Below, piece by piece: positions 1-64,000 of a stretch of 64,000 bases of DNA. Each line of letters opens with the position of its first letter. Position 1 is the first letter of the stretch. The notes under the pieces are model-generated. The model made no database searches. It saw only the letters and a list, made by a program, of their open reading frames with translations, and was not told the origin of the DNA. A program made the translations under genes and the position numbers. The stretch is from the NCBI RefSeq assembly GCF_005080685.1, contig NZ_CP039371.1, forward strand, positions 682,001-746,000, given 5' to 3'. Origin of the DNA: Pseudomonas putida. Its GTDB lineage: Bacteria; Pseudomonadota; Gammaproteobacteria; Pseudomonadales; Pseudomonadaceae.

Positions 1-175
1 GGCCCAGGGCGCCGCTGCCGGCGAGCACTGCGACGGTGAACAGCAACACGGTACCGGGCACGATGATGCCGGCGATGGCCAGGCATTCCACGCAGGCCAC
101 CACGAAAATCGCCAGGCCAAGCCACTCGGGGTTGGCGCCGAGCCAGTCGGTCAGGCTGTCGAGCCATTGGCCCAT
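1..175 (-). CDS. DedA-family membrane protein, N-terminal part (possibly DedA/PAP2 fusion)
   Basis: The reading frame starts at the ATG at 173-175 on the minus strand and runs off the left edge, so only about 58 residues are visible. The protein begins MGQWLDSLTDWLGANPEW and continues with a hydrophobic stretch holding the motif ECLAIAGIIVPGT, typical of the first segment of DedA-type membrane proteins. In Pseudomonas such an N-terminus often belongs to a fused DedA plus PAP2-phosphatase protein, but the part that would show this lies outside the window. It begins 3 bases after the stop of the glycosylase gene, so the two are probably co-transcribed. DedA proteins are inner-membrane proteins linked to lipid-carrier transport and membrane homeostasis. 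Confidence 0.7.
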   Translation of the reverse strand, partial: MGQWLDSLTDWLGANPEWLGLAIFVVACVECLAIAGIIVPGTVLLFTVAVLAGSGALG

Positions 176-178
176 GGT

Positions 179-871
179 TCAGCTTCCTTGTTCGAGAATG
201 AAGAAGTCGCGCCCTTCGACTTGCCCCCGACGCAGCGGGTTCCGCGTGCAGAACCGGGCGAATTCGGCATCGACGAAGCGATAGGGCAGGTGTTCGTCGC
301 GGCCATGGGGGATGCCCAGGCGCGTGGTCTGGATCACCCGCGGCACGTCGATGGCGCAGTCCTCGACGTACAGGCGGTCGGGGTCGAAGCGCTGGGCGTC
401 CCACTGCGGCACTTTCAGGCCCAGGGCACGGCATAGCAGGGTCTGGCCGGCGCACAGGCGTTCGGCTGGGCGCAGGTTGCCGCTGGCGTCCGGGTTGTTC
501 AACTGCATCTGTGCCAGGCTGTTGGCGTCGGAGATGGCATCGACCCAAGGGTAGGCGGACTTGATCAGCACCGCGTTGCCCGGGCCGTGGGCGCTGAAGT
601 TGAGCGAATCGCCGCCGCGGGCGTAGTACATGTAGATGTGCCCACCCTCGAGGAACAGCGCCTTGCGCTTTTCGGTGTAGCCCAGCGAGGCATGGCTGCC
701 TTTGTCGGTAAGGTAGTAGGCCTCGGTCTCGATGATGCGTGCGGCCAGCCACAGGTCGCCGTGGCGGTGGCGGATGACCTTTCCCAGCAGGGCCTGGGCC
801 AGGGTCTGGGCGTCGCGGTCGAAGAAACTGTCGGGCAGGACGCGGGCAGGGCAGGGGCTAAGGGCTGGCAT
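179..871 (-). CDS. DNA-3-methyladenine glycosylase (AAG/MPG family)
   Basis: This 230-residue protein matches the alkyladenine glycosylase (MPG/AAG) family, which removes 3-methyladenine and related damaged bases in base excision repair. Visible landmarks are ARIIETEAYYLTDKGSHAS near the N-terminus, a conserved active-site stretch in this family, then YMYYARGGDSLNFSA and a C-terminal region with RNPLRRGQVEG. The ATG at 871 (protein start MPALSPCPARVLPDSFFDRD) is preferred over upstream starts because the extra residues would be encoded by the repeat-rich spacer. It is followed after 3 bases by the DedA gene. The upstream side is divergent from proA, across a long inverted repeat. Confidence 0.88.
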   Translation of the reverse strand: MPALSPCPARVLPDSFFDRDAQTLAQALLGKVIRHRHGDLWLAARIIETEAYYLTDKGSHASLGYTEKRKALFLEGGHIYMYYARGGDSLNFSAHGPGNAVLIKSAYPWVDAISDANSLAQMQLNNPDASGNLRPAERLCAGQTLLCRALGLKVPQWDAQRFDPDRLYVEDCAIDVPRVIQTTRLGIPHGRDEHLPYRFVDAEFARFCTRNPLRRGQVEGRDFFILEQGS

Positions 872-953
872 GCTGGCGGTTCGTGGCGATAAAGCCGGGG
901 ATGATAGCAATGATTGGCTTAATCGAGGCTGAACGGTCGGGGTGGGACAATGG

Positions 954-1263
954 TTTCTGTATGTTTCGGTTTGGGGGGTGCGCTTGAGATTTGTAGCGGC
1001 GCAGATATCGAGCGCCGCCCGCGCGGCGCATCGCGACGCAAGGCCGCTCCCACATTTGTTTCGGGCCAATTATGTCTGGTAGGCCATGGTTGCTCGCCTT
1101 TGGGGGCACCGCGGAATATCGTGGTGCTCCCTGCGCCAACACCAATATCGCGCCGGGCCCACCAGGCTGACAACCATGGCCTACCAGACATAATTGGCCC
1201 GAAACAGATGTGGGAGCGGCCTTGCGGCGCTCGATCTTCAATGCGCTGCAAATCCCAAACCGA
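954..1263. repeat. Long inverted repeat in the mpg/proA divergent gap (REP-like)
   Basis: The 487-base gap between the glycosylase gene and proA is dominated by a large palindrome. The arms at about 1040-1092 and 1171-1223 match over 53 bases with one difference; they run from AAGGCCGCTCCCACAT to GGTAGGCCATGGTTG. Weaker outer arms (GGTTTGGG and GATTTG(T/C)AGCG) extend it to about 300 bases, with a centre of about 78 bases. The outer core AAGGCCGCTCCCACA is a variant of the REP core seen three more times in this window, but these arms are longer and include unique sequence. Confidence 0.85.
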
Positions 1264-1289
1264 GCCCATCATTTTCTACCATCCGCCAC

Positions 1290-1359
1290 CCGCCGCTGGG
1301 CGTATACCTGCGCGACAGTTATAATCAGCCGATTTCCCCTTTGCCAAGACACCGCACCC
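1290..1359 (+). promoter_or_regulatory. proA promoter, -10 box TATAAT
   Basis: A perfect TATAAT lies at 1320-1325, 34 bases ahead of the proA start. No good -35 hexamer is seen at the expected spacing, so only the -10 element is supported. Confidence 0.4.
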
Positions 1360-2631
1360 ATGACCGAGTCCGTTCTTGACTACATGACCCGCCTGGGTCG
1401 CGCCGCTCGCCAGGCCTCCCGGGTGATCGCCCGAGCCAGCACCGCGCAGAAGAACCGCGCCCTGCAGGCCGCCGCCGATGCGCTGGACGCCGCACGCGCC
1501 GAGCTGGCCGCAGCCAACGAACTGGACCTGGCCGCAGGCCGCGCCAACGGCCTGGAGCCTGCGCTGCTCGACCGCCTGGCCCTGACGCCTGCGCGCATCG
1601 ACGGCATGATCACCGGCTTGCGCCAGGTGGCCAGCCTGCCAGACCCGGTCGGTGCCATCCGCGACATGAGCTACCGTCCATCGGGCATTCAGGTCGGCAA
1701 GATGCGCGTGCCACTGGGCGTGATCGGCATCATCTACGAATCGCGTCCCAACGTGACCATCGACGCCGCCAGCCTGTGCCTGAAGTCCGGCAATGCCACC
1801 ATCCTGCGTGGCGGCTCCGAGGCCATCCACTCCAACCGTGCCATCGCCACCTGCATCCAGCGTGGCCTGGCCGAGGCCGGCCTGCCGGCGGCGGTGGTGC
1901 AGGTGGTCGAGACCACCGACCGCGAAGCCGTGGGCGCGCTCATCAGCATGCCCGAGTTCGTCGACGTCATCGTGCCGCGCGGCGGCCGTGGCCTGATCGA
2001 GCGCATCAGCCGCGATGCCCGCGTGCCGGTGATCAAGCACCTCGACGGCATCTGCCATGTCTATGTCGCCGCACACGCCGACCTGGACAAGGCCTGGGCG
2101 GTGGCCTTCAACGCCAAGACCTATCGCTACGGCATTTGCGGCGCCATGGAAACCTTGCTGATCGACCAGCGCGTGGCCGCCGACTTCCTGCCGGAAATGG
2201 CCCGCCGCTTCCAGGAGAAGGGTGTCGAACTGCGCGGTTGCGAACGTACCCAGGCAATCATCGAGGCCAAGCCGGCCAGCGAAGACGACTGGCATACCGA
2301 GTACCTGGACGCGATCCTGTCGATCCGCGTCGTCGACGGCCTGGACCAGGCCATCGAGCACATCAACCACTATGGCTCGCACCACACCGACTCGATCATC
2401 ACCGAGCACCAGGTGCAGGCCCGCCAGTTCATGGCCGAGGTCGACTCGGCGTCGGTGATGCTCAACACCCCGACCTGCTTCGCCGACGGCTTCGAGTACG
2501 GCCTGGGCGCCGAGATCGGTATTTCCACCGACAAGCTGCACGCCCGTGGCCCGGTCGGGCTCGAAGGCCTGACCTGCGAAAAATACGTGGTGATCGGCGA
2601 TGGTCAACTGCGCGGCCAGGGGACTTGCTGA
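1360..2631 (+). CDS. proA: Gamma-glutamyl phosphate reductase
   Basis: This 423-residue protein is ProA, which reduces gamma-glutamyl phosphate to glutamate semialdehyde with NADPH in proline synthesis. It belongs to the aldehyde-dehydrogenase superfamily. The catalytic-cysteine region reads [13 protein letters not shown], and typical ProA stretches include [17 protein letters not shown] and [12 protein letters not shown]. Length and start ([13 protein letters not shown]) fit the family; the ATG at 1360 follows a TATAAT box. nadD follows after a 1-base gap, so the two are likely co-transcribed. Confidence 0.97.
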
Positions 2632-2632
2632 G

Positions 2633-3292
2633 TTGAGCAAGGCCCCGGCAGCCCGGCGTATCGGCATTCTTGGCGGCACCTTCGACCCCGTGCACATCGG
2701 TCACCTGCGCAGCGCGCTGGAGGTGGCCGAGTTCATGCAGATGGACGAACTGCGCCTGTTGCCCAACGCCCGCCCGCCACACCGCGATACGCCGCAGGTG
2801 GCCGCGAACGACCGCCTGGCCATGGTGCGCAGCGCGGTGCAGGGCGTCGAACGCCTGAGCGTGGATGCCCGCGAGCTGGCTCGCGACAAGCCGTCGTACA
2901 CCATCGATACCCTCGAGTCGCTGCGTGCCGAGCTGCATGCCGACGATCAGTTGTTCCTGGTGCTGGGCTGGGACGCGTTTTGCGGCCTGCCGGGCTGGCA
3001 CCGCTGGGAAGAACTGCTGCAACACTGTCACATCCTGGTGCTGCAACGCCCGGATGCCGACGTTGAACCCCCAGACGAGCTGCGCAACCTTCTGGCTGCG
3101 CGCTCGGTGAGCGACCCCACCGCCATGTCCGGCCCGGCGGGGCATATTTCGTTCGTCTGGCAGACCCCGCTCGCGGTGTCCGCCACGCAGATCCGACAGC
3201 TGCTGGCCAGCGGCAAATCGGTGAGGTTCCTGGTGCCGGACGCCGTACTGGCCTATATCGAGGCGCACGAACTGTATCGTGTGCCTAACTGA
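2633..3292 (+). CDS. nadD: Nicotinate-mononucleotide adenylyltransferase
   Basis: NadD joins nicotinate mononucleotide to ATP to make deamido-NAD. The 219-residue protein opens with [17 protein letters not shown], the nucleotidyltransferase signature with the HIGH-like motif, and has the C-terminal [12 protein letters not shown] that matches the family ISSTxIR motif. A TTG start at 2633 is chosen: AGGGGA at 2618-2623 sits 9 bases ahead, while the alternative ATG at 2600 overlaps proA by 32 bases and has a weak ribosome site. It leads a run continuing into rsfS and rlmH. Confidence 0.95.
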
Positions 3293-3335
3293 CGGTGCCC
3301 CACGGCGCCTCATCCAACGAGTTGAAGAGTTTTTT

Positions 3336-3755
3336 ATGAGCAAGCAGAAAATCAATGGCGAAAAGCTGGTCGAGCTGACCAAGGCCGCGCTGGAAGACGT
3401 CAAGGCCCAGGACATCCAGGTCATCGACGTGCGTGAAAAGCACAGCCTGACCGACTACATGATCATTGCCACCGGTACCTCCAACCGCCAGATCAACGCG
3501 ATGCTGGAGAAGGTCCGCGAGGCCGTGAAAAAAGAGGGTGCACAGCCCCTGGGCGAAGAAGGCAAGGGCGACAGCGACTGGGTGCTGCTGGACCTGAACG
3601 ACGTCATCGTGCACATGATGACCGCCGCCGCTCGCCAGTTCTACGACCTGGAGCGCCTGTGGCTGGGTGCCGAGCAAAGCCGTGCTGCCGATGGCAAGCA
3701 CCACAGCCCGGAGAACAGCCACGACTACTCCGACAAGCTCAAGGACCGGGAATAA
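3336..3755 (+). CDS. rsfS: Ribosomal silencing factor RsfS
   Basis: A 139-residue protein of the RsfS/Iojap family. It binds ribosomal protein L14 and blocks joining of the subunits when nutrients are short. Family stretches include DIQVIDVREKHSLTDYMIIATG, GDSDWVLLDLNDVIVHMM and ARQFYDLERLW. It sits between nadD and rlmH, the usual order in gammaproteobacteria, with gaps of 43 and 9 bases, so the three genes probably share a transcript. The C-terminal tail after the family core is charged and probably disordered. Confidence 0.95.
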   Translation: MSKQKINGEKLVELTKAALEDVKAQDIQVIDVREKHSLTDYMIIATGTSNRQINAMLEKVREAVKKEGAQPLGEEGKGDSDWVLLDLNDVIVHMMTAAARQFYDLERLWLGAEQSRAADGKHHSPENSHDYSDKLKDRE

Positions 3756-3764
3756 GGACACGCC

Positions 3765-4232
3765 GTGCGTCTGCGCCTGATCGCGGTCGGCTCGCGCATG
3801 CCCAAGTGGGTCGAGGACGGTTGGCATGAATATGCCAAGCGCCTGCCCCAGGAGCTGTCGCTGGAGCTGGTGGAAATCCCGCTGAACACCCGAGGCAAGA
3901 ATGCCGACGTCGCCCGCCTGATTCGTCAGGAGGGCGAGGCCATGCTGAGCAAGGTCCAGCCAGGGGAACGCATCGTCACCCTCGAGGTCCATGGCAAGCC
4001 CTGGAGTACCGAGCAGCTGGCGACCGAACTGGATCGCTGGCGCCTGGATGCGCGCACGGTCAACCTGATGGTGGGCGGTCCGGAAGGGCTGGCGCCGGAG
4101 GTCTGCGCACGCGCCGAGCAACGCTGGTCGCTGTCGCCACTGACCCTGCCGCACCCGTTGGTAAGGATACTCATCGGCGAGCAGATCTACCGCGCCTGGA
4201 CCGTGTTGTCCGGGCATCCTTACCACAAATGA
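3765..4232 (+). CDS. rlmH: 23S rRNA pseudouridine-1915 N3-methyltransferase
   Basis: RlmH methylates pseudouridine 1915 in helix 69 of 23S rRNA using S-adenosylmethionine. The protein is 155 residues, exactly the usual length. It has the SPOUT-fold landmarks [15 protein letters not shown] and the C-terminal [18 protein letters not shown]. The start is GTG at 3765, nine bases after the rsfS stop. The mrdA gene follows 16 bases later, so transcription may run on into the cell-shape operon. Confidence 0.96.
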
Positions 4233-4248
4233 GCCTGTAAGCCGTCCG

Positions 4249-6138
4249 ATGTCGCAGCCGATCCGTCTCAAGGACCACGAGAAAGACGCCCGCCTGGTGC
4301 GCAACCGCGTCGTGGTCGGCGCAGTGGCGGTCATGCTGCTCATCTGCGTGCTCATCGCCCGCCTGTACTACCTGCAGATCATCCAGTACGACTATCACTC
4401 GACGCTGTCGGAAAACAACCGGGTGCATGTGCAGCCGATCCCACCGACCCGCGGGCTGATCTTCGACCGCAATGGGGTGATCATCGCCGACAACCGGCCC
4501 AGCTTCAGCTTGTCGATGACCCGCGAACGTGCGGGTAACTGGCAGCAAGTACTGGATACCATCGTCGAAGTGCTGGAGTTGACCGACGATGACCGCGCCC
4601 TGTTCGAGAAGCGCATGAAGCAGGGGCGCCGGCCGTTCGAGCCGGTGCCGATCCTGTTCGAGCTCAACGAAGAACAGATCGCCCGGGTGGCGGTCAACCA
4701 GTTCCGCCTGCCGGGCGTCGAGGTGGTGGCGCAGTTGGTCCGGCATTACCCGCAGGGGGCGCATTTCGCTCACTCGGTGGGCTATGTCGGGCGGATCAAC
4801 GAGAAGGAACTGAAAACCCTCGATCCGGTGAACTACAGCGGCACCCACCACATCGGCAAGACCGGCATCGAGCGCTTCTACGAGCCTGAGCTGCACGGCC
4901 AGGTGGGCTACGAGGAAGTCGAGACCAACGCCCGCGGCCGCGTGCTGCGGGTGCTCAAGCGCACCGACCCGAAGCCTGGCAAGGACATCGTGCTGAGCCT
5001 CGACATCAAGCTGCAGGAAGCCGCCGAGGCCGCCCTGGGTGGGCGCCGTGGCGCAGTGGTGGCACTCGACCCGCGCACCGGTGAGGTGCTGGCGATGGTC
5101 AGCCAGCCGAGCTTCGACCCCAACCTGTTCGTCACCGGCATCAGTTTCAAGGCCTATGCCGAGTTGCGCGATTCGATCGACCGGCCCCTGTTCAACCGCG
5201 TGCTGCGCGGCCTGTATCCGCCAGGTTCGACCATCAAGCCGGCGGTGGCCATCGCCGGTCTGGACAGCGGCGTGGTCAATGCCAGCAGCCGGGTGTTCGA
5301 CCCGGGCTACTACCAGTTGCCCAACTACGACCACAAGTACCGCAACTGGAACCGCACCGGTGACGGCTGGGTCGACCTGGACACGGCGATCATGCGCTCC
5401 AACGACACCTACTTCTACGACCTTGCGCACAAGATGGGCATCGACCGGTTGTCCAGCTACATGAACAAGTTCGGCATCGGCCAGAAGGTGTCCCTCGACA
5501 TGTTCGAGGAGTCCGCCGGCCTCATGCCATCGCGCGAGTGGAAGCGCGCCACGCGGCGCCAGGCCTGGTTCCCGGGTGAAACGCTGATTCTCGGCATCGG
5601 CCAGGGCTACATGCAGGCCACGCCTTTGCAGTTGGCCCAGGCCACCGCGTTGATCGCCAACAAGGGCGTGTGGAACCGCCCGCACCTGGCCAAGACCATC
5701 GAAGGCCAGCCGCCGGTGGACGAGAATCCGATGGACAATATCGTCCTGCGCGACAAGTCCGATTGGGCCAAGGTGACCCATGGCATGGAGCAGGTGATGC
5801 ACAACGCCCGGGGTACCGCGCGCAAGGCCGCAGCCGGTGCCCAGTACCGCATCGCCGGCAAGAGCGGCACCGCCCAGGTGGTGGCGATCAAGCAGGGCGA
5901 GAAGTACGACCGCAACAAACTCCAGGAGCGCCACCGCGACCACGCCTTGTTCGTGGCCTTCGCCCCGGCCGACGATCCGAAGATCGTGGTCTCGGTGATG
6001 GTCGAGAACGGCGAGTCCGGCTCGGGTGTCGCCGCCCCCGTGGTACGTCAGGTCATGGACGCCTGGCTGCTCGATGAAAGTGGCCATCTCAAGCCCGAGT
6101 TCGCGCCCGCCACCGTCGCCCAGGAAACGGCCCCGTGA
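4249..6138 (+). CDS. mrdA: Penicillin-binding protein 2, elongasome transpeptidase
   Basis: PBP2 crosslinks peptidoglycan during rod-shape elongation and works with RodA. The 629-residue protein has one N-terminal membrane segment (about 22-44), a dimerisation region beginning near IPPTRGLIFDRNG, and a transpeptidase domain. The active-site motifs are intact: S327-T-I-K330, S384-N-D386 and K538-S-G-T541. The stop codon overlaps the GTG start of rodA by 4 bases (GTGA), indicating translational coupling. Length and motif order are ordinary for the family. Confidence 0.97.
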   Translation: MSQPIRLKDHEKDARLVRNRVVVGAVAVMLLICVLIARLYYLQIIQYDYHSTLSENNRVHVQPIPPTRGLIFDRNGVIIADNRPSFSLSMTRERAGNWQQVLDTIVEVLELTDDDRALFEKRMKQGRRPFEPVPILFELNEEQIARVAVNQFRLPGVEVVAQLVRHYPQGAHFAHSVGYVGRINEKELKTLDPVNYSGTHHIGKTGIERFYEPELHGQVGYEEVETNARGRVLRVLKRTDPKPGKDIVLSLDIKLQEAAEAALGGRRGAVVALDPRTGEVLAMVSQPSFDPNLFVTGISFKAYAELRDSIDRPLFNRVLRGLYPPGSTIKPAVAIAGLDSGVVNASSRVFDPGYYQLPNYDHKYRNWNRTGDGWVDLDTAIMRSNDTYFYDLAHKMGIDRLSSYMNKFGIGQKVSLDMFEESAGLMPSREWKRATRRQAWFPGETLILGIGQGYMQATPLQLAQATALIANKGVWNRPHLAKTIEGQPPVDENPMDNIVLRDKSDWAKVTHGMEQVMHNARGTARKAAAGAQYRIAGKSGTAQVVAIKQGEKYDRNKLQERHRDHALFVAFAPADDPKIVVSVMVENGESGSGVAAPVVRQVMDAWLLDESGHLKPEFAPATVAQETAP

Positions 6139-7280
6139 AGAACAATTTCGATCGCATGCTCTCCAGCGAGGACGTGATGCGTCGACGCGCCAGCTTCCTG
6201 CAGCGCATCCACGTCGACGGCCCCTTGCTGATCATTCTCCTGACCCTCGCCGCCGGCAGCCTGTTCGTGCTGTATTCGGCCAGCGGCAAGGACTGGGACC
6301 TGCTGCTCAAGCAGGCCAGTTCGTTCGGCATCGGCCTGGTGTCGATGTTCGTCATCGCCCAGCTCGAGCCGCGTTTCATGGCCCGCTGGGTGCCCCTGGC
6401 GTACCTGGCGGGCGTGTGCCTGCTGGTGGTGGTGGACGTGATGGGTCACAACGCCATGGGCGCCACGCGCTGGATCAACATCCCCGGGGTGATCCGCTTC
6501 CAGCCCTCGGAGTTCATGAAGATCATCATGCCGGCGACCATCGCCTGGTACCTGTCCAAGCGCACCCTGCCGCCGCATCTCAAGCATGTGGCGATCAGCC
6601 TGGTGCTGATCGGTGTGCCGTTCATTCTCATCGTGCGCCAGCCCGACCTTGGCACCGCACTGCTGATCCTCGCGTCCGGGGCGTTCGTGCTGTTCATGGG
6701 CGGCTTGCGCTGGCGCTGGATCCTCAGCGTGCTGGCGGCGGCCGTGCCGGTGGCGGTGGCGATGTGGTTCTTCGTCATGCACGACTACCAGAAGCAACGG
6801 GTACTGACCTTCCTCGACCCGGAAAGCGACCCGTTGGGCACCGGCTGGAACATCATCCAGTCCAAGGCGGCGATCGGCTCCGGCGGGGTGTTCGGCAAGG
6901 GTTGGCTGCTGGGCACCCAGTCGCACCTGGACTTTTTGCCCGAAAGCCATACCGACTTCATCATCGCCGTGCTCGGCGAGGAGTTCGGCCTGGTCGGTAT
7001 CTGCCTGCTGCTGATCGTCTACCTGCTGCTGATCGGGCGTGGGCTGATGATCACCGCGCAGGCCCAGACCCTATTCGGCAAGCTGCTTGCGGGCAGCCTG
7101 ACCATGACCTTCTTTGTATACGTGTTCGTCAATATCGGTATGGTCAGCGGCCTTCTGCCCGTGGTGGGCGTGCCGCTGCCCTTCATCAGCTATGGCGGAA
7201 CTTCGTTGGTGACGCTGCTGTCAGCGTTTGGCGTTCTGATGTCGATCCATACGCACCGCAAATGGATCGCGCAGGTTTGA
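6135..7280 (+). CDS. rodA: Rod-shape SEDS glycosyltransferase RodA
   Basis: RodA is the SEDS-family polymerase that builds glycan strands with PBP2. This 381-residue protein is strongly hydrophobic with about ten membrane segments. It carries family stretches such as QPSEFMKIIMPA, RQPDLGTALLILASG, FLPESHTDFIIAVLGEE and the C-terminal GVPLPFISYGGTS. The GTG start at 6135 overlaps the mrdA stop. mltB begins 17 bases downstream, keeping the usual mrdA-rodA-mltB-rlpA order. Confidence 0.96.
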   Translation: MKNNFDRMLSSEDVMRRRASFLQRIHVDGPLLIILLTLAAGSLFVLYSASGKDWDLLLKQASSFGIGLVSMFVIAQLEPRFMARWVPLAYLAGVCLLVVVDVMGHNAMGATRWINIPGVIRFQPSEFMKIIMPATIAWYLSKRTLPPHLKHVAISLVLIGVPFILIVRQPDLGTALLILASGAFVLFMGGLRWRWILSVLAAAVPVAVAMWFFVMHDYQKQRVLTFLDPESDPLGTGWNIIQSKAAIGSGGVFGKGWLLGTQSHLDFLPESHTDFIIAVLGEEFGLVGICLLLIVYLLLIGRGLMITAQAQTLFGKLLAGSLTMTFFVYVFVNIGMVSGLLPVVGVPLPFISYGGTSLVTLLSAFGVLMSIHTHRKWIAQV

Positions 7281-7297
7281 ATAAGGTGAAGAATTTC

Positions 7298-8308
7298 ATG
7301 CAAGCAGTGCGTAACTGGGCTGCCCGTTGTGCGCCGTGGATCGGTGCGGTGGGCCTGTTCGGCGCTGTCCAGCAGGCGCAGGCCGGCGACTACGATGGCT
7401 CGCCGCAGGTGGCCGAATTCGTCGGCGAGATGACGCGCGACTATGGTTTTGCCGGCGAGCAACTGATGGGCGTGTTCCGCGAGGTGCAGCGCAAACAGTC
7501 GATTCTCGACGCCATTTCACGCCCGGCCGAGCGGGTCAAGCCGTGGAAGGAATACCGGCCGATGTTCATCACCGACGCGCGCATCGCCCGGGGTGTGGAC
7601 TTCTGGCGCCAGCACGAGGCCGCCTTGGCGCGTGCCGAGCAGGAGTACGGCGTGCCGGCCCAGGTGATCGTCGCGATCATCGGCGTGGAGACCTTCTTCG
7701 GCCGCAACACCGGCAACTATCGGGTGATCGATGCGCTGTCGACCCTGGGCTTCGATTACCCGCCGCGTGCCGAGTTCTTCCGCAAGGAGCTGCGCGAGTT
7801 CCTCCTGCTGGCCCGCGAAGAGCAGCTCGATCCGCTTACCCTGAAGGGTTCCTACGCCGGTGCCATGGGCCTGCCGCAGTTCATGCCGAGCAGTTTCCGC
7901 AACTACGCGGTGGACTTCGATGGCGACGGCCACATCAATATCTGGAACGATCCCGACGATGCCATTGGCAGCGTCGCGAGTTACTTCAAGCGCCACGGCT
8001 GGGTCGCCGGCGAGCCGGTGGTGAGCCGCGCGCTGGTGCTCGGCGAACGTGCCGACGAAGGCCTGACCACCGGCATCGAGCCGGCCAAGACCGTCGGGGA
8101 GTTGCGAGCGTTGGGCTGGTCGAGTCATGATGCGCTGCGCGATGATCTGCCGGTTACCGCCTTCCGCCTGGAGGGCGACAACGGCCCCGAGTACTGGATG
8201 GGCCTGAAGAACTTCTACGCGATCACTCGCTACAACCGCAGCGTGATGTACGCCATGGCGGTGCATCAGCTCTCGGAACAGCTGGTCCAAGCACGGGGCG
8301 TCAAGTAA
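7298..8308 (+). CDS. mltB: Membrane-bound lytic murein transglycosylase B
   Basis: MltB cleaves glycan strands to 1,6-anhydromuropeptides. The 336-residue protein has an N-terminal signal segment ending near QQAQAGDYDG, which lacks a lipobox cysteine and so suggests a periplasmic rather than lipid-anchored form. The catalytic glutamate lies in IIGVETFFGRNTGNY. The family motifs GSYAGAMGLPQFMPSSFR and VDFDGDGHINIW follow. The ATG at 7298 is chosen because AAGGTGA at 7283-7289 is well placed ahead of it. The last base of the stop codon is the first base of the rlpA start. Confidence 0.93.
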   Translation: MQAVRNWAARCAPWIGAVGLFGAVQQAQAGDYDGSPQVAEFVGEMTRDYGFAGEQLMGVFREVQRKQSILDAISRPAERVKPWKEYRPMFITDARIARGVDFWRQHEAALARAEQEYGVPAQVIVAIIGVETFFGRNTGNYRVIDALSTLGFDYPPRAEFFRKELREFLLLAREEQLDPLTLKGSYAGAMGLPQFMPSSFRNYAVDFDGDGHINIWNDPDDAIGSVASYFKRHGWVAGEPVVSRALVLGERADEGLTTGIEPAKTVGELRALGWSSHDALRDDLPVTAFRLEGDNGPEYWMGLKNFYAITRYNRSVMYAMAVHQLSEQLVQARGVK

Positions 8309-9309
8309 TGCGCGCAATCATCTCTGGCAATTCCTTCAAGCTGCTGACCTGCCTCGCCGTCGGCGTGTTGCTGGCCAGTTGCTCTTCCAGCCGCCCGACC
8401 CCGCAGCAAAGCGGCAATGTCGTGCGCGCCCAACCGGGCCTCGACATCAACCGTGCGCACAAGGACGGCGCGCCGTGGTGGGACGTGGATGTCAACAAGA
8501 TCCCCGACGCCACGCCGACCGTGCACACCGGAGCCTACAAGGCCAACCCGTACACCGTGCTGGGCAAGACCTACTATCCCTTGCAGCAGTCGAGCAACTA
8601 CCGCGCCGAGGGTACCGCGTCGTGGTACGGCACCAAGTTCCACGGGCAGAACACCGCCAATGGCGAGCTGTACGACCTGTACGGCATGAGCGCGGCGCAC
8701 AAGACCCTGCCGCTGCCGGCCTACGTGAAGGTGACCAACCTGGCCAACGGCCGCAGCGTGATCCTGCGGGTCAACGACCGTGGCCCGTTCTATTCCGACC
8801 GCATCATCGACCTGTCCTACGCCGCGGCGAAAAAACTCGGCTATGCCGAGATCGGCACCGCGCATGTGCGCGTCGAAGGCATCGACCCGCAGCAATGGTG
8901 GGCCCAGCGTGGCCAGCAGCCGCCGCTGGTGCTCAAGGAGCCGCAGGTGGCCCAGGCCCAGCCGGTCCCTGCCAGCACCGGTCGCGTCGAGCAATGGACG
9001 CCACCGGCGCAGCAGCATGCGGCACCGGTGGTGCCCGTGCAGGTCGGCGGCGGCAATGTGCCGGCTGCCAATGGCGGCAGCTTCCTGCAGGTGGGCGCCT
9101 TCGCCAACCCGGACGCCGCCGAGCTGTTGCGCTCGAAGCTGAGCACCATGGTCAGCGCGCCGGTGTTCATCAGCTCCATCGTGCGTAATCAGCAGACCCT
9201 GCACCGCGTGCGCCTGGGGCCGATCAACAGCCAGGGCGAGATCCAGCAGGCGCAGGACAGCATTCGCCTGGCGAACCTTGGGCAGGCCAAGCTGGTCACA
9301 GCCGACTGA
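8308..9309 (+). CDS. rlpA: Septal ring lytic transglycosylase RlpA, lipoprotein
   Basis: RlpA cuts glycan strands that lack stem peptides and acts at the division septum in Pseudomonas. The 333-residue protein has a lipoprotein signal ending in the lipobox LLASC. A double-psi beta-barrel domain (about 95-190) includes GTASWYGTKFHGQNTANGE and VRVNDRGPF-like sequence. A proline- and glutamine-rich linker leads to a C-terminal SPOR domain (about 255-330, starting FLQVGAFANP), which binds denuded septal glycan. It overlaps mltB by one base and ends the operon at the terminator at 9332-9358. Confidence 0.95.
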   Translation: MRAIISGNSFKLLTCLAVGVLLASCSSSRPTPQQSGNVVRAQPGLDINRAHKDGAPWWDVDVNKIPDATPTVHTGAYKANPYTVLGKTYYPLQQSSNYRAEGTASWYGTKFHGQNTANGELYDLYGMSAAHKTLPLPAYVKVTNLANGRSVILRVNDRGPFYSDRIIDLSYAAAKKLGYAEIGTAHVRVEGIDPQQWWAQRGQQPPLVLKEPQVAQAQPVPASTGRVEQWTPPAQQHAAPVVPVQVGGGNVPAANGGSFLQVGAFANPDAAELLRSKLSTMVSAPVFISSIVRNQQTLHRVRLGPINSQGEIQQAQDSIRLANLGQAKLVTAD

Positions 9310-9331
9310 CCGCGTCGCTTTCCTTGGGAAA

Positions 9332-9358
9332 AGACCGACAGCCAAGCTGTCGGTTTTG
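9332..9358 (+). terminator. Terminator after rlpA
   Basis: The stem ACCGACAGC / GCTGTCGGT with a CAA loop (9334-9354) is followed by a short T run. It ends the mrdA-rlpA operon ahead of dacA. Confidence 0.8.
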
Positions 9359-9527
9359 TCATGAATTGCAACGCCTGCCCATGTACAATGACCGCTTTTG
9401 CCCGCAGCGACATAACGCCGCATTTTCCGGGCGAAGCGGCCGTACAGCCGCAACACTAGACTGACTGGCGCTGGGCACATGACGTAGCCCAGGGAACATC
9501 AGACCATTAGCGATTTTCGAGAGACGG

Positions 9528-10688
9528 ATGAACATCACCAACCTTGCCAAACGCCTTTGCCTGCCCGTACTGCTGATGATCATGCCTGCTGCGTTCGCAG
9601 CGGAGCAGATGATGCCGGCGCCACCGCAACTGGCCGCCAAGTCCTACGTGCTCATGGATGCCTCCAGCGGCAACGTGCTGGTCGAGAACAACGGTGACGA
9701 GCGCCTGCCGCCGGCCAGCCTGACCAAGCTGATGACCGCCTACATCGCCACCCTGGACATCCGCCGTGGCCAGATCGGCGAGAACGACCCGGTCACCGTC
9801 AGCGAAAACGCCTGGCGTACCGGCGGCTCGCGCATGTTCATCAAGGTCGGCAGCCAGGTCACCGTCAGCGACCTGCTGCATGGCATCATCATCCAGTCGG
9901 GCAACGACGCCTCGGTCGCCCTGTCCGAGCACATCGCCGGCAGCGAAGACGCCTTCGCCGACATGATGAACAAGACCGCCGCCGACCTGGGCATGAGCAA
10001 CAGCCACTTCATGAACCCAACCGGCCTGCCGAACCCGGAGCACTACTCCTCGGCGCACGACATGGCCCTGCTGGCCCGCGCGATCATCGACATCGACCCG
10101 GCCCACTACGCCATCTACTCGCAGAAAGAGTTCTTCTGGAACAACATCAAGCAGCCCAACCGCAACCTGCTGCTGTGGCGTGACAAGACCGTCGACGGTC
10201 TGAAAACCGGCCATACCGAGGAAGCCGGCTACTGCATGGTGGCTTCGGCCGTACGTGACGGCCAGCGCCTGATCGCCGTGGTCTTCGGTACCAACAGCGA
10301 GCAGGCCCGTGCCGCCGAGACCCAGAAGCTGCTGACCTACGGCTTCCGCTTCTTCGAAACCCAGACCTTCTATCAGAAGGGCACCGAGCTGACCCAGGCC
10401 CCGGTCTGGAAGGGCGCCACCGGCCAGGTCAAGGCAGGCCTCGCCAACGACCTGACCCTGACTATGCCTAAAGGCCAATTGAAGCGCCTGGTCGCTTCGA
10501 TGACCATGAACCCGCAGCTCACCGCACCGATCGCCAAAGGTGACGTGATCGGCAAAGTGGAAGTCAAACTGGACGAGAAAGTGGTTCACAGCGCCGACCT
10601 GATCGCCCTCGATGGCGTCGAGGAAGGTGGTTTCTTCCGCCGTATGTGGGATAGCATCCGTCTATTCTTCTACGGGTTGTTCAACTGA
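9528..10688 (+). CDS. dacA: D-alanyl-D-alanine carboxypeptidase (PBP5 family)
   Basis: This 386-residue protein removes the terminal D-alanine from pentapeptides in the periplasm. It has a signal peptide cleaved near AFAAEQM, and the serine-peptidase motifs S64-L-T-K67, S124-G-N126 and K226-T-G228. A beta-rich C-terminal domain follows. The end of the protein, RRMWDSIRLFFYGLF, is amphipathic as expected for the membrane anchor of PBP5/6. The gene stands alone between terminators, with 218 bases of leader in which TACAAT at 9384-9389 could be a -10 box. Confidence 0.95.
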   Translation: MNITNLAKRLCLPVLLMIMPAAFAAEQMMPAPPQLAAKSYVLMDASSGNVLVENNGDERLPPASLTKLMTAYIATLDIRRGQIGENDPVTVSENAWRTGGSRMFIKVGSQVTVSDLLHGIIIQSGNDASVALSEHIAGSEDAFADMMNKTAADLGMSNSHFMNPTGLPNPEHYSSAHDMALLARAIIDIDPAHYAIYSQKEFFWNNIKQPNRNLLLWRDKTVDGLKTGHTEEAGYCMVASAVRDGQRLIAVVFGTNSEQARAAETQKLLTYGFRFFETQTFYQKGTELTQAPVWKGATGQVKAGLANDLTLTMPKGQLKRLVASMTMNPQLTAPIAKGDVIGKVEVKLDEKVVHSADLIALDGVEEGGFFRRMWDSIRLFFYGLFN

Positions 10689-10702
10689 TACGTGACCTGC
10701 AT

Positions 10703-10732
10703 GCCCCCGTGTATCACGCGGGGGCGTTGTTG
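10703..10732 (+). terminator. Terminator after dacA
   Basis: The stem GCCCCCG / CGGGGGC (10703-10709 with 10719-10725) is followed by GTTGTTGTT rather than a pure T run. It is probably the end of the dacA transcript. Confidence 0.6.
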
Positions 10733-10761
10733 TTGCCACGGCTTACGAGGCCGTTTCCGCC

Positions 10762-11037
10762 ATGAGCGAACCTGACGTCAAGTCGCACAAGATCGAATTC
10801 CCCTGCGCCGATTACCCGATCAAGGTCATCGGCGATACCGTTGTCGGTTTCAAGGACACGGTGATCGACATCCTTTGCCGGCATGCCAAGGTCGACCTGT
10901 CCACCCTGGCCGAGCGCCAGAGCAAGGAAGGCAAGTACACCACGGTACAGCTGCACATCGTTGCCGAAAGCGAGAACCAGCTGCACGACATCAACAGCGC
11001 CCTGCGCGCGACCGGCATCGTGAAAATGGTGCTCTGA
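10762..11037 (+). CDS. YbeD/DUF493 family protein
   Basis: A 91-residue protein of the YbeD (DUF493) family, a small alpha-beta fold like ACT-type regulatory domains. It begins with a short polar stretch, then [15 protein letters not shown], a recognised start of the family core. Its stop overlaps the ATG of lipB by one base, as in many gammaproteobacteria. The role is not settled; the constant link to lipB and lipA suggests a part in lipoate metabolism or its control, which is inference from position. Confidence 0.9.
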
Positions 11038-11684
11038 TGGCATCCAGCCTCGGTATTCGCCAGCTTGGCCTGCAGCCCTATGAACCGGTGCTGGAAGCCA
11101 TGCGTCGTTTTACCGAGCAGCGCGGCCCGGACAGCCAGGACGAGATCTGGCTGGTCGAGCACCCAGCGGTGTTCACCCAGGGCCAGGCCGGCAAGGCCGA
11201 GCACCTGCTGGTGCCGGGAGACATCCCGGTGGTGCAGACCGACCGCGGCGGCCAGGTGACCTACCACGGCCCCGGGCAACTGGTGGCCTACCTGTTGCTG
11301 GACGTGCGCCGCCTGGGCTTTGGCGTGCGCGACCTGGTCAGCCGCATCGAGCTGGCGTTGATCGACCTGCTCGCCAGCTATGGCGTCACCGCCATGGCCA
11401 AGCCCGATGCCCCGGGTGTGTACGTCGATGGAGCGAAAATCGCTTCCCTCGGCTTGCGAATCCGCAATGGCCGCTCCTTCCATGGCCTTGCTCTGAACGT
11501 GGACATGGACCTTGCGCCATTCCGCCGAATCAACCCCTGTGGGTATGCGGGGCTGGCCATGACCCAGCTGCGCGACCTGGCAGGCCCGATCGAACTCGAC
11601 GAGGTCAGGACAAGGCTGCGCGGACAGCTGGTCAAGCACCTCGACTATGCTGAGCAGACGACCCTGACGGGCGGAATCGACTGA
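11037..11684 (+). CDS. lipB: Octanoyl-[ACP]:protein N-octanoyltransferase
   Basis: LipB moves octanoyl groups from acyl-carrier protein to lipoyl domains, the first step of lipoate synthesis. The 215-residue protein contains [21 protein letters not shown], the family signature, and the catalytic cysteine in INPCGYAGL. The lysine partner lies in [12 protein letters not shown]. The ATG at 11037 overlaps the stop of ybeD. lipA starts 2 bases after the lipB stop, so both steps of the pathway are coupled. Confidence 0.96.
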
Positions 11685-11686
11685 TT

Positions 11687-12703
11687 ATGACAACTGTGCA
11701 AGAAGCCGTGCCGAACCTGATCCCTACCCAGGATGCCACCCCGCGCCCAGCGCCGAAGAAGGTGGAAGCCGGGGTGAAACTGCGTGGTGCCGAAAAGGTG
11801 GCGCGCATTCCGGTGAAGATCATCCCCACCGAAGAACTGCCGAAAAAGCCTGACTGGATCCGCGTGCGCATCCCGGTATCGCCCGAGGTCGACCGCATCA
11901 AGCAGCTGCTGCGCAAGCACAAGCTGCACAGCGTCTGCGAAGAAGCTTCCTGCCCGAACCTGGGCGAGTGCTTCTCCGGTGGCACCGCGACCTTCATGAT
12001 CATGGGTGACATCTGCACCCGTCGCTGCCCATTCTGCGATGTTGGCCACGGTCGACCGAAGCCACTGGATGTGGACGAGCCGAAGAACCTGGCCGTTGCC
12101 ATCGCCGACCTGCGCTTGAAGTACGTGGTGATCACCTCGGTGGACCGTGACGACCTGCGTGACGGCGGTGCCCAGCACTTCGCCGACTGCATCCGCGAAA
12201 TCCGCGCACTGTCGCCGGGCGTGCAGCTCGAGACCCTGGTTCCGGACTACCGCGGCCGGATGGACGTGGCCCTGGAGATCACCGCCAACGAGCCGCCGGA
12301 TGTGTTCAACCACAACCTGGAGACCGTGCCACGCCTGTACAAGGCCGCACGCCCGGGTTCGGACTATGATTGGTCGCTGGACCTGCTGCAGCGCTTCAAG
12401 CAGTTGGTTCCGCACGTGCCGACCAAGTCGGGCCTGATGCTCGGCCTTGGCGAGACCGACGAAGAAGTCATCGAAGTGATGCACCGCATGCGCGAGCATG
12501 ACATCGACATGCTGACCCTCGGCCAGTACCTGCAGCCTTCGCGTAGCCACCTGCCGGTGCAGCGCTTCGTGCACCCGGACACCTTCGCCTGGTTCGCCGA
12601 GGAAGGCTACAAGATGGGCTTCAAGAACGTCGCCTCCGGCCCGCTGGTGCGTTCGTCGTACCATGCCGACCAGCAGGCGCACGAGGCCAAGATCAAGCTC
12701 TGA
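11687..12703 (+). CDS. lipA: Lipoyl synthase (radical SAM)
   Basis: LipA inserts two sulfur atoms into the octanoyl chain. The 338-residue protein has both iron-sulfur cluster motifs: the auxiliary cluster C84-x4-C89-x5-C95 and the radical SAM cluster C110-x3-C114-x2-C117. It ends with the conserved RSSYHAD region, whose serine is known to bind the auxiliary cluster in this family. It is the last gene of the ybeD-lipB-lipA unit and is followed by a strong hairpin terminator. Confidence 0.97.
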
Positions 12704-12721
12704 GCCTGGGCTGGGCCGCAC

Positions 12722-12760
12722 ATGCCGATGCACGCCGTGAGGTGGCATCGGCATTTTTGT
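12722..12760 (+). terminator. Terminator after lipA
   Basis: A 10-base stem ATGCCGATGC / GCATCGGCAT (12722-12731 with 12744-12753) is followed directly by a T run. Confidence 0.85.
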
Positions 12761-12789
12761 TTGAGAATGATGCGTTGCAAGGAGTTGCG

Positions 12790-13728
12790 ATGAACTGCGC
12801 CGAAACCATTGAATCCCGCTTGCCCAAGACGTTGTCCACGACGGCCCGTTTCGCCGTGGTGGCGCCGGCCGGGCCGGCCCGGCTGGACGCGCAGAAGGCC
12901 GTGCAATGGTTCACCGAGCGTGGCTACCGCTGCCAGCTGTACCCGAGCGTCAGCGCCAGCGAAGGTTACCTCGCCGGCAGCGATGCCCAGCGCCTGCAGG
13001 ACCTGCACGATGCCTTCGCCGACCCGTCCATCGATGCCATCCTGTGCATGCGTGGCGGCTACGGCAGCATGCGCCTGCTCGATCGTCTCGACCTCGACCT
13101 GATTCGCCGCCATCCCAAGCCGTTCATCGGCTACAGCGATGTCACCGCGCTGCACAGCGTGTTCAACCAGCATGCCGGGTTGGTGACCTTCCATGGCGCC
13201 ATGCTCAACGCCGACCTGCTGGGGGCCAAGCTGCAGCCGACCGAGTCGTCATTGATTGCGCAGTTGGGCGGGCATGTGCGGCGGGGCGATGCCATCGCCC
13301 ATCCTGCCCAGTTTCCCTTGAGCTGCGTGGTGCCGGGTGTGGCCACGGGGCGCCTGCTTGGCGGCAACCTGTCGATGCTGGGCGCCACGCTGGGGACCCC
13401 CGGCGAGCTGGATTGCGAAGGTGCGATCCTGTTCATCGAGGACGTCAACGAGCCGTTGTACCGGGTCGACCGGTTGCTGACCCAGTTGCGCCTGGCGGGC
13501 AAGCTGGAAGGCCTGAAGGGCGTGCTGGTGGGGGATTTTGCGGGGATCACGGTCGCGGCCATGACGCCGCTGTTGCTGGAGATCTTCGGTCCGTTGGGCG
13601 TGCCGGTGCTGGCGGGGTGGCGCAGTGGGCATTGCGACCCGAATGTGTGCTTGCCGCTGGGGGCTCGGGTGCTGTTGGACAGTGAGCAGCAGCAGGTGGT
13701 GTTGCAGCAGGATCTGTTCGAGGCTTGA
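12790..13728 (+). CDS. LD-carboxypeptidase (S66 family)
   Basis: This 312-residue protein matches muramoyltetrapeptide carboxypeptidase (LdcA), which trims recycled tetrapeptides in the cytoplasm. Landmarks are FAVVAPAGPARLD near the start, the nucleophile region CMRGGYGSMRLLD (serine of GGYGS), and the later EDVNEPLYRVDR with the catalytic glutamate. The ATG at 12790 has GGAG eight bases ahead. It follows the lipA terminator and precedes a REP doublet, so it is probably a single-gene unit. It fits the peptidoglycan theme of this stretch. Confidence 0.92.
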   Translation: MNCAETIESRLPKTLSTTARFAVVAPAGPARLDAQKAVQWFTERGYRCQLYPSVSASEGYLAGSDAQRLQDLHDAFADPSIDAILCMRGGYGSMRLLDRLDLDLIRRHPKPFIGYSDVTALHSVFNQHAGLVTFHGAMLNADLLGAKLQPTESSLIAQLGGHVRRGDAIAHPAQFPLSCVVPGVATGRLLGGNLSMLGATLGTPGELDCEGAILFIEDVNEPLYRVDRLLTQLRLAGKLEGLKGVLVGDFAGITVAAMTPLLLEIFGPLGVPVLAGWRSGHCDPNVCLPLGARVLLDSEQQQVVLQQDLFEA

Positions 13729-13747
13729 GATTGCTGGGGCTGCCTTG

Positions 13748-13855
13748 CAGCCCATCGCGGCACAAGGCCGCTCCTACAGGGCGCGATACATTGGCCCACG
13801 CGATCCATCGGGATGACGCTATCCCTGTAGGAGCGGCCTTGTGCCGCGATGGGGC
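13748..13855. repeat. REP doublet (inverted pair)
   Basis: The arms 13751-13781 and about 13823-13853 are near-perfect inverted copies built on CGCGGCACAAGGCCGCTCC plus TACAGGG. The pair lies in the convergent gap between ldcA and the next transglycosylase gene. Confidence 0.9.
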
Positions 13856-13876
13856 GCAAAGCGCCCCCCGGGGGCC

Positions 13877-15193
13877 TCAGGGGCGACGTAGACTCTCGAG
13901 CAACTGGTGCGTCGGATACCCGTCCGCCGGCCAGCCCTGCGCCTGTTGGGCATTGCGGATGGCCTTGCGGGTGTTGGCGCCGATGATCCCGTCGGCATTG
14001 CCTGCATCATGGCCGTTGGCATTCAACAAATTCTGCAGCTCCATACGCTCGCTGCGGCTCAGCGGCACGTCATCCTTGGGCCAGCTGCCCGAGATGAAGC
14101 CCCAGCCCGAGAAACGATCGCCCAGCAGGCCCACGGCCATGGCGTATGACGAGGAGTTGTTGTACTTGAGGATCGCGCGGAAGTTGTCCAGCACCAGGAA
14201 GGCCGGACCACGGGCGCCTGCAGGCAGCAGCAGGGCAGCGGGTAGCTGGTTGCTGCCAGCTGGCAACTGGGTACCCGCCGGCAGTTTCACGCCCATCTGC
14301 AGCCATTCGCTGACCGGCTTGCGCAGGGTGCCGTCCGCCTGCCAGTAATCGAAGCCCGACGGTACCTGCACCTCGAAGCCCCACGGCTGGCCAGCCTTCC
14401 AGCCCGAGCTCTGCAGGTAATGCGCAGTGGAGGCCAGGGCATCGGGCGTGCTGTTCCAGATGTCGCGACGGCCGTCGCCATCGAAGTCGACCGCATGGGT
14501 GTTGTAGGTGGTGGGGATGAACTGCGTCTGGCCCATGGCCCCGGCCCACGAGCCGCGCATGGCCTCTGGCTGGATGTCGCCATGCTGGAGGATCTGCAGG
14601 GCAGCGATCAGCTGGTCCTGGGCGAACTGTGGGCGGCGGCCTTCGTAGGCCAGGGTGGCCAGCGAGCGGATCACCGACTTGTTGCCCTGGAACTGGCCGA
14701 AATTGCTTTCCATGCCCCAGACCGCGACCAGGACCTGGCGATCGACGCCATAGCGTTGCTCGATGCGCGTCAGCAGCTCGGCGTTGTCCTCGAGCAGGCT
14801 CTTGCCCTTGCGCACGCGCACCGGCGACAGCGCGCCTTCGAGGTATTCCCAGACCGGGCGGGTGAATTCGGGTTGGCTACGGTCGGCCTTGATCACGTCC
14901 ATATCGGGCGTGACACCGAGGAAGGCACGGTCGAACAGGCTTGCGCTGATGCCGGCCTGCAGGGCCTGCTGGCGGAACCCGGCTTGCCATTGGGCGAAGG
15001 TTTGCAGCGGTTGGATTTCGGTGCTGGTGTCAGGCGTGGCGCTGGGCAGGGTTACCACGGGTGCGGGCTGGGCGGGTGCCAGCGGCAGGGCGTCGGCCGC
15101 CGTGGGTTTTTCCGCGCAGGCGACAAGCAGGATGAAGCTCGAGGCTGCGATCAGCTGGCGGGATTCCCAGCGAGGGAGAAGACTGAGGAGCAT
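13877..15193 (-). CDS. Lytic murein transglycosylase, MltB-like lipoprotein with peptidoglycan-binding domain
   Basis: A 438-residue second MltB-type enzyme. The signal region ends in the lipobox LLVACAEK, so this one is a lipoprotein. The catalytic glutamate lies in VAVWGMESNFGQFQGN, followed by GSWAGAMGQTQFIPTTY and VDFDGDGRRDIW. The C-terminal about 65 residues (from LSRSERMELQNLLNANGHDA) form a peptidoglycan-binding type 1 domain, absent from the MltB copy at 7298. It is transcribed against ldcA, with a REP doublet in between. Substrate is murein glycan in the periplasm. Confidence 0.92.
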   Translation of the reverse strand: MLLSLLPRWESRQLIAASSFILLVACAEKPTAADALPLAPAQPAPVVTLPSATPDTSTEIQPLQTFAQWQAGFRQQALQAGISASLFDRAFLGVTPDMDVIKADRSQPEFTRPVWEYLEGALSPVRVRKGKSLLEDNAELLTRIEQRYGVDRQVLVAVWGMESNFGQFQGNKSVIRSLATLAYEGRRPQFAQDQLIAALQILQHGDIQPEAMRGSWAGAMGQTQFIPTTYNTHAVDFDGDGRRDIWNSTPDALASTAHYLQSSGWKAGQPWGFEVQVPSGFDYWQADGTLRKPVSEWLQMGVKLPAGTQLPAGSNQLPAALLLPAGARGPAFLVLDNFRAILKYNNSSSYAMAVGLLGDRFSGWGFISGSWPKDDVPLSRSERMELQNLLNANGHDAGNADGIIGANTRKAIRNAQQAQGWPADGYPTHQLLESLRRP

Positions 15194-15253
15194 GCACAGA
15201 TCCAGAAATTCAGGTCAGGTGACGACCATACCATGCCTGCGCTTTCGATGCTT

Positions 15254-15418
15254 TCATGCGGCCAAAAAGTAAGAAGCCTCCCAATCTCTCGATTGGAAGG
15301 CTTCGCGGCGGTAGCTGCCTTTGCCCTTGTCCGGTCGTTCCTGGCGGCAGCGGAACAGTGGTTGGGCGACGATCGACTTGGCCTTGTTGGGGCCGTGCTT
15401 TTTCGGCTTCTTGCTCAT
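15254..15418 (-). CDS. arfA: Alternative ribosome-rescue factor ArfA
   Basis: A 54-residue basic protein starting MSKKPKKHGPNKAK, with the core PLFRCRQERPDKGKGSYRR and the end DWEASYFLAA. This matches ArfA, which recruits release factor 2 to ribosomes stalled on mRNAs lacking a stop codon. In E. coli the arfA message carries a hairpin inside the coding region, so most transcripts lose their stop codon and the peptide is removed by tmRNA unless tmRNA fails. The same device is seen here: a 14-base stem with a T run lies before the stop codon. Confidence 0.85.
   Translation of the reverse strand: MSKKPKKHGPNKAKSIVAQPLFRCRQERPDKGKGSYRREAFQSRDWEASYFLAA
15262..15304 (-). terminator. Hairpin terminator inside the arfA coding region
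   Basis: The arms 15291-15304 and 15273-15286 pair over 14 bases (GAAGCCT then CCAATC side) with one mismatch and a 4-base loop. On the minus strand TTACTTTTTGG follows. The structure lies entirely before the arfA stop at 15254-15256, so termination or cleavage there would give a non-stop message. Confidence 0.8.
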
Positions 15419-15504
15419 GGCGGGTTCCCGTGGGGGTTGGTGTCGGGGCGCACTTTAGGGCCGAGGGGCGGGTGGGGCCAATTGATTGTGTCAATGGTTG
15501 AGAT

Positions 15505-15618
15505 CGTGGGTCTGCTTCGCAGCCCATCGCGGCACAAGGCCGCTCCTACAGGGATCGCGTCATCCCGATGTATCGCGTGAATCCAATGTGCCGCGATGGG
15601 CTGCGAAGCAGACCCACG
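15505..15618. repeat. REP doublet (inverted pair)
   Basis: Perfect 32-base arms at 15505-15536 and 15587-15618 (CGTGGGTCTGCTTCGCAG continuing into CCCATCGCGGCACA) enclose a REP core. The right arm ends directly at the holA stop codon. Confidence 0.9.
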
Positions 15619-16656
15619 TTATTCCGGCGGCAGAACCAGTCGCTGCCCAGCCATCAGCAGCGCCAGCCGCGCCAACCCGGTCCAGGGCGAGCCCTCGGCC
15701 TGGCCCTTGATCTGCGCATCGATGCGCTGGGCATCCTGCAGCAGCTGGGCCCAACGCCGCGCCGAAAGACGCTGCAAGGCTTTGCTGACCAGGGGCCGGC
15801 GCTTGTCCCAGACCGGCGGGCGGGCCTGGCTGAAGGCCTTGTCCAGCGGCACGCCCTGGCTGAACTGCTGGGCCAGGCCGGCCAGCAGGCGCAACTCACG
15901 GGCCAGGGCCCAGAGGATCACCGGCGGCTCGACACCCTCGCCGCGCAATCCCTCGAGCATGCGCAGCGCATGCGCCGCCTCGCCATTGAGGATGGCATCG
16001 ACCAGCCCGAACACATCGAAACGTGCGCTATCGGCAACGGCAGACTGCACCGTTTCAACGGTGATCTGGTTGCCCTCGGCGAGCAGCTTGAGCTTTTCGA
16101 TTTCCTGCGCGGCAGCCAGCAGGTTGCCCTCGACCCGCGCGGCGATCAGGTCGACCGCGTCACGCTGCGCCGACAACCCGGCCTGGGACAGGCGCTGGTT
16201 GATCCACTGCGGCAGTTGCTGGGCATCCACTGGCCAGATCTGGATGAACTGGCAGTGCGCGCCCTCGATCAGGGCCTTGCCCCACTTGGTCTTCTGCGCG
16301 CTGCCATCGAGCTTGGGCAGGCTGACCAGCAGCAGGGTGTCTTCGGCGGGGTTGGCGCAGTACTCCATCAGCGCTGCGGCGCCCTTGTCGCCGGGCTTGC
16401 CCGAGGGCAGGCGCAGCTCCAGCAGGCGACGTTGGGCGAACAGCGACAGGCTGTTACCGGCCTGCAGCAGCGTGCCCCAATCGAAGTTGGCGTCGGCGCT
16501 GAAGACCTGGCGTTCGTCGAACCCTTGCTGGCGTGCCGCGTTGCGGATGGCGTCGGCGGCTTCCTGGCACAGCAGCGGGTCGTCGCCGCTGACCACGTAG
16601 ACCGGGGCCAGATTGCCTTGCAGGTGCTTGTTGAGTTGGGCGGGGGCGAGCTTCAT
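15619..16656 (-). CDS. holA: DNA polymerase III subunit delta
   Basis: HolA is the delta subunit of the clamp loader and opens the beta clamp. The 345-residue protein begins MKLAPAQLNKHLQGNLAPVY, followed by VVSGDDPLLCQEAADAIR, typical of the family start. It ends with the helical region around GLARLALLMAGQ. The order leuS-lptE-holA is the usual one in Pseudomonas, and the gap to lptE is 37 bases, so they are probably one transcript. A REP doublet begins right after its stop codon. Confidence 0.95.
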   Translation of the reverse strand: MKLAPAQLNKHLQGNLAPVYVVSGDDPLLCQEAADAIRNAARQQGFDERQVFSADANFDWGTLLQAGNSLSLFAQRRLLELRLPSGKPGDKGAAALMEYCANPAEDTLLLVSLPKLDGSAQKTKWGKALIEGAHCQFIQIWPVDAQQLPQWINQRLSQAGLSAQRDAVDLIAARVEGNLLAAAQEIEKLKLLAEGNQITVETVQSAVADSARFDVFGLVDAILNGEAAHALRMLEGLRGEGVEPPVILWALARELRLLAGLAQQFSQGVPLDKAFSQARPPVWDKRRPLVSKALQRLSARRWAQLLQDAQRIDAQIKGQAEGSPWTGLARLALLMAGQRLVLPPE

Positions 16657-16693
16657 GGGGAATGGGCGGGGCACCTGGGTGCCCCGCATCGGC

Positions 16694-17299
16694 TCAGTTG
16701 GCCGGGATTTCCAGTGGCGACTGCTGCGGCGTTTCGTCCTGCTGGCGGCGAGCGGCCTCCAGCGCTTCGGCCTGGGCCTTGGCGCGGGCATCGGCTTCCT
16801 GCTGCAGCTGGTCGAGCTGGGCCGGGGTCAGCATCTGCAGGCGCACGACCATGCCCTGGACCAGGTCACGGCGCATTTCTTCGCGGGCCTGGGTGGCTTC
16901 CTGATCGGAACCTGTGATGTTGTCGCCGTCATGCACGTAGACCTTGCGCACTTCCAGCTTGTCGCTGAGCAGCTCGAGGTTGTTCAGGCCGAGAATGCTG
17001 TAGTCCAGCTGGGTGGTCAGCTCATACTCGGTCGAGCGGCTGCCGGCGCTGTAGGTGGCGGCGCGCTGGGATTCCCTTTCGTTGGTCAGGACCAGGCGGT
17101 ACGGCGCGGCGGTGGTTAGCTTGACGCCGCTGCGCTCGAGTACTTCACGCAGCTGTTTCACGGTATCGCCGTAGGCGTTGCGTGCGCTGACGTCCATTTC
17201 CTTCAGGCTGAGTTCGGTGGTGCCGGTACCACGCAGCTGGAAACCGCAGGCGCTGAGCACGACGGCCAGGCCCATTACCAGCAGATTGCGTTTGATCAT
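16694..17299 (-). CDS. lptE: LPS-assembly lipoprotein LptE
   Basis: LptE plugs the LptD barrel and helps place lipopolysaccharide in the outer membrane. The 201-residue protein has a lipoprotein signal MIKRNLLVMGLAVVLSACGF, with the lipobox cysteine followed by GFQLRGTG, the usual mature start of this family. The C-terminal part is rich in glutamine, alanine and glutamate and probably helical. The ATG at 17299 is chosen because it gives the signal peptide directly. It lies between leuS and holA. Confidence 0.94.
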   Translation of the reverse strand: MIKRNLLVMGLAVVLSACGFQLRGTGTTELSLKEMDVSARNAYGDTVKQLREVLERSGVKLTTAAPYRLVLTNERESQRAATYSAGSRSTEYELTTQLDYSILGLNNLELLSDKLEVRKVYVHDGDNITGSDQEATQAREEMRRDLVQGMVVRLQMLTPAQLDQLQQEADARAKAQAEALEAARRQQDETPQQSPLEIPAN

Positions 17300-17359
17300 G
17301 TTGTTGCTCCCTCTTGAGCCTGTTCCGCCCGCCCGCAATGCTGCGGGCGGGCGTTGCCA

Positions 17360-20506
<3,147 letters not shown>

Positions 20507-20633
20507 CCGTTCAGGACCGGCGCAAGTCATCGCGCCCCGGTACTTCAATACACTTCCCATGATCGGCGCCAGCGACATCTTGTTGCCTGGCGCCGATCCT
20601 CTTAGGCTGCACGCCTTCCATGGAGGTGTGCCA

Positions 20634-21395
20634 ATGCCGATTCGCTTTTTCATCAAACAATGGTTGTTGCCGCCGGGCCTGCTGTTCTTGCTGCTGCTTG
20701 CCGCCTGGTGGCTGCGCACGCGGCGTCCACGGTTGGCGGCGCTGTGCTTTGCCCTGGGCCTGGGTGGCCTGTGGCTGATGAGCCTGCCGCTGGTGGTGCA
20801 GGAATCGGCGCGGGTGCTGGAAACCGAGCCGCCGTTGCCGTTGACGGCCTGGGCCGGGCTTGCCGACAAGGCCGAGGCCATCGTCGTGCTGGGCGCCGGG
20901 CGCGAGCGTGGCGACATGGCTTGGGGCGGCGACGACCAGCCGACCGCGACGGCCCTGGAGCGCATGCGCTTCGCCGCCCGCCTGGCCAAGGCCAGCGGCC
21001 TGCCGTTGCTGATCAGCGGTGGCTTGCACTACGGCACGCCGCCGAGCGAGGCGCAGTTGATGGCTGATCGCCTGCATGAAGACTTCGGTGTCGAGGTGAA
21101 GTGGAAGGAAGAGGCCAGCCGCACCACCTGGGAAAACGCCCAGTTCACTGCCCAGGTCCTGCAACCTTTGGGCATTCGCCGGGTGGTGCTGGTGACCCAG
21201 TCCTGGCACATGCAGCGTTCGCGCTGGAGTTTCGAGCGTGCCGGGTTCGAGGTGGTGCCGGCGCCGATGGGGTTCCTCGGTGGCGACCATGCCCGGCCTT
21301 TCGCGGGTTTGCTGCCCGAGAGCCGGGCGATGTGGCAGAGCGGGCAGTTGCTCAATGAAGCGGTGGGGTTGGTGGGGTATCGGCTGTTCTATTGA
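20634..21395 (+). CDS. YdcF/ElyC-family membrane protein (DUF218)
   Basis: A 253-residue protein with two N-terminal membrane segments (about 10-25 and 35-52), then a DUF218 domain starting EAIVVLGAGRERGD. The domain includes LLISGGLHYGTPPSEAQ and EEASRTTWENAQFTAQ, typical for the YdcF/SanA/ElyC group. ElyC-type proteins act in envelope biogenesis, probably linked to the lipid carrier, so a similar role is likely but not proven. The ATG at 20634 has GGAGGT six bases ahead. The gene is followed by a REP doublet. Confidence 0.85.
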   Translation: MPIRFFIKQWLLPPGLLFLLLLAAWWLRTRRPRLAALCFALGLGGLWLMSLPLVVQESARVLETEPPLPLTAWAGLADKAEAIVVLGAGRERGDMAWGGDDQPTATALERMRFAARLAKASGLPLLISGGLHYGTPPSEAQLMADRLHEDFGVEVKWKEEASRTTWENAQFTAQVLQPLGIRRVVLVTQSWHMQRSRWSFERAGFEVVPAPMGFLGGDHARPFAGLLPESRAMWQSGQLLNEAVGLVGYRLFY

Positions 21396-21417
21396 TTGAT
21401 ACCCGGCGCAGATCGCC

Positions 21418-21530
21418 GTGTAGGAGCGGCCTTGCGCCGCGAAGGGCCGCACAGCGGCCCCGACATCACCGGCGTAGCAGAATCCAGGGGCTGCTGCGCA
21501 GCCCTTCGCGGCGCAAGGCCGCTCCTACAC
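21418..21530. repeat. REP doublet (inverted pair)
   Basis: Perfect 30-base inverted arms at 21418-21447 and 21501-21530 (GTGTAGGAGCGGCCTTGCGC and onward) lie in the convergent gap between the YdcF-like gene and lnt. Confidence 0.9.
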
Positions 21531-21547
21531 AGGGAAGGCGTCGCCGG

Positions 21548-23065
21548 CTAGACCGTCTTGGCAATCCGCCCAGCCGCCAGCGCCCAGCCAAACAGCAGCA
21601 CACACACGATCGCCAGCGGCCACGAACGCCATTGCAGGTACGGCGTCAGCTGCTGCATCGGCACCACTTCGCCATACAGCACGGCGCGTTCGAACTGCGG
21701 AATCTGCGTGGTGATGCGCCCGAATGGGTCGATCAGCGCGGTCACCCCGTTGTTGGTGGCGCGGATCATCCAGCGACCCGCCTCCAGTGCGCGCATCTGC
21801 GCCATCTGCAGGTGCTGCAGCGGGCCGATGGACTTGCCGAACCAGGTGTCGTTGCTGATCGTCAGCAGCAGGTCGCTGCGCGCTGCAAGGCCTGCGGCGA
21901 ACTCGGGATAGACCACTTCGTAGCAGATGTACGGAGCGATCTGGTACCCCTTGGCCTGCAGCAAAGGCTGGTCCTCAGGGCCGCGGGCAAAGTCCGACAT
22001 CGGCAGGTTGAAGAACTCGATCACGCCGCGCAGCATGTCTTGCAGCGGCACGTATTCGCCGAATGGGACCAGCTTCTGCTTGAGGTAGGTGCCATCGCCT
22101 TCACCCGTGACCGTGACGCCGTTGTAGTAGCGGCGCTGGTGATGCACGACTTCGCGTACCGGCACCCCGGTAATCAGCGCCGAATGGCGATCAGCGGCGA
22201 AGCGGCCCATGACATCGATATAGCCCTGGGCCTGGTCCTTGAGCACCGGCACCGCGGTTTCCGGCCACACCAGCAGGTCGACCGGCTTGGAGCTGAAGCT
22301 CATGTCGCGGTACAGCGCCAGCTGCGCATCGATGTGCGCCGGGTCCCACTTCAGGTCCTGCTCGACGTTACCCTGCAACGCCGCGACCTGGAGCGGCTCG
22401 CCAGCGGGTTTGGTCCAGGCGTGGTCCTTGAGCGCCAGCCCCGTTACCCAGGGCGCCAGCAGCAGCACCACGCCTACGGCCAGGAACGATGGGCGCACGC
22501 GCAGCCGATGCAGGTTGCACAACAGCGCCGCGCTCAGCGCCAGGGCGAACGACACCAGCCAGACGCCACCCAGCGGCGCCAGGCCGGCCAGTGGGCCATC
22601 GAGCTGGCTGTAGCCGGCGTAAAGCCAGGGGAAACCGGTGAGGAACCAGCCGCGGAAGGCCTCCTGCAGCAGCCACAGCGCGGCAAAGCACAACGCGTCG
22701 GCCAGAGGCGCTTCGTTGCGCCGCAACCAGCGCGCCCATAACCAGGCGGGCAGGGCGAAGAACCAGGCCAGGGCGGCGAAGAACGCCACCAGCAGCAGGA
22801 TCGCCAGCAGCGGCGAGGCGCCGCCGTAGGTGTTCATGCTGACGTAGATCCACCAGGTGCCGGCACCGTACAGGCCGAAGCCGAAGCACCAGCCACGGCC
22901 CATGGCCTGGCGCGGGCTGAGCTCGCGCAGGCCCAGGTAGAACAGCGCGATCGACAGGATGGCCAGCGGCCAGAAGTCGAACGGCGCCAGGGCCAGGAGG
23001 GTGGAAGCGCCGGCCGCCAGGGCCAGCAGGTTACCGGGCCAGCCGGGGCGGGTGATCCAACGCAT
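21548..23065 (-). CDS. lnt: Apolipoprotein N-acyltransferase
   Basis: Lnt adds the third acyl chain to lipoproteins at the periplasmic side of the inner membrane. The 505-residue protein has about six membrane segments, then a nitrilase-type domain. The catalytic triad regions are visible: glutamate in VWPETAVPVL, lysine in KQKLVPFGEYVP and cysteine in IAPYICYEVVYPE. It lies 8 bases after corC in a phoH-ybeY-corC-lnt operon read on the minus strand. Lipoproteins such as LptE and RlpA from this same window are its likely substrates. Confidence 0.96.
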   Translation of the reverse strand: MRWITRPGWPGNLLALAAGASTLLALAPFDFWPLAILSIALFYLGLRELSPRQAMGRGWCFGFGLYGAGTWWIYVSMNTYGGASPLLAILLLVAFFAALAWFFALPAWLWARWLRRNEAPLADALCFAALWLLQEAFRGWFLTGFPWLYAGYSQLDGPLAGLAPLGGVWLVSFALALSAALLCNLHRLRVRPSFLAVGVVLLLAPWVTGLALKDHAWTKPAGEPLQVAALQGNVEQDLKWDPAHIDAQLALYRDMSFSSKPVDLLVWPETAVPVLKDQAQGYIDVMGRFAADRHSALITGVPVREVVHHQRRYYNGVTVTGEGDGTYLKQKLVPFGEYVPLQDMLRGVIEFFNLPMSDFARGPEDQPLLQAKGYQIAPYICYEVVYPEFAAGLAARSDLLLTISNDTWFGKSIGPLQHLQMAQMRALEAGRWMIRATNNGVTALIDPFGRITTQIPQFERAVLYGEVVPMQQLTPYLQWRSWPLAIVCVLLFGWALAAGRIAKTV

Positions 23066-23073
23066 GATTGTCC

Positions 23074-23913
23074 TTAGCGGGTGATCGGGGTCAAACGCAG
23101 CAAGTGTATCCGCCGGCTGTCGGCGTTGAGAATCCGGAACTTGTAGGCGCCGATCTCGGTGGTCTCGTTGCGCTTGGGCAGGTGGCCGAAGGCGCTCATC
23201 ACCAGGCCGCCGACAGTGTCGAACTCATCGTCGGAAAACTCGCTGTCGAAGAACTCGTTGAAGTTCTCGATCGGCGTCAGCGCCTTGACCAGGAAGTCGC
23301 CACTGGGCAGCGGCTTGATGTAGCTGTCTTCCTCGACGTCGTGCTCGTCCTCGATGTCGCCGACGATCTGCTCCAGCACGTCCTCGATGGTGACCAGGCC
23401 GGCCACGCCGCCGTACTCGTCGATGACGACGGCCATGTGGTTGTGGTTGGCGCGGAACTCGCGCAGCAGCACGTTCAGGCGCTTGGACTCGGGCACGAAG
23501 GTGGCCGGGCGCAGCAGGTCCTTGATGTTGAAGCTGTCGCCGTTCTCCTTGAGGATCAGCGGCAGCAGGTCCTTGGCGAGCAGGATGCCGAGCACATCGT
23601 CGTGGCTCTCGCCGATCACCGGATAGCGCGAGTGCGCGGCGTCGATCACTGCCGGCAGGAATTCGCGAGGCGACTGGTGGGCCTTGATGCTGATCATCTG
23701 CGAGCGGGGGACCATGATGTCGCGCACCTGCAGGTCGGCGACCTGGATGGCGCCTTCGACGATGGTCAGCGCTTCGCTGTCGAGCAGCTTGTTCTGATGG
23801 GCTTCGCGCAGCAGCTCGAGGAGCTCCTGGCGGTTTTTCGGCTCATGGGCAAAAGCCTGGGTCAGTTTACCCAACCAGGACTTTTGCCCGTTGCTCGATC
23901 GATCTTCGCTCAT
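23074..23913 (-). CDS. CorC/HlyC-type CBS-domain transporter-associated protein
   Basis: A 279-residue soluble protein with two CBS domains (about 70-190) and a C-terminal CorC_HlyC domain (about 200-279, ending near HLLRLTPITR). Typical stretches are VRDIMVPRSQMISI and VVIDEYGGVAGLVTIED. CorC proteins are associated with magnesium and cobalt efflux. The gene lies between ybeY and lnt in the conserved operon order, so the name corC is often used, but no transmembrane part is present here. Confidence 0.9.
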   Translation of the reverse strand: MSEDRSSNGQKSWLGKLTQAFAHEPKNRQELLELLREAHQNKLLDSEALTIVEGAIQVADLQVRDIMVPRSQMISIKAHQSPREFLPAVIDAAHSRYPVIGESHDDVLGILLAKDLLPLILKENGDSFNIKDLLRPATFVPESKRLNVLLREFRANHNHMAVVIDEYGGVAGLVTIEDVLEQIVGDIEDEHDVEEDSYIKPLPSGDFLVKALTPIENFNEFFDSEFSDDEFDTVGGLVMSAFGHLPKRNETTEIGAYKFRILNADSRRIHLLRLTPITR

Positions 23914-23939
23914 GGCGGTTACTCGTGATCCTTGCAATG

Positions 23940-24413
23940 TCAGTGTGTGAGGGAATCTGTTTGGTCGTCGGCATAGGGGTCGGGATGCCCCAGTTCGGCA
24001 AGCAATTGCCGTTCCAGTGCTTCCATTTCCTCTGCCTCGGCGTCTTCGATGTGGTCGTAGCCCAGCAGGTGCAGGCAGCCGTGGATCACCAGGTGCGCCC
24101 AGTGGGCCTCCAGCGCCTTGCCTTGCTCGGCTGCTTCGCGCTCGACCACTGGCACGCAGATCACCAGGTCGCCGAGCAGCGGGATATCGAGCAGTTCGTC
24201 GGGCACGTCGGCCGGGAACGACAGCACGTTGGTCGCATAGTCCTTGTGCCGGTAGGTATGGTTGAGCTCGCGGCCTTCGGCTTCGTCGACCAGGCGAATG
24301 GTCATTTCCGAGTCGGCGCTGCGCTGGCGCAGGGCAAGCTCGCACCAGCGACGGAAAGCCGCGTCATCCGGGGCCTCGGCATCCGTGGCCCGTTGCAGGT
24401 CGAGTTCAAGCAT
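23940..24413 (-). CDS. ybeY: rRNA maturation RNase YbeY
   Basis: YbeY is a zinc-dependent endoribonuclease needed for 16S rRNA 3' maturation and ribosome quality control. The 157-residue protein holds the metal-binding signature [11 protein letters not shown] and the upstream stretch [11 protein letters not shown]. Its ATG at 24413 overlaps the end of phoH by 8 bases, so translation is coupled. Length is ordinary for the family. Confidence 0.96.
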
Positions 24414-25404
24414 CTTTGCCGGTGACCTCGGGCTTGGCCTGGCGGGCGTCGAAGCGGTCGTAGGCTTCGACGATGCGCTGCACCAGCGGGTGACGCACCA
24501 CGTCCTTGGGCTGGAAGTGGGTGAAGCTGATGCCCGGTACATCCCGAAGTACGTCGATCACGTGGGCCAGGCCCGACTTGGTGCCGCGCGGCAGGTCGAC
24601 CTGGGTGATGTCGCCGGTGATCACCGCGGTCGAGCCGAAGCCGATACGGGTGAGGAACATCTTCATCTGCTCGAGCGTGGTGTTCTGGCTTTCGTCGAGG
24701 ATGATGAAGCTGTTGTTCAAGGTGCGGCCACGCATGTAGGCCAGCGGGGCGATCTCGATCACCTGGCGCTCGATCAGCTTGGCCACGTGTTCGAAGCCGA
24801 GCATCTCGTACAGGGCGTCGTACAGCGGGCGCAGATACGGGTCGATCTTCTGGGCCAGGTCGCCAGGCAGGAAACCGAGCTTCTCGCCGGCTTCGACGGC
24901 CGGACGTACCAGCAGGATGCGGCGCACCTGCTCGCGTTCCAGGGCATCGACGGCGCAGGCCACGGCCAGGTACGTCTTGCCGGTACCGGCCGGGCCGATG
25001 CCGAAGTTGATGTCGTTGGCGAGGATTTCCTTGACGTAGCGCTGCTGGTTGACGCCACGCGGGCGGATGTTGCCCTTGCGCGTGCGCAGCGAGACGCTGA
25101 CTTCGTTGACCGCCGGGTTGTCGATGTTCTCGACCGTGGACTCCTGTAGATACAGGTGCACGGTTTCCGGCGACAGCTCGGTGGCCTTGGCCTCACGGTA
25201 GAGGCGTCGCAGCAGCTGCTCGGCGGCGGAGGTGGTCTTGGGTTCGCCGATCAGTTCGAACTGATTGCCGCGGTTGCGGATCTCGATGGCCAGGCGCTGT
25301 TCGATCAGGCGCAAGTGCTCGTCGAACTGGCCGCACAAGTTGGCGAAACGGTTGGCCTCGAAGGGCTCGAGGATGAAACGATGAGGTTGTATGGGTGCGT
25401 TCAA
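24406..25404 (-). CDS. PhoH-like ATPase (YbeZ)
   Basis: A 332-residue PhoH-family ATPase. The P-loop reads [15 protein letters not shown] and the Walker B region [11 protein letters not shown]. The N-terminal part (about 15-80) is the KH-like region common in YbeZ proteins. YbeZ partners YbeY in rRNA processing, which fits the overlap of the two genes. The start at 25404 ([16 protein letters not shown]) is the first gene of the operon; the upstream gene is read the other way. miaB, which lies next to this operon in P. aeruginosa, is not here. Confidence 0.93.
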
Positions 25405-25588
25405 GGTCGTTTTTAGCCGCTCGACGGCAATGAATGTGAACTCAAGAATAACCCTAGAAGGGCAGTGGCGAAAGCACTGATACGATCAAGGGGGCGTGCG
25501 GCCCGTTCCGGCGCCCTGAGTTGCCCGCGAAGTGGCCGGAACGGGTATCATGCGCGCCTTTTCCTACGAATGTGTTATTCCGCCGAAC

Positions 25589-25915
25589 ATGAGCAAACGC
25601 GAACCCGCCATCTATAAAGTGATCTTCCTCAACCAGGGGCAGGTCTTCGAGATGTATGCCAAGCAGATCTACCAGAGCGACCTGTGGGGCTTTCTGGAAA
25701 TCGAGGAATTCGTTTTCGGGGAGCGTACCCAGGTAGTCGTCGACCCGAGCGAGGAAAAGCTCAAGACTCAGTTCGAGGGCGTGATCCGCAGTTTCGTGCC
25801 CATGCATTCGATCGTGCGCATCGACGAAGTGGAGCGGCTGGGGACGGCGAAGATCAGCGAGGCCAAAGGCGGGGGCAACGTGATGCCGTTCCCGATGCCG
25901 ATGCCGGAGAAGTAA
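25589..25915 (+). CDS. DUF1820 family protein
   Basis: A 108-residue protein starting MSKREPAIYKVIFLNQGQVF, matching the DUF1820 family, which is common in Pseudomonas and of unknown function. Its central region is acidic and it ends in a methionine- and proline-rich tail (NVMPFPMPMPEK). The ATG at 25589 is chosen because the family core starts here. It is read divergently from phoH and convergently with the Sel1-repeat gene, 3 bases apart at the stops. Confidence 0.8.
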   Translation: MSKREPAIYKVIFLNQGQVFEMYAKQIYQSDLWGFLEIEEFVFGERTQVVVDPSEEKLKTQFEGVIRSFVPMHSIVRIDEVERLGTAKISEAKGGGNVMPFPMPMPEK

Positions 25916-25918
25916 GGC

Positions 25919-26464
25919 TCAGGGAAGCGGCGAGAAGGGCGTGCGCCCTTCGGCGTTCTGCAGTTCCAGCAGGTACTTGCGGAAAATCTGGCCGAGCACC
26001 TGGGTGGCGTGTTCCAGCTCGTCACGGTGCATTTGCTCGGTCACTTCGTCGGCCATGTCCAGCGCATCTTCGGCACCGTTGACCGCGGCCATCTTGAGCA
26101 GGATGTACGCCTGCACGTTATTGGCCTTGACCCCTTCGCCATGGAAGAACATGGCGCCGAGGCGGTACTGGGCTTCGGCATGCCCTTGCAACGAGGCCTT
26201 CTCGAACCAGCTGAGGGCCTTGTCCAGGGCTTTCGGCGTTTGCGTGTAGTAGAACTCGCCCAGCTCGTACTGCGCCTGCGCATCCCCGTCGCTGGCGATC
26301 TTTTCGCAGGCCTTGATGGCGTTTTCCAGATCTTGCGGTTGGACATTCAGGGTGCAGCGGCCCGTTGCCGGAATCAGCAACGAGTTACTGCCCTCCGCCA
26401 GGGCCAGCAGGGGCTGAAGAAGCAACAGGCAGCCCAGGGTCAGGGCGCGGCCGGTGCGGTTCAT
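25919..26464 (-). CDS. Sel1/TPR-repeat periplasmic protein
   Basis: A 181-residue protein with a signal peptide (MNRTGRALTLGCLLLLQPLLA region) cleaved near ALAEGS. It holds Sel1-type repeats, for example DAQAQYELGEFYYTQTPKAL and HAEAQYRLGAMFFHGEGV, which form alpha-alpha hairpins for protein binding. The exact partner is unknown. It lies between the DUF1820 gene and hemL on the minus strand. A 190-base gap with a hairpin separates it from hemL. Confidence 0.85.
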   Translation of the reverse strand: MNRTGRALTLGCLLLLQPLLALAEGSNSLLIPATGRCTLNVQPQDLENAIKACEKIASDGDAQAQYELGEFYYTQTPKALDKALSWFEKASLQGHAEAQYRLGAMFFHGEGVKANNVQAYILLKMAAVNGAEDALDMADEVTEQMHRDELEHATQVLGQIFRKYLLELQNAEGRTPFSPLP

Positions 26465-26600
26465 GGGGATCGACTTACCTCTGCAAAGCTACGGCCAATG
26501 TCTCTGGTGGCACATTATGGGATAAGCAGCGCCAACCTTACAAAGTTTTACTCGAAATTCTCTATTGAAGGAGCATCTGCTGATTGCCGCTGCAGTTATT

Positions 26601-26647
26601 GCCTGCACCGGCCTCTTCGCGGACACGTCGCACAGGCCGGTACAGGC
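26601..26647 (-). terminator. REP-type hairpin downstream of hemL
   Basis: A 14-base stem GCCTGCACCGGCCT (26601-26614) pairs with 26634-26647, with one mismatch. The arm continues into CTTCGCGG, resembling a known P. putida REP core. It sits just after the hemL stop and may end its transcript, but no T run follows. Confidence 0.55.
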
Positions 26648-26654
26648 TGCCCCG

Positions 26655-27938
26655 TCATTTCAGCGCGGCGAAGGCCTTTTCAGCCGCATCCAGGGTGATC
26701 TTCAGCTCGGTTTCACCGTGGGCGATGGAGGTGAAACCAGCCTCGAACGCGCTCGGCGCCAGGTAGACGCCACCGTCGAGCATCAGGTGGAAGAAGCGCT
26801 TGAAGCGCTCGGCGTCGCTGGCCATCACATCGTCGAAGGTGACGATGTCGTCGGCACCACTGAAGTACAGGCCGAACATCGCACCGGCCTGGGTGGTGAC
26901 GAACGGGATGCCGGCGGCATCGGCGCGCTGCTGCAGGCCGTCGAGCATGCGGCTGGTGAAGTCGCTCAGCTCGGCGTGGAAGCCCGGGCGGCTGATCAGT
27001 TTGAGCGTGGTCAGGCCTGCGGCCATCGCCAGTGGGTTACCCGACAGGGTGCCGGCCTGGTAGACCGGGCCCAGTGGGGCGATGCAGCCCATGATCTCGC
27101 GCTTGCCGCCGAAGCAGCCGACCGGCATGCCGCCACCGACGATCTTGCCGAAGGTCGACAGGTCGGGGGTGATGCCGTAGTGACCCTGGGCGCCGCCGAG
27201 CGACACGCGGAAACCGGTCATCACTTCGTCGAAGATCAGCACCACGCCGTGCTTGTCGCATTGCTCGCGCAGGCCTTCGAGGAAGCCTGGCGCCGGCGGT
27301 ACGCAGTTCATGTTGCCGGCCACTGGCTCGACGATGATGCAGGCCACGGTGCTGCCGACTTCGCTCAGGGTCTTCTCGACCGCGGCGATGTCGTTGAACG
27401 GCAGGGTCAGGGTGTGCTTGGCGAAGTCGGCTGGCACGCCCGCCGAGCTCGGCACGCCTTGGGTCAGCAGGCCCGAGCCGGCCTTGACCAGCAGGCTGTC
27501 GGAGTGACCGTGGTAGCAGCCCTCGAACTTGATGATGGCGTCGCGGCCGGTGTAGCCACGGGCCAGGCGGATCGCGCTCATGGTGGCCTCGGTGCCGGAG
27601 CTGACCATGCGCACCATTTCCATGGACGGCACGATCGAGCAGACCAGGTCGGCCATTTCGGTTTCCATGGCGGTCGGCGCGCCGTACGACAGGCCGTGCT
27701 CGAGCTGCTTGCGCACCGAGGCGAGCACCTCGGGATGGCTGTGGCCGAGGATCATCGGGCCCCAGGAGCCGACATAGTCGACGTAGCGCTTGTCGTCCTC
27801 ATCGACCACGTAGGCGCCTTCGGCGTGCTTGAAGAACAGCGGCGTGCCGCCGACGCTCTTGAAGGCGCGGACCGGCGAGTTGACGCCACCGGGGATGTGC
27901 TTCTGGGCTTGGGCGAACAGGGATTCGGAACGGGACAT
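26655..27938 (-). CDS. hemL: Glutamate-1-semialdehyde 2,1-aminomutase
   Basis: HemL converts glutamate-1-semialdehyde to 5-aminolevulinate for heme synthesis. The 427-residue protein is a PLP-dependent class III aminotransferase. The PLP lysine lies in [14 protein letters not shown], and the family stretches [15 protein letters not shown] and [12 protein letters not shown] are present. The ATG at 27938 (start [12 protein letters not shown]) fits the usual start. thiE lies 17 bases upstream on the same strand, so the two may be co-transcribed. Confidence 0.97.
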
Positions 27939-27955
27939 GGGATCTTCTCTCGAAA

Positions 27956-28579
27956 TCAGCAAGCGAACAGGGCGTTGAAGGCGCGGGCGCGGCGGGTGAC
28001 TTCCTGCGCGCTGTCGGCACCGAACAAGCCGTGGATGACCGCCAGCAGGTCGGCGCCATGGGCGACCAACGGGGCGGCGTTGTCGAGGGTGATGCCACCG
28101 ATCACGGCGATCGGCAGCTTGACCTGGGTCCGGGCCTGCTCCAGCAGATCGAGGCTGGCGGCAGGGGCGCCGGGCTTGGTCACGGAATTGAAAAAGCGGC
28201 CAAAGGCGACATAGCTGGCGCCTTCCTGGGCAGCCTGCGCGGCCAGGTCCAGGCGCGCATGGCAGGTCGAGCCGATGATCGCATGGCGCCCGAGCAAGGC
28301 GCGGGCCGGGGTCAGCGGGCCGTCGGTCTGGCCCAGGTGTACACCCACGCCCAGGCGCGCGGCCAGTTCGGCGTCATCGTTGATCACCAACTGGGTGCCG
28401 TAGCGCTCGCAGAGTTTCATCAGCGCTTCGGCCTCGCGCAGGCGACGCGCGGCGTCGTCGCTCTTGTCGCGGTACTGCAACAGGCAGACGCCGCCTTCGA
28501 GCGCCGCCTCGACATGGGACAGGAAACGGCCGGCGAGCAGCTGGCTATCGGTGATTGCGTACAGACCGCGTAGCTTCAT
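27956..28579 (-). CDS. thiE: Thiamine-phosphate synthase
   Basis: ThiE joins the pyrimidine and thiazole halves of thiamine. The 207-residue TIM-barrel protein has the expected [10 protein letters not shown] start and motifs [29 protein letters not shown] and VAFGRFFNS. The ATG at 28579 is chosen because upstream in-frame sequence has no family match. thiD lies 14 bases upstream on the same strand, so thiD, thiE and hemL may form one transcript. No TPP riboswitch was seen ahead of thiD. Confidence 0.95.
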
Positions 28580-28593
28580 CGGAGGGCCTCGTG

Positions 28594-29391
28594 TCAGGAG
28601 CAGAAGTCCAGGGGCAGGCGGCGCGGGACGAACTGCCCCTTGCCCAGTTGCTCGGCGTCGCGCAGGGTCCGCCAGGTGTAGTCCAGGGCACTGCGAACCG
28701 CGCTTTCGAGCTGCTCGCCCAGGGCCAGGCGGCCGGCCAGGGCGCTGGCCAGGGTGCAACCGGAACCATGATAGCTGCCCGGCAGGCGCTGGCAGGTCCA
28801 GGTGTGGCGCTGGCCGTCGCGGCTGTACAGGCGATTGTGGATTTCATCCTCGTCGCCGTGACCGCCGGTGATCAGCAGGTGCCTGCAGAACGGCAGGAGC
28901 TTCTCTGCGCATTCATCCGCCGTGCCCTCGGGCAACTCGGCGAGAATGCGTGCTTCCGGCAGGTTGGGCGTGGCGATGGCGGCCAGCGGCAGCAGGCGCT
29001 CACGCAGCGCGTAGCCGACCTCGTCCTTGCCCAGGCGGCCACCGCCGCCGGCGCGCAGTACCGGGTCGCAGACCATCGGTAGGTGCGGGTGGGCGGCGAG
29101 CAGTTCGGCCACGGTATCGACCATCTCGATCGAACCGAGCATGCCCAGCTTGACCGCAGCCACGGTCGAGTCGGCGAGCACGGCATTGGCCTGGGCCAGT
29201 ACCCACTCGCGGTCGAGCACGCGGAAGTCGGAAACGTTGACGGTATCCTGCACGGTCAGGGCGGTCACTGCAGGGGCGGCGTGACAGCCTTGGGCGATCA
29301 GGGCTTCTATATCTGCCTGCAGGCCGGCGCCGCCACTGGGGTCGTGGCCGGAGAGACAGAGGACAACGGGGCGGGAGCTGTAGGTATTCAT
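28594..29391 (-). CDS. thiD: Hydroxymethylpyrimidine/phosphomethylpyrimidine kinase
   Basis: ThiD phosphorylates hydroxymethylpyrimidine twice. The 265-residue protein is a ribokinase-like enzyme with [19 protein letters not shown] at the N-terminus and [17 protein letters not shown] near the C-terminus, the site of the catalytic region. The ATG at 29391 gives the expected start [15 protein letters not shown]. It heads the thiD-thiE-hemL series on the minus strand and is divergent from the histidine kinase gene. Confidence 0.95.
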
Positions 29392-29531
29392 GGTCGGCGA
29401 GCTTACCATCAAACCCATTTGCGCGGATCGTCCTACAAACGGGATTTGCTGATCCGGTGGTCAATTTCGCCTCGTGTATTTTGCGCAAAGCATTGATTTA
29501 GAGCGGTTTTCTCAGCTTTGATGATGGCTGA

Positions 29532-29560
29532 TTGATAGCGGGTAAAGCTATGCTAGAGTG
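29532..29560 (+). promoter_or_regulatory. Possible sigma-70 promoter for the DISM kinase
   Basis: TTGATA at 29532-29537 and TAGAGT at 29554-29559 are 16 bases apart in the divergent gap between thiD and the kinase gene. Weak evidence based on hexamers only. Confidence 0.3.
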
Positions 29561-29656
29561 CTCGGATAACTCGATGAATGGAGCCTGCCGGATTTCGTCG
29601 TCTCAAAGGAATGGGAGGCAACCGCGACGCGACTGGACGGGCCAGGCTGGGGCTGT

Positions 29657-31648
29657 ATGCGCTATTTGCTGATCGTGCTGTTGGGCTTGCTGCCCGCACT
29701 GGCCGGAGCGGTCGATTTCGACGACGCCACCCGGCACTTACCATTGGGCCGGGTCATGCAGGTCTTCGAGGACCAGGATGGCAGCGCCAGCATTGCCCAG
29801 GTCAGCTCCGAAGCCTTCGCCAGCCGTTTTCGCACCCACCATGAAGCAGTGCTCAACGCCGGGTATTCCACCTCGGTGTTCTGGCTGAAGGTCGACCTGC
29901 GCTATCTGCCCCAGCCAGGCGCGGCGCCCCGGCAGTGGTTGCTGGAGCTGGCCTACCCGCCGATGGACCACCTCGAGCTCTACCTGCCGGACGCCCAGGG
30001 CGTGTATCGGCTGGCCCAGCGCACCGGCGATACGCTGCCCTACAGCAGCCGACAGATCCAGCAGGACAACTACCTGTTCGAACTGCCGCTGCAGCCCGGC
30101 CAGGCCACCACCGCCTACCTGCGCCTGCACAGCGAGGGTTCTGTCCAGGCGCCGCTGGCGCTGTGGTCCGCCGAGGCGTACATGGAGGCCCAGCCCACGC
30201 GCCTGTACGTGCTGGGGATGATCTACGGCGTATTGCTGGTGATGCTGGTCTACAACCTGTTCATCTTCCTTAGCGTGCGCGACATCAGCTACCTCTATTA
30301 CATTCTCTATATCGCCTCGTTCGGGCTCTACCAGGTGTCGGTCAACGGCGCCGGGGTCGCCTACTTCTGGCCGGACAGCCCCTGGTGGGCGAACGCCGCC
30401 ACCCCTCTGTTCATCGGCGCGGCAGGGCTGTTCGGCTGCCAGTTCGCCCGCCATTTCCTACGCCTTGGCAAGATCAGTCGAAGTTTCGATCGGCTGCTGC
30501 AGCTATTGATGGTCGGTGGCGCGCTGGTGATGGTGCTGGCGGTGACCCTGCACTACGGCATCGCCCTGCGCATGGCCACGCTGCTGGCGCTGCTGTTCAC
30601 CGTGAGCATCTTCGCCGCCGGGCTGTATGCCTGGTGGCGCGGCCTGCGGGTGGCGCGCTGGTTCATCATCGCCTGGTCGGCGTTTCTCCTCGGTGGCCTG
30701 GTCAACACCTTGATGGTGCTGGGCTACCTGCCCAATGTGTTCATCACCATGTATGCCAGCCAGCTCGGGTCGGCACTGGAGGTGGCATTGCTGTCGCTGG
30801 CACTGGCCGACCGCATCAACAGCCTGCGCGAACAGCAGGCGCAGGCCCTGCGTGACACGGGCCGCACCCTGGAGCAGTTGAACCAGCAACTGGCCAGGAG
30901 CAATCGCCTGAAGGATGAATTCCTCGCCACCGTGACCCACGAGCTGCGCACACCGATGAACGGCGTCATCGGCTCGCTCGAGCTGATGCACACCCTGCCC
31001 ATGGAAGGTGAGATGGCCCAGTACCATCGCACCGCGTCAGGCTCGGCCCAGGACATGATGGCGATGGTCGACGATATCCTCACCCTCACCGAGCTGCAGG
31101 CCGGGCGCCTGCGCGTGCAGGCCACGCCGTTCGGCCTGCGGCGCATGCTCCAGGATCTGCGCTCCGGCCGCGCTGCCCAGGCCCTGGGCAAGGGGCTGTA
31201 CTTGAGCCTGGACATTCCTGCCGATGTGCCTGACGAACTGCTGGGCGATGCGCAAAAACTGGCGCGCTGCCTGGGCTGCCTGATGGACAACGGTCTCAAG
31301 TTCACGCATCAGGGTGGCGTGGTCGTGCAGGTCCGGGGCCGCCGCCTCGGGCCGGAGCGCCTGGCGCTGAGCTTCGTCGTCAGTGATAGCGGCATCGGTT
31401 TCGACGACCTCGACCAGGCGATCCTCTACCAGCGCTTCTTCCAGGTCGACGGCTCGATGACCCGGCGCTATGGCGGCCTGGGCATTGGCCTGTCGATCTG
31501 CCGGCAGATGGGCGAACTGCTCGGTGCCCGTCTGTCGCATGAATCGACGCGGGGACTGGGCAGCCGCTTCGAATTCAGCCTCGAGGTGAGCCTGGCCCAG
31601 GTGCAGATGCCGCCTGGCAGGGCAGTGTCCGGGGTGACGCGGTTCTAG
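29657..31648 (+). CDS. 7TM-DISM sensor histidine kinase
   Basis: A 663-residue membrane sensor kinase. A signal segment is followed by a periplasmic DISM-type sensor domain (about 25-175), seven membrane segments (about 180-390), a coiled linker, then a HisKA domain with the phosphoacceptor H428 in TVTHELRTPMNG. An HATPase domain follows, with CLMDNGLKFTHQGG, SDSGIGF and GGLGIGLSICRQ. It ends soon after the ATPase domain with no receiver or output domain. The ligand and response regulator are unknown; no regulator gene is next to it, so it is an orphan kinase. Confidence 0.88.
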   Translation: MRYLLIVLLGLLPALAGAVDFDDATRHLPLGRVMQVFEDQDGSASIAQVSSEAFASRFRTHHEAVLNAGYSTSVFWLKVDLRYLPQPGAAPRQWLLELAYPPMDHLELYLPDAQGVYRLAQRTGDTLPYSSRQIQQDNYLFELPLQPGQATTAYLRLHSEGSVQAPLALWSAEAYMEAQPTRLYVLGMIYGVLLVMLVYNLFIFLSVRDISYLYYILYIASFGLYQVSVNGAGVAYFWPDSPWWANAATPLFIGAAGLFGCQFARHFLRLGKISRSFDRLLQLLMVGGALVMVLAVTLHYGIALRMATLLALLFTVSIFAAGLYAWWRGLRVARWFIIAWSAFLLGGLVNTLMVLGYLPNVFITMYASQLGSALEVALLSLALADRINSLREQQAQALRDTGRTLEQLNQQLARSNRLKDEFLATVTHELRTPMNGVIGSLELMHTLPMEGEMAQYHRTASGSAQDMMAMVDDILTLTELQAGRLRVQATPFGLRRMLQDLRSGRAAQALGKGLYLSLDIPADVPDELLGDAQKLARCLGCLMDNGLKFTHQGGVVVQVRGRRLGPERLALSFVVSDSGIGFDDLDQAILYQRFFQVDGSMTRRYGGLGIGLSICRQMGELLGARLSHESTRGLGSRFEFSLEVSLAQVQMPPGRAVSGVTRF

Positions 31649-31743
31649 CGGCAACTACACGTTTAGTCATTTTTGCCCCTTTGACTGACAGGTGAGGGGT
31701 GCTTCACTGGGGGTTCATGCATGCCCGGATCCAGGAGCACCCG

Positions 31744-33399
31744 ATGAACCTGCACCAGTACGCTGAAACCCACGAAGTCACCAACCAGCCGCCACCGTTG
31801 GACGGCGCCAACCTGTACCGCCTCGACCTGCCGCTGCAGGAGTGGTCACGGCACTTCGGCGCCGGTTGGGCGGCTTCGCGGATCGATGCCTACGGCGCCC
31901 TGGCCGGTGGGCCGCTGATGGCGGCGGGCTTTCTGGCCAACGCGCACAAGCCCGAGTTCAGCAGCCATGACCGTTATGGTCATCGCATCGACCTGGTCGA
32001 GTTCCACCCGGCCTATCACGAGCTGATGCGCACCGCCGTCGAACATGGCCTGCCATCGTTGCCCTGGGCCGAACCGCGAGCTGGCGCGCATGTGGCCCGG
32101 GCCTCCATGACCTATCTGCACAGCCAGGCCGAAGCCGGCAGCGGCTGCCCGCTGACCATGACCTTCGCCGCGGTGCCAGCGCTGAGGTTGCAGCCCGGTC
32201 TGGCCGAGTACTGGCTGCCCAAGGTGCTGAGCCGCGAGTACGATCCGCGTAACGTGGGCGACCGGCACAAGGCCGGGGTCACCCTCGGCATGGCGATGAC
32301 CGAGAAGCAGGGCGGTACCGACGTGCGCGCCAACACCACGCGGGCCTATCCGGTCGGCACCCCAGGGCCGGGCCAGGCCTACGAGTTGGTCGGCCACAAG
32401 TGGTTCTGCTCGGCGCCGATGTGCGATGCGTTCCTGACCCTGGCGCAGACCGAAAAGGGCCTGACCTGCTTCCTGTTGCCGCGTCATCGCCCGGACGACA
32501 GCCGCAACCAGTTCTATATCCAGCGCCTGAAGAACAAGCTCGGCAATTGCTCCAATGCCTCCAGCGAAATCGAACTGCGCGGCGCCCTGGCCTGGATGGT
32601 CGGGGAGGAGGGGCGTGGAGTGCCGACCATCATCGAGATGGTGGCGATGACCCGCTTCGATTGCATGGTCGGCTCCAGCGCCCTGATGCGTCAGGCCCTG
32701 ACCCAGGCCGCCCATCATTGTGCGCACCGCAAGGTCGGCGGGCGTCTGCTCAACGAACAACCCTTGATGCAGAACGTGTTGGCCGACCTGGCCCTGGAAA
32801 GCGAGGCGGCATTGGCGCTCAGCCTGCGCATGGGCCAGGCCCTGGAGCAACTGGACGACCCGAGCCAGGCGCACTTCGCCCGGCTGGTCACCGCCGTTGG
32901 CAAGTACTGGATCTGCAAGCGCGCCCCGGGAATGATCAACGAGGCTGCCGAGTGCCTGGGCGGTGCCGGCTACGTCGAGGACAGCATCCTGCCGCGGTTG
33001 TACCGCGAAGCGCCGGTCAACTCCACCTGGGAAGGCTCGGGCAACGTGCAGTGCCTCGATGTACTGCGGGCACTGGCCAAGGAGCCGGGTGTGCTCGAAG
33101 CGCTGTTCGCCGAACTGGGCGATGGCCATGGCGACCCCCGCCTGGCGATGCACATCGGCAACCTCAAGGGGGCGTTCGCCGATACCAGCGACATCCAGTA
33201 CCGCGCCCGGCAACTGACCGAGGACATCGCCCTGGCGCTACAGGCCAAGCTGTTGCTCGAAGCGGGCAATACCGTGGTCAGCGATGCCTTCATCGGGAGC
33301 CGCCTGGCGGGTGGTGGCCGGGCCTATGGCGCATTGCCCCGTGGCGTGGATGTCGAGGCGCTGGTGGCGCGGGCTACGCCACTCTGGCCGGTCGGATGA
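31744..33399 (+). CDS. AidB-like acyl-CoA dehydrogenase family protein
   Basis: A 551-residue flavoprotein of the AidB group of acyl-CoA dehydrogenases. AidB is induced by alkylation stress and binds DNA through its C-terminal domain. Landmarks are MAMTEKQGGTDVRANTT, then LVGHKWFCSAPMCDAFL and ECLGGAGYVEDSILPRLYRE, typical for the family. The long N-terminal region and C-terminal extension set it apart from ordinary fatty-acid dehydrogenases. The ATG at 31744 follows a 95-base gap after the kinase. The substrate is not known. Confidence 0.85.
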   Translation: MNLHQYAETHEVTNQPPPLDGANLYRLDLPLQEWSRHFGAGWAASRIDAYGALAGGPLMAAGFLANAHKPEFSSHDRYGHRIDLVEFHPAYHELMRTAVEHGLPSLPWAEPRAGAHVARASMTYLHSQAEAGSGCPLTMTFAAVPALRLQPGLAEYWLPKVLSREYDPRNVGDRHKAGVTLGMAMTEKQGGTDVRANTTRAYPVGTPGPGQAYELVGHKWFCSAPMCDAFLTLAQTEKGLTCFLLPRHRPDDSRNQFYIQRLKNKLGNCSNASSEIELRGALAWMVGEEGRGVPTIIEMVAMTRFDCMVGSSALMRQALTQAAHHCAHRKVGGRLLNEQPLMQNVLADLALESEAALALSLRMGQALEQLDDPSQAHFARLVTAVGKYWICKRAPGMINEAAECLGGAGYVEDSILPRLYREAPVNSTWEGSGNVQCLDVLRALAKEPGVLEALFAELGDGHGDPRLAMHIGNLKGAFADTSDIQYRARQLTEDIALALQAKLLLEAGNTVVSDAFIGSRLAGGGRAYGALPRGVDVEALVARATPLWPVG

Positions 33400-33468
33400 C
33401 GACGGGGGTGTAATTGCAACGGAAGGCAGGCAAGATGTTTCCATGCATGCCCAGACAGGAAGCCCAGT

Positions 33469-34932
33469 GTGAGCCAAGCGTTTATCGTCGTTGATACCCC
33501 AGAACAGGCCGTCGATCGTCTGGCGGCCCTGCATGAACAGGCCACCGGGGCCCTCAGCCAGGCCCTCAAGCGTTACCTGAAAGACCGTACCGAGCCGGGC
33601 GCAGACGAGCGCGCACTGTTCCGCTACCCAGCGCTGCGCCTGACCTACTACAGCCAGGGCGAGGTCGCCGCCACCACGCGCGCCTATGCCAAGGTGCAGG
33701 TCGCCGGTACCTACAGCGTCACCGTCACCCAGCCGGCGGCGTTCCGTGGCTATCTGCTGGAGCAACTGCGCCCGCTGATGCACGACTACACCGTTACTGT
33801 GGAAGTCGGCGTCAGCGAGCAGAACATTCCCTACCCCTACGTCGTCGACCAGGGTGACGAACTGGCCGGCAGTGGCATTACCGCGGCCCAGCTGGCGCGG
33901 GTGTTCCCCAGCACCGACCTGTCGGCGGCCACCGATAACATCGCCGACGGCCTGTACGATTGGGAAAGCGCCGAGAGCCTGCCACTGGCGCTGTTCGACG
34001 CCGCCCGGGTGGACTTCTCGCTGCGCCGCCTGGTGCATTACACCGGCAGCGACTGGCGGCACATGCAGCCCTGGATCCTGCTGACCAACTACCACCGCTA
34101 TGTCGACCAGTTCATCACCCATGGCCTCGAACAACTGCGTGACGACCCGCGTTTCGTGCGCATGGTGCTGCCAGGCAACGTGGTCATCGAAAAGTCCATG
34201 GACAACGGCGAAGCCCAGGCCCTGGTGGCCGGCGTGGTGTGGCACCGCTACCAGATGCCGGCATACCACCTGATCGCCGCCGACGGCGACGGTGTCACCC
34301 TGGTCAACATCGGCGTCGGCCCGTCCAATGCCAAGAACATCACCGACCACCTGGCGGTGCTGCGCCCGCACTGCTGGCTGATGATCGGCCACTGCGGCGG
34401 TCTGCGTCAGTCGCAGACCATCGGCGACTACGTGCTGGCCCACGCCTACATGCGCCGGGACGGCATTCTCGACCGCGTGGTGCCGCCGAACATCCCGATC
34501 CCGGCCCTGGCCGAGGTGCAGATGGCGCTGCAGGAGGCTGCCGCGCAGGTGACCGGCGAGCGTGGCGAGCAGCTTAAAAAACGCCTGCGCACCGGCACCG
34601 TGCTGACCTACGACGACCGCAACTGGGAACTGCGCTGGGCCCAGGAACGGCCATTGATCAACCTCTCGCGCGCCGTGGCCGTGGACATGGAAAGCGGCAC
34701 CATCGCCGCCCAGGGCTACCGCTTGCGGGTCCCGTACGGCACCTTGCTGTGCGTCTCCGACAAACCGCTGCACAGCGAAATCAAGCTGCCCGGTTCGGCC
34801 AATGCCTTCTACAACCGGGCAGTCAGCCAGCACCTGAAGATCGGCATCGCCGCCCTCGACCTGCTGCGTACCGAGCTCAATTCGTTGCACTCGCGTAAAC
34901 TGCGCAGCTTCGATGAACCGCCGTTCCGCTGA
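33469..34932 (+). CDS. amn: AMP nucleosidase
   Basis: Amn splits AMP into adenine and ribose 5-phosphate, adjusting the AMP pool. The 487-residue protein matches the family length. It has an N-terminal regulatory region, then a nucleoside-phosphorylase-like domain with MIGHCGGLRQSQTIGDYVLA and DMESGTIAAQGYRLRVPYG. The start is GTG at 33469. rluE begins 6 bases after the stop, so the genes are probably co-transcribed. Confidence 0.94.
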   Translation: MSQAFIVVDTPEQAVDRLAALHEQATGALSQALKRYLKDRTEPGADERALFRYPALRLTYYSQGEVAATTRAYAKVQVAGTYSVTVTQPAAFRGYLLEQLRPLMHDYTVTVEVGVSEQNIPYPYVVDQGDELAGSGITAAQLARVFPSTDLSAATDNIADGLYDWESAESLPLALFDAARVDFSLRRLVHYTGSDWRHMQPWILLTNYHRYVDQFITHGLEQLRDDPRFVRMVLPGNVVIEKSMDNGEAQALVAGVVWHRYQMPAYHLIAADGDGVTLVNIGVGPSNAKNITDHLAVLRPHCWLMIGHCGGLRQSQTIGDYVLAHAYMRRDGILDRVVPPNIPIPALAEVQMALQEAAAQVTGERGEQLKKRLRTGTVLTYDDRNWELRWAQERPLINLSRAVAVDMESGTIAAQGYRLRVPYGTLLCVSDKPLHSEIKLPGSANAFYNRAVSQHLKIGIAALDLLRTELNSLHSRKLRSFDEPPFR

Positions 34933-34938
34933 GGATCC

Positions 34939-35568
34939 ATGTCCCTGCCTCCCCGTTCCAAGCCGCGTCGCCCCCAGGCGCGGCCCACTGGCCCGCGTCG
35001 CCAGCCCAAGGCGCCGCCGGCCGAACCACGCCTGATCCTGTTCAACAAGCCGTTCGATGTGCTCACCCAGTTCAGCGACGGTGAGGGGCGTGCCACGCTC
35101 AAGGACTTTATCGATATCCCCGGCGTATACCCGGCGGGGCGTCTGGACCGTGACAGCGAGGGCCTGCTGCTGCTGACCAACGATGGCGCCCTGCAGGCAC
35201 GTATCGCCGACCCCAAGCACAAGTTGGCCAAGACTTACTGGGTGCAGGTCGAAGGCGAGGTGAGTGACGAGCAGTTGCAACGCCTGCGTGATGGCGTCGA
35301 GCTCAACGACGGGCCGACCCTGCCGGCCGAGGCGCGGCGCCTGGACGAACCGCAACTATGGCCGCGCAATCCGCCCGTGCGGTTTCGCAAGAGCGTGCCG
35401 ACCCGCTGGCTGGAGCTGGTGATCCGTGAGGGTCGCAATCGTCAGGTGCGGCGGATGACGGCGGCGGTCGGGTTGCCGACCTTGCGCCTGGTACGGGTGC
35501 GCATTGGCAAGTGGGCACTGGAGGGGTTGGAGCAGGGCTGCTGGCGTGAGGTCGAGGCCCGGCTGTAG
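34939..35568 (+). CDS. rluE: 23S rRNA pseudouridine-2457 synthase
   Basis: RluE converts U2457 of 23S rRNA to pseudouridine. The 209-residue protein has a basic N-terminal tail, then [16 protein letters not shown] and the catalytic region [19 protein letters not shown], where the aspartate of GRLDRD is catalytic. It lacks an S4 domain, as is usual for RluE. It follows amn by 6 bases and ends at a convergent hairpin. Confidence 0.93.
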
Positions 35569-35579
35569 GTCTGCTGGGT

Positions 35580-35610
35580 GGCCATTCGCGCCGAACCGCC
35601 GCGAATGGCC
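35580..35610. terminator. Bidirectional hairpin between rluE and DUF2788 gene
   Basis: An 11-base stem GGCCATTCGCG / CGCGAATGGCC (35580-35590 with 35600-35610) lies between two convergent genes. No T run follows, so termination is only probable. Confidence 0.5.
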
Positions 35611-35620
35611 GGCGAAGACG

Positions 35621-35824
35621 CTAGACCCCTTCGAGAAACGCCACCACCACGCTCTTGATGATGAAGGCCAATACCCCCAACCCCAGCACGAAAAACAGAA
35701 TCAGCGTACCAAATCGCCCGGCTTTGGACTTTTTCGCCAAATCCCAGACGATGAAACCCATGAAACCGATCAGGATCGTGACCAGGACGATCATCATCCA
35801 CTCTTCGAATACGGCGGGATCCAT
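35621..35824 (-). CDS. DUF2788 family membrane protein
   Basis: A 67-residue protein with two membrane segments (about 9-28 and 38-62) and a short basic link between them (AKKSKAGRFG). This matches the DUF2788 family, common in gammaproteobacteria and without known function. It starts MDPAVFEEWMMI and is 18 bases downstream of the Lrp-type gene on the same strand, so the two could share a transcript. Confidence 0.82.
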   Translation of the reverse strand: MDPAVFEEWMMIVLVTILIGFMGFIVWDLAKKSKAGRFGTLILFFVLGLGVLAFIIKSVVVAFLEGV

Positions 35825-35842
35825 CGATGTTCTCCTGGGCGA

Positions 35843-36319
35843 TCAACGCAGGTGGGTCAGGGGGAGTTCGGTGCTGGCCAATACCTGGTTGAGCACGAAG
35901 CTCGAACGTACGCTGGTCACGCCTTCGATGCGTGTCAGGCTGCCGAGCAGCAGTTTCTGGTAATGATCCATGTCCGGCACCACCACTTTCAGCTGATAGT
36001 CGGCGTCCATCCCGGTTACCAGGCTGCATTCCAATACCTGCGGCAGGTTGCGGATGGCCGCCTCGAAGGTTTCGAAACGCTCGGGGGTGTGGCGGTCCAT
36101 GCCGATCAGCACGTAGGCGGTCAGGCTCAGGCCGAGCTTCTTGCGATCGAGCAGGGCGACCTGGCGCGAGATGTAGCCGTCGTCTTCCAGTTGCTTGACC
36201 CGACGAGAGCATGGCGAAGGCGACAAGCCGATGCGTTCGGCCAGCTCCTGGTTGGAAATGCGCGCGTCGCGCTGCAGTTCGGCGAGGATGCTCAGGTCGT
36301 AGCGGTCAAGTTTGCTCAT
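35843..36319 (-). CDS. Lrp/AsnC family transcriptional regulator
   Basis: A 158-residue regulator with an N-terminal helix-turn-helix (ISNQELAERIGLSPSPCSRR) and a C-terminal RAM ligand-binding domain (about 70-150). The family senses amino acids and binds AT-rich operators, often its own promoter. The divergent gap to the right contains an AT-rich block at about 36345-36415 that could hold such sites. Ligand and targets are unknown from sequence. Confidence 0.9.
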   Translation of the reverse strand: MSKLDRYDLSILAELQRDARISNQELAERIGLSPSPCSRRVKQLEDDGYISRQVALLDRKKLGLSLTAYVLIGMDRHTPERFETFEAAIRNLPQVLECSLVTGMDADYQLKVVVPDMDHYQKLLLGSLTRIEGVTSVRSSFVLNQVLASTELPLTHLR

Positions 36320-36409
36320 GGAAAAGGCCTTTTCTGTTCAGATTGCGTTGAATTATCAATCCAGGGTGAAAAATTGCGCAAGTGCTATTTATCCGTGCAA
36401 TCTTCGCAA

Positions 36410-36634
36410 TCCTCTGCTGGGTCAGGTCCCGTATCTTTTTACCTACAGAATCACTGCCCGGACAACAGTCCACGGCGACGCGCCCCAGGCGGGCGGTCGC
36501 GGCCAGCCATCCAACAGGATCCGCCAGGCCCCCGGGCTACGCAGCGTCCAGAAGACGATGCGAGGTGAGCCGACGCCACAAGTGTCGAGCACGGACGACA
36601 ATTCCCAAAGGGAGGCCCAGCGGCCTCCCTTTTT
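36410..36634 (+). ncRNA. Candidate small RNA ending at a terminator
   Basis: A plus-strand region without a believable protein frame ends at a textbook terminator (36605-36634), and no gene is read into it from the left on this strand. No known RNA family was recognised. The 5' end is a guess. Confidence 0.35.
36605..36634 (+). terminator. Strong terminator ahead of DUF6515 gene
   Basis: The stem AAAGGGAGGCC / GGCCTCCCTTT with a short CAGC loop is followed by a T run. The A run before the stem means it could also work on the minus strand. Confidence 0.85.
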
Positions 36635-36713
36635 TCATGCCCGCGATTTTCATCTGGGCGATGTGGCGGCGCGGTAAACTGGCGCCACGCGTTTGATTAC
36701 CGAGAGGAACAAC

Positions 36714-37550
36714 ATGAAGTCGCGCATCTGGCAGTTGGCAGGTGTTGGTTTGCTTGGCCTGGCGATCAGCCTCGGGGCGCAGGCCCAGGGTCCTGGAGAG
36801 CGGCCTGGAGAGGGGCATGGCGGTGCAGGCCCGCAAGACTCGAACGATAACGGCGGCGGCCGGACGTTGAATTCGCGCGACGAGGTCCGCCAGACCCAGC
36901 CTGCGCGGCAAGGCTATTACCAGGACATCCCGCACCGTGGCGGTGAGGGCCATTGGCAGGGCGGCCAGCGTCCCGGTGGCGATTGGCAGGGCCGTCCGGA
37001 CGGCCATGGCAACGGCTGGGGACCTGGGCCGCAGTACCGGCCGGGGCATCAGGTCGACCGCTTCCCGGACCGCTACTGGAAAGTGCCCTATCGCGGCGAG
37101 GACTATTTCTACTCCGGCGGCTACTGGTATCGCCCCAATGGCGGCGGCTATCGGGTGGTGTCCCCGCCGTACGGCGTACGTGTCGGCTACCTGCCGTCCT
37201 ACGCTCGCGAGGTATGGCTGGGCGGTGCGTTGTTCTTCCTGGTCGCCGACACCTATTACCAGTACCTGGCCGACAGCCAGGAGTACGTGGTGGTCAACCC
37301 GCCCGCGCAAGCCCCTGCGCCGGTGCCGGTAGCGCCTGCGCCAAATGGCTACGATGTGGTGGCCTATCCCCTGTACGGCCAGGGCCAGGAACAACAGGAC
37401 CAGGACCGCTACCAGTGCCACCGATGGGCGGTCAGCCAGTCCGGTTTCGACCCGGCCACGGCGACCTACGCGCCACCTGCCAATGTCGCCGACAATTACC
37501 GGCGCGCCTTGGGGGCCTGCTTCAGCGGGCGAGGGTATAGCGTCAACTGA
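36714..37550 (+). CDS. DUF6515-like secreted protein, Gly/Pro-rich
   Basis: A 278-residue protein with a signal peptide (MKSRIWQLAGVGLLGLAISL) cleaved near AQAQGP. A low-complexity stretch rich in glycine, proline, histidine and tryptophan follows (about 25-120). A conserved core then starts YWKVPYRGEDYFYSGGYWYR and continues with GYLPSYAREVWLGGALFFL, as in proteins annotated DUF6515. A C-terminal domain contains RYQCHRWAVSQSGFDP, seen in several envelope proteins. Location is probably the periplasm or outer membrane; function is unknown. Confidence 0.75.
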   Translation: MKSRIWQLAGVGLLGLAISLGAQAQGPGERPGEGHGGAGPQDSNDNGGGRTLNSRDEVRQTQPARQGYYQDIPHRGGEGHWQGGQRPGGDWQGRPDGHGNGWGPGPQYRPGHQVDRFPDRYWKVPYRGEDYFYSGGYWYRPNGGGYRVVSPPYGVRVGYLPSYAREVWLGGALFFLVADTYYQYLADSQEYVVVNPPAQAPAPVPVAPAPNGYDVVAYPLYGQGQEQQDQDRYQCHRWAVSQSGFDPATATYAPPANVADNYRRALGACFSGRGYSVN

Positions 37551-37561
37551 GGCCGGGCAGC

Positions 37562-38431
37562 TCACACCGGATCGGCATGCACCATCACATCCGCCCGCGG
37601 ATAACGCTGGCGGATCACCTCCGAGGCGCGTACGCACAAGGCGTGCGCCTCATGCAGCGGTAACTGCCCGGGCAATTCCAGGTGCAACTGCACGAACCAC
37701 TGGTTGCCCGACACCCGCGTGCGCAGGTCGTGCACGCCCTGTACCCCAGGTATGCCCAGCACCAGCCCGGCCATCTCCTCGCCGATGTCCCCAGGCAGCG
37801 CCTTGTCCATCAGGATCGACGTGCTTTCGCGAGCGATCTGCAACGCGCTCCAGAGGATGTACAGGGCGATGCCCAGGCCGAACAGCGCATCCAGCTGCGG
37901 CCAGCCGAAGCGTGCCAGCAGCAGGGCGAGCAGGATGCTGCCGTTGAGCAGCAGGTCGGAGCGATAGTGCAGCGAGTCGGCGCGCACGGCGGTCGAGCCG
38001 GTCAGGCGTATGACCTTGCGCTGCAAGGCCAGCAAGGCGACGGTCAATGCCAGCGACAGCAGCATCACGCCGATGCCGACCGCCGTGTCGCCCAAGGGCC
38101 GTGGCGTCTGCAGGCGCTCGAACGCCTGCAGGCCGATGAGCACCGCGCTGACCCCGATGAACAGTGCCTGGGCCATGCCGGCCAGCGCCTCGGCCTTGCC
38201 GTGGCCGAAGCGGTGGTCGTCATCGGCCGGGCGCAGGGCGTAGTGCACGGCCAGCAGGTTGAGGAACGACGCCACCGCGTCCAGCGCCGAGTCGGTCAGG
38301 CCCGCCAGCAGGCTGACCGAACCGCTCAGCCACCAGGCCAGCGCCTTGCTCACGACCAGGATGCTGGCCACCGCCAGCGAAGCGCGGGTGGCCAGACGCA
38401 GGAGGCGCTGGTGTTCGGCGCAGGTGATCAT
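37562..38431 (-). CDS. Cation diffusion facilitator (FieF-like) transporter
   Basis: A 289-residue transporter with six membrane segments (about 12-205) and a cytoplasmic C-terminal domain (about 210-289). The metal site aspartates appear in LLAGLTDSALDAVAS and in the later HYRSDLLLNG. A histidine-rich link VHYALRPADDDHRFGHGK sits between segments. This is the CDF family, which exports divalent metals (zinc, iron, manganese) using the proton gradient. The exact metal cannot be read from sequence. Confidence 0.9.
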   Translation of the reverse strand: MITCAEHQRLLRLATRASLAVASILVVSKALAWWLSGSVSLLAGLTDSALDAVASFLNLLAVHYALRPADDDHRFGHGKAEALAGMAQALFIGVSAVLIGLQAFERLQTPRPLGDTAVGIGVMLLSLALTVALLALQRKVIRLTGSTAVRADSLHYRSDLLLNGSILLALLLARFGWPQLDALFGLGIALYILWSALQIARESTSILMDKALPGDIGEEMAGLVLGIPGVQGVHDLRTRVSGNQWFVQLHLELPGQLPLHEAHALCVRASEVIRQRYPRADVMVHADPV

Positions 38432-38454
38432 GCGCGGGGCGGCATCCTCGTGGT

Positions 38455-38874
38455 TCAGGCGGCAGGGACCAGGCCGTAGGCGGCCAGTTGCTCGACACTA
38501 CCACGGTGCTGGATGAGGCGTGGGTCGTTGAGCGGCAGGCGCTGGCCCAGTTCGCTTTCCAGGATGGCCTGCAGCTTGACGTTGTCGACCTTGCCGTCAG
38601 CGTTCACCGCCTCGCGCAGCTTGACCGGGTCGACCTGCGCGGTGCGCCCGCCCGGGTAGTAGATGGCGCCGGTGGCGAAGTCGATGCCGAAGGCGATCAG
38701 GCCGGGGATCACGTAGAACAGGATGCCGATGGCATCCATTGCGGCGACCACGGGGTCGATCTTGCCGCCGATCTGGCCGCGGCGGTCTGGATAGAAAATC
38801 GTGCCGCAGGCCGTCAGCTGGGTCAGCAGGGTGACGATGAGGGCGCCACCGATGACGCGGGATGGGATGCGCAT
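38455..38874 (-). CDS. Small lipoprotein with glycine-rich hydrophobic core
   Basis: A 139-residue protein with a lipoprotein signal whose lipobox is LTACGT. A region (about 45-75) with GILFYVIPGLIAFGIDFATG may be a membrane segment. The C-terminal third is soluble (DPVKLREAVNADGKVDNV onward). Homologs in Pseudomonas are often mislabelled after polynucleotide phosphorylase, but no such domain is seen. It is divergent from hrpB. Function is unknown. Confidence 0.75.
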   Translation of the reverse strand: MRIPSRVIGGALIVTLLTQLTACGTIFYPDRRGQIGGKIDPVVAAMDAIGILFYVIPGLIAFGIDFATGAIYYPGGRTAQVDPVKLREAVNADGKVDNVKLQAILESELGQRLPLNDPRLIQHRGSVEQLAAYGLVPAA

Positions 38875-38962
38875 GTAAATCTCCGGAAAAGGTATTCAGC
38901 AGGGCAAGCGAAGCGCCAGCACCTGAAGCTAAGACCATGATAGGGCAGGCTCGGTTCGCCGT

Positions 38963-38968
38963 TATACT
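38963..38968 (+). promoter_or_regulatory. Chromosomal hrpB -10 box (TATACT)
   Basis: TATACT ends 23 bases before the hrpB ATG. The same hexamer at exactly the same distance lies before the island copy (39590-39595), which suggests that both are the native hrpB promoter. Confidence 0.5.
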
Positions 38969-38991
38969 CGCCGCACTGTTCGAGGACCACC

Positions 38992-39441
38992 ATGATTTCA
39001 TTACCGATCGATGCTGTCTTGCCCGCCCTGCGCCAGGCCCTGGAAAACCGCGACGAAGCCGTGCTCGAAGCGCCGCCCGGCGCCGGCAAGACCACCCGCG
39101 TGCCGCTGGCGCTGCTCGATGCGCCCTGGCTGGCCGGGCAGACCATCCTCATGCTCGAACCGCGCCGGCTCGCTGCCCGTGCGGCCGCCGAGCGGCTGGC
39201 CAGCGAATTGGGCGAGAAGGTCGGCGAGACCGTGGGCTATCGCATTCGCCTGGACAGCAAGGTGGGGCCGAACACCCGCATCGAAGTGGTCACCGAGGGC
39301 ATCCTCACCCGCCGCCTGCAGGCCGACCCGGCGCTCGAAGGTGTGGGGCTGCTGATTTTCGACGAGTTTCACGATTTGCTGATTAGCTCTTTTTCCGCTC
39401 TTGCTTGTCAGGATTTTCAATCAAAGCCCACAAGGCTTTGA
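38992..39441 (+). pseudogene. hrpB: Chromosomal hrpB, truncated by the island
   Basis: This frame encodes the first 127 residues of the ATP-dependent helicase HrpB, including the P-loop [10 protein letters not shown]. It breaks off right in the helicase motif II region (FDEFH). The expected continuation is lost, and 22 unrelated residues follow before a stop, so a complete helicase of over 800 residues cannot be made. The join lies at about 39375. The 3' part of the gene is not in the window and may lie beyond the far end of the island. A full substitute copy starts at 39619. Confidence 0.92.
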
Positions 39442-39471
39442 TGCTCCTGCTCCTGCTCCTGCTCCTGCTCC
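39421..39471. repeat. Hairpin and GCTCCT tandem repeat near the island's left end
   Basis: TCAAAGCC / GGCTTTGA (39421-39428 with 39434-39441) forms a hairpin with a 5-base loop. Directly after it, GCTCCT is repeated four times plus a variant copy (39443-39471). Both lie between the broken and the intact hrpB. Confidence 0.75.
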
Positions 39472-39589
39472 CGCCTCTGCTTTGCCCTCGCTTCTGCTCT
39501 CGTTCTTCCTATCTTTTCATGGTGCGCTTAGGTAGCTCACTGATCCTGACTGGCATCCTCAAGCTCAAATCAACCCTCAACGCTCAGCG

Positions 39590-39595
39590 TATACT
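39590..39595 (+). promoter_or_regulatory. Island hrpB -10 box (TATACT)
   Basis: TATACT ends 23 bases before the ATG at 39619, mirroring the chromosomal copy. No clear -35 hexamer was found. Confidence 0.45.
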
Positions 39596-39618
39596 GCCTC
39601 CCTGATTTGGGAGCCTCG

Positions 39619-42135
39619 ATGATTTCTCTACCTATTGACCTCGTATTGCCAGACCTACGAGAGGCCCTGGCCAACCGCAACGAAGTGATCCTTGAAGCGC
39701 CACCTGGTGCGGGCAAGACCACTCGGGTGCCCCTGGCGCTGCTGAACGAACCTTGGCTTGGTGATCAAAAGATCCTGATGCTCGAACCTCGTCGACTGGC
39801 TGCTCGGGCGGCTGCTGAGCGTTTGGCGAGTGAACTGGGTGAGAAGGTAGGTGAGACTGTCGGCTACCGCATTCGCCTTGAAAGCAAAGTAGGCCCGCGA
39901 ACCCAGATCGAGGTGGTCACCGAAGGTATCTTGGCGCGCCGGCTCCAAGATGATCCTGCGCTGGACGGGGTGGGCGTGGTCATCTTCGACGAGTACCACC
40001 TTAGAAATCTTGACTCTGACCTTGCACTTGCTCTGTGCCTGAGTGCCCGCGATCTGCTGCGTGATGAGCCCCCACTGAAGCTGCTCCTGATGTCCGCAAC
40101 ACTGGAGGGTGCTCGCCTTTCAAAGGTGCTGAATGATGGGCCTGTGGTCACCAGTGAAGGGCGGATGTATCCGGTTTCGACGGTTTGGGGTAGCCCCTAT
40201 CAGCCGGGAGAGCGAATCGATGCGCGAGTCACTGACACCTGCCTGGCCGCCATCAATGAACAGTCGGGAAGCATTCTGGTTTTCCTCCCTGGGCAGGCAG
40301 AGATTCGGCGGGTGGCGGAAGATCTCAAGGAGCAGCTCAACAGCCGTCCAGACGTGATCGTATGCCCGCTGTACGGTGACCTCGATCTGAACGCTCAGCG
40401 TGCCGCGATAGACCCGGCACCCAGGGGCTCCCGGAAGATCGTACTGGCCACGAACATCGCCGAGACCAGCTTGACCATCGAAGGCGTCAGGGTCGTGGTG
40501 GACAGTGGTCTGGAGCGAGTGCCGAAGTTCGATCCTCGCAGTGGCATGACCCGACTCGACACTCAGCGTATCTCGAAGGCCAGTGCTACCCAGCGTGCGG
40601 GGCGGGCAGGGCGCTTGGAGCCAGGTGTCTGCTATCGCCTGTGGTCGGAATCGCAGCACGAGCAAATGGCCGGCTACAGCACCCCAGAGATCCTGCAGGC
40701 GGATCTCGCAGCTCTGGCACTCCAGCTGGCCCGGTGGGGAATGAAGCCAGAAGAGATGACCTGGCTCGACCAACCTCCATCAGCTCCTTTCGGCCAAGCC
40801 AGAGACCTGCTGAAGCGTCTGGGCGCACTCGATGATGCTGGACAGCTCACACCGCACGGTTCGGCGATGAGCGAACTCCCAGCGCATCCACGGATCGCTC
40901 ACATGCTCATCAAAGGCAATGCGATGGGCCTGGATGACCTGGCCTGCAACATTGCGGCTCTGCTGGGTGAGAAGGACATCCTGCGTGGAGCAGGCGCCGA
41001 CCTTCACACCAGGCTGAGTGCCTTGTCAGGTGAGCAACATTCACGTCGTAGTGGCGGCTCCCTTCAGCGGGTGAAGCAGTCGGCTCGGCAGTACCGATCC
41101 CTACTACGGGGGAAGGCCTCCAGCCTTGTCAGCGAGCCCGATCACCCACGGTGGGTAGGGTGCCTCCTGGCGTTTGCCTACCCTGACCGAATCGGCCTGC
41201 AGAGGCGTGCAAGTGCATCCGAATACCGTCTCTCCAACGGTCGTGCTGCGGTGTTCTCAGAGCCCGATGGCCTCACCAAACATGAGTGGCTGGTGGTGGC
41301 CGACCTGGGTAGCCGGCAAGGGCAGCGCGAAGAACGGATCTACCTGGCGAGTGACCTCGATCCGGCTCTGTTCGATGACGAGCTGGCTGACCTTGTGAGG
41401 TCTGTCGATGAGGTCGACTGGGACGAAAGGGAAGGTGTTCTGAAGGCTGAGCGGCAATTGAAGGTTGGGCAGCTGATCTTGTCGACGAAAGCCCTGCCGA
41501 GTCTTGATGAGCAAACCCGTTCGCTGGCCTTGGTCAACCTGGTGAGGCGTAAGGGTATCGAGCTGCTGCCGTGGAACCCCGAGCTACGGCAGTGGCAGGC
41601 GCGGGTCGATCTGCTGCGTCAGCTGGACATCCAGAATGGTCAGGCACAGAGCAAATGGCCTGATCTCAGTGATGCCAATCTGCTCGACACGCTGGAAGAG
41701 TGGCTCACGCCGTACCTGGGCAAAGTCACGAGGCTCAGCCACTTCAGCCAGCTGGATCTGTCGTCGATAGTCAGAAACCTACTACCTTGGCCGCTTCCAC
41801 AAGAGCTGGAAGTCCAGGCACCTCAGGCGATCCAGGTGCCGTCTGGTTCGAACATCCGCATCGACTACTCGCAGCATCCGCCGATCCTCGCAGTGAGGCT
41901 TCAGGAGTTGTTTGGTCTGGCAGAAACCCCTCGCATTGCCCAGGGCAGGCAGCCGCTGATTCTCCATCTACTGTCGCCGGCCCGTAGGCCTGTGCAGGTT
42001 ACCCAGGATCTCGCCAACTTCTGGCGCAGTACCTATGTCGAGGTGAAGAAAGATCTCAAAGGTAGATACCCCAAGCATTATTGGCCTGAAGATCCATTGG
42101 TGGCGGAGGCTACGGCTAGGGATGGTCTGAAGTAG
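39619..42135 (+). CDS. hrpB: ATP-dependent helicase HrpB, island copy
   Basis: An 838-residue DEAH-type helicase. It has [15 protein letters not shown] (motif I), IFDEYHLRN (motif II), LMSATLEGARL (motif III), TNIAETSLTIEGVRVVVD (motif V) and SKASATQRAGRAGRL (motif VI), then the HrpB-type C-terminal regions. Over its first 127 residues it resembles but clearly differs from the broken chromosomal copy, so it is not a recent duplication. The start ATG has GGGAG ahead. The last codons and the TAG stop come from the IS5-family end; without the IS, the frame would end in RAKPRKS after 43314-43335. Function is probably kept, since only the tail differs. Confidence 0.93.
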   Translation: MISLPIDLVLPDLREALANRNEVILEAPPGAGKTTRVPLALLNEPWLGDQKILMLEPRRLAARAAAERLASELGEKVGETVGYRIRLESKVGPRTQIEVVTEGILARRLQDDPALDGVGVVIFDEYHLRNLDSDLALALCLSARDLLRDEPPLKLLLMSATLEGARLSKVLNDGPVVTSEGRMYPVSTVWGSPYQPGERIDARVTDTCLAAINEQSGSILVFLPGQAEIRRVAEDLKEQLNSRPDVIVCPLYGDLDLNAQRAAIDPAPRGSRKIVLATNIAETSLTIEGVRVVVDSGLERVPKFDPRSGMTRLDTQRISKASATQRAGRAGRLEPGVCYRLWSESQHEQMAGYSTPEILQADLAALALQLARWGMKPEEMTWLDQPPSAPFGQARDLLKRLGALDDAGQLTPHGSAMSELPAHPRIAHMLIKGNAMGLDDLACNIAALLGEKDILRGAGADLHTRLSALSGEQHSRRSGGSLQRVKQSARQYRSLLRGKASSLVSEPDHPRWVGCLLAFAYPDRIGLQRRASASEYRLSNGRAAVFSEPDGLTKHEWLVVADLGSRQGQREERIYLASDLDPALFDDELADLVRSVDEVDWDEREGVLKAERQLKVGQLILSTKALPSLDEQTRSLALVNLVRRKGIELLPWNPELRQWQARVDLLRQLDIQNGQAQSKWPDLSDANLLDTLEEWLTPYLGKVTRLSHFSQLDLSSIVRNLLPWPLPQELEVQAPQAIQVPSGSNIRIDYSQHPPILAVRLQELFGLAETPRIAQGRQPLILHLLSPARRPVQVTQDLANFWRSTYVEVKKDLKGRYPKHYWPEDPLVAEATARDGLK

Positions 42136-43309
42136 CCATGTGCTTCTGGCCGGCTTCGACCATCGCTGATTTTGAAAGTGGCGAGTCGACCCAAAACGCT
42201 CAGATCACTGACTCATTCCTGTCTTTTTAGCCGCAGCGAGCACCTCGCGGCGGCTATTCCCCACATTACAGGCGCACCTCTCCTGCATTGCTCAGTAAAT
42301 GTCGACGGGCCATCCACAGATTCGACAGGGCAAACAGCGTCAGCAGCTGTGCCGTGTTCTTGGCCAGGCCACGGAAGCGCGTCTTCACATAACCAAACTG
42401 GCGCTTGATCACCCGGAACGGGTGCTCGACCTTCGCCCTTACCTGCGCTTTGGCTTTTTCGATCTTGCGCTTGGCTTTGTACAGGACGCTGCGCTTGCCC
42501 AGTTTCTGGTAGGTGCTACGCCGGGCGGCAATTTGCCAGATGACCTGACGACCTTCATGCTCGGGGCGTTTCTCCACTCCGGTATAACCGGCATCGGCAC
42601 AGACCACGTTTTCGTCGCCGTGCAGCAGCTTATCGACCTGCGTGACATCGGCCACATTGGCCGCCGTGCCCACCACACTATGCACCAGGCCCGACTCGTC
42701 ATCCACACCGATATGGGCCTTCATGCCGAAGTACCATTGATTGCCTTTCTTGGCCTGGTGCATTTCCGGGTCGCGCTTGCCGTCCTGGTTCTTGGTCGAA
42801 CTCGGCGCATGAATCAGCGTGGCATCGACGATGGTGCCCTGGCGCAGCGACAGGCCGCGATCTCCCAGGTAGCCATTGATCACGCCCAAAATCCCTGCCG
42901 CCAGCTCGTGCTTTTCCAGCAGGCGACGGAAGTTGAGGATGGTGGTTTCGTCGGGAATGCGCTCCAGGCTCAGCCCAGCAAACTGGCGCAGAATGGTCGT
43001 TTCGTAGAGCGCTTCCTCCATTGCCGGATCGCTGTAGCCGAACCAGTTCTGCATCAGATGTATGCGCAGCATCGCCATAAACGGATAGGCCGGACGACCG
43101 CCTTCACCCTTCGGGTAGTGCGGCTCGATCAGGGTAATCAAACCCTTCCACGGCACCACCTGATCCATCTCGATAAGGAACAATTCCTTGCGGGTCTGCT
43201 TGCGCTTGCCGGCGTACTCGGCATCGGCGAAGGTCATCTGCTTCATCAGGCGTCTCGGCGGGTGAGATCAGGCATTCTGCCAAATCTGGAAGTCCTCTTC
43301 AGAGTTTCC
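42120..43309 (-). mobile_element. IS5-family insertion sequence, 1190 bp
   Basis: The ends GGATGGTCTGAAG (42120-42132) and, on the other strand, GGAAACTCTGAAG (43297-43309) are imperfect inverted repeats. They are flanked by direct repeats CTAG at 42116-42119 and 43310-43313, as expected for IS5 targets. The length is close to that of IS5 itself. It holds one intact transposase gene and looks complete. Confidence 0.88.
42266..43246 (-). CDS. IS5-family transposase
   Basis: A 326-residue DDE transposase. It begins MKQMTFADAEYAGKRKQTRK, and holds the catalytic regions GTIVDATLIHAPSST (first Asp), VCADAGYTG (second Asp) and the C-terminal KVEHPFRVIKRQFGY (Glu of the YREK-like signature). A DUF772-type N-terminal domain (about 45-120) is present. 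The frame is intact, so the element may still be active. It is read on the minus strand, opposite to hrpB. Confidence 0.94.
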   Translation of the reverse strand: MKQMTFADAEYAGKRKQTRKELFLIEMDQVVPWKGLITLIEPHYPKGEGGRPAYPFMAMLRIHLMQNWFGYSDPAMEEALYETTILRQFAGLSLERIPDETTILNFRRLLEKHELAAGILGVINGYLGDRGLSLRQGTIVDATLIHAPSSTKNQDGKRDPEMHQAKKGNQWYFGMKAHIGVDDESGLVHSVVGTAANVADVTQVDKLLHGDENVVCADAGYTGVEKRPEHEGRQVIWQIAARRSTYQKLGKRSVLYKAKRKIEKAKAQVRAKVEHPFRVIKRQFGYVKTRFRGLAKNTAQLLTLFALSNLWMARRHLLSNAGEVRL

Positions 43310-43470
43310 CTAGAGCCAAGCCGAGGAAGTCCTGAATACAGGGCCTTTCGTAGAAGTTAATGGTTCACTGCTCGCCTTCTGTCGTTACCTCGGTGGCGTA
43401 TGGCCATTAGGCATGGACGCCACCTCTGATTTCACATAGCCTTGAGCGCCAAAAGCCATGGAAGTAGGTG

Positions 43471-45090
43471 ATGGACTCGAGTAATGCGGGCGGCGTAGCA
43501 GCCAAGCTTGGATTCCTCTATCAGGACTGTGCTGCGGCGCTTTTCGTAACTGAGATGCTGCTCAACAAGAAGATCGAGGCTGTCAGGTGCGAGGTTACTG
43601 ATGACATTGATATTCTCTATGGCACGCACACAGAGTTTATCCAGGTTAAAACTTCCGATAAGCCGCGCTGGTCTATCAGTACAGTAACAATCCGTTCTCG
43701 CGGCGCTAACAATAAACTTATTGCTAATAGCTCTATTGTCCACAAGTCCATGCAGTGTGCATCGGCACCCCTTGATCGGTGTAAGTTTAGGATACTGTCT
43801 CCTAGGGATTGCAAAGATCCTTTGGATTTTCTAGAAATTGATAGATCGAAGCGGAGCGGGAAGCCTGGTCGCCAAGATTTGATCGATGGGCTTAATGATA
43901 AGCTTAAAAATTATGTCGCTCCGGCAGGGAACTCGATAACTGACTGGGTTGATGCCTGCTGGTGGCATGTGATACCTAGCTTGAGAGAGATAGAGCTTAC
44001 CGCTCTGGATAACATTAGAAGGGCCGCACAAAGCCTTTACGGCGTGATTCTCAGCGTCGAGTCGGTGGTTGAAAATATATGGGTTAACATTCTTGTCACC
44101 ATGACTAAGAAAAGTGCGTTGGATAGGCGGGTTTATGTAGAGGATGACAAAACTTATCATCGAGATCATTTTCTCGCCTGGTTCAAGGCTGAAGTGTTAT
44201 TTTATGATCGCGGCAATTCTCACGCGAAAGTGTACGTTCATCGGAAATTGCCAAATATCCTGGTTCAACTTCAGGCGCCATTTGTAAGTTCAGTTCCTAG
44301 TAGGAATGGGCTAGCCCTGCATCAGCGCTACCAGATGGGTCAGTATCGCTATGAGCATATTGCTAGCAATATTTGTCACTGGTTTGACGAGCTCTTGCTG
44401 AGGCCAAATGAGATTGCTGACTTCAATAGTTCCAGCGCCACTGAAAAGTACAGGCTACTAAGGTCGCGGCTCGCTGATAATACGAACGATCTAGAGCAAT
44501 TTCTTGGGAATGCATTACTGCATTCGGTAATGCGATTGAGGCATGATAGTCAGCCCATACCCGCTACACTTTATTTGGACTCAAAGGGCGACTTGAAGGT
44601 ATTTGAAAATGTCCATATTGTCCAGCGCTCCAAAGGTGGAGATGAGTTGTGGCTCGGAGTCAGTAAGCTAACTAAAGCAAGAACCGTATCCCAAGTCTTA
44701 ACTGAGCTGAGGGATGCTCTTTACGATGACATAGTCAACGGCCTGGATGGAGTTAGGGAGAAAGTTCTCGATGTGAAAGAGGACTCCTATCTCCTGAGGC
44801 ACGATGTAGATGAGATTCTTGATACGAGCAGCTCGTTTGAGGATCATCTGGATCGCTTTAGATTTGTTATTTTCTTCGGGTATGAGTCCGCGTTGCTAAC
44901 TATTCCTGAGACAAAAGGTCACGAGCCTGATTTGTATCGGGAGGCGTACCAGTTGTTCGTGGATTTTATATCAGATTTAGCAAGTAATCCGGTTTATGCT
45001 CAGTTGAATGTCGAGCTTTATATCTATGCGGCCCCTAGTTTTGACGACTTATGTGGTTTGTTGAAAAAGAAAATGCGAGATGAGCAATGA
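43471..45090 (+). CDS. AbpA-like antiphage protein (nuclease-like N-terminus, HamA/DUF1837-like C-terminus)
   Basis: A 539-residue protein, matching the length of AbpA (YfjL) of the E. coli AbpAB antiphage system. The N-terminus (GFLYQDCAAALFVTE, then D45, D47 and Q58-x-K60 in TEFIQVKTSD) looks like a PD-(D/E)xK nuclease of the DUF4297/Cap4 type. The C-terminus, from about residue 365, resembles the DUF1837 domain shared by AbpA and HamA, with DELWLGVSK at 391-399. The Glu expected in the HamA ExK motif appears as V397. The ATG at 43471 is preferred (GGAAG ahead). It overlaps the helicase gene by 4 bases. Base composition is AT-rich, a sign of transfer. Confidence 0.72.
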   Translation: MDSSNAGGVAAKLGFLYQDCAAALFVTEMLLNKKIEAVRCEVTDDIDILYGTHTEFIQVKTSDKPRWSISTVTIRSRGANNKLIANSSIVHKSMQCASAPLDRCKFRILSPRDCKDPLDFLEIDRSKRSGKPGRQDLIDGLNDKLKNYVAPAGNSITDWVDACWWHVIPSLREIELTALDNIRRAAQSLYGVILSVESVVENIWVNILVTMTKKSALDRRVYVEDDKTYHRDHFLAWFKAEVLFYDRGNSHAKVYVHRKLPNILVQLQAPFVSSVPSRNGLALHQRYQMGQYRYEHIASNICHWFDELLLRPNEIADFNSSSATEKYRLLRSRLADNTNDLEQFLGNALLHSVMRLRHDSQPIPATLYLDSKGDLKVFENVHIVQRSKGGDELWLGVSKLTKARTVSQVLTELRDALYDDIVNGLDGVREKVLDVKEDSYLLRHDVDEILDTSSSFEDHLDRFRFVIFFGYESALLTIPETKGHEPDLYREAYQLFVDFISDLASNPVYAQLNVELYIYAAPSFDDLCGLLKKKMRDEQ

Positions 45091-47279
45091 ACAGTATTTA
45101 CGACAGTGCTAGGTTGCTGCTTGATACCCAAGGTTCTTCAGCATTCACTTATCTGCGAGCTGCTGACAAGCTGTTGTCAAATCCTGTTTCACTGCATATG
45201 GGCAGAGACTTGGTGATCCGTGCCTTAGATGCAAGGCCAAAGTTCTCAAGCTATACGCCGTTACTTCGGAACCTTGTGCGTAAAGCCGGGCTATATCCGT
45301 ACTTGAAGAAGGAGTTTCAAGATGTATCAGTCAGCGAAAGAGCAGCTTTAGGTATTTATCAAACTCCATTCTCAGACGACATCGTCTTCCACTCAATGCA
45401 ATTTCAGGTGTTCGAGCTTCTTAGGTCTGGTCGAAATGTTGTATTGAGCGCTCCTACCAGTATGGGCAAAAGTGCGATTGTAGACTCCATTATTGGTTTG
45501 GGTTTAGTGCGTAGGGCGGTTTTGGTTGTACCTACCATTGCACTTGCCGACGAGACCCGCAGGCGGCTTCAAGATAGATTTGGAGAGACTTATCAGATTA
45601 TTCACCACAGTTCGCAGCAGGCCAGTGGTGACAAGGTAATTTATGTGCTGACCCAAGAGAGGGTCAACGAGCGGCAAGATATCGTAGACATTGATTTTTT
45701 CGTGATTGATGAATTTTATAAGCTTGCATTTCAGCAGCGAGCCAGTGGCAAGATAGATTACGAAAATGAGCGAGTGATTGAGCTTAATATTGCATTGAGC
45801 AAGCTTCTCAAAGCCTCCAAGCAGTTTTATATGACTGGCCCATTTATCAATAGTGTCACAGGCCTGGCTGGCCTCGGTTTTGAGTATACTTTCATATCGT
45901 CTGATTTTAATACGGTGGCTTTAGATGTCGAGTCACTGGATTTGTCCCCTAATGACGAAGCAGGCAAAGAGGAAGCCATTCGTGCTATTGCAGGGAAGTG
46001 CCGTGGGGAGGCCACTATAATCTACTGCAAGTCTTCTGCTATTGCTGGTGGCGTTGCTAGGACTTTAGCTGCCAATGGTTTTGGCTCAAAGTTTAATAGT
46101 CCTCATCTGAACTGGGTGGCAGAAGAATATGATTGGGATTGGGACTATTGCTTAGCGTTGCGCAATGGTATTGGGCTTCATTTTGGCGGATTGCCCCGTG
46201 CGTTGCAGCAATATACTATTGATCTTTTCAATCGAGGTGAGATCAATTATTTGATCTGTACTTCGACGATTATTGAAGGGGTTAACACGATTGCTAAAAA
46301 TGTTGTCATATATGACAATAGGGATGGCAATTTTAGTATCGACAAGTTCACGCATGGTAATATTAAAGGTCGTGCTGGTCGGATGGGGGTTCATTTTGTA
46401 GGTAAGGTATACTGCCTTGAGTCAATACCACAGGACTCGTTCAATCAGGAAGTAGATATCCCCCTGGGTATCCAAGATGCTACGACGCCAATGAACCTCT
46501 TGGTGGGTGTTCAGCCTGAACACCTCAGTGACTATTCTCAGGCTAGGTTTGAACGAGATGAGAATGTTGACGAATTCGGCGTAGATTTGCTCAAGCGACA
46601 TAGCTCCTTCAGCTTAGAAACGTTCAGAGAGATATACTCCTTTGTGGAGATGCTCTCAGAGTCCGACCTGCAGTCCGCAATTTTTCATTGGATGCCTTCT
46701 GCCACGTTTCTGAATGTTTTAGCCGAGGCAGTGACTAGGTTTCAAGCAGGTGCCCTTCGTAGGGTACGTATTCCCACGAAAAACACATCTGTGATCCACG
46801 CAAAGCTTACAAACTATTTGTACACCTCTGAGTACGCCGAATACTTCAAGTCCCAGATTGATCAGTCAAAGGCGCGTTTGGAGAGAGGAGAGGTTGAAGA
46901 CTTATCTATCTGCATCAATGATGACCTAAAGGTGGTAATCAATATTTTCGGACATACCGTTCCCAAGCTTCTAGGTATTCTTGAAGATGTGGTGAAGCTG
47001 TATGCCAAAAGACACAATATCAACTCTAAGATTGACTATTCTAGGTTGCGTGGCATTTTTGAGCATTACCATCTCTCTCCCGGTCTTGCTGGCCTAGAGG
47101 AGATGGGGGTGCCTGTTCAGACTCTCCAGAGGGTCAACGGTGTGATTGAGGTGCCTCAAGATCTCGATGTGGATGAGATGGCTCAGTTCCTAAGAGATCA
47201 TGAGTCTCGCTGGCTCAGTATGGGCACCGTAGATCGTTCTTTTTTGACGAGAACGCTTTATCCGAATTCGAGGAAGTGA
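45087..47279 (+). CDS. AbpB/HamB-like superfamily 2 helicase of an antiphage system
   Basis: A 730-residue helicase, close to the 729 residues of AbpB (YfjK). Motif I is APTSMGKS (122-129), motif II is D208-E-F-Y-K212, motif III MTGP, motif V CTSTIIEGVNTIAKNVVI, and motif VI GRAGRMG (428-434). This pattern resembles the Ski2-like helicases of AbpAB and Hachiman systems. ATGA overlap with the preceding gene implies coupled translation and a shared complex. E. coli AbpAB blocks several phages; the same role is inferred here. HamB would be the alternative, but the 539/730 length pair fits AbpAB better. Confidence 0.75.
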   Translation: MNSIYDSARLLLDTQGSSAFTYLRAADKLLSNPVSLHMGRDLVIRALDARPKFSSYTPLLRNLVRKAGLYPYLKKEFQDVSVSERAALGIYQTPFSDDIVFHSMQFQVFELLRSGRNVVLSAPTSMGKSAIVDSIIGLGLVRRAVLVVPTIALADETRRRLQDRFGETYQIIHHSSQQASGDKVIYVLTQERVNERQDIVDIDFFVIDEFYKLAFQQRASGKIDYENERVIELNIALSKLLKASKQFYMTGPFINSVTGLAGLGFEYTFISSDFNTVALDVESLDLSPNDEAGKEEAIRAIAGKCRGEATIIYCKSSAIAGGVARTLAANGFGSKFNSPHLNWVAEEYDWDWDYCLALRNGIGLHFGGLPRALQQYTIDLFNRGEINYLICTSTIIEGVNTIAKNVVIYDNRDGNFSIDKFTHGNIKGRAGRMGVHFVGKVYCLESIPQDSFNQEVDIPLGIQDATTPMNLLVGVQPEHLSDYSQARFERDENVDEFGVDLLKRHSSFSLETFREIYSFVEMLSESDLQSAIFHWMPSATFLNVLAEAVTRFQAGALRRVRIPTKNTSVIHAKLTNYLYTSEYAEYFKSQIDQSKARLERGEVEDLSICINDDLKVVINIFGHTVPKLLGILEDVVKLYAKRHNINSKIDYSRLRGIFEHYHLSPGLAGLEEMGVPVQTLQRVNGVIEVPQDLDVDEMAQFLRDHESRWLSMGTVDRSFLTRTLYPNSRK

Positions 47280-47322
47280 CAGCCGCCTCCAGAACTGTAT
47301 CATTGGAGTGTCAGTTTTCTAG

Positions 47323-47550
47323 GTGGTTGGAGTGCCCTTGAAGATTTTGAAAAGACTTTGGAGCCTCATTGACACCGACCGTCGTCCCGAGTGGGAAAAG
47401 CAACGTGAGCGTGAGTTCATCGAGGCGGTAAACAGCCTCAAGACGCTCAAGGTGACGCCAAGGGGCCGCATGTCCATCGACCCTGAAGAGATACGTGAGC
47501 AAGTGTTGGAGGCGCGGGAGAGGTTGAAGCATTTTGTCCGCAAACCCTAG
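47323..47550 (+). CDS. Small charged protein downstream of AbpB-like gene
   Basis: A frame of up to 75 residues begins at GTG 47323. A TTG start at 47338, with GGAG five bases ahead, would give about 70 residues (KILKRLWSLIDTDRRPEW). It is rich in Arg, Glu and Lys and probably helical (REREFIEAVNSLKTLKV). No family was recognised. It lies 43 bases after the AbpB-like stop on the same strand, so it may be read together with the defence genes. Codon use is more GC-rich than theirs. Confidence 0.5.
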   Translation: MVGVPLKILKRLWSLIDTDRRPEWEKQREREFIEAVNSLKTLKVTPRGRMSIDPEEIREQVLEARERLKHFVRKP

Positions 47551-47610
47551 GCCTATGCAGTCGACGCCGAAGTGCGTCAGTGCACGGGCTGTGTTGAAAA
47601 GGGTTGAGGG

Positions 47611-48072
47611 TTAGCTACCAGGCTCCCGCTCCCAGAGCCGCCACACAGTGCCCTTCGAATACCCCAGAGCACGCGCCACCTCAGCCTGGGTGAGGCCGTC
47701 TTTTTTCAGCGCCTGCACTGCCTTCCACTTCTCTCTAGCAGCCGTCACTCGCGGATGCTCAATCTCGCGAGGCTGCCGTTCCATAATCTCGTTGGCTCTC
47801 CCCAAGGCCTCTGCTTCCACGATTGCATCGATCAGCACTTGGTGAGTCGTCTGTTGGTTTTCCGCTGCAATGACCATGGCGAACAGGGTAGCTGGGCTGA
47901 TGCCCAGTGAAATTGCCAGATCCCTCACGGTATCGATGGTGGCCGTGAAGCTAGCCGCTTCCAGTTCGCTGATCGTTTGTTGACGAAGAAGGCCAGAGAT
48001 CTCCTGCTGAGACAGACCTTGCTGCGTTCGGAGCGACTGGAGCACGGCGGCGAGAGAGTGGCGTAGCGGCAT
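47611..48072 (-). CDS. Double helix-turn-helix regulator
   Basis: A 153-residue protein with two DNA-binding regions. The N-terminal XRE-type HTH spans about 8-60 (QGLSQQEISGLLRQQTISEL), and the C-terminal resolvase-like HTH spans about 110-148 (GLTQAEVARALGYSKGTVWR). The middle is acidic. It is read away from the small gene cluster at 48.2-49.5 kb. A near-perfect palindrome with arms CTCGCTCAAAC and GTTTGAGTGAG lies 44 bases ahead of its start and is a likely operator. A role in controlling the adjacent cluster is inferred from position. Confidence 0.72.
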   Translation of the reverse strand: MPLRHSLAAVLQSLRTQQGLSQQEISGLLRQQTISELEAASFTATIDTVRDLAISLGISPATLFAMVIAAENQQTTHQVLIDAIVEAEALGRANEIMERQPREIEHPRVTAAREKWKAVQALKKDGLTQAEVARALGYSKGTVWRLWEREPGS

Positions 48073-48115
48073 TTCTGCCTCCGCAAAAGGAGACGGTATG
48101 CCTCGTTTGCCTAGG

Positions 48116-48147
48116 CTCGCTCAAACAGATATATTGGTTTGAGTGAG
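48116..48147. promoter_or_regulatory. Palindromic operator between the HTH gene and the small-gene cluster
   Basis: The 11-base arms CTCGCTCAAAC (48116-48126) and GTTTGAGTGAG (48137-48147) pair with one mismatch and a 10-base AT-rich spacer. It lies in the divergent region between the double-HTH regulator and the genes at 48217 onward. Confidence 0.6.
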
Positions 48148-48216
48148 TCGAATGGCGATCTGCCGCTACGTTCCCGTTCGCACATCACCTCGTCGTTTTG
48201 AATACCGAGGTAATTG

Positions 48217-48615
48217 GTGACTGATAGCTCCGTAGAGCACGAGTTGCTCCAGGAAGGGCACGTCTCTTCCGCTGGGACGTCGCTGTCCCAACCCGAAATT
48301 GAGGCACTGCTTGCCGAACGCTTTCCTCGCAGGCCGTATTGCTTGGTTGAGGACTGGCTCATCTTCCACGTCGATGAGCCGCAGCAGTCGCTGGACAGAG
48401 TCCGGTCTGTAGGCCTGCAGCCGATGTTCCTGTACTCCCATTGCGTCAACTACGACAGCGAGGGCCGATTCCCACCAGGGGGATGGGTGCGTTCGACGCT
48501 GTGCAAGACCTACGACGGCGTGTGCATGTTCGAAACGCGCAACACCGTGTACGTCCTGGTTGGCCCTGGTCGTGAGCAGACCGCCTCGCTGAAGACAATA
48601 TTCGGCTTATGTTGA
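48217..48615 (+). CDS. DUF6957-like hypothetical protein
   Basis: A 132-residue protein with GTG start at 48217 (GAGG ahead) beginning VTDSSVEHELLQEGH. A central stretch CLVEDWLIFHVDEPQQSLDR followed by LYSHCVNYDSEGRFPPGGW recalls proteins annotated DUF6957 in Pseudomonas accessory regions; this match is from memory and moderate. No catalytic motif or membrane segment was seen. It opens a run of three same-strand small genes. Confidence 0.6.
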   Translation: MTDSSVEHELLQEGHVSSAGTSLSQPEIEALLAERFPRRPYCLVEDWLIFHVDEPQQSLDRVRSVGLQPMFLYSHCVNYDSEGRFPPGGWVRSTLCKTYDGVCMFETRNTVYVLVGPGREQTASLKTIFGLC

Positions 48616-48645
48616 CCCGCAGGCCCCATAGGTGGGCTTGCCCAG

Positions 48646-49128
48646 ATGAGATCCACGATGTTCCGCATTAGCACGCAAGACCAGGCTGGCCCTGTCGGTA
48701 TGTTTGGGGACGGCCTTGCTCACTTTCATGCAGTCACCCGGTCTCTGGCCACTCACTGGTATCACGTCAGCCTCAAGCGCAGGCATGAGGATCGGTTCGT
48801 TGCCTACGAGGAGATGCTCAACGATGAGATGCGCCTCGTCGAGCTGCTAGTAGCGCAAGACGAGAGCCTGGTGGTGCAGGAAGTCCAAGCCGTCACCCCA
48901 TCCTGGATGAACAAGGATGATGGTTGGAAGATGGAGAAGCTCATGTCGCTCTCGATGGGACACAACCAGGCTGGTGTCGCTGTGTGTGTCCTGGAAGTAG
49001 AGGGTGGTGCTGTGTATGTCGATACGCATGAGCCTGGTCTCGGTGCCGACTCCTTGAACGGCGTCAAAGAGCTGTATCGACGTGGTATGGCTCAGGCCAG
49101 TGCTGCAGCAGGGCCCCGGAGGGCGTAG
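48646..49128 (+). CDS. Hypothetical protein, 160 residues
   Basis: A soluble protein of 160 residues, starting MRSTMFRISTQDQAGPVGMF, with possible alternative start at the second Met (48658). No membrane segment and no recognised family. It holds aromatic and acidic clusters (WYHVSLKRRHEDRF) and EEMLNDEMRLVELLVAQDES, probably helical. It lies between two other small unknown genes on the same strand, with a 2-base gap to the next. Confidence 0.6.
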   Translation: MRSTMFRISTQDQAGPVGMFGDGLAHFHAVTRSLATHWYHVSLKRRHEDRFVAYEEMLNDEMRLVELLVAQDESLVVQEVQAVTPSWMNKDDGWKMEKLMSLSMGHNQAGVAVCVLEVEGGAVYVDTHEPGLGADSLNGVKELYRRGMAQASAAAGPRRA

Positions 49129-49130
49129 GC

Positions 49131-49514
49131 ATGACAGAGGACAACACGGTAGCGGTCGACTTCCACGTTAAGCGCTACAGCGATTTCGATCTGCTGCGGA
49201 TCGCTCGGGCTGTGGGCCAGGGGTATGAAGGCGAGATCACCGCGTTTCTGGTGAATGTCCACATTCATCGACTGAGCGCCGTTGGCGTGGTTTTTGGGCA
49301 TGTGCGGCAAGGGCCTCATGGCCGATTCGCCGATGGGCACTTGATCAAAACCTCCGACATCGTGGCTATCAAGAAAGAAGGTAGGTTTTGGGTGATCACG
49401 ACCATGAACTCCAAGTACGTCGTGGCTACCTTTCGCCGTGATGGTGGACGCCGGAGCCTGAGGGATTTTTGTCGCCTAGTTGGAGACCGCTTCCCCAATA
49501 CACAGCTGCACTGA
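49131..49514 (+). CDS. Hypothetical protein, 127 residues
   Basis: Starts MTEDNTVAVDFHVKRYSDFD 2 bases after the previous gene, so translation is probably coupled. The second half (FADGHLIKTSDIVAIKKEGR then ITTMNSKYVVATFRRDGG) is beta-rich and recalls small barrel-like accessory proteins, with no assigned family. It closes the cluster of three small genes. A partner role with the previous two proteins is inferred from spacing only. Confidence 0.6.
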   Translation: MTEDNTVAVDFHVKRYSDFDLLRIARAVGQGYEGEITAFLVNVHIHRLSAVGVVFGHVRQGPHGRFADGHLIKTSDIVAIKKEGRFWVITTMNSKYVVATFRRDGGRRSLRDFCRLVGDRFPNTQLH

Positions 49515-49595
49515 TTTAGATCGAACCTGAGCACATTGACTTGTGCTCAAGGCCTCCCCCTGCCTGTCATTCGGGAATTGAGCAAGGAGCTGTAA

Positions 49596-50162
49596 GTGTT
49601 TATAAAGTTTGAATACCTAAGATTTGCTGGCTGCCTAGAGGATATTCGAGTTTTCGAGCATCTCACGGGTTTCGTGCAGGTCATCATGAAAGTTGATGGG
49701 ATATTAATTCCCAATGTCAAAGTTCCGATTCAGATCTATGAAGATCTGGAAAAAGGGTCTCATGTTGAGTTCTATGCTCTCGTGCAGAACTCAAAAAATA
49801 AGGTCAAAAATACCGCAATTGTTCTTGCAGCCAAGACTGCCAGCGGAAGGCTCCTGCGCGTGCCGAGCATGCGTTATAAAGTACAGTTGCACTTCTGGGT
49901 GATTGCTGCGATTTGGGCTGCTGTGGCATTTGTTTTGAGTTGGATTGCCCTGGTCTTCGGATCGGATTTTTTGATGGGCAGCCGCTCGATGTCGCTGCAA
50001 TGGGCTTTTATCAACTCGGGCGCCTCAGTCATAGGGCTGCTGACAGGGGGATTCTTTGTGGGTTGCGGTATTTACCTATTTCACAAAACCTCAGTTCTTG
50101 ATACGTGGAAGTCGATTGCACCCGCCCTATTAGTAGAGCGTTTCAGCAAGCTGCACCGCTGA
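49596..50162 (+). CDS. Membrane protein of unknown function, 188 residues
   Basis: A protein starting at GTG 49596, with a soluble N-terminal half (about 1-95) followed by two membrane segments (about 101-127 and 140-163). The soluble part includes FAGCLEDIRVFEHLTGFVQV. It ends in a short cytoplasmic tail. Codon use is mixed and AT-richer than the core genome. No family was recognised; it follows the three-gene cluster after 81 bases and could be a separate unit. Confidence 0.55.
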   Translation: MFIKFEYLRFAGCLEDIRVFEHLTGFVQVIMKVDGILIPNVKVPIQIYEDLEKGSHVEFYALVQNSKNKVKNTAIVLAAKTASGRLLRVPSMRYKVQLHFWVIAAIWAAVAFVLSWIALVFGSDFLMGSRSMSLQWAFINSGASVIGLLTGGFFVGCGIYLFHKTSVLDTWKSIAPALLVERFSKLHR

Positions 50163-50509
50163 CCTCAGGGCGTGCCGCATTCGCGGACGGCTGTCGTGAA
50201 CCAGGCCCCACATTCGTGTGGCCTTGCCCTGCGGGCTTCCATCCTCACGCCTTCAGCCATCCGTGGCCTGCGCGCTCCGCTTGCCGTTTGGTGTCAAACC
50301 CCTTGTTTATAGGGCTTGTAACGTAGTTTTTGGAATGTAACATTGGCGTTGTTACATTCCAGGAAATGCGTTACAGCAATTGTCTTAGAGGTCGAGTCGC
50401 TTCACCTCGTCAAAGATTTTTTGGGCAAACTTGACCTGAGATGGTTAAGACATTCTTCGGCAATTTCTGTAATCTGGCCCGATCATAGCTCCCCAAGGAA
50501 CACGTCCCC
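50163..50509. other. 347-base gap with a palindromic operator-like element
   Basis: No convincing gene was seen in this gap. Its central part holds the perfect inverted repeat GGAATGTAAC / GTTACATTCC and extra GTAAC half-sites. These lie ahead of the 48-residue MvaT-like gene. The first 130 bases are GC-rich, the rest AT-rich. Confidence 0.55.
50332..50360. promoter_or_regulatory. Palindrome GGAATGTAAC-N9-GTTACATTCC
   Basis: Perfect 10-base arms with a 9-base spacer. Further half-sites GTAAC (about 50318) and GTTACA (about 50370) lie nearby. It is likely a regulator binding site, 150 bases ahead of the MvaT-like small gene. Confidence 0.5.
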
Positions 50510-50656
50510 ATGTCTCGTCTTGCCGAATTCCGCCGCCTTGAACTCCAGCTTGCTCAGCAGCTCGCAGAATTGGAAGCGATGAAAAATGACGGTGCCATTC
50601 AGGCTGAAATGGAGTTTGAAAACAAACTTCGTGGCCTGCTTGGTGAGCTCACGTAA
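50510..50656 (+). CDS. Truncated MvaT/TurB-like protein, oligomerisation part only
   Basis: A 48-residue protein MSRLAEFRRLELQLAQQLAE followed by LEAMKNDGAIQAEMEFENKL and RGLLGELT. This strongly resembles the N-terminal coiled coil of MvaT/TurA/TurB/Pmr, the H-NS-like silencers of Pseudomonas. The C-terminal DNA-binding domain is absent. It could act like the E. coli H-NST proteins, which bind and disturb full-length H-NS. Alternatively it is a decayed gene: the codons just after the stop (FSQRAG) recall the linker of full proteins. AAGGA lies ahead of the ATG. Confidence 0.65.
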   Translation: MSRLAEFRRLELQLAQQLAELEAMKNDGAIQAEMEFENKLRGLLGELT

Positions 50657-50705
50657 TTTTCACAAAGGGCGGGTTAGGCTTCCCCACATCTCTACGATTC
50701 ATCCG

Positions 50706-50733
50706 GCCCGCTCCCCATCGCGGGCTTTTTTTT
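50706..50733 (+). terminator. Terminator after the MvaT-like small gene
   Basis: The stem GCCCGC / GCGGGC (50706-50711 with 50720-50725) is followed by eight T residues. Confidence 0.85.
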
Positions 50734-50911
50734 GCCCTCCGATTATGGGTGAGTGGCAGATTCAGCACTCACTCACCCGCGATAAGGCTCTCCGGACTGG
50801 TTTAGCTGTTTCCGGTAGCCGTGACCAGCACAACCTGGAGCGGTTCAGCATTGCGCAGGCTGGCTAGCTGGTAGGGAAGGTGAGAAAGCGATACTCCAAG
50901 CAGTTCAGAAG

Positions 50912-50934
50912 AGGCCCGCTTTCGCGGGCCTTAT
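50912..50934. terminator. GC-rich hairpin terminator
   Basis: The stem GGCCCGC / GCGGGCC (50913-50919 with 50924-50930) with a TTTC loop is followed by TTATA. It could end a plus-strand transcript; the minus-strand gene at 51019 ends nearby and could use it too. Confidence 0.65.
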
Positions 50935-51018
50935 AGTTGGCAGGGAGCGGGACTTAGAGCATTCGAGGTCGCGCCGGCCTCATTATCTATGCCTTCATGC
51001 AGAGTCGCCCCGCTGAGC

Positions 51019-51981
51019 TTATGGCGCAGGTCGGGTATATCGCTCTATCACTTGTTCCAGTACGTTTGGATAAGCACCTCGGCGGCTCTGGTCGATCATC
51101 GCTGCATCAATCGTTTTCCAGTCAATTTCTTCGAATCTTTCGTTTATATTAGCGACCCATTTCCAGTAGGACTCGATACCTGCCATGTATCTTCGAAGCC
51201 ATGGCGTCTCTGCCATTACCATTACTGTGTACTGCTGGATCTCGTAACGCGTAGGTTCGTCTACTGGCGGATCAATGATCCCCCACAAGGGAAGTCCTAA
51301 AGTTGCCCCTGACCAACCGACAGTTCCAATGGTAACTTTAAAGCCGTTCGCATCAAGCACCAAGTGCTTATCTGATCCTACTCCTTTCGAGACCAGCTTC
51401 GTGCCCGGAGGTACTTGAAGAATTTCGTGCTCCAGTAGCTCTACATAATGGTTGTCAGATAGCGCTTTTTGAATGTCGGCTGCTTGAAGTGTTTCGGAAG
51501 GGGTTGTGGTGCCAAGTATATATTTACCTCCGGGATGCACTCCATAGACAGCCGGAAGGCGGACAGTTTGACCGTCCCATGCACCTTGTACATCGCGAGC
51601 TAAATGTTTGATGGTGGCGGCCTGTAGGAAGTCGAAAATTTGATCGGTTTCGACCAGCATCGCCGGCCCAAACGCTGAACTTCTCGAAGGCAAACCAGCG
51701 AAGAGCTGTCCCATTCTGGCCCAGTACGGATGGTAGCCGTGACCTGCCATGAACCCTCCGAGCGTGGTATCCCGAAAAAACGTGAGGGTGTAGAAGCTGA
51801 TTTTTTTCTCCGGCTTCAAAATGGGGCTAATAGCAATACAGGCCAGTGCCAAAGCACCCATGAGTGTTGCGATTTGGGTGGTACTGCTCGGAGTGTCAGG
51901 GTTCAGCCACAATAGGGCTGCAATGCCTAGAGCGACTACGACAAAAAGAAGAATGGTGATCCTTACCACCCAGATGTCCAT
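51019..51981 (-). CDS. Membrane-anchored protein of unknown function, 320 residues
   Basis: Two N-terminal membrane segments (about 5-26 and 37-55) are followed by a soluble domain of about 260 residues. It includes DTTLGGFMAGHGYHPYWARM, VHPGGKYILGTTTPSETLQ and YMAGIESYWKWVANI. The soluble part is rich in aromatic residues. No family was recognised. It is read against the plus-strand cluster, beside the SOS-box remnant region. Codon use is unlike the core genome, suggesting transfer. Confidence 0.6.
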   Translation of the reverse strand: MDIWVVRITILLFVVVALGIAALLWLNPDTPSSTTQIATLMGALALACIAISPILKPEKKISFYTLTFFRDTTLGGFMAGHGYHPYWARMGQLFAGLPSRSSAFGPAMLVETDQIFDFLQAATIKHLARDVQGAWDGQTVRLPAVYGVHPGGKYILGTTTPSETLQAADIQKALSDNHYVELLEHEILQVPPGTKLVSKGVGSDKHLVLDANGFKVTIGTVGWSGATLGLPLWGIIDPPVDEPTRYEIQQYTVMVMAETPWLRRYMAGIESYWKWVANINERFEEIDWKTIDAAMIDQSRRGAYPNVLEQVIERYTRPAP

Positions 51982-52061
51982 GTCGCAGCTCCTTTAGTAT
52001 GAGAATTCGAGCATCATGAGCTGGCGAGGCGACGTTGACCAGATGCAATCAAAACGCTTAA

Positions 52062-52077
52062 CTGTATATGCGTACAG
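52062..52077 (+). promoter_or_regulatory. LexA (SOS) box CTGT-N8-ACAG
   Basis: CTGTATATGCGTACAG matches the CTGT-N8-ACAG pattern of LexA sites exactly. It lies 17 bases ahead of the umuD remnant start. Confidence 0.75.
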
Positions 52078-52094
52078 CAAATACGTTCCTTGAC

Positions 52095-52222
52095 ATGATC
52101 CCCGTCATCGCCACTCTCGACCCCAGCTCTATCGATCTCCCTCTCTATTCGTTCCAGGTGCCTGCCGGCTTCCCCTCTCTGGCTACTGATCACATGGAAA
52201 AGCGTCTCCTCCTCGATGAGCT
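52095..52222 (+). pseudogene. umuD/rulA-like remnant (polymerase V subunit), 5' part only
   Basis: About 42 residues (MIPVIATLDPSSIDLPLYSF then QVPAGFPSLATDHMEKRLLL) match the N-terminal start of UmuD/RulA, the SOS-induced subunit of polymerase V. The frame then leaves the family after DEL and ends soon after. The rest of umuD and the umuC partner are missing. The LexA box ahead is intact, so the remnant kept its promoter. Confidence 0.7.
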
Positions 52223-52270
52223 AGTGGTGACCACGCCATTACAGCTGCCCCCAGTACGTTGATCCTTATG

Positions 52271-52369
52271 CTATCTCCCAGACGCTTTTTCGCGGTCATT
52301 GGCGAAGTTGCCTGGGTTGTTCTCAGCAGTGCCGCCTTGATGACCGCGATTACCTTGATTGTTAGCCAA
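52271..52369 (-). pseudogene. Truncated KGG-domain protein remnant
   Basis: On the minus strand a frame reads ANNQGNRGHQGGTAENNPGN and FANDREKASGR, then stops. This is the first half of the KGG-domain protein found complete at 59074-59292, and the leader is also similar (CACACAGGAAAGTCTGT). The start codon is TTG instead of ATG, and the second half including the KGG core is gone. It directly abuts the umuD remnant. Confidence 0.75.
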
Positions 52370-52618
52370 GACCTTTCACCTCATGTGGCACACAGGAAAG
52401 TCTGTCAAACCGGAGGGTTGAAAGCAGGTAGTTCGCTCACTTGAATTTCGCTTTTGCCCGACGGATTGCGCTAAGAAAGCTTATTCACGAACTGTGGCGA
52501 GCTAACTCTCACCATCCCAGTAGAACTGCTCCAGGCCCTGCCCATTCGGCTCTCGCGCTGAACTGAAGCCCTTTTTGCCGCCTCGAATTTGGACACGGTC
52601 TCAGAGGGGGTTCGGGGA

Positions 52619-55402
52619 ATGGACGACACGGCCTTGGCATTCATGATCTTTGCGGCAGATCACCCGGACGCTCTTGCCCAAGTTCAAGTCTTGAGTGAAG
52701 CGGAAGCGCTGGAAGCCGGAGAGCCGCTGTCGGCGCTGCGTGACACCATGATAGTCCAGGCCCTCACGGCGGAAGCCAACAAGCGAGGCGTTTCCCTCGA
52801 TGGGCTGATTCAAGCGCTTATCGGGAGAGGCGACGTTCAAAAGGAAGGCCCGAGCGTCCCTGGCCTGGAAAAGTACAACCGGATGCGTGATTTCAACGCC
52901 TCACCTGAACCATCGGGTGCGGAGAAATCCGCAAAGCGTTCGGAGCGTTCATCCGCTCGCGCCTTGCAGTTTTGTGTGCAAAAACACGACGCCACCAGAC
53001 TCCACTACGATTTCCGGCTTGAGCTAAACGGCACGCTCAAGAGCTGGGCCATACCGAAAGGCCCATGCTTCGATCCAAAGGTGAAGCGGCTGTCGGTGCA
53101 TGTCGAAGACCATCCGCTCGACTACGCCACCTTTGAAGGAACGATTCCCAAAGGGCACTACGGTGCCGGCGAGGTGATCGTCTGGGATCGCGGTATCTGG
53201 ATCCCTCAAGGTGATCCGGACGAGGCCTACCGCAAAGGCCGACTCAAGTTCGAACTGCAGGGTGAGAAGCTGTCAGGCCTGTGGAATCTGGTTCGAACCA
53301 ATATCGAAGGCAAGCAGGAGCAGTGGTTTCTCATCAAACATCAGGACGAGTCGGCCAGACCGCTCGCCGATTACGATGTCGTGTCGGAGCAGCCGAACAG
53401 CGTGCTCAGCGACCGAACCGTCATTCCCAAGAAACGAGGCAAGCCTAAATCCTCCTCTCCGAGTGAGTCACCAGATAAAGCCGAGCCGCTCCGAACGGCT
53501 CATGCAGTACCGGCAGACCTCCCAGAGAAGCTAGCACCGCAGTTGGCCACGCTCGTCGAGTCGAGTCCGCAGGGCAGTGAGTGGCGCTTCGAAATCAAGT
53601 TCGATGGCTATCGCATGCTCTGCCGAGTCGAGGGTGACGAAGTGCGCCTGTTCACACGAAATGGACATGACTGGACTGACAAGCTACCGAAGCAGGCCGC
53701 AGCCATCAAGCAGCTCGGTTTGGAAAGCGCCTGGCTCGATGGTGAGATTGTCGTCCCGAACGCTGATGGCGTACCCGATTTCCAGCTGCTGCAGAACGCG
53801 TTCGACGCGGGCAAGAGCCAGGGCATCATCTACTACCTGTTCGACCTTCCGTACCTCAACGGCGCCGACCTGCGCCTGGTGCCTGTGGAGCAGCGGCGAG
53901 CCGCGCTCAAACAGGTGATGGAAAGCAATGAGCATCCCTTGCTTCGATTCTCGGACGACTTTACCGAGGACGTCGATGCGCTCATGAACAGCGCCTGCCA
54001 GATGAGGATGGAGGGGCTGATTGGGAAGCGCTCGGGTAGCCCCTACGTATCGAGGCGCAGCGACTCTTGGATCAAGCTCAAGTGCAAGCATCGCCAGGAG
54101 TTCGTGATTGTTGGCTTTACCGATCCCAAAGGTGCGCGCAGTGGCTTTGGAGCACTGGTGCTGGCCCTGACTGATAAGGACAGCGGAGAGCTTCGGTACG
54201 CCGGCAAGGTTGGTACTGGGTTCACCGAATCGACCCTCGCCACCATCTTGCAGACGCTGCAACCCCTGGAGCAGAAAAAGGTGCCGGTGGCGAATCCGCC
54301 AAAGGGGGTGGACGCCAAGGGCATCCATTGGTTGAAGCCTGAGCTCCTGGCTGAGGTCATGTTCGCTGAGATCACCTCGGATGGTGTGGTGCGACATGCC
54401 GTCTTCCATGGCATCCGCACTGACAAGCCCGCTAAGGACATCACGGAAGAGAAGCCGGCGCCCGCGCCGAAAAAAGCGACATCCGCCAAAGCGGAGGCGA
54501 CCAAACCAACAAGCAGTAAGGTTAGGATCACGCACCCCGAGCGCGTCATCGATCCCAGCAGCGGCCTCACAAAGCGTGATCTGGCCGAATACTATGCCCA
54601 GGTCTCACCTTGGCTCTTGCCGCACCTGAAAGACCGTCCCATTGCGCTCGTGCGAGCGCCTGAAGGCATCACAGGTGATCTGTTCTTTCAGAAGAATGCT
54701 GATCGCCTAGCGATACCCAACATCACGACCGTGCCGAAGGCTGAGGCAGGCAAAGCCGGCATGGTGATCAACAGCGTCGAAGCTCTGGTCGGGGCGGTGC
54801 AGATGAGCACCATTGAGCTGCACTCCTGGAACGGCACAACCGCTCGCATTGATCAGCCTGATCGCTTCGTCCTCGATCTCGACCCAGATCCTGCTTTGCC
54901 TTGGAAGGCGATGGTCGAGGCCACACAACTCACCCTGGTGGTGCTGGATGAACTAGGCCTGCAGTCCTTCCTGAAGACCAGCGGAGGGAAGGGTATCCAC
55001 ATCATGGTGCCGCTTACTCCGAAGGCTTCATGGGAAGAGGTGAAGTCCTTCAGCCAGGCGGTGGTGAAATACATCGCCAAGCTCATTCCAGATCGATTTT
55101 CGGCTGTGCTCGGCCCGAAAAATCGCATCGGCAAAATCTTCATCGACTATTTGCGAAACGCTAAAGGCGCTACGACGGTCAATGTCTATGCGGCCAGGGC
55201 TCGTGAAGGACTACCTGTATCTGTCCCGATTTACCGAGAGGAGGTCGCCGAGCTCAAGTCCGCAGCGAGGTGGAACATCACCAACCTCCAGGAGCGTCTG
55301 GATGAGCTCGGCGGTGATGATCCTTGGGCGGAACTGGCCAGTACGAAGCAGCTCATCACGTCAGAGATGAGACAGCGGATCGGCATGAAACAGAAGGAGT
55401 AG
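52619..55402 (+). CDS. ligD: DNA ligase D (phosphoesterase-ligase-polymerase)
   Basis: A 927-residue multi-domain enzyme of bacterial end-joining. It has a family-specific N-terminal region (about 1-100), a 3'-phosphoesterase domain (HDATRLHYDFRLEL, 123-136), an ATP-dependent ligase domain with K327 in EIKFDGYR, and a polymerase/primase domain (about 640-920) with D753 and D755 in DLDPDP. The order PE-ligase-polymerase is typical of Pseudomonas LigD. The start ATG at 52619 is supported by the same MDDT start in the broken copy at 63498. Ku, its usual partner, is not seen in the window. It is followed 4 bases later by the DUF2188 gene. Confidence 0.96.
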   Translation: MDDTALAFMIFAADHPDALAQVQVLSEAEALEAGEPLSALRDTMIVQALTAEANKRGVSLDGLIQALIGRGDVQKEGPSVPGLEKYNRMRDFNASPEPSGAEKSAKRSERSSARALQFCVQKHDATRLHYDFRLELNGTLKSWAIPKGPCFDPKVKRLSVHVEDHPLDYATFEGTIPKGHYGAGEVIVWDRGIWIPQGDPDEAYRKGRLKFELQGEKLSGLWNLVRTNIEGKQEQWFLIKHQDESARPLADYDVVSEQPNSVLSDRTVIPKKRGKPKSSSPSESPDKAEPLRTAHAVPADLPEKLAPQLATLVESSPQGSEWRFEIKFDGYRMLCRVEGDEVRLFTRNGHDWTDKLPKQAAAIKQLGLESAWLDGEIVVPNADGVPDFQLLQNAFDAGKSQGIIYYLFDLPYLNGADLRLVPVEQRRAALKQVMESNEHPLLRFSDDFTEDVDALMNSACQMRMEGLIGKRSGSPYVSRRSDSWIKLKCKHRQEFVIVGFTDPKGARSGFGALVLALTDKDSGELRYAGKVGTGFTESTLATILQTLQPLEQKKVPVANPPKGVDAKGIHWLKPELLAEVMFAEITSDGVVRHAVFHGIRTDKPAKDITEEKPAPAPKKATSAKAEATKPTSSKVRITHPERVIDPSSGLTKRDLAEYYAQVSPWLLPHLKDRPIALVRAPEGITGDLFFQKNADRLAIPNITTVPKAEAGKAGMVINSVEALVGAVQMSTIELHSWNGTTARIDQPDRFVLDLDPDPALPWKAMVEATQLTLVVLDELGLQSFLKTSGGKGIHIMVPLTPKASWEEVKSFSQAVVKYIAKLIPDRFSAVLGPKNRIGKIFIDYLRNAKGATTVNVYAARAREGLPVSVPIYREEVAELKSAARWNITNLQERLDELGGDDPWAELASTKQLITSEMRQRIGMKQKE

Positions 55403-55406
55403 AACG

Positions 55407-55631
55407 ATGGACAACTACCACGTAAGCCCCACTGCAGACGGCTGGGAACTCAAGAAGGCTGGAGCTGAACGGGCTTCGAAACGCAGTACCACCAAGCAGG
55501 AGCTGGTGAGCTCATTGTCTGAGTTCTTCGAAGGTAAAACCGCCTCGGTGAAAATCCACAAGGCCGACGGCACCATCGAAGAGGAGCGTACCTACCCCCG
55601 CTCAGATGATCCGCGTCGTAGCAAAGGTTGA
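55407..55631 (+). CDS. DUF2188 domain protein
   Basis: A 74-residue protein starting MDNYHVSPTADGWELKKAGA, with SVKIHKADGTIEEERTYPRS. This matches DUF2188, a small family of unknown function that often appears near stress genes. It sits between ligD (4-base gap) and the HhH gene (TTGA overlap), so it should be co-transcribed and perhaps acts in the same repair pathway, which is inference. Confidence 0.85.
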   Translation: MDNYHVSPTADGWELKKAGAERASKRSTTKQELVSSLSEFFEGKTASVKIHKADGTIEEERTYPRSDDPRRSKG

Positions 55632-56062
55632 AGGACGTAACTGCCCGTGACCTCGGCATAGAGGTCTCGGATGACCTTGGCCTGTTCAGATGGTTGCTGG
55701 CCAGTTTTCTCATGGGCAAGCCCATCCGCTCAACCGTGGCTGTGAAGGCATACCGAATCCTCGTCCATGAGCAGGGGCTGAATACGCCGCAGAAGCTTTT
55801 CCAAACCTCTCATTCGGCACTTGTCAGGTTACTCGGTCAGGCCGGGTATACACGATACGACGAATCCACCGCCCGACGGTTGCATGCCCTTGCCAACAAG
55901 GTTGAGGTGGAACTGGCTGCCCAACTTGAGGCACTGCCGGGAGCCACAGGCATTGAGGGTTTTAAACGCTGGCTAATGGAGTTTGAAGGTATAGGCCCTA
56001 AGACGGTGGAGATATTCCTGCGCGAAGGTCGGGCCCATTTGACGACGTTGGTCGGCCGCTGA
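55628..56062 (+). CDS. Helix-hairpin-helix DNA glycosylase-like protein
   Basis: A 144-residue protein with an HhH region near the C-terminus (FEGIGPKTVEIFLREGRA) that resembles the fold of endonuclease III-type glycosylases, though no iron-sulfur cluster motif is present. The start is TTG at 55628, overlapping the DUF2188 stop by 4 bases. A full glycosylase would be longer, and the catalytic lysine/aspartate pair is not obvious, so it may only bind DNA. It forms a three-gene unit with ligD and DUF2188. Confidence 0.7.
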   Translation: MKDVTARDLGIEVSDDLGLFRWLLASFLMGKPIRSTVAVKAYRILVHEQGLNTPQKLFQTSHSALVRLLGQAGYTRYDESTARRLHALANKVEVELAAQLEALPGATGIEGFKRWLMEFEGIGPKTVEIFLREGRAHLTTLVGR

Positions 56063-56145
56063 GCAGAGGGTGGCCTATAGCCCCCATCGACGTGCGGACA
56101 TATGAGTGAAACACTCGGTGATTGGACTATGGACTGGAGTAGCTG

Positions 56146-56556
56146 ATGAGGCTCGACATCAAGGGTTTGTCGCTGTCAGGGAAGACAGTGATCGTCATAG
56201 AAGACGATCCGACGCTTCGAACCTTGCTGGTGGAAATTCTTAGCGAATTGGGCGCCGCCTGCGCTGCATTCGATAACGCCGAAGATGCCTTGATCAGCAT
56301 GTTGAGCCTTAAAGATGAATGCTCGCTGATCGTTGTGGATCACGGCGTACCTGGAAGCATTCAGGGAATGGAATTCATCTCCATGGCCCATGAGAGGTGG
56401 CCTGGGCTGCCAGCGATTCTGACCTCGGGCTATCAGCTGGACGCGTCGCTGGTGACCCCGCCTGTGATCTACCTGTTCAAGCCATGGTCGATTGATCAGC
56501 TAGCAGACGCAATATGTAAGGCACTCAGCGTTGCTTCCGTAGATACAGGCGAGTGA
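56146..56556 (+). CDS. Single-domain response regulator
   Basis: A 136-residue receiver with acid pocket EDD, phosphoacceptor Asp in LIVVDHGVPGS, ILTSGY and the lysine in LFKPWS. No output domain follows. It is one of three stand-alone receivers in this region (the others are at 56589 and 59429), each with a KPW motif. Their likely partner is the HisKA_2 kinase at 57150. It lies 83 bases after the HhH gene on the same strand. Confidence 0.85.
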   Translation: MRLDIKGLSLSGKTVIVIEDDPTLRTLLVEILSELGAACAAFDNAEDALISMLSLKDECSLIVVDHGVPGSIQGMEFISMAHERWPGLPAILTSGYQLDASLVTPPVIYLFKPWSIDQLADAICKALSVASVDTGE

Positions 56557-56588
56557 GTGATTAGGCATCTGCGCCCCCAATGGTTTGC

Positions 56589-56966
56589 TTAAGCCTCGAT
56601 GGCGGGCAGGGTTACCAGCTTGTTAATCAGCGAGGCCAGATCGGTAATCCCCCACGGTTTGGGCAGGAATGCCGCCCTCACCGGAAGTAAATGGGTATCG
56701 ATGATTGCGTGTCCTGACGTCAAAATCACGGGTAGGGTAGGCCACCTGCGCCAAATAACGTGCGCCAGACCTAATCCGTCCATGCTGCCAGGCATGTGGA
56801 TATCGCTCATTACCAATGCAGGGGTTTCTTCATGCGAAAGGTGGTGAAGCGCCTCGTCAGCATTTGCCGTGGACGTAATGGTTACCGCGTAAAGTGACGA
56901 GAGACTCTCTGCGGTGAGGTCTCTGAGTAGTTCGTCGTCTTCTACGATCAAAATGGTTTTGGTCAT
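56589..56966 (-). CDS. Single-domain response regulator
   Basis: A 125-residue receiver with EDDELLRDL, the phosphoacceptor Asp in LVMSDIHMPGS, VILTSGH and FLPKPWGITDL. It lacks an output domain. It is read divergently from the kinase gene at 57150, so one regulatory region may control both. The protein starts MTKTILIVEDDELL. Confidence 0.87.
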   Translation of the reverse strand: MTKTILIVEDDELLRDLTAESLSSLYAVTITSTANADEALHHLSHEETPALVMSDIHMPGSMDGLGLAHVIWRRWPTLPVILTSGHAIIDTHLLPVRAAFLPKPWGITDLASLINKLVTLPAIEA

Positions 56967-57149
56967 GCGTCGTTAGCTCGCCTCTGGTATGCGTTAGGGC
57001 GTCTCGGCCATACGACGTTGCTCCGAAGCGATGAGTGGTGGGCCAAGCGTCGCATGGCATTAGCGGCTATCGTAGGAGGGCGTCAAGCGAACCGCCTTCA
57101 CGCTCTGCCCGGTTTTCGGGGCGTATACCGTCAATCTGAAGGGAAGACT

Positions 57150-58697
57150 ATGCAGCAGCTGCCAGCTGACGAAACCATACGAGCGGCCTTGAAGAAGACC
57201 CACATTCGCCTGCACCGCCAACATGAACTGGTGGTGGAGTTCGGCGTGATGTCCTTGAAAGTGACTGACCTGGATGTGTTGTTGACCCATGCCTGTGAAG
57301 TCGTCGCTGAAGGGATGAGCACTCGCTTCGCCAAGGTGCTGCAGCCGGCTGAGGAGGGGGAAGGCTTCATCTTGTCACACGGTGTGGGCTGGGACGCTTC
57401 TGACATCGGTCAGGCTACCGTGGGTGCCGATGAAGCAAGCCCGGCAGGCTATGCATTGGCAACCTACAGGCCAGTGCTGTCGAACCATCTGGGCATGGAG
57501 CACCGGTTCCGAACACCGGAGCTGCTGAAGAAATACGGAATCGAAAGGGCTATCAACGTCCCGATCCGGGGCGTACTTAGCCCCTTTGGCGTTCTCGAAG
57601 CCGATAGCAGTGACGGGGACGATTTTGTAGAGAGCGATCTCGTATTTTTGGAGGGTATCTCGAACGTCATTTCCATGGCCCTTGAGCGAATATCTGCGGG
57701 AGCAGATATCCCTCTTCCCGATCCGTATTCGGAAACACTTCTGAACGCTAGTCCCGACTGGGTCGAGATCCTGACTTCAAGTGGCGAGATCGAGTTCATG
57801 AACGAAACCGGGCTACTCTTCCTGGCTACCCAGCTGGCGGATGTAAAAGGCCAGAGGTGGCAAGACTTGTGGCCCGAGGAGTCTCGCTCACTTGTTTGCG
57901 AGGCTATGGGAAAGGTCAGCAGCGGGGAAACCGCTCGATTCGAGGCCTATCACCCCATCTCTGCAGATGATCCAAAATGGTGGGACGTGACGGTGGCGCC
58001 GATCCTCGGAGTGGACGGCAAGGTCGAGCGAATGATTGCCGTATCGCGAGATATCACCGAGCGTCATCAATATGAAGCTCAATTGCTGTCGCTCATCGAG
58101 GCCCAGAATAGCAAGCAAAACCGAAGCGACCTCTATCTCGAAGAGATCCACCATCGCGTCAAGAACAGCCTTCACCTGGTAAACACACTACTCTTGCTGC
58201 AGGCCAATCTCACGCCTGATGCAGCGGTCAAATTGCAACTTGAAACCGCCGCAGGCCGAGTGGTGACCATTGCCACGGTTCACGAGCGGCTGTACCAAGC
58301 TGCCGAAGAACAAGAACTTCGTGCTCGTGACTACCTCACTGCTCTGCTGGGGGATCTGGGCAGGGCTTTGGCTGACCGGAAAATTGCGCTGGAGGCTGAC
58401 GACTTCGTATTGCCTCCAGAAAGAATGGCGCCCTTGGGACTGGTGATTTCTGAACTGATCACGAATGCCCTCAAGTATGGCAAGGGCGACATTGAGGTGG
58501 CCGTCAAGCATGCCGGCGACCATGCGCTACTCACCGTCAGGGATGAGGGCGACGGCTTCCCTGATAATTATCCTAAGCCGACAGGTACAGGGCTTGGCAT
58601 GCGATTGGTCAAAAGCTATTCCGGTTACGGTAGCGCGGCAGTGGAGGTTGATCGGCAGGATAGTAAAAGTTGTATCCATGTACGCTTCAAACTCTAG
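57150..58697 (+). CDS. GAF-PAS sensor histidine kinase of the HisKA_2 type
   Basis: A 515-residue soluble kinase. It has a GAF domain (about 28-180), a PAS domain (about 190-310, with WPEESRSLVCEAM), then a HisKA_2 dimerisation region with EEIHHRVKNSLHLVNTLLLL (the phosphoacceptor is probably H335) and an ATPase domain (ISELITNALKYGKGDI, then TGTGLGMRLV). No membrane segment is seen, so it senses a cytoplasmic signal. The start ATG at 57150 has AAGGGA ahead. Three KPW receivers lie around it. Confidence 0.9.
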   Translation: MQQLPADETIRAALKKTHIRLHRQHELVVEFGVMSLKVTDLDVLLTHACEVVAEGMSTRFAKVLQPAEEGEGFILSHGVGWDASDIGQATVGADEASPAGYALATYRPVLSNHLGMEHRFRTPELLKKYGIERAINVPIRGVLSPFGVLEADSSDGDDFVESDLVFLEGISNVISMALERISAGADIPLPDPYSETLLNASPDWVEILTSSGEIEFMNETGLLFLATQLADVKGQRWQDLWPEESRSLVCEAMGKVSSGETARFEAYHPISADDPKWWDVTVAPILGVDGKVERMIAVSRDITERHQYEAQLLSLIEAQNSKQNRSDLYLEEIHHRVKNSLHLVNTLLLLQANLTPDAAVKLQLETAAGRVVTIATVHERLYQAAEEQELRARDYLTALLGDLGRALADRKIALEADDFVLPPERMAPLGLVISELITNALKYGKGDIEVAVKHAGDHALLTVRDEGDGFPDNYPKPTGTGLGMRLVKSYSGYGSAAVEVDRQDSKSCIHVRFKL

Positions 58698-58790
58698 GCG
58701 CGCCTGCACACACCGATGGCACTTAGCCAAATGCGTATGGTCGTAATCAGGCTGATTCGAGACCTGGCATCATCATTGGAGGAGTAGGGT

Positions 58791-59009
58791 ATGCGTAACT
58801 GGGGATGGCTGATGACTGCGGTAGGTTACGCTGGGCTTTCAGGAATGTTAGCCATAATCGGCGTTGCGGTTTCAGGGTTTCACAACCTCACTAGCGAGAT
58901 GCTAGGGGTGAGCCTGTTGCTAGCGGCAGCGTCATTAGCGCTGGTGTTCGTTGGTGGTCGTCTTCGAGCGAGAGGCAAACCCTTGTTGCCCATTTCGCTG
59001 TCTTCTTGA
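58791..59009 (+). CDS. Small membrane protein, 72 residues
   Basis: Two membrane segments (about 5-29 and 37-56), starting MRNWGWLMTAVGYAGLSGML and ending in a basic tail. GGAGG lies ahead of the ATG. No family was recognised. It follows the kinase gene on the same strand after 93 bases, so it may be read in the same stress module. Confidence 0.6.
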   Translation: MRNWGWLMTAVGYAGLSGMLAIIGVAVSGFHNLTSEMLGVSLLLAAASLALVFVGGRLRARGKPLLPISLSS

Positions 59010-59073
59010 GACCGCTTTCATTTTCTCAAAAAGTGGCCAGAGTGCCATGCACCCCGGCCAGGCTCATTTCAAG

Positions 59074-59292
59074 TTACCGGTTTTCACTACCGCGACCGCC
59101 GCCGTGGCTGTTTTGCCCGCCTTTACGGCCCGCCTCGGAGGCACGCTCACGGTCGTTGGCAAAGTTGCCGCCTGAGCTCTGCCCGCCTTTGCGACCTGCC
59201 TCCGACGCTTTCTCGCGATCATTGGCAAAATTGCCAGGATTGTTCTGAGCAGTACCACCTTGATGGCCACGATTGGTTTGGTTGTTAGCCAT
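59074..59292 (-). CDS. KGG-domain stress protein
   Basis: A 72-residue hydrophilic protein with two repeats of the form NFANDRE(K/R)ASEAGRKGGQ. It matches the KGG family (YciG/Con-10-like), abundant general-stress proteins of unknown action, thought to be disordered. The start MANNQTNRGHQGGTAQNNPG matches the remnant at 52271-52369. The leader contains CACAGGAAAGTCTGTG, shared with that remnant. It is read on the minus strand between two plus/minus stress genes. Confidence 0.88.
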   Translation of the reverse strand: MANNQTNRGHQGGTAQNNPGNFANDREKASEAGRKGGQSSGGNFANDRERASEAGRKGGQNSHGGGRGSENR

Positions 59293-59428
59293 GATCTTTC
59301 ACCTCATGTCGTCACACAGGAAAGTCTGTGTTCAACTCGGACGTCCTGGGGCGGGGTGTTTACTCAGTGGGTTTTGGCCAAGGCCGACGGGTTGCGCGAA
59401 AGAACCGGTGCAGGCGTGTGTGGCGTCC

Positions 59429-59881
59429 TTAAGCTTTGTTCGCGAACGTTTGGGAAAGATCAAGCTTGGCAGACGCCGACCTTCCACCCCCGTCGGCGTG
59501 GTTAAGCTGAGCGCAGAGCAGTTCCTGGAGCTGGGTTATTGGCCACGGCTTAGGAAGGAACTCCGCACCTGGCGGCAACACTCTCCCTGCAAATTCGTAG
59601 TATCCGCTCATGACAATGATGCGCGTCTGAGGTTTTTGCTGGCTTGCCATCCAGGCAAGATCAACCCCATTGAGTAAACCAGGCGTTTGTACATCCGTTA
59701 TCAGCAGCGTCCAATCTTGCTTCCTCAACGCCTCATTACCGTCATCGGCAGTCGCCACCGCTGTCACCATGGCCCCCCATTCTTCCAGGTACAGGGTCAA
59801 AAGCTCTCGAATCATGGGTTCGTCCTCAACGATGAGAACAGTTGGGCGAATTATCTTCGCAGCGGAAAGCAGCTCTTTCAT
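59429..59881 (-). CDS. Single-domain response regulator
   Basis: A 150-residue receiver with VEDEPMIREL, phosphoacceptor Asp in LLITDVQTPGL, IVMSGYYEF and FLPKPWPITQL. A short polar tail follows without an output domain. It is the third KPW receiver of this region. It lies upstream of the KGG gene on the same strand (136-base gap). A kinase partner is presumably the one at 57150. Confidence 0.85.
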   Translation of the reverse strand: MKELLSAAKIIRPTVLIVEDEPMIRELLTLYLEEWGAMVTAVATADDGNEALRKQDWTLLITDVQTPGLLNGVDLAWMASQQKPQTRIIVMSGYYEFAGRVLPPGAEFLPKPWPITQLQELLCAQLNHADGGGRSASAKLDLSQTFANKA

Positions 59882-60020
59882 ACGTGTACTCGGACATGCG
59901 GCTGCAGGAAGGGAGGGACATCCAGGTCTGCTTGCTTTCTTCCAGCAAGACGTAGCAGCGCGCCATCACTACGACATCGCCAGCGTTCAAAAAATTCACT
60001 TCAACTTGAGTCAGTGCCAT
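59826..60020 (-). CDS. Possible small hypothetical protein, overlapping a receiver gene
   Basis: A 64-residue frame starting MALTQVEVNFLNAGDVVVMA overlaps the start of the receiver gene by 56 bases. No family is recognised and the tail is unusual (SCSRMSEYTYERAAFRC). It could be the remnant of a longer gene or a chance frame. Confidence 0.35.
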   Translation of the reverse strand: MALTQVEVNFLNAGDVVVMARCYVLLEESKQTWMSLPSCSRMSEYTYERAAFRCEDNSPNCSHR

Positions 60021-60244
60021 CCATTCCCATCCGTGAGCGGATCTATAACGGGGGCGACCATCTGGACGCATCCATGCCGCTGACACCGCCCTACTGAACC
60101 TCTGCAATCTGCGTGACTCAACCCTCCATCAGCATATGAGGCCTCCTGATGCGAACACTCGAGAAAAACCTGTCTGCCGCCCAATTGCTGAAACTCAATT
60201 GTTTGGCGGTTTGATATCGGGTGCTTGAAGACAGGGCATTGCGC

Positions 60245-60427
60245 ATGGACTCGCCTGACGATTATCACGAGGAATTGCTTCGCCAAGCCGATGAGATGGA
60301 TCGTCGAGGGATTATCTGCTGGCAGGAATGGCGCGATCTTCGTCTGGAGGCTGACGCTGCTTACCTGAGAGCGGTAGCAGGGGAGGACTATCGCCCGGTT
60401 AAACCCAGGAGCTCGTCAGCAGAGTAG
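60245..60427 (+). CDS. Small acidic protein, 60 residues
   Basis: A frame starting MDSPDDYHEELLRQADEMDR with IICWQEWRDLRLEADAAYLR. It is acidic and probably helical, with no membrane segment. It lies alone between two minus-strand genes, convergent with the SDR gene. An upstream start at 60221 is also possible. No family was recognised. Confidence 0.5.
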   Translation: MDSPDDYHEELLRQADEMDRRGIICWQEWRDLRLEADAAYLRAVAGEDYRPVKPRSSSAE

Positions 60428-60484
60428 GGATCGAACGTGATCTCGCAATGAAACCACGCTCAATCCTCTGTAAGCAGACCTTCT

Positions 60485-61810
60485 CTATCTATCCCTGCGT
60501 CGTGAACGTGTGAGGGTAATACCCAAAAGGATTCCCAGCGCCGCTGCGCCGATCAGCAGGGGCGTTTTATCTTTTGACTTCCTCCAACCTCCGTCGATAC
60601 CTCTCCTGCCACTTGGAGGCTCGAAGAGGTTGCCTGATGATGCTGCGGCTACGGGGCTGCGATTTATCCCCCAGCGCGTCAGCTTCCCTGACAACAGAGG
60701 CAGCCCTGGTATCAGGTAGCTGGCCAAATGCGCGATGCGCGCTGCAGCGCCAACGGTGGTGTGAGCCCGAGGCGAGATTGCGCATGCCACCATAGCCTTT
60801 GCCACCATCTCGGGATCGTATACGGGGCTTGGCGGTGTCAGCGTATGTCCGGTGTAGTTGCCACCGTCTCGGAAGCCAGGTGTGTCCATGACTGCTGGAT
60901 AGATATCGCAGACATGGATGTTGGGATATCCAGTCAGCTCGCCTCGCAATGCCTCGGTCAGTCCACGCAAGCCGAATTTGCTCGCCGAATAAGCGGCGGC
61001 GTAGGGCTGGGCCACCCAGCTGCCCAGCGACAGCGTGTTGATCAGAATACCGCTGCCCTGTGCCTTGAAGAAGGGAAGGGCGACGTAGGCACCTCGCAGG
61101 TAACCGATCAGGTCAGTCTGGATGACCTGCTCGTGCGCCTCCAATGGCGTTTCTTCGAAATTGCCGACCGCGCCGACCCCGGCATTGTTGATCCAGATAT
61201 CGATCCGTCCATGGCCAAATTCTGCAGCCTGCTCGGCGAGCGCTTGAACATGATCGTTGCGGGTGACGTCCGTCATAATCGCTATGGCGTCGGTACCGCA
61301 ATCGGTGCATTCATCCAGGACGTCGAATAACGCCTCTTCGTCGCGTGCTGCGAGTACCAGGCGAGCACCTTTGCACGCAAAGGCGTGCGCAGCGGCGCGA
61401 CCTATACCGCTTGAAGCGCCAGTGATCACCACGACTTTGCCGCGAAGCGGGCCCTTGATCGGGTAACTATCGCCAAGTGCTCCATCATTTGTGCCCGACG
61501 TACTGGCGTCAAAGTTAGCAAGGGTTTCGCTGGCCTCGACTCGGCAAAGTCCCAGAGCGGTGCCATCTACCAGGGTTAAAGTCAGCCCTTCGATGATTCC
61601 CGCCTCCCGGTTAGGAAACACGGGCTCACCTTCGGCATCCAGGCTGTCGTAGATGAATTGTGTGCCTTCAAGCCATCCCACGGCGGTGAGAAGCTCAGGG
61701 CCGAGATAATACTTCCCGTCTTGAAAGAAGCCGGGGAACTGATGAGCGCGCTCCACGTTTTCCACGCGATAGCGTTCGCCTGGTTTCATGCCTGTCGCTT
61801 GATCGATCAT
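60485..61810 (-). CDS. SDR family oxidoreductase with N-terminal extension
   Basis: A 441-residue protein. The first about 120 residues are an extra domain (FFQDGKYYLGPELLTAVGWL). An SDR Rossmann domain follows, with TGASSGIGRAA, NNAGVGAVGNF and the catalytic YSASK. The C-terminus ends in a membrane segment, LLIGAAALGILLGITLTRS, so it is probably anchored. The substrate is unknown. The start at 61810 fits; upstream in-frame sequence overlaps the PLDc_N gene. It is on the same strand as that gene and the alcohol dehydrogenase. Confidence 0.85.
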   Translation of the reverse strand: MIDQATGMKPGERYRVENVERAHQFPGFFQDGKYYLGPELLTAVGWLEGTQFIYDSLDAEGEPVFPNREAGIIEGLTLTLVDGTALGLCRVEASETLANFDASTSGTNDGALGDSYPIKGPLRGKVVVITGASSGIGRAAAHAFACKGARLVLAARDEEALFDVLDECTDCGTDAIAIMTDVTRNDHVQALAEQAAEFGHGRIDIWINNAGVGAVGNFEETPLEAHEQVIQTDLIGYLRGAYVALPFFKAQGSGILINTLSLGSWVAQPYAAAYSASKFGLRGLTEALRGELTGYPNIHVCDIYPAVMDTPGFRDGGNYTGHTLTPPSPVYDPEMVAKAMVACAISPRAHTTVGAAARIAHLASYLIPGLPLLSGKLTRWGINRSPVAAASSGNLFEPPSGRRGIDGGWRKSKDKTPLLIGAAALGILLGITLTRSRRRDR

Positions 61811-61842
61811 GTTGAAACCCCTGTAAGTGGAGCTCGGAAATG

Positions 61843-62076
61843 TCAGCCTTTGCTGTGCTCGTCGGAAGTGGGCCCAGTACCTCGCTTGATACCGCGTGGG
61901 CCAGCAACGCCCCAGATACCCAGGCCAACCAGCGGTAGGGCGACGATCAGCAGGGCCCAGGCCGCTTTGACTGCATCTGACTTGTCGCTCCGGAATACGC
62001 TGACGATGGCCCACAGATCGATGAGCAAGAGGATTGCCGCGACGGCAATCCAGGAGTAGCTGGCGATACCGTTCAT
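61843..62076 (-). CDS. PLDc_N-domain membrane protein
   Basis: A 77-residue protein with two membrane segments (about 8-28 and 38-58) separated by a basic link. It resembles the PLD nuclease N-terminal (PLDc_N) domain, found at the start of cardiolipin synthases but also alone. It starts MNGIASYSWIAVAAILLL. The gene lies 13 bases downstream of the alcohol dehydrogenase gene and 32 bases upstream of the SDR gene, so the three are probably co-transcribed. Role unknown. Confidence 0.75.
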   Translation of the reverse strand: MNGIASYSWIAVAAILLLIDLWAIVSVFRSDKSDAVKAAWALLIVALPLVGLGIWGVAGPRGIKRGTGPTSDEHSKG

Positions 62077-62089
62077 GTGCTTGCCTCCT

Positions 62090-63292
62090 TTACACGAAGT
62101 CAGGGCCCAAGGTGCCCGCTGCCGCGCCTGGCACGAGGATGACCTTGCGGCAGTTGTCCTGCTTCTGATCGAACATCTTGTAGCCCATGGCCGCTTCTTC
62201 GAGGGCCAGGCGGTGGGTGACGATCAGCTCTGGTTGCAGGCGACCTGCTTCGATGTGTTCAAGAAGTTCAGGCAAGTATTTCTGCACATGGGTCTGGCCC
62301 ATCTTGAAGGTGAGCCCCTTGTCGAAGGCATCGCCGAACATGAAGGCGTGGATGAAGCCGGCGTATACCCCCGGCACACTGACAACTCCGCCGCGACGCA
62401 CTGCAGCAATGCTCTGGCGCAGCGCCTTGCCACTGCTGCCTTCGATCTTCAGCGCCGTCATCACCGTTTCGGCAGTGCTGCCTTTCGCCTCGAAACCGAC
62501 CGCATCGATCACCGCATCGACGCCGCGCATGCCTGGCGTCTGGCGGATGATGCTGTCGGCGGGATCGTCGTCTTGCTCGAAGTTGATCGGTATGACCCCG
62601 TAGGCCTCTCGTGCGTAGGCCAGGCGATAATCGTTGTCGTCGACCATGAAGATGGTCTGAGCGCCGAGCATTCGCGCACAGGCGGCGCTCAGCAAGCCCA
62701 CCGGCCCGGCGCCGTAGATCGCCACCGATGACCCTTGGCCTATTTCGGCATTGATGACCGCCTGCCAAGCGGTCGGCAGGATGTCCGAGAGGAACAGCAC
62801 CTTGTCGTCGGCCAGCGCGGTGGGCACTTTGAACGGGCCGACGTTGCCCTTGGGCACCCTCACGTAATCCGCCTGGCCGCCAGGGATACCGCCATAGAGA
62901 TGGCTATATCCAAACAGCGCGGCGCCTGGGGGAATTCCCTTCTTGTTGATGATCGCACCACGACCTGTGTTGGTGGTTTCACAGGCAGCGAACAGGTCGT
63001 GCTGGCAGAAGAAACAGCTGCCGCACGCGATCACGAAGGGAATCACTACGCGGTCGCCGATCTGCAGATTGGTGACGGCACTGCCAGTATCTTCGACGAT
63101 GCCCATGAACTCATGGCCGAAGATATCACCCGCTTCGGTTTCTGGAATTTTGCCTCGATAAAGGTGCAGGTCAGAGCCGCAAATGGCTGTGGCGGTGACC
63201 CTGAGGATAATGTCGTCTTCCTGCTCAATGATGGGATCGGGGACGTTATCGACCCTGACGTCGTGTGCTCCGTGGTAGGTCAGTGCTCTCAT
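62090..63292 (-). CDS. Zinc-dependent alcohol dehydrogenase (formaldehyde-dehydrogenase-like)
   Basis: A 400-residue medium-chain dehydrogenase. The catalytic zinc region reads [14 protein letters not shown] and GHEFMG, the structural zinc cysteines are in [15 protein letters not shown], and the NAD-binding region is YGAGPVGLL. It resembles glutathione-independent formaldehyde dehydrogenase-type proteins found in stress islands. The ATG at 63292 is chosen from the family start [17 protein letters not shown]. It heads the ADH-PLDc_N-SDR run on the minus strand. Confidence 0.9.
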
Positions 63293-63497
63293 AAGGTCAG
63301 CTCCTGCAGGCGTTTTCCGTGATAGGTATGCAGGGGAAGCCATGACAGATGGCAAAGTTCAGCCGAACAAGTCCGGTGGTACTTAAAACTCATTCGCGAC
63401 GCCCACATTTCAAGCTGAACATTCCTGACCACACCGGTATCAGAACGATCTGAGCCCGTGCCACAAGAGCCAGGCCGATTAAACGAGGGGCGTGGCG

Positions 63498-63980
63498 ATG
63501 GACGACACGATGTTGGCATACATGGTGTTCGCTGCCTCACATCCTGAGGCGCTTTCGCAGGTACAAGTGCTTACAGAAGCGGAGGCATTGGAGGCTGGCG
63601 AAGCACTCCCAGATCTGCGTGAAACCATGGCCGTACAGATCCTCAGTGCTGAAGCCAAGGCTCAGCGTAAAACCCTGGCCACGCTCGTTGAGGTGATTTT
63701 GGGCAAGGCCGTCATCGAGCCCGATGCGCCATCCACTAACCATGTCTCCAGCCTTGAGAAATACAACCGGATGCGAGATTTCGACGCGTCACCAGAGCCG
63801 TCTGGAAATCGTAAGCAGTCGAGCAGGAAGATTCAGGCCTTACAATTCTGCGTCCAGAAGCATGACGCCACACGGCTGCATTACGACTTCCGCTCGGAGC
63901 TCGATGGCACGTTGAAGAGTTGGGCGACCGTTACCGGCTGTCCGAAAAGCGTCGTTGTCGGAAATTGGCGCTCGCGTTGA
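63498..63980 (+). pseudogene. Truncated second ligD (N-terminal part only)
   Basis: A 160-residue frame that matches LigD from residue 1 (MDDTMLAYMVFAASHPEALS) to about residue 143 (SWA), covering the N-terminal region and the start of the phosphoesterase domain. It then changes abruptly to 17 unrelated residues and stops. Most of the protein (ligase and polymerase) is missing. Nucleotide divergence from the complete ligD at 52619 is clear, so it is an old paralog or comes from another island rather than a fresh duplication. Confidence 0.85.
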
Positions 63981-64000
63981 TGGGCTGCTCCGCTAAGGTC

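Follow-up and report, generated by a model that had tools for sequence, protein, structure and literature searches.

A chromosome of Pseudomonas putida (GCF_005080685.1, NZ_CP039371.1) carries a hrpB gene that breaks off early and, a short way downstream, a second and complete one. How did this arrangement arise, and what might the second gene be for? We analysed a stretch of 64,000 nucleotides, here called the window (positions 682,001 to 746,000 of the contig), to which unprefixed positions refer, and followed the locus into the rest of the contig (C1) and into other genomes.

An island inside hrpB

The native hrpB starts at position 38992, and a promoter-like TATACT (38963-38968, forward strand) ends 23 bases before its ATG. 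A preliminary description of this DNA held that the gene stops making sense after residue 127, and the match to hrpB does end with codon 127 (CAC, 39370-39372). The chromosomal 5' part comprises codons 1-127 and the first base of codon 128 (38992-39373, forward strand). The last host base at the left junction is either G39373 or A39374, and the host's target bases TTTCACG (39367-39373, forward strand) are retained there; CAYG occupied this position in all 20 hit hrpB genes compared. The left end of the island (39374-39391, forward strand) reads TTTGCTGATT, which is an imperfect inverted match to the right end, AATCGGCAAA.

The lost 3' part, which the preliminary description expected at the far end of an insert, lies 52 kb to the right on the same strand (C1:773433-775562, residues 127-834; locus L006 from about 13437, forward strand, outside the window). 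Host DNA restarts at about C1:773437. When the flanks were joined in silico, they gave a single open hrpB frame of 842 codons, reading DEFHERSLDADL. The island is about 52.06 kb long (C1:721374 to about 773436); its left 24.6 kb occupies 39374-64000 and the remainder lies beyond the window. The suggestion that the target near 39361-39374 recurs at the right end as a direct repeat was not borne out clearly: the left end has TTTCACG, the right end has CTTTCAG, and no 10-nt repeat could be seen by eye. Across elements, the junction next to the recombinase genes shows a variable stretch of 6-7 bases, and the opposite junction shows host bases. Interrupted native hrpB genes gave dN/dS values of 0.019-0.051 (seven pairs). 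Because no relaxation was seen in these genes, the insertions look young.

Between its cargo and the native 3' part, outside the window, the island carries an operon of four genes of the tyrosine-recombinase type (L006:6993-13346, reverse strand). These encode recombinase-like proteins of 757, 698 and 475 aa and a protein of 203 aa; the order from the element end is 757-698-203-475, and is identical in loci L067, L068, L069, L071, L085 and L186. Cargo in the window includes adjacent genes for HamA with a Cap4-type nuclease domain (43468-45090) and the HamB helicase (45087-47279), the pairing that identifies Hachiman defence, as well as the ATP-dependent DNA ligase LigD (52589-55402) and a GAF/PAS sensor histidine kinase (57018-58697), all on the forward strand. 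An insertion-sequence-like stretch (42223-43360) has an 81% DNA match to 'mobile element protein' features of phage records over 42223-43312. As it accounts for the sole phage-record matches of window positions 38900-44000, we rejected phages as carriers.

The carried gene and its target site

The second hrpB is complete (39619-42135, forward strand, 838 aa), and a promoter-like TATACT (39590-39595, forward strand) again ends 23 bases before the ATG; the preliminary description had recognized both the full gene and the motif shared by the two copies. The predicted protein scores 1191.5 bits against the NCBIfam HrpB equivalog TIGR01970 (cut-off 546.15), but misses the cut-off of the stricter NF008662 (925.1 versus 1053). 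It is 80% identical to native HrpB across the N-terminal 138 residues and 69% identical to the native 3' part; thus the copies are not a recent tandem duplication, as had been argued from their divergence. Carried hrpB copies show dN/dS values of 0.053-0.085, which is purifying selection and suggests that protein function matters.

Elements that carry hrpB and sit in hrpB, which the preliminary description suggested looking for in other Pseudomonas, do exist. A relative of the 757-aa gene abuts a hrpB cut at the same codon in 20 genomes, out of 398 from this genus; every one of these genomes also contains the 5' piece and a second hrpB, with an open frame in 19. Ten further public Pseudomonas/Stutzerimonas genomes all have both hrpB pieces and an open copy. 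Altogether, a hrpB copy was present in 30/30 hrpB-inserted elements counted in Pseudomonas/Stutzerimonas, one copy being frame-shifted. The earlier proposal of a self-complementing insertion therefore stands, since the halves of hrpB flank one island and hrpB-in-hrpB elements recur in many Pseudomonas species. The expectation that the element starts with hrpB does not hold generally: in several elements the gene lies in the interior or closer to the recombinase genes.

Companion copies are confined to part of the recombinase family. In G285 a comM piece abuts the recombinase gene and no second comM was found; G378, a weaker case with the recombinase gene 24 kb away, has a cut comM and no second one. 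In Marinobacter, hrpB was in two pieces in three of three genomes, and no complete copy was found in these draft assemblies. These cases rule out rescue as a rule for the whole family. A search of plasmids for hrpB identified NZ_CP090650.1 as a plasmid-borne element; CP109682.1 was rejected as a plasmid copy, as we took its hrpB neighbours to be ordinary chromosomal genes. Plasmid pPA1609-475 has a related element in a tellurite-resistance gene rather than in hrpB, and this element carries a hrpB with an unchanged site (DEYHERSLDADL), which rules out recoding as a rule for every carried copy.

What is new here is that the carried hrpB is changed precisely at the element's own insertion site. 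The native gene reads DEFHERSLD, whereas the island's copy reads DEYHLRNLD (39988-40014, forward strand). In all 31 carried copies in hrpB-inserted elements (29 of one set plus G358 and G408), ERS has become L/S/I-R-N/T/S, and E at residue 128 is absent. In 20/20 hit genes, codon 128 begins with G and residue 130 is Ser. At this place the solved HrpB structure 6eud, presumably the E. coli protein, reads DEFHERSL.

The precision of this change is clearest in genes that were chosen only for being hit. Over residues 129-590, 28 hit 3' pieces share 263 columns with conservation of 95% or more, and the carried copies abandon only Ser130, which is present in 28/28 hit pieces versus 1/32 carried copies. 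When the odd piece G404 is left aside, three of 276 columns are abandoned. The 3' pieces were excised by a pattern that contains Ser130, and every piece attempted matched; the piece omitted for its broken frame (G254) likewise has Ser at 130. The 32 carried copies include the second-family copies G217_E and G254b_E, together with G063_E, whose location in hrpB is not shown, and leave out G408, G358 and the plasmid copy. An earlier column count was circular and is not evidence, as its 'native' set had been picked by E at 128. It gave eight abandoned columns of 603, two of them at the site, with rows left unparsed among carried copies (4/32), single resistant-type genes (1/14) and native loci (2/37), three DEFHSRN copies among them.

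Of the complete hrpB genes left unassigned to the window element's family, 17 of 52 also have the changed site, and this set is biased towards genes that resemble the element copy; three of the 17 (G045, G053 and G056) are carried by a second family. The set was drawn from 14 genes in genomes with a recombinase relative (E in 12), the 19 best matches of a hrpB listing (one of which, G198, was subsequently moved to the carried copies) and 20 picked by hand from across the matches listed (E in 16). Carried copies fall in few clades and partly share ancestry, and the counts therefore do not represent independent events.

Mosaic genes, a second family and rival readings

The carried copy of G243 retains the changed site, although everything from residue 330 onwards is 98-100% native-like; we rejected it as an independent recoding because it is a mosaic. 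In G314, a short element-like tract surrounds the site inside an otherwise largely native-like hrpB. In several genomes a resistant-type hrpB is the only one present: it adjoins the native upstream neighbours, no separate 3' piece occurs in the genome, and the gene is in some cases mosaic. The preliminary description had regarded relatives with the second-type gene alone as a sign of simple gene replacement. Such relatives do occur in other species, in some of them next to the native upstream genes, but this genome is not such a case, and they look like a subsequent stage of the process seen here. The putative immunity of a recoded hrpB has an exception: P. ceruminis (G404) has a relative inserted in an element-type hrpB, where CACC replaces CACG and CGCAGC to the right is retained.

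The second recombinase family targets the 3' end of hrpB, and eight of its members carry hrpB. Its recombinase-type and small genes have the order 506-629-682-142 aa, and the 506-aa protein alone matches Pfam Phage_integrase. The target Arg codon is CGN in 12/12 genes hit by this family versus AGR in 8/8 carried copies, AGR codons being generally commoner in carried copies (16-17% versus 1.8%). Both families share hrpB in G217, G254 and G143. The likeness of the two families is weak (E 0.006; in another comparison, E 0.0034 and probability 9.6). We put forward tentatively, as something short of an even chance, that these remotely alike families each evolved home-and-rescue on hrpB, with recoding at their own sites, mosaic leakage to hosts and an arms race. 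The recoding would then be non-synonymous in motif II and synonymous at the GRYPK codons.

For the island itself, we think it probable that it belongs to a class of natural home-and-rescue elements, which insert in hrpB and carry a restoring, recoded copy that protects itself. The exact insertion, its recurrence, the companion copy, the site-specific change, purifying selection and the mosaics are all established at the level of sequence. We propose that the tyrosine-recombinase-type operon (757, 698, 475 and 203 aa) moves the island as a site-specific element, which would enter hrpB at a single position within the codons for motif II. The complete carried gene would restore the helicase, and we infer that it is expressed and restores fitness. 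Because this gene has lost the target at the exact insertion point, it should escape attack and be spared by the resident element and by newcomers. The target change presumably blocks integration, and selection for this block presumably drove the change. Recombination may then pass the resistant segment to the host hrpB locus.

Rescue might have occurred with no selection for immunity, if the carried hrpB restores function and its E-to-L and S-to-N changes were inherited from a donor lineage that differed there. The shared history of carried copies in few clades fits such an origin, as does the changed site in 17/52 genes outside the window-type family, three being second-family-carried. But the sole abandoned column of 263 lies at the insertion point, the changed segment survived a swap of the remaining gene in G243, G314 has its element-like tract just at the site, and the second family is altered at its own, different site. 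We therefore regard inheritance from a donor as unlikely. We give no better chance to a kind of site vaccination, in which the carried hrpB mainly denies the site to rivals through a resistant allele at the host locus and restoration of the helicase is secondary. Lone resistant-type genes in the native neighbourhood, some mosaic, and two families that compete for hrpB and may share it speak for this possibility; purifying selection on the carried gene speaks against it.

It is very improbable that hrpB is ordinary cargo, such as a defence or stress helicase, found by coincidence in elements that target hrpB. Although Hachiman genes adjoin the gene in the window island and the pPA1609-475 element bears an unchanged hrpB outside hrpB, the copy is present in 30/30 hrpB-inserted elements (one frame-shifted) and the change falls exactly at the target. 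Plain gene replacement or an assembly error, giving a duplicated or mis-joined hrpB with no insertion, is refuted for this genome. Some relatives do have the second-type hrpB alone, but here the native 3' part lies 52 kb off in the same 6.5 Mb contig, the empty frame is open, and the same junction occurs in many assemblies.

Comparison with known systems

Mobile elements usually spare their hosts by inserting at gene ends or in tRNA genes. Here, the element breaks a conserved hrpB in mid-gene and seems to compensate with a full copy altered at the strike point. SXT-type ICEs in prfC supply sequence that restores the entered gene, but only a gene end, whereas the window island brings the whole gene, its target altered. 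hrpB is non-essential in E. coli. The island suggests that this helicase, whose role is unclear, is important enough in Pseudomonas to merit restoring. In Cleave-and-Rescue and home-and-rescue drives, a gene is disrupted and a recoded copy is supplied. If our reading is correct, the island offers a natural model of such recoded-rescue drives, a route by which a foreign version can replace a core gene, and a clean, testable case of self-immunity through target recoding in site-specific recombination.

Our literature search found no account of element-borne hrpB replacement. An island site at hrpB has been named in P. aeruginosa (PMC8373256), although hrpB was not found in those of the sources cited at that point that we consulted, and HrpB is listed among predicted-island genes in P. 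savastanoi (PMC8815115). As far as the accounts at hand go, the window element resembles GInt elements in having three recombinase-type genes and a small one at an end, site specificity and variable cargo (PMC5385486). In GInts the genes run ginA-ginB-ginC-ginD, the small gene coming last, an order that 757-698-203-475 does not fit. GInts are flanked by imperfect direct repeats of 10-17 nt; the junctions of the window element read TTTCACG and CTTTCAG. By gene order and sizes, the second family (506-629-682-142) would fit the GInt layout. One P. aeruginosa GInt is described with a 'duplicated nrdA'. The portion of that paper at hand does not list hrpB as a target or describe a recoded full target copy. 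SE elements (PMC10214605) are similar in that they combine several tyrosine-recombinase-like genes with a gene for a small factor and have short inverted motifs at their ends. SEs also leave spacer footprints of about 6 bp at junctions and no empty donor site after recombination; the variable stretch of 6-7 bases noted above may correspond to such a footprint. Judged by gene order only, their intA-tfp-intB plus srap differs from the window element, in which the Pfam-recognised integrase is farthest from the end; gene rescue is not described in the text at hand, and hrpB has no match in the main text. Engineered Cleave-and-Rescue and home-and-rescue drives, as presented in the parts of PMC7951863 and PMC7968924 at hand, are nuclease-based and work in animals, whereas the window case is a natural bacterial recombinase element. 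In effect, the island would do in nature what engineered home-and-rescue gene drives are built to do.

Precise insertion into hrpB and its recurrence

The preliminary description had read the chromosomal hrpB as broken after codon 127 and had placed a second, divergent hrpB behind it, with TATACT 23 bases ahead of the ATG at both starts. The sequence bears out both the break and the two starts, and comparison of the copies confirms that they diverge. The missing 3' part of the native gene, which such an insertion should leave at its far end, was located on the same strand at positions 773433-775562 of the 6.5 Mb contig (NZ_CP039371.1). When the flanks were joined at the junction, they formed a single open frame of 842 codons, reading through DEFHERSLDADL. 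As the 3' part is present and the joined flanks are open, the insert is a precise 52-kb insertion. The G+C of the part inside the window is lower than that of the DNA on its left. Near the element's hrpB lies a complete Hachiman defence pair (window positions 43468-47279). The element also carries a full LigD gene (52589-55402) and a short second ORF (63492-63980) that matches only the LigD_N start and is probably a broken duplicate of LigD.

A search of 398 genomes of the genus found relatives of the 757-aa recombinase-type protein, encoded at the right end of the element, in 42, the source genome among them. The start of the recombinase gene adjoins hrpB residues from about 129 onward in 19 of 30 fetched loci, and a twentieth genome (G358, locus L082) also has it beside a cut hrpB. 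All 20 of these genomes have the hrpB 5' piece and a second hrpB, which is an open frame in 19; in G358 it is frame-shifted near residue 390. One genome, G198, has both hrpB pieces and the carried copy, but the 757-aa gene only as a remnant. Scanning public species genomes yielded 30 loci, several of them from genomes already counted, and hrpB was cut at the same place in 23. Eighteen public genomes were examined genome-wide for hrpB. The 3' piece, the 5' piece and a complete hrpB were present in all 10 that were Pseudomonas or Stutzerimonas (P. fragi, P. bubulae, P. helleri, P. sivasensis, P. japonica, P. cichorii, P. ceruminis, S. stutzeri 28a22, Pseudomonas sp. C2B4 and one MAG). Elements that carry hrpB and lie inside hrpB, proposed as something to look for in other Pseudomonas, recur in many species of the genus. 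Not all of these cases are independent, because some carried copies are nearly identical (P. fragi and G255, P. sivasensis and G165, S. stutzeri and G063).

The carried hrpB is under purifying selection, with dN/dS values of 0.053-0.085 in the five computable pairs out of six; four pairs of native hrpB gave 0.013-0.059. The interrupted native pieces (0.019-0.051) showed no relaxed selection, and so the insertions look young. Based on these sequences, we believe it likely that the element is of a home-and-rescue type, in which the carried copy would be expressed and beneficial and its recoded site would block integration.

The changed target and its probable exchange with host genes

In our first set, all 22 carried copies differ from the native DE(F/Y)HERSLD immediately past the H that marks the insertion point. 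The change at the insertion point was seen in 32 of 32 copies of an enlarged set, which includes two copies from a second recombinase family and that of G063, whose placement in hrpB is not established. When the count is restricted to elements located in hrpB, the site is changed in 31 of 31 (29 of the enlarged set, plus G358 and G408). The hit genes have CAYG at the left junction in 20/20, so that codon 128 begins with G, and Arg-Ser after codon 128 in 20/20. A conservation test independent of residue 128 used residues 129-590 of 28 hit 3' pieces and columns that were at least 95% conserved. Among 263 such columns, the 32 carried copies abandon one, Ser130 (28/28 hit genes compared with 1/32 carried copies); without the odd piece from G404, three of 276 are abandoned (130, 307 and 513). 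ERSL at the insertion point is retained in the solved HrpB 6eud, and likewise in a P. aeruginosa hrpB.

The P. ceruminis genome G404 (L232-L234) is an exception to the proposed immunity. Here the element occupies a resistant-type hrpB in which CACC replaces CACG and CGCAGC is kept to the right. Thus, either the loss of this single G does not suffice or specificity has shifted, possibly as a counter-adaptation of the element.

Resistant-type hrpB genes with native upstream neighbours and no separate 3' piece occur in six genomes (G091, G142, G356, G037, G310 and G339); the native downstream neighbour was not recognised at any of these six loci. Residues 1-124 of the G310 and G339 genes are somewhat nearer to native genes (88-96%) than to carried copies (82-93%), and from residue 124 on the genes are mostly nearer to carried copies. 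The sole clearly element-like stretch in G314 is window 124-190, which surrounds the insertion site. From residue 330 onward, the carried copy of G243 resembles native genes at 98-100%, yet it has kept the changed site. Five changed-site genes without a separate 3' piece (G310, L228; G339, L229; G314, L230; G356, L220; G026, L222) have a 5' part that is wholly or partly native-like and an element-like segment round the target. This pattern fits a history in which the carried copy and the host gene recombined homologously and the recoded segment was kept. The tree built from the first 123 hrpB residues was weakly supported and gives no firm number of independent recodings. Of 52 complete hrpB genes that were not placed in the 757-aa family, a sample biased toward element-like genes, 17 have the changed site.

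Relatives without rescue or in other targets

A complete hrpB was not found in three Marinobacter draft genomes (L162-L164), though both pieces were present, and in two of the three the 3' piece adjoins the recombinase gene. Rescue thus characterises the Pseudomonas-group elements and is not shared by the family as a whole. A relative in G285 (L033) is inserted at the LFLDEL codons of comM, as is L034 (G101) judging by its DNA. We looked for a second full comM in G285 and found none; in G378, comM is cut to about the same length and no second comM was found.

On the P. aeruginosa plasmid pPA1609-475 (L186; NZ_CP090650.1, 142000-191500), a relative lies in a tellurite-resistance gene and carries an hrpB that keeps the native target, reading DEYHERSLDADL (DEYHERSL). 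The carried hrpB therefore need not be recoded. As this element sits outside hrpB and its homologue of the 757-aa protein is only 28% identical, it may have another target. Its right junction, TCCACG, has the same bases as many native hrpB sites. The element looks as if it was formerly in hrpB.

A second recombinase family and known systems

An operon encoding proteins of 506, 629, 682 and 142 aa, in a GInt-like order, lies at the 3' end of hrpB, directly after GRYPK, in G217, G254, G045, G053, G056 and others (L076:5551-11430; L069:14066-19901; L274-L276 and L278-L283). Relatives of the 682-aa protein were found in 51 of 398 genomes, and hrpB begins just past the 142-aa gene in eight of 30 fetched loci. 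In three more distant members (G031, G332 and G004), hrpB is cut at the same place and no second hrpB was found within the fetched stretch. The GRYPK Arg codon is CGN in 12/12 hit native genes and AGR in 8/8 carried copies of this family. AGR is commoner overall in carried copies (among the first five, 17% of Arg codons are AGR, compared with 1.8% in 35 native genes) and also stands at this codon in 5/35 native genes; thus, the replacement of CGN by AGR is suggestive of target recoding but does not prove it. Two families that each follow a home-and-rescue strategy on hrpB, each recoding its own target, can be proposed tentatively, and we rate this as somewhat short of an even chance.

In the literature searched, we found no account of an hrpB-borne replacement. 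PMC8373256 mentions hrpB once as a place where an island sits in P. aeruginosa, and PMC8815115 names HrpB once among predicted-island genes. The two closest known kinds are GInts (PMC5385486) and SEs (PMC10214605), and the nearest likeness in function is to the engineered Cleave-and-Rescue drives.
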